Part shown: piece after piece, positions 1-6,018 of the stretch | How the letters are laid out: every line of letters starts with the position of its first letter | Numbering within the stretch: position 1 is the stretch's first letter | NCBI GenBank assembly: GCA_030620925.1 | Contig: JAUXIQ010000140.1 | Coordinates: forward strand, 1-6,018 | Direction of reading: 5' to 3' | Length of the DNA stretch: 6,018 nt | Source: JAUXIQ01 sp030620925 [NCBI: Nitrospinota bacterium] | Lineage (GTDB): Bacteria; JAUXIQ01 | The notes under the pieces: model-generated | What the model was told of the DNA's origin: nothing | Seen by the model: only the letters and a program-made list of their open reading frames with translations | Database searches by the model: none | Translations under genes and position numbers: made by a program

Positions 1-1019
1 CCGTGTATCTGCAGAGCTTCATCCGCCAGGTGGTGGTGCACCCGGGCGGCGAACACCTTGATCATGGCCACCTCTTTTCGATAATCCTTACCTTCCTGGA
101 AAAGCCACGACGCGTGGTAGAGCAGTTGGCGCGAGGCTTCCAAGTCTATGCCCATATCCGCCAGCTTGTGGGCCACCACCTGGAACTTGCTTATGGGTCG
201 GCCGAAAGCCACCCTGTCCTTTGCGTATTGCTGCGCATCCTCGTAAACTTTCTGTGCCGCACCCAGGCTGTAAGCGGAGACGACCAGACGCTCCGCCTGG
301 AAAGTGTTCATGATGGCGTAAAACCCCTGGCCTTCTTCTCCGAGAAGCCTGTCGGCGGGAATGCGACAGTCTTCAAAAGCGAGGGCGGAAGTGCCCGACA
401 CGTGATGACCGATTTTTTTGATCTTTGAACCGGAAAATCCCGAAGTATCGGTATCGAACAGGAGGACGCTGATATCCCTGTGTCTGCCCCCCTTACCCGT
501 CCTCACGGCCAGGACTATGGCATCGGCGAAGCTCCCGTTGGTGATGAACATCTTGCTGCCGTTGATGACGTATTCGTCGCCTTCCCGGATGGCGGTGGTC
601 TCTATGGAAGCCACGTCGGAACCGGCGTTGGGCTCGGTTATGCCCAGGCACAGTATCTTCTCGCCGGTGATGGCCGGCACCAGGTAAGCCTCCTTCTGCG
701 CCGGGGTGGCGTGGACGTTGATGAAATGGGCGGCCATTTCGGAGTGGGTTATGAGACTGTTGGCCACGCCCAGGCTCTGGCTGCGGCCAAGCTCCTCGCA
801 GAGCACGATGGTGGAGAAGAAATCGGCTTCGCTGCCCCCGTATTCGGCGGGGTATCTTATGCCGAAATAGCCCAGCTCACCCACCTTGCTGAAGAGCGCC
901 CTGGGTATCTCTCCCTTCTCCTCCCACTCTTCGATATGCGGGGTTATTTCCGCCTCCACGAATTTCCGCACGCTGTTCCTTAATAAACTGTGTTCTTCAG
1001 TCAGATATATGGATTCCAT
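1..1019 (-). CDS. Acyl-CoA dehydrogenase, 3' end outside window
   Basis: FAD-dependent flavoenzyme family that oxidises an acyl-CoA to the trans-2-enoyl-CoA and passes electrons to electron-transfer flavoprotein; it acts in the cytoplasm. I translated 339 full codons from the ATG at 1019. The N-terminal helical domain is residues 1-120. The family signature GITEPNAGSDV (126-136) opens the beta domain, MFITNG (157-162) is the usual flavin-contacting stretch, and the C-terminal helical domain contains DRVAFGRPISKFQ (268-280) and stops at ALQIHG, just before the usual GG.GY segment. Family length is about 380, so roughly 40 residues are missing. The canonical C-terminal catalytic Glu would lie outside. 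Glu243, in AERL, occupies the position used as base by isovaleryl-CoA and long-chain enzymes, so substrate class cannot be fixed. The start is firm: an in-frame TGA lies just upstream (1026-1028) and an AGAAGGA Shine-Dalgarno lies at 1031-1037. Glutaryl-, isovaleryl- or short-chain specificity are all possible. Confidence 0.95.
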   Translation of the reverse strand, partial: MESIYLTEEHSLLRNSVRKFVEAEITPHIEEWEEKGEIPRALFSKVGELGYFGIRYPAEYGGSEADFFSTIVLCEELGRSQSLGVANSLITHSEMAAHFINVHATPAQKEAYLVPAITGEKILCLGITEPNAGSDVASIETTAIREGDEYVINGSKMFITNGSFADAIVLAVRTGKGGRHRDISVLLFDTDTSGFSGSKIKKIGHHVSGTSALAFEDCRIPADRLLGEEGQGFYAIMNTFQAERLVVSAYSLGAAQKVYEDAQQYAKDRVAFGRPISKFQVVAHKLADMGIDLEASRQLLYHASWLFQEGKDYRKEVAMIKVFAARVHHHLADEALQIH

Positions 1020-1106
1020 CTGGACTCAATTCCTTCTGAATGGACGGATTCTAACGGCAGCACGAAATCGTGGCGCCATGCCGCGGAGAAAATCTTTTCG
1101 GGGCCG

Positions 1107-1135
1107 ATTATGGCAGGTCAGGGTTTAGATTTCAA
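1107..1135 (-). promoter_or_regulatory. Sigma-70-like promoter for the acyl-CoA dehydrogenase gene
   Basis: On the minus strand, TTGAAA (1130-1135) and CATAAT (1107-1112) each differ from consensus at one base and are separated by exactly 17 bp. The -35 box lies inside the last codons of the upstream CysRS-GT gene. Transcription would begin near 1100, giving a leader of about 80 nt before the ATG at 1019. It suggests the dehydrogenase can be expressed separately from the CysRS gene. Found by eye only. Confidence 0.45.
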
Positions 1136-3295
1136 CAAGTCGGTGCGGTGATGCCACCTGGTCAGGAAGCGGTAGAAGTTCTTTTTGCTATTCCTATCCC
1201 TCTCGTCCTGGGGCATGGCCGCCCAGTCCATACGATCGTAAATCTGGATGGGGAGGTCGGGGGTGGTCTGGAGGATATATCCTTTATCCCGAAACTGGAA
1301 GCTGTAGTCCAGGTCGAGGTTGCGGTAGAACCTGAATTTTTCGTCCATCAGTCCCACCTCACTTAACAGCCCACGCCGGAAAGCGAAGCAGTAGCCGAGC
1401 ATGGCGTCCACCCTGGGGGTGGGCGCATCTTTAAACTCGTGCAGGTCTTCGGTGAGCACCCCACGGGCGCCGGTTACTCCCACCTTTTCATCCGCCAGTG
1501 TCTCGCGGATGGGGCCGAAGACGTCCCCCTTAAGCTCGGCGCAGCCGTCGAGGAGAATCACGTATTTCCCGCAGCTCTGTTTGAGCCCTACGTTCCTTCC
1601 CGCCGCCTCTCCCAGGTAGTGATCGGCGTCTATTATCCGGAGGTTTTCATGGACGACTGAAAAATCTTCTATAAGCTCGGCGGTCTCGTCCAGGGAGCCG
1701 TTCTGGACCAGGATGATCTCCAGGTCGTATCCCTCCGACCAGCTCAGAACGCTGTCCAGACAGCGTTTCAACTCCGGAAAGTTGTCGTGGGCCAGAAGGT
1801 TCACCGAGAACTCACACCCGTCAGGCTCCGATATGAGCGATTCCACCTCGGCGGAGCTCGAAACGGGCTCCGCTCCCCCCTTCCCGGCACCCATCGTAAG
1901 GTAGGGATTGCGAATGGCAAGGGGTCCTTCAGAGGTGTCCATTATCTCGTAGCCGGTGGCCATTATCATTTCCCTCAGCTGGTCGGCCTCGATGAAGCTC
2001 GAGGACTCCCGGTGCGCCTTGCGCTCTTTCAGCGGCTCCTGAACATCCCGGCGCGTCTTCTGATTTTCATAGAGCCATCCCTTGATGTCCAGCCCCAGAA
2101 CCCGATCGAACTCCCATAACAGCCAGAGCTTTTCTCCGGCCGAGAGGTCGGCCTTGAGCATGCGCCACAGAACGGTAAGCGCCCTGGGTAGCGCCAGGTC
2201 GTCGGCTACCGCCTGCCCGAACTCAAGCTCCCAGTGGGCGCATCGCGGGCTTCTGCTCCCCACCCCTCCCGTCTCTCCGGCCAGCAGGGCGGCGTTCTTC
2301 CTTAATTTCAGCAGCCGCGCCTGCGCCGCCTTCAGAGAGCCTATGGTGAAGTTGAGCCGGCTGCGGTAATGGGCGCCGAGACACAGGTATCGGAAGGCCA
2401 GCGGATCGTATCCCCGCTTCTCTATATCGGCGATGATGTAGGCGTTCCCGGTGGATTTGGCCATTTTCAGCCCGTCGGCCAGAAGATGTTGGCCGTGCAC
2501 CCAGTGGTTGACAACGCGGTGCCCCACGGCTGCTTCCGACTGCGCTATCTCACCCTCGTGATGGGGAAAAATGTTATCCACGCCGCCGGTATGTATATCG
2601 AACTCCTCTCCCAGATATTTCATGGACATGGCGGAACACTCGATATGCCACCCCGGAAACCCCTCACCCCAGGGGCTGGGCCACTTCATTTCCCGCCCCG
2701 GTTCGGCGAATTTCCAGAGGGTGAAATCCTCAGGGTTCCGTTTGCTGGTGTCCGCCTCCACCCTCACCCCTTCCAGGAGCGACTCCAATCGGTTGCCGGA
2801 GAGCCGGCCGTAACCCTCAAACCCCTTAACATCGAAATAGATATTGCCCCCGCTCTGATAGGCGTAACCCTGCCCCATAAGGTTCTCTACTATGGCTATC
2901 ATCTCGGGGACGTGTTCGGTGGCTCTGGGAAAATGTTGAGCGGGCAGGATGTTCAGCTTCCGCTCATCGAGGAAAAATGCTTCGGTATAGTATTGAGCTA
3001 TCTCCAGGGGCGTCTTACCGGCGGCCCTGGCGGCGGCGATGACTTTATCTTCGCCGCGCTCCAGCATCTCCTGACGCATGTGGCCGATATCGGTAATGTT
3101 CTTGACGTGCACCACGCGGCAGCCGAAATATTCGAGCGCCCTCCGAAGCCAGTCGGACATGAGGTATATGCGCATGTTGCCGATATGGGGGAAGCGGTAG
3201 ACAGTGGGCCCGCAGGAATAAATTTTCGCCAGCCCCGGCGTTATGGGCTGGAAGGGCTCTTTGTCGCCTGTCAGCGTGTTGAACAGGGTGAGCAT
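1118..3295 (-). CDS. cysS: Cysteinyl-tRNA synthetase fused to a C-terminal family 2 glycosyltransferase-like domain
   Basis: The N-terminal half charges tRNA-Cys with cysteine using ATP, in the cytoplasm. Seen (725-residue numbering): zinc ligands Cys28, Cys220, His245 and Glu249; the HIGH-motif variant HIGN (37-40); GWHIECSAMS (215-224); FPHHEGE (243-249); KMAKS (277-281) for the usual KMSKS; then a DALR-type helical domain and the usual CysRS tail ending near 462. That is a complete synthetase of normal length (about 460). A linker (463-495) leads, with no stop, into a GT2-like domain (496-725) with VQNGSLDE, LLDGC where a DxD is expected, FYRNLDLDYSF and a basic C-terminal tail ERDRNSKKNFYRFL. 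No membrane segment is apparent. The start at 3295 is preferred because the protein then begins MLTLFNTLTG as family members do and GGCGG lies 5 nt upstream; an ATG at 3310 would add five residues and has no Shine-Dalgarno. Synthetase function is confident; the role and sugar donor of the GT domain are unknown. Confidence 0.96.
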   Translation of the reverse strand: MLTLFNTLTGDKEPFQPITPGLAKIYSCGPTVYRFPHIGNMRIYLMSDWLRRALEYFGCRVVHVKNITDIGHMRQEMLERGEDKVIAAARAAGKTPLEIAQYYTEAFFLDERKLNILPAQHFPRATEHVPEMIAIVENLMGQGYAYQSGGNIYFDVKGFEGYGRLSGNRLESLLEGVRVEADTSKRNPEDFTLWKFAEPGREMKWPSPWGEGFPGWHIECSAMSMKYLGEEFDIHTGGVDNIFPHHEGEIAQSEAAVGHRVVNHWVHGQHLLADGLKMAKSTGNAYIIADIEKRGYDPLAFRYLCLGAHYRSRLNFTIGSLKAAQARLLKLRKNAALLAGETGGVGSRSPRCAHWELEFGQAVADDLALPRALTVLWRMLKADLSAGEKLWLLWEFDRVLGLDIKGWLYENQKTRRDVQEPLKERKAHRESSSFIEADQLREMIMATGYEIMDTSEGPLAIRNPYLTMGAGKGGAEPVSSSAEVESLISEPDGCEFSVNLLAHDNFPELKRCLDSVLSWSEGYDLEIILVQNGSLDETAELIEDFSVVHENLRIIDADHYLGEAAGRNVGLKQSCGKYVILLDGCAELKGDVFGPIRETLADEKVGVTGARGVLTEDLHEFKDAPTPRVDAMLGYCFAFRRGLLSEVGLMDEKFRFYRNLDLDYSFQFRDKGYILQTTPDLPIQIYDRMDWAAMPQDERDRNSKKNFYRFLTRWHHRTDLLKSKP
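1121..1810 (-). other. GT2-like (GT-A fold) domain within the CysRS fusion protein
   Basis: Residues 496-725 of the fusion. The opening FSVNLLAHDN, the strand-loop EIILVQNGSLDET and the segment AAGRNVGLKQSCGKYVILLD follow the GT2 nucleotide-sugar-binding half. The downstream part, GYCFAFRRGLLSEVGLMDEKF (longer than typical spacing by nothing obvious), matches the acceptor-side half. The metal-binding DxD reads D583-G-C585, so the second Asp is absent, and the usual ED.DL motif reads NLDLDYS. It may be active in a divergent way or may serve as a binding domain. The only plausible internal start, ATG at 1892-1894, has no Shine-Dalgarno, so separate translation is unlikely. Confidence 0.8.
1910..3295 (-). 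other. Complete CysRS portion of the fusion protein
   Basis: Residues 1-462: class I catalytic core with all four zinc ligands, the HIGN and KMAKS ATP-site signatures, then the DALR-type helical domain (around ELEFGQAVADDLALPRAL and EFDRVLGLDI) and the conserved tail (KERKAHRESS, EADQLREMI, GYEIMDTSEGP). Because the tail that normally ends free-standing CysRS is intact, the extra domain is an addition, not a replacement of part of the synthetase. Confidence 0.9.
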
Positions 3296-3300
3296 GGGTC

Positions 3301-3305
3301 CCGCC
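3301..3305 (-). promoter_or_regulatory. Weak ribosome binding site favouring the 3295 start of cysS
   Basis: GGCGG on the minus strand, 5 nt upstream of the ATG at 3295. The alternative ATG at 3310 is preceded by a pyrimidine-rich stretch with no Shine-Dalgarno. This, together with where family members begin, decides the start, though the site itself is weak. Confidence 0.4.
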
Positions 3306-3354
3306 AGCATATTGAAGATGGAAAAAGTAAAAGGAAATCAGTATCCTATATTAG

Positions 3355-3383
3355 ATTTTATTCGATGCTGGGGGCAGAGTCAA
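3355..3383 (-). promoter_or_regulatory. Sigma-70-like promoter for the CysRS-GT gene
   Basis: TTGACT (3378-3383) and TAAAAT (3355-3360) on the minus strand with a 17-bp spacer. It lies in the 135-bp gap between the phosphotriesterase-like gene and cysS, and transcription would start near 3348. The leader would be only about 50 nt, too short for a T-box riboswitch, which often controls cysS in Gram-positive lineages. This is the best-looking promoter on the minus strand of the window. Confidence 0.6.
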
Positions 3384-3430
3384 AACCGTTTTCCGCTGTG
3401 GAATACTCTATTTCCGGAACCCCGCGACTT

Positions 3431-4480
3431 TCATGCCGGAGTGGGCTCCACGAAAGTCAGAATCCTCGCCGGATTTTCCACCATTATGGTTTGCAAGTCT
3501 TCATCAGTGATACCGGCGGCTCGCATATAGGGGGGAAGATGGTTCAGGATGTGGGAGATGCCCCATCCCCCGTATCGCTGGAGGCAAATCTTGAAGCAGG
3601 CGTCATGGGAGATGAGCAGGTTGCTCAGGAACCCGGAGTCTATCATTTCTTTGACGGCGTCGATGGAAACCATGTCCGAGGAGAAATGAGTCCGGTAGGT
3701 GTCCTGATAAATCTCCATCCCGAAGGTATCGTATTCGGTGTAAGCCCCCTTTGCGGCGATGGCTTTATGGTAATCCAGATCGTCCGCAGTGGCGTTCATG
3801 TGGCATATTATCACCCGTTCGAGCCTGGCCCCTTCCTCTTCCAGTATGTCAAGAATGCGCAAACCCTCTTTCCTATGGGGGTGCGGGTGAACGCTGAGGG
3901 GGGCGCCGGTCCGCAGGCTGGCTACGGCCGCCGCCCGCAGGACCTTCTCCTCATCGGGGGTAATGGGCGAGCTGGTCCCTATCTCACCGATGAGCCCCGG
4001 CCGGACCCCTACCCTCCTGACCCCGTCGGTTATCTCCCCAATCAACTGGTCGGCTATCTCCTGAACCGATTTCTGGGCCACTTCGGGCGGATGAGAAGCC
4101 TGGGTATAGTATCCGCTGCCCATTATTATGTTCAGTCCAGTCTGTTGGGCCACGCTTTTCAGCGCCGCAGGGTCGCGGCCGATACCCATATTGGTGACGT
4201 CTACTATACTTTTTCCCCCGGCCCTCTTGAAAGCGATGGCCTCTTCCAGGGCCACCTCGATGTCGAACTGGACCAGGTTGTCCAGATTAGTCAACGGGTT
4301 CCGCCTAACTTCTCCCAGGTTGGTGATCTCCAGGGGAGCGTGAGCGATGGCCTTTTTAGTGGCCTCCTTGGGCTCGTTCCACCAGCAGCGGCCGTCCATG
4401 AACAGGTGCTCGTGAGTTAACGTTATCCCCAATTCCCCGGGCTCTATGGGGCCCAACACGGTCATGACTTTGCCTTCCAT
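3431..4480 (-). CDS. Phosphotriesterase-superfamily metal-dependent hydrolase
   Basis: Amidohydrolase-superfamily TIM barrel related to phosphotriesterase, phosphotriesterase-like lactonases and E. coli Php/YhfV; cytoplasmic, no signal peptide. Seen in the 349-residue protein: LTHEHL (21-26) supplies metal ligands His23 and His25; GEIGTS (165-170) places Glu166 where phosphotriesterase and the lactonases have the carbamylated Lys, as in the Php branch; SVHPH (197-201) gives His198; ICHMNAT (225-231) gives His227; and SHDACF (291-296) gives the catalytic Asp293. All metal ligands are therefore present. Length is normal for the family. The start is the ATG at 4480, with GAGAGG 6 nt upstream and MEGKVMTVLGPI matching family N-termini; an in-frame TTG at 4531, overlapping the previous stop, is less likely. 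The MBL gene lies 47 bp upstream on the same strand. Substrate unknown: a lactone, ester or N-acyl compound is possible; phosphotriester hydrolysis is not implied. Confidence 0.93.
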   Translation of the reverse strand: MEGKVMTVLGPIEPGELGITLTHEHLFMDGRCWWNEPKEATKKAIAHAPLEITNLGEVRRNPLTNLDNLVQFDIEVALEEAIAFKRAGGKSIVDVTNMGIGRDPAALKSVAQQTGLNIIMGSGYYTQASHPPEVAQKSVQEIADQLIGEITDGVRRVGVRPGLIGEIGTSSPITPDEEKVLRAAAVASLRTGAPLSVHPHPHRKEGLRILDILEEEGARLERVIICHMNATADDLDYHKAIAAKGAYTEYDTFGMEIYQDTYRTHFSSDMVSIDAVKEMIDSGFLSNLLISHDACFKICLQRYGGWGISHILNHLPPYMRAAGITDEDLQTIMVENPARILTFVEPTPA

Positions 4481-4486
4481 GTATCG

Positions 4487-4492
4487 CCTCTC
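4487..4492 (-). promoter_or_regulatory. Ribosome binding site deciding the start of the phosphotriesterase-like gene
   Basis: GAGAGG on the minus strand, 6 nt before the ATG at 4480. It supports that ATG over the in-frame TTG at 4531. The same GAGAGG core precedes the upstream MBL gene. Confidence 0.7.
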
Positions 4493-4502
4493 AGTTATTA
4501 GG

Positions 4503-4531
4503 ATTAAACCTTTGAAGAAACCTGCAATCAA
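4503..4531 (-). promoter_or_regulatory. Possible promoter between the MBL and phosphotriesterase-like genes
   Basis: TTGATT (4526-4531) and TTTAAT (4503-4508) on the minus strand with a 17-bp spacer. Transcription would start near 4496, giving a very short leader that still contains the GAGAGG site. The -35 box matches consensus at only four of six bases, so read-through from the MBL gene is an equally good explanation. Confidence 0.3.
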
Positions 4532-5436
4532 CCGCCCGCTTCTTCTCCTTCCACCACGTTTTTCACCATGGACCTGAAGAGCGCTTGCATGATATCCTTG
4601 GGAACCACCCCTTCACCGGCCTCGCCTAAGTAGTCGTCAGTGACCTGCATCGTGGTTTCCTCGATGTCCCCCGTGCTTCTGTAAATGGATAGCATCTTCT
4701 GCCTGAAATTCTCGGTGGCTTCGAGGGACTTTCTCAAGTAGTCGCGCCCCTCCTCTCCGGTAAATATGCCGTGATTGGGGGCACCCACCATTTCTATGGG
4801 ATAGTCTTTGAGACGTGAGAGCGATCGCTGAAACTGCAGATAGTCCTCGTTACCCATGGGGAAGACCACCCCGTTTGCGTCCGGTATTCCCGCGGCGTCC
4901 GTCCCGAAGAGAGCTTTAATGACGGGAACATAGGCGGCGATGGCGCAGGAGCTGTGCCCCGGCATGGCAATTATCTCGACGGTGACACCCTGGCCCAGGT
5001 CTATCACATCTCCATCGCCCACCGCCTCATCCACCTCTATGCCATCGAAGGCGAGGGACAACCCGCCCCAGTCCTCGGCCATGCCGTGCTTCTCAAGCTC
5101 CTGCCGGTTCATATACTGGATGAACTTAACGGCCTTTTCCTTGGCATAAATTTCCCTGGCGCGGTGAGAAGCCACCACCTTGATGTGCGGGAGCTTTTTC
5201 TTGATGGGCGGCACTGCGCCGCAGTGGTCGTAGTGGGAATGAAGGATGAGGTAGCGTGTTATGCGGCCGGTGTCTATGCCCCTCTCCTCTATCTGCTGGA
5301 GAAGTGTAGGGACCAAATAACTCATGGCGCCCTCGATCAACATATATTCCTCACCCTTCAACAGGTAAGTACACATATCGAATTCGCCCAGATATTCCAG
5401 CCGCTCGTTTATGGTGGCCGGCTCTTTAATCCACAT
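4528..5436 (-). CDS. MBL-fold metallo-hydrolase
   Basis: Member of the metallo-beta-lactamase fold, a family of binuclear zinc or iron hydrolases and oxidoreductases that includes lactonases, glyoxalase II and thioesterases. Seen in the 302-residue protein: the HSHYDHCG motif (66-73) supplies His66, His68, Asp70 and His71; MPGHSS supplies His161; GTDAAG supplies the bridging Asp180; and APNHGIF supplies His222. All canonical metal ligands are present, so it should be active. A helical C-terminal extension (about 230-302) follows the core. No signal peptide or membrane segment is seen, so it is probably cytoplasmic. The start is the ATG at 5436, with GAGAGGA 8 nt upstream; an in-frame GTG at 5469 would add eleven residues and has no Shine-Dalgarno. 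It is first of the minus-strand run and 47 bp from the phosphotriesterase-like gene. Substrate not identifiable; it is not a flavodiiron protein, since no flavodoxin domain follows. Confidence 0.93.
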   Translation of the reverse strand: MWIKEPATINERLEYLGEFDMCTYLLKGEEYMLIEGAMSYLVPTLLQQIEERGIDTGRITRYLILHSHYDHCGAVPPIKKKLPHIKVVASHRAREIYAKEKAVKFIQYMNRQELEKHGMAEDWGGLSLAFDGIEVDEAVGDGDVIDLGQGVTVEIIAMPGHSSCAIAAYVPVIKALFGTDAAGIPDANGVVFPMGNEDYLQFQRSLSRLKDYPIEMVGAPNHGIFTGEEGRDYLRKSLEATENFRQKMLSIYRSTGDIEETTMQVTDDYLGEAGEGVVPKDIMQALFRSMVKNVVEGEEAGG

Positions 5437-5444
5437 TTGTTGTA

Positions 5445-5451
5445 TCCTCTC
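5445..5451 (-). promoter_or_regulatory. Ribosome binding site deciding the MBL gene start
   Basis: GAGAGGA on the minus strand, 8 nt before the ATG at 5436. The upstream alternative GTG (5467-5469) is preceded by TACTGACCCGTTTGA, which has no Shine-Dalgarno, so the shorter protein is favoured. Confidence 0.65.
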
Positions 5452-5558
5452 ATCTGAAATTGTTGTCACTCAAACGGGTCAGTAATTTTTCTACTCGATC
5501 AACGCCGCTTCCCAGTGTAGTTACCACAAATAGACTTCAAATTCCACCTTAATGGTCG

Positions 5559-5587
5559 CTCATACTTCATAAAACGAAATTCAGCAA
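5559..5587 (-). promoter_or_regulatory. Weak candidate promoter for the MBL gene
   Basis: TTGCTG (5582-5587) and TATGAG (5559-5564) on the minus strand with a 17-bp spacer. Both boxes match consensus at four of six positions. The inverted repeat beginning at 5593 would sit immediately upstream of the -35 box, a common activator position. The implied leader of about 115 nt is long. Low confidence. Confidence 0.22.
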
Positions 5588-5592
5588 CACGA

Positions 5593-5633
5593 TCCGGTCG
5601 GGCTGAAGCTTCAGGCTGATCCTGCCGACCGGA
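5593..5633. repeat. Nested inverted repeat, possible operator
   Basis: Two perfect 9-bp inverted arms, TCCGGTCGG (5593-5601) and CCGACCGGA (5625-5633), flank a 23-bp centre that contains a perfect 12-bp palindrome, CTGAAGCTTCAG (5603-5614), and a direct repeat GGCTGA at 5601-5606 and 5614-5619. Arm centres are 32 bp apart, close to three helical turns. No T-run follows on either strand and no gene ends here, so it is not a simple terminator. It could be a regulator site for the divergent genes or a copy of a dispersed genomic repeat. Confidence 0.6.
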
Positions 5634-5679
5634 GCAATCTCAGGCCCCCTGCCTGCGCCGGGGTTGTTATATTAAATGT

Positions 5680-5709
5680 TTGCATCAATTTTAAGCGGTA
5701 TGCTATTAT
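5680..5709 (+). promoter_or_regulatory. Sigma-70-like promoter with extended -10 for the isomerase gene
   Basis: TTGCAT (5680-5685) and TATTAT (5704-5709) on the plus strand with an 18-bp spacer. TGC directly before the -10 gives an extended -10 (TGN). The stretch is AT-rich in contrast to its surroundings. Transcription would start near 5716, leaving a leader of about 48 nt to the ATG at 5764. Confidence 0.55.
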
Positions 5710-5763
5710 TTTGTAATTACCAGGAAAACAAGTTTTTCTGTTCTTCGTTACCAGGTGGATGAA

Positions 5764-6018
5764 ATGAACGACCAGGATGAAATTACCGACCTCGCAAAAG
5801 ATGTGCTCACCATAGAGAGCAGCGCCATAAACGCGCTCATACCCCGCATCGGAAAATCTTTCCTGCAAGCCGTGGACATATTGTACGACTGTAAGGGAAA
5901 AGTGATCGTTACCGGGATGGGCAAATCGGGGCTGGTGGCCGGTAAAATAGCGTCCACCCTGGCCAGCACGGGAACGCCCGCTTTCTTCCTCCATCCCGCC
6001 GAGGGGAGCCACGGGGAC
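5764..6018 (+). CDS. KpsF/GutQ/KdsD-type arabinose-5-phosphate isomerase, N-terminal part
   Basis: Family that interconverts ribulose-5-phosphate and arabinose-5-phosphate, the first step towards KDO for lipopolysaccharide or capsule; cytoplasmic. The 85 codons seen cover the first part of the SIS (sugar isomerase) domain: GMGKSG (51-56) binds the sugar phosphate, with Lys54 matching Lys59 of E. coli KdsD; STGTP (68-72) follows; and HPAEGSHGD (77-85) contains His83, matching His88 of KdsD. The rest of the SIS domain and the usual paired CBS domains lie beyond the window (family length about 320). AGGTGG at 5753-5758 lies 5 nt before the ATG and supports this start; an in-frame GTG at 5755 is possible but overlaps that site. 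Which paralogue (kdsD, gutQ or kpsF) cannot be told. If the host lacks KDO synthesis, another sugar-phosphate role would be needed. Confidence 0.93.
   Translation, partial: MNDQDEITDLAKDVLTIESSAINALIPRIGKSFLQAVDILYDCKGKVIVTGMGKSGLVAGKIASTLASTGTPAFFLHPAEGSHGD

Follow-up and report, generated by a model that had tools for sequence, protein, structure and literature searches.

Why should a cysteinyl-tRNA synthetase (CysRS) carry a glycosyltransferase (GT) at its C-terminus? The question is raised by one gene in the window, by which we mean the whole 6,018-nucleotide stretch of contig JAUXIQ010000140.1 that was analysed. The gene lies at 1118..3295 on the minus strand, as do all features below, and its translation runs for 725 residues to a stop codon with no interruption; an alternative start at 3310 would give 730 residues. 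The class-I catalytic core of CysRS spans residues 1-341 (2273..3295; 437 bits with a core HMM) and contains HIGN and KMAKS motifs together with the zinc ligands C28, C220, H245 and E249. The CysRS anticodon-binding domain (ACB) occupies residues 413-463 (1907..2059) and is identified by an HMM and by its conserved residues. A linker of about 33 residues, the gap between the ACB and GT matches (residues 464-496; 1808..1906), leads into a GT2 domain of GT-A fold at residues 497-725 (1121..1807), which is defined by PF00535, a predicted structure and fold matches. The CysRS-GT2 fusion is real. The initial annotation had described a complete CysRS with an intact C-terminal tail, followed by a 33-residue linker and a complete-looking GT2 domain in a single frame, and each element of that description holds.

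The synthetase half scores above the cut-off of the TIGR00435 equivalog (420.2 versus 340 bits, residues 2-458), matches PF01406 with 324 bits and falls below the cut-off of PRK14536 (454 versus 780 bits). Its tail, residues 413-463, matches an ACB HMM built from 78 ordinary CysRS (E 5.7e-9). Among 35 distinct fusions, the zinc ligands (E. coli C28, C209, H234 and E238) are conserved throughout; the HIGH-type motif reads HIGN in 33 and HLGN in 2, and the KMSKS-type motif reads KMAKS in most, KMSKS in one, and has its first lysine replaced by arginine in another. All 35 also retain equivalents of E. coli R423, R427, D436 and D451 of the G34 pocket, the last of which we take to be an anticodon-pocket residue. 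The corresponding window residues are R425, R429, D438 and D453, with F434 at the position of W432. In the E. coli complex 1u0b, as described in part of PMC12684709, R427, D436 and W432 contact G34 while R423 belongs to the G34 water network. The synthetase halves of the fusions form one clade apart from the host cysS (SH-aLRT 99) in a tree that omitted three fragments (L053, L063 and one piece of L175). In a full-length structure model pLDDT averages 71.7 but drops below 50 in parts of the CysRS core, and domain placement was therefore not taken from it.

The fusion is not an assembly error, since whole or broken copies occur in one Chloroflexota class, in 39 of the 294 genomes sampled, and in all three genomes of a second class. 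Full-length fusions of similar length from separate assemblies, among them the SAR202 record AG-426-M11 and a 642-kb contig, likewise rule out misassembly or a frameshift. One duplicate locus (L337, the same gene as L276) was set aside. Of the points raised by the initial annotation, the CysRS-GT2 architecture occurs in sampled genomes of these two classes, and the window's genome does encode a separate, stand-alone cysS. A full separate CysRS is also present in 34 of the 39 fusion genomes. The window's genome has one tRNA-Cys, with anticodon GCA (pattern search and ARAGORN).

What is new here is that the same GT occurs in Chloroflexota without the catalytic core, and then nearly always behind a CysRS-type ACB, as detected with an HMM from ordinary CysRS. 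The GT family set comprises 133 rows, of which 130 were retrieved; the remaining three (G060, G125 and G098) are fusions already in the set. The 130 Chloroflexota GT loci divide into 77 ACB-GT genes lacking the CysRS core (counting L356, which reads as a fusion truncated where its contig stops), 46 fused genes and 7 others. Against this pattern, locus L320 encodes a decayed CysRS with a GT and no ACB. Equivalents of R423, R427, D436 and D451 are present in 77 of 77 ACB-GT proteins, as is an aromatic residue at position 432. Across 72 distinct ACBs, conservation reaches 95% or more in only 6 of 51 columns, and four of these are R423, R427, D436 and D451. The Pfam CysS_C model, which reported no match in the window's piece, also missed one of three ACB-GT proteins to which it was applied. 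No ACB was found in other kinds of open reading frame among the 15,360 of the collected loci. Some ACB-GT genes are linked to etfA. In six cases an ACB-GT gene converges tail-to-tail on an unfused gene for a full CysRS that belongs to the fusion clade. Because the ACB is kept with the GT where the core is absent, its pocket is invariant in all 77 proteins and these six pairs exist, we consider the GT to be tied to the anticodon reader and not to cysteine activation. Two points weigh against it: 12 of the 77 ACB-GT frames have no ATG, GTG or TTG ahead of the pocket, and the short N-terminal part of these proteins gives noisy dN/dS values (0 to 0.60 across 7 of 8 pairs). In the GT tree, ACB-GT rows are nested within fused ones, but weak support for the deep nodes (81-92) leaves it uncertain in which direction and how many times the core was lost. 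Near-identical and fragment rows were omitted from the GT tree and from the one placing unfused synthetases in the fusion clade.

Searches for the origin and partners of the GT were largely negative. ACB-free relatives were considered as its source and rejected on three genome sets, in which only the best few candidate places per genome were scored, so that coverage is not exhaustive. Across 386 bacteria-wide genomes (E up to 1e-24, best 6 candidate places per genome), only the window's own genome exceeded 94 bits; in 116 genomes (E up to 1e-12, best 22 places per genome) the next best GT match reached 95 bits; and within the phylum to which G059 belongs (297 genomes, best 9 places per genome) only its own class of three exceeded 113 bits. 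A PHROGs search returned only a weak GtrB-like match, and the 26 plasmid records that matched the GT all did so at less than 60% identity. A conserved operon partner was likewise rejected: among 26 loci, made up of the window and 25 fusion loci, even the commonest neighbour family is found at no more than 9, and neighbour sharing looks lineage-bound. No tRNA-Cys gene lies near the fusion or ACB-GT genes in 120 loci, where the five tRNA genes found are of other kinds.

The retention of ACB and GT together in core-less relatives suggests that the GT works on a tRNA, and it favours one of the guesses in the initial annotation, namely that the added domain could modify or bind tRNA. Our preferred reading, put forward tentatively and at a little under an even chance, is that the fusion is a specialised second CysRS, found mostly in Chloroflexota, whose attached GT has tRNA(Cys) as its target. 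Charging of this tRNA would fall to the CysRS part, and the ACB would hold its GCA anticodon; the GT domain, tethered directly behind the ACB, would use a nucleotide sugar to glycosylate the tRNA held there, with the anticodon arm as the most likely site. The donor may be GDP-mannose, a hint provided by a manC-like gene beside a subset of loci. That the GT proteins bind tRNA and are catalytic, where they would act and which sugar they would use are all inferences. It is possible, though we hold this with more doubt, that bacteria have a family of tRNA(Cys) glycosyltransferases guided to their substrate by an ACB borrowed from CysRS, existing both as a single charging and glycosylating chain, as in the window, and as free-standing ACB-GT. 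We know of no bacterial tRNA that bears such a sugar modification. A literature search covering open-licence papers found neither tRNA glycosylation of this kind nor a described CysRS-GT or ACB-GT protein.

Whether the GT domain is an active enzyme bears directly on this proposal. PF00535 matches residues 502-624 with 56.5 bits (cut-off 23.3). The predicted structure of the domain has a pTM of 0.83 and finds GT-A folds in a fold search with Z scores of about 19-20.1, including a mannosyl- and a fucosyltransferase at 19.5-20.1. The DxD metal-binding motif is incomplete: at D583-G-C-A-E587 (1535..1549) the first aspartate is kept and the second replaced. Among 38 full-length fusions D583 is present in 37, and the second position is Ser in 33, Cys in 3, Asn in 1 and Trp in 1. 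Since this metal-binding aspartate is missing, catalysis is uncertain. An alternative that we consider unlikely is that the GT-A domain has lost its enzymatic role and serves as an added module that tunes this CysRS by binding tRNA, a signal nucleotide sugar or a partner, with the ACB-GT proteins acting as tRNA(Cys)-binding regulators. Many aminoacyl-tRNA synthetases bear appended domains, and the second aspartate is lost in the 38 fusions and, in the wider family, is not one of the commonest residues (Ser, Gly, Asn and Thr in ACB-GT proteins); even the first is Ser in 4 of 74 ACB-GT proteins. However, D583 persists in 124 of 133 family members, and D661 (1313..1315), a candidate catalytic base, in all 38 fusions and 127 of 133 family members; its position is presumably that of the catalytic base, given the role known in GT2 enzymes. 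R641, N706, G562 and N568 are also kept across the family, while the window's own GT deviates at D531 (Gln), H686 (Tyr) and H688 (Arg). The GT part has a dN/dS of 0.04-0.29 in 19 of 20 tested pairs (those where it was computable), and in fused pairs its purifying selection is much like that of the CysRS part.

It is improbable that the GT instead acts on cysteine, either that of Cys-tRNA, giving S-glycosyl-cysteine, or cysteine residues, so that the protein makes or detoxifies glycosylated cysteinyl-tRNA. GT2 enzymes that glycosylate Cys, such as SunS, do exist, and CysRS and GT share a single chain; but the ACB-GT proteins have no aminoacylation core, and the domain order places the GT behind the ACB. 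Very improbable is a mycothiol-like thiol-cofactor pathway, in which a glycoside formed by the GT would receive Cys through ligation by the CysRS half. The initial annotation had drawn this parallel with MshC, and it is not supported. MshC is not known to carry an ACB, the very part kept with the GT when the core is absent, whereas the window has one and all 35 fusions retain its pocket residues. The MshC model TIGR03447 gives a partial match of 214.4 bits against a cut-off of 485.1, its 411 positions matching only window residues 2-377, and no neighbour is common to more than 9 of the 26 loci. The likeness is that MshC, as part of PMC2922099 describes it, is a CysRS paralogue. A GT docked on tRNA(Cys) is favoured over this pathway because the GT is tied to the anticodon reader. 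Least probable of all is a neutral origin, in which a spare CysRS gained by horizontal transfer acquired a GT tail that is not coupled to it functionally. This would fit the separate CysRS in 34 of 39 fusion genomes and the distinct fusion clade, but not the purifying selection, the conservation across two classes and at deep divergence, or the keeping of ACB and GT without the core.

If the tRNA(Cys)-directed reading is true, sugar metabolism would be linked to bacterial tRNA through a synthetase-derived anticodon reader, with dozens of genomes as a test set. Even with a non-enzymatic GT, a GT-A domain accompanying an intact CysRS anticodon pocket without the core would be a new re-use of synthetase parts. 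Chloroflexota proteins otherwise read as plain glycosyltransferases would in that case have a probable tRNA-binding module.

The window protein resembles several known systems in part. It shares its fold, PF00535, D583 and the D661 position with GT2/GT-A glycosyltransferases (PDB 6p61, WrtF 9oml and PcManGT 6yv7) but differs from them in the replaced second DxD aspartate, and its GT subfamily almost always occurs with CysRS-derived parts in the phylum examined. Like insert-type CysRS (TIGR00435; PRK14536-like), it has a full core, zinc site, KMSKS-type motif and anticodon-binding domain, but it is a second genome copy, in its own clade, with a C-terminal GT2 domain. The CysRS* of Desulfobacterales is also a CysRS paralogue, noncanonical and without an anticodon-binding domain, and the part of PMC9437257 describing it mentions no GT. 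QTGAL and QTMAN add a sugar to the anticodon-loop nucleoside queuosine (part of PMC12518689), which is found in tRNAs with GUN anticodons (part of PMC12313893). By comparison, tRNA(Cys) here reads GCA; the fold-match lists of the GT domain contain no queuosine glycosyltransferases, an absence from which no conclusion is drawn. A comparison of working, and of working only, is with LysX, in which LysRS and an MprF transferase domain share one chain and carry out two biochemical steps, again according to part of PMC9437257. LysX makes lysyl-phosphatidylglycerol, whereas the window joins CysRS to a sugar-transferase fold, and in the window's family it is the anticodon domain that persists where the core is absent.

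A cysteinyl-tRNA synthetase (CysRS) and a GT2 glycosyltransferase domain (GT) share one open frame in the window, as the initial annotation had claimed: the minus-strand gene at 1118-3295 has 725 codons and zero internal stops. The NCBIfam model TIGR00435 matches residues 2-458 of the protein at 420 bits (cut-off 340), and Pfam PF00535 (GT2) matches residues 502-624 at 56.5 bits (cut-off 23.3). The window forms positions 1-6018 of contig C359 in its genome (2.5 Mb, 445 contigs, completeness 89.5%, contamination 3.6%), and the contig may be misbinned. The initial annotation had also raised the question of another, stand-alone CysRS; one is present as a 525-aa open frame on contig C5, flanked by genes that we take to be ispD and rlmB. 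A pattern search, which may have missed others, gave a single tRNA-Cys (GCA) for the genome, and ARAGORN agrees. Beside the fusion, on the same strand, 3431-5469 encodes a phosphotriesterase-family protein and a metallo-beta-lactamase-fold protein. A relative of the former also adjoins the fusion at locus L122, but on the opposite side.

A scan of genome contigs recovered full-length fusions from a Desulfarculaceae MAG (JdFR-97), three Dehalococcoidia MAGs and one SAR202 record, plus a contig-cut copy from a further SAR202 MAG; all six genomes have a separate CysRS. Dehalococcoidia, including the SAR202 cluster, belong to Chloroflexota and Desulfarculaceae to Thermodesulfobacteriota. Both domains are spanned in 35 of 294 genomes of Dehalococcoidia, the class of genome G060. 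Four more match partially (frame changes in G142 and G298, a split over two contigs in G289, a break inside the CysRS part in G336), and the GT profile recovers the identical 39 genomes. The fusion is present in 3/3 genomes of the JdFR-97 class, one copy lying on a 642-kb contig, and a search of 297 genomes of that phylum recovers the same 3. A TIGR00435 scan of the 39 fusion genomes found a full separate CysRS in 34, pieces only in G153 and G307, and none in G175, G227 and G336, an absence that is weak evidence because many fusion genomes are fragmented. At L344 and L357 the open frame that holds the fused gene is unusually long, at about 1,100 codons.

The zinc ligands and the equivalents of R423, R427, D436 and D451 (E. 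coli numbering) are kept in all 35 distinct fusions. HIGN is found in 33 and HLGN in two; nearly all carry KMAKS, one carries KMSKS, and in one an R replaces the first K. From these intact motifs, the fusion is likely to charge tRNA(Cys). A tree built from 131 CysRS groups the 41 fusion rows with one unfused copy, from G079, in a single clade (SH-aLRT 99); this lies within insert-type CysRS, apart from the host-type enzymes that the same genomes encode. Like the other trees used here, it is a quick search without bootstrap. Judged by the separate position of the clade, the CysRS half was acquired as a second CysRS rather than arising by recent duplication of the host gene. The unfused G079 copy (L158:4457-5830), directly behind cysS, lacks, by eye, both the KMSKS motif and one zinc Cys; it is likely a pseudo-enzyme of the fusion clade without GT. 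Twelve of 39 fusion genomes also encode a CysRS of about 390-400 residues without an anticodon-binding domain (ACB; loci L159, L160, L163-L167, L169-L171), a size that recalls MshC or CysRS*. Ten such rows fall into a single clade (SH-aLRT 99) that lies among host-type CysRS. JdFR-97 carries a further fusion of 799 aa at L066:1000-3399 (and L172), in which a third CysRS is joined to what is presumably an O-acetylserine sulfhydrylase-like (CysK) domain.

An AlphaFold2 model of the GT (pLDDT 79.7, pTM 0.83) resembles the GT-A GT2 enzyme 6p61 from Leptospira (Foldseek E 2.9e-13). VIA-align gives Z of 20.1 for the mannosyltransferase PcManGT, 20.0 for chondroitin polymerase and 19.5 for the fucosyltransferase WrtF, scores within 1 Z counting as tied. 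Fifteen residues are invariant in 38 fusions (H559, G562, N568, F621, A631, Y635, R641, E652, Y657, R658, D661, S665, G672, S703 and N706, window numbering); the window GT deviates at D531 (Q), H686 (Y) and H688 (R). For the GT part, dN/dS is 0.04-0.29 in 19 of 20 pairs, one being not computable, with values in fused pairs similar to those of the CysRS part.

Across Chloroflexota, a 20-row GT profile (A3) matches 118 of 400 genomes. Many of the frames are much too short for the fusion, and some that were read begin with a CysRS-like C-terminal tail. We analysed 130 of the 133 A3-matched places (99 + 31), the remaining three being fusions already in the set, with an ACB HMM built from 78 ordinary, unfused CysRS. 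The loci comprise 46 fusions, 77 ACB-GT proteins without the catalytic core (including L356, a fusion truncated at a contig end) and seven others: the GT part of a fused gene in a different reading frame (L277), truncations by contig ends (L284, L367), a decayed CysRS plus GT with the ACB missing (L320) and low-scoring GT2 proteins of 92-111 bits (L326, L368, L369). The HMM detects the ACB in 39 of the 46 fusions. Of three ACB-GT proteins scored with Pfam CysS_C, two exceed its cut-off; the third does not, and neither does the window piece. Among 15,360 distinct ORFs, the ACB profile matches 153 that have a CysRS core and 75 that have this GT, and no others; as these ORFs come from loci picked for CysRS or GT, the scan is not a genome-wide survey. 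One ACB-GT protein (L362:2237-4090) has about 300 residues ahead in the same frame, which we read as a cyanophycinase-type peptidase. In eight ACB-GT pairs the N-terminal part is short (25-87 codons), and its dN/dS, which could be computed for seven and ranged from 0 to 0.60, is too noisy to rely on.

D451 is among the residues with a role at the anticodon pocket of E. coli CysRS. In the complex of this enzyme with tRNA(Cys), R427, D436 and W432 contact G34 and R423 belongs to a water network (PMC12684709). The equivalents of R423, R427, D436 and D451 are invariant in all 77 ACB-GT proteins, and position 432 is always aromatic. Only six of 51 ACB columns are at least 95% conserved over 72 distinct sequences, namely these four plus A435 and G446. 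That the ACB-GT proteins retain an intact pocket while lacking the aminoacylation core makes tRNA(Cys) their putative ligand. On the GT tree, rooted with 12 other GT2 domains, ACB-GT rows nest inside fused rows as groups of 23 and 51. The nesting suggests loss of the core, perhaps on two occasions, with ACB and GT staying together, but support for the deep nodes is only 81-92. Six of the 77 ACB-GT genes have a tail-to-tail neighbour that encodes a complete CysRS, including an ACB; these neighbours fall in the fusion clade (SH-aLRT 99; 56 rows).

Pocket retention, the core-loss pattern and the tail-to-tail CysRS together lead us to propose, tentatively, that the family comprises tRNA(Cys)-docked glycosyltransferases, the GT docking on tRNA(Cys) via the ACB. 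Sugar transfer is less sure than charging, since the DxD position lacks its usual metal ligand and reads D-x-S/C/N/W in 38 fusions. E587, found in 54/59 fused and 60/74 ACB-GT rows, could speculatively substitute for that ligand. The main rival, which we hold to be less probable, makes the GT a non-catalytic regulatory domain. For the docked glycosyltransferase, a gene that we read as manC, upstream of ten ACB-GT genes, hints at GDP-mannose as donor in that lineage only.

Those ten come from one set (most of L239-L252 and L279-L289), in which we also take the gene after twenty ACB-GT genes to be pepF and that before seven to be a gamma-glutamyltransferase. Twelve of the 77 ACB-GT frames have no ATG, GTG or TTG ahead of the anticodon pocket (L253, L255, L256, L295, L301-L305, L311, L313, L334). 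Eleven open at the end of an other-frame gene, presumably etfA, and by eye the junction is ACG GAT or ACG GAC in seven of the 12. These frames may be translated from a near-cognate start codon or by a frameshift out of etfA.

Queuosine is a known site of tRNA glycosylation (PMC12518689). The accessible text of a review on synthetase paralogues mentions MshC, CysRS* and LysX (PMC9437257), and that of a paper treating synthetase-like proteins of non-ribosomal peptide synthesis covers MshC as well as fusions of synthetases (PMC2922099); no 'glycosyl-' word occurs in either portion. Our search of open-licence papers found no CysRS-GT or ACB-GT protein. MshC keeps the core and is not known to have an anticodon-binding domain, whereas the ACB-GT proteins keep the ACB, joined to the GT, without the core. 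The mycothiol-like thiol-cofactor role floated in the initial annotation fits poorly with this family, since its architecture is the reverse of that of MshC.
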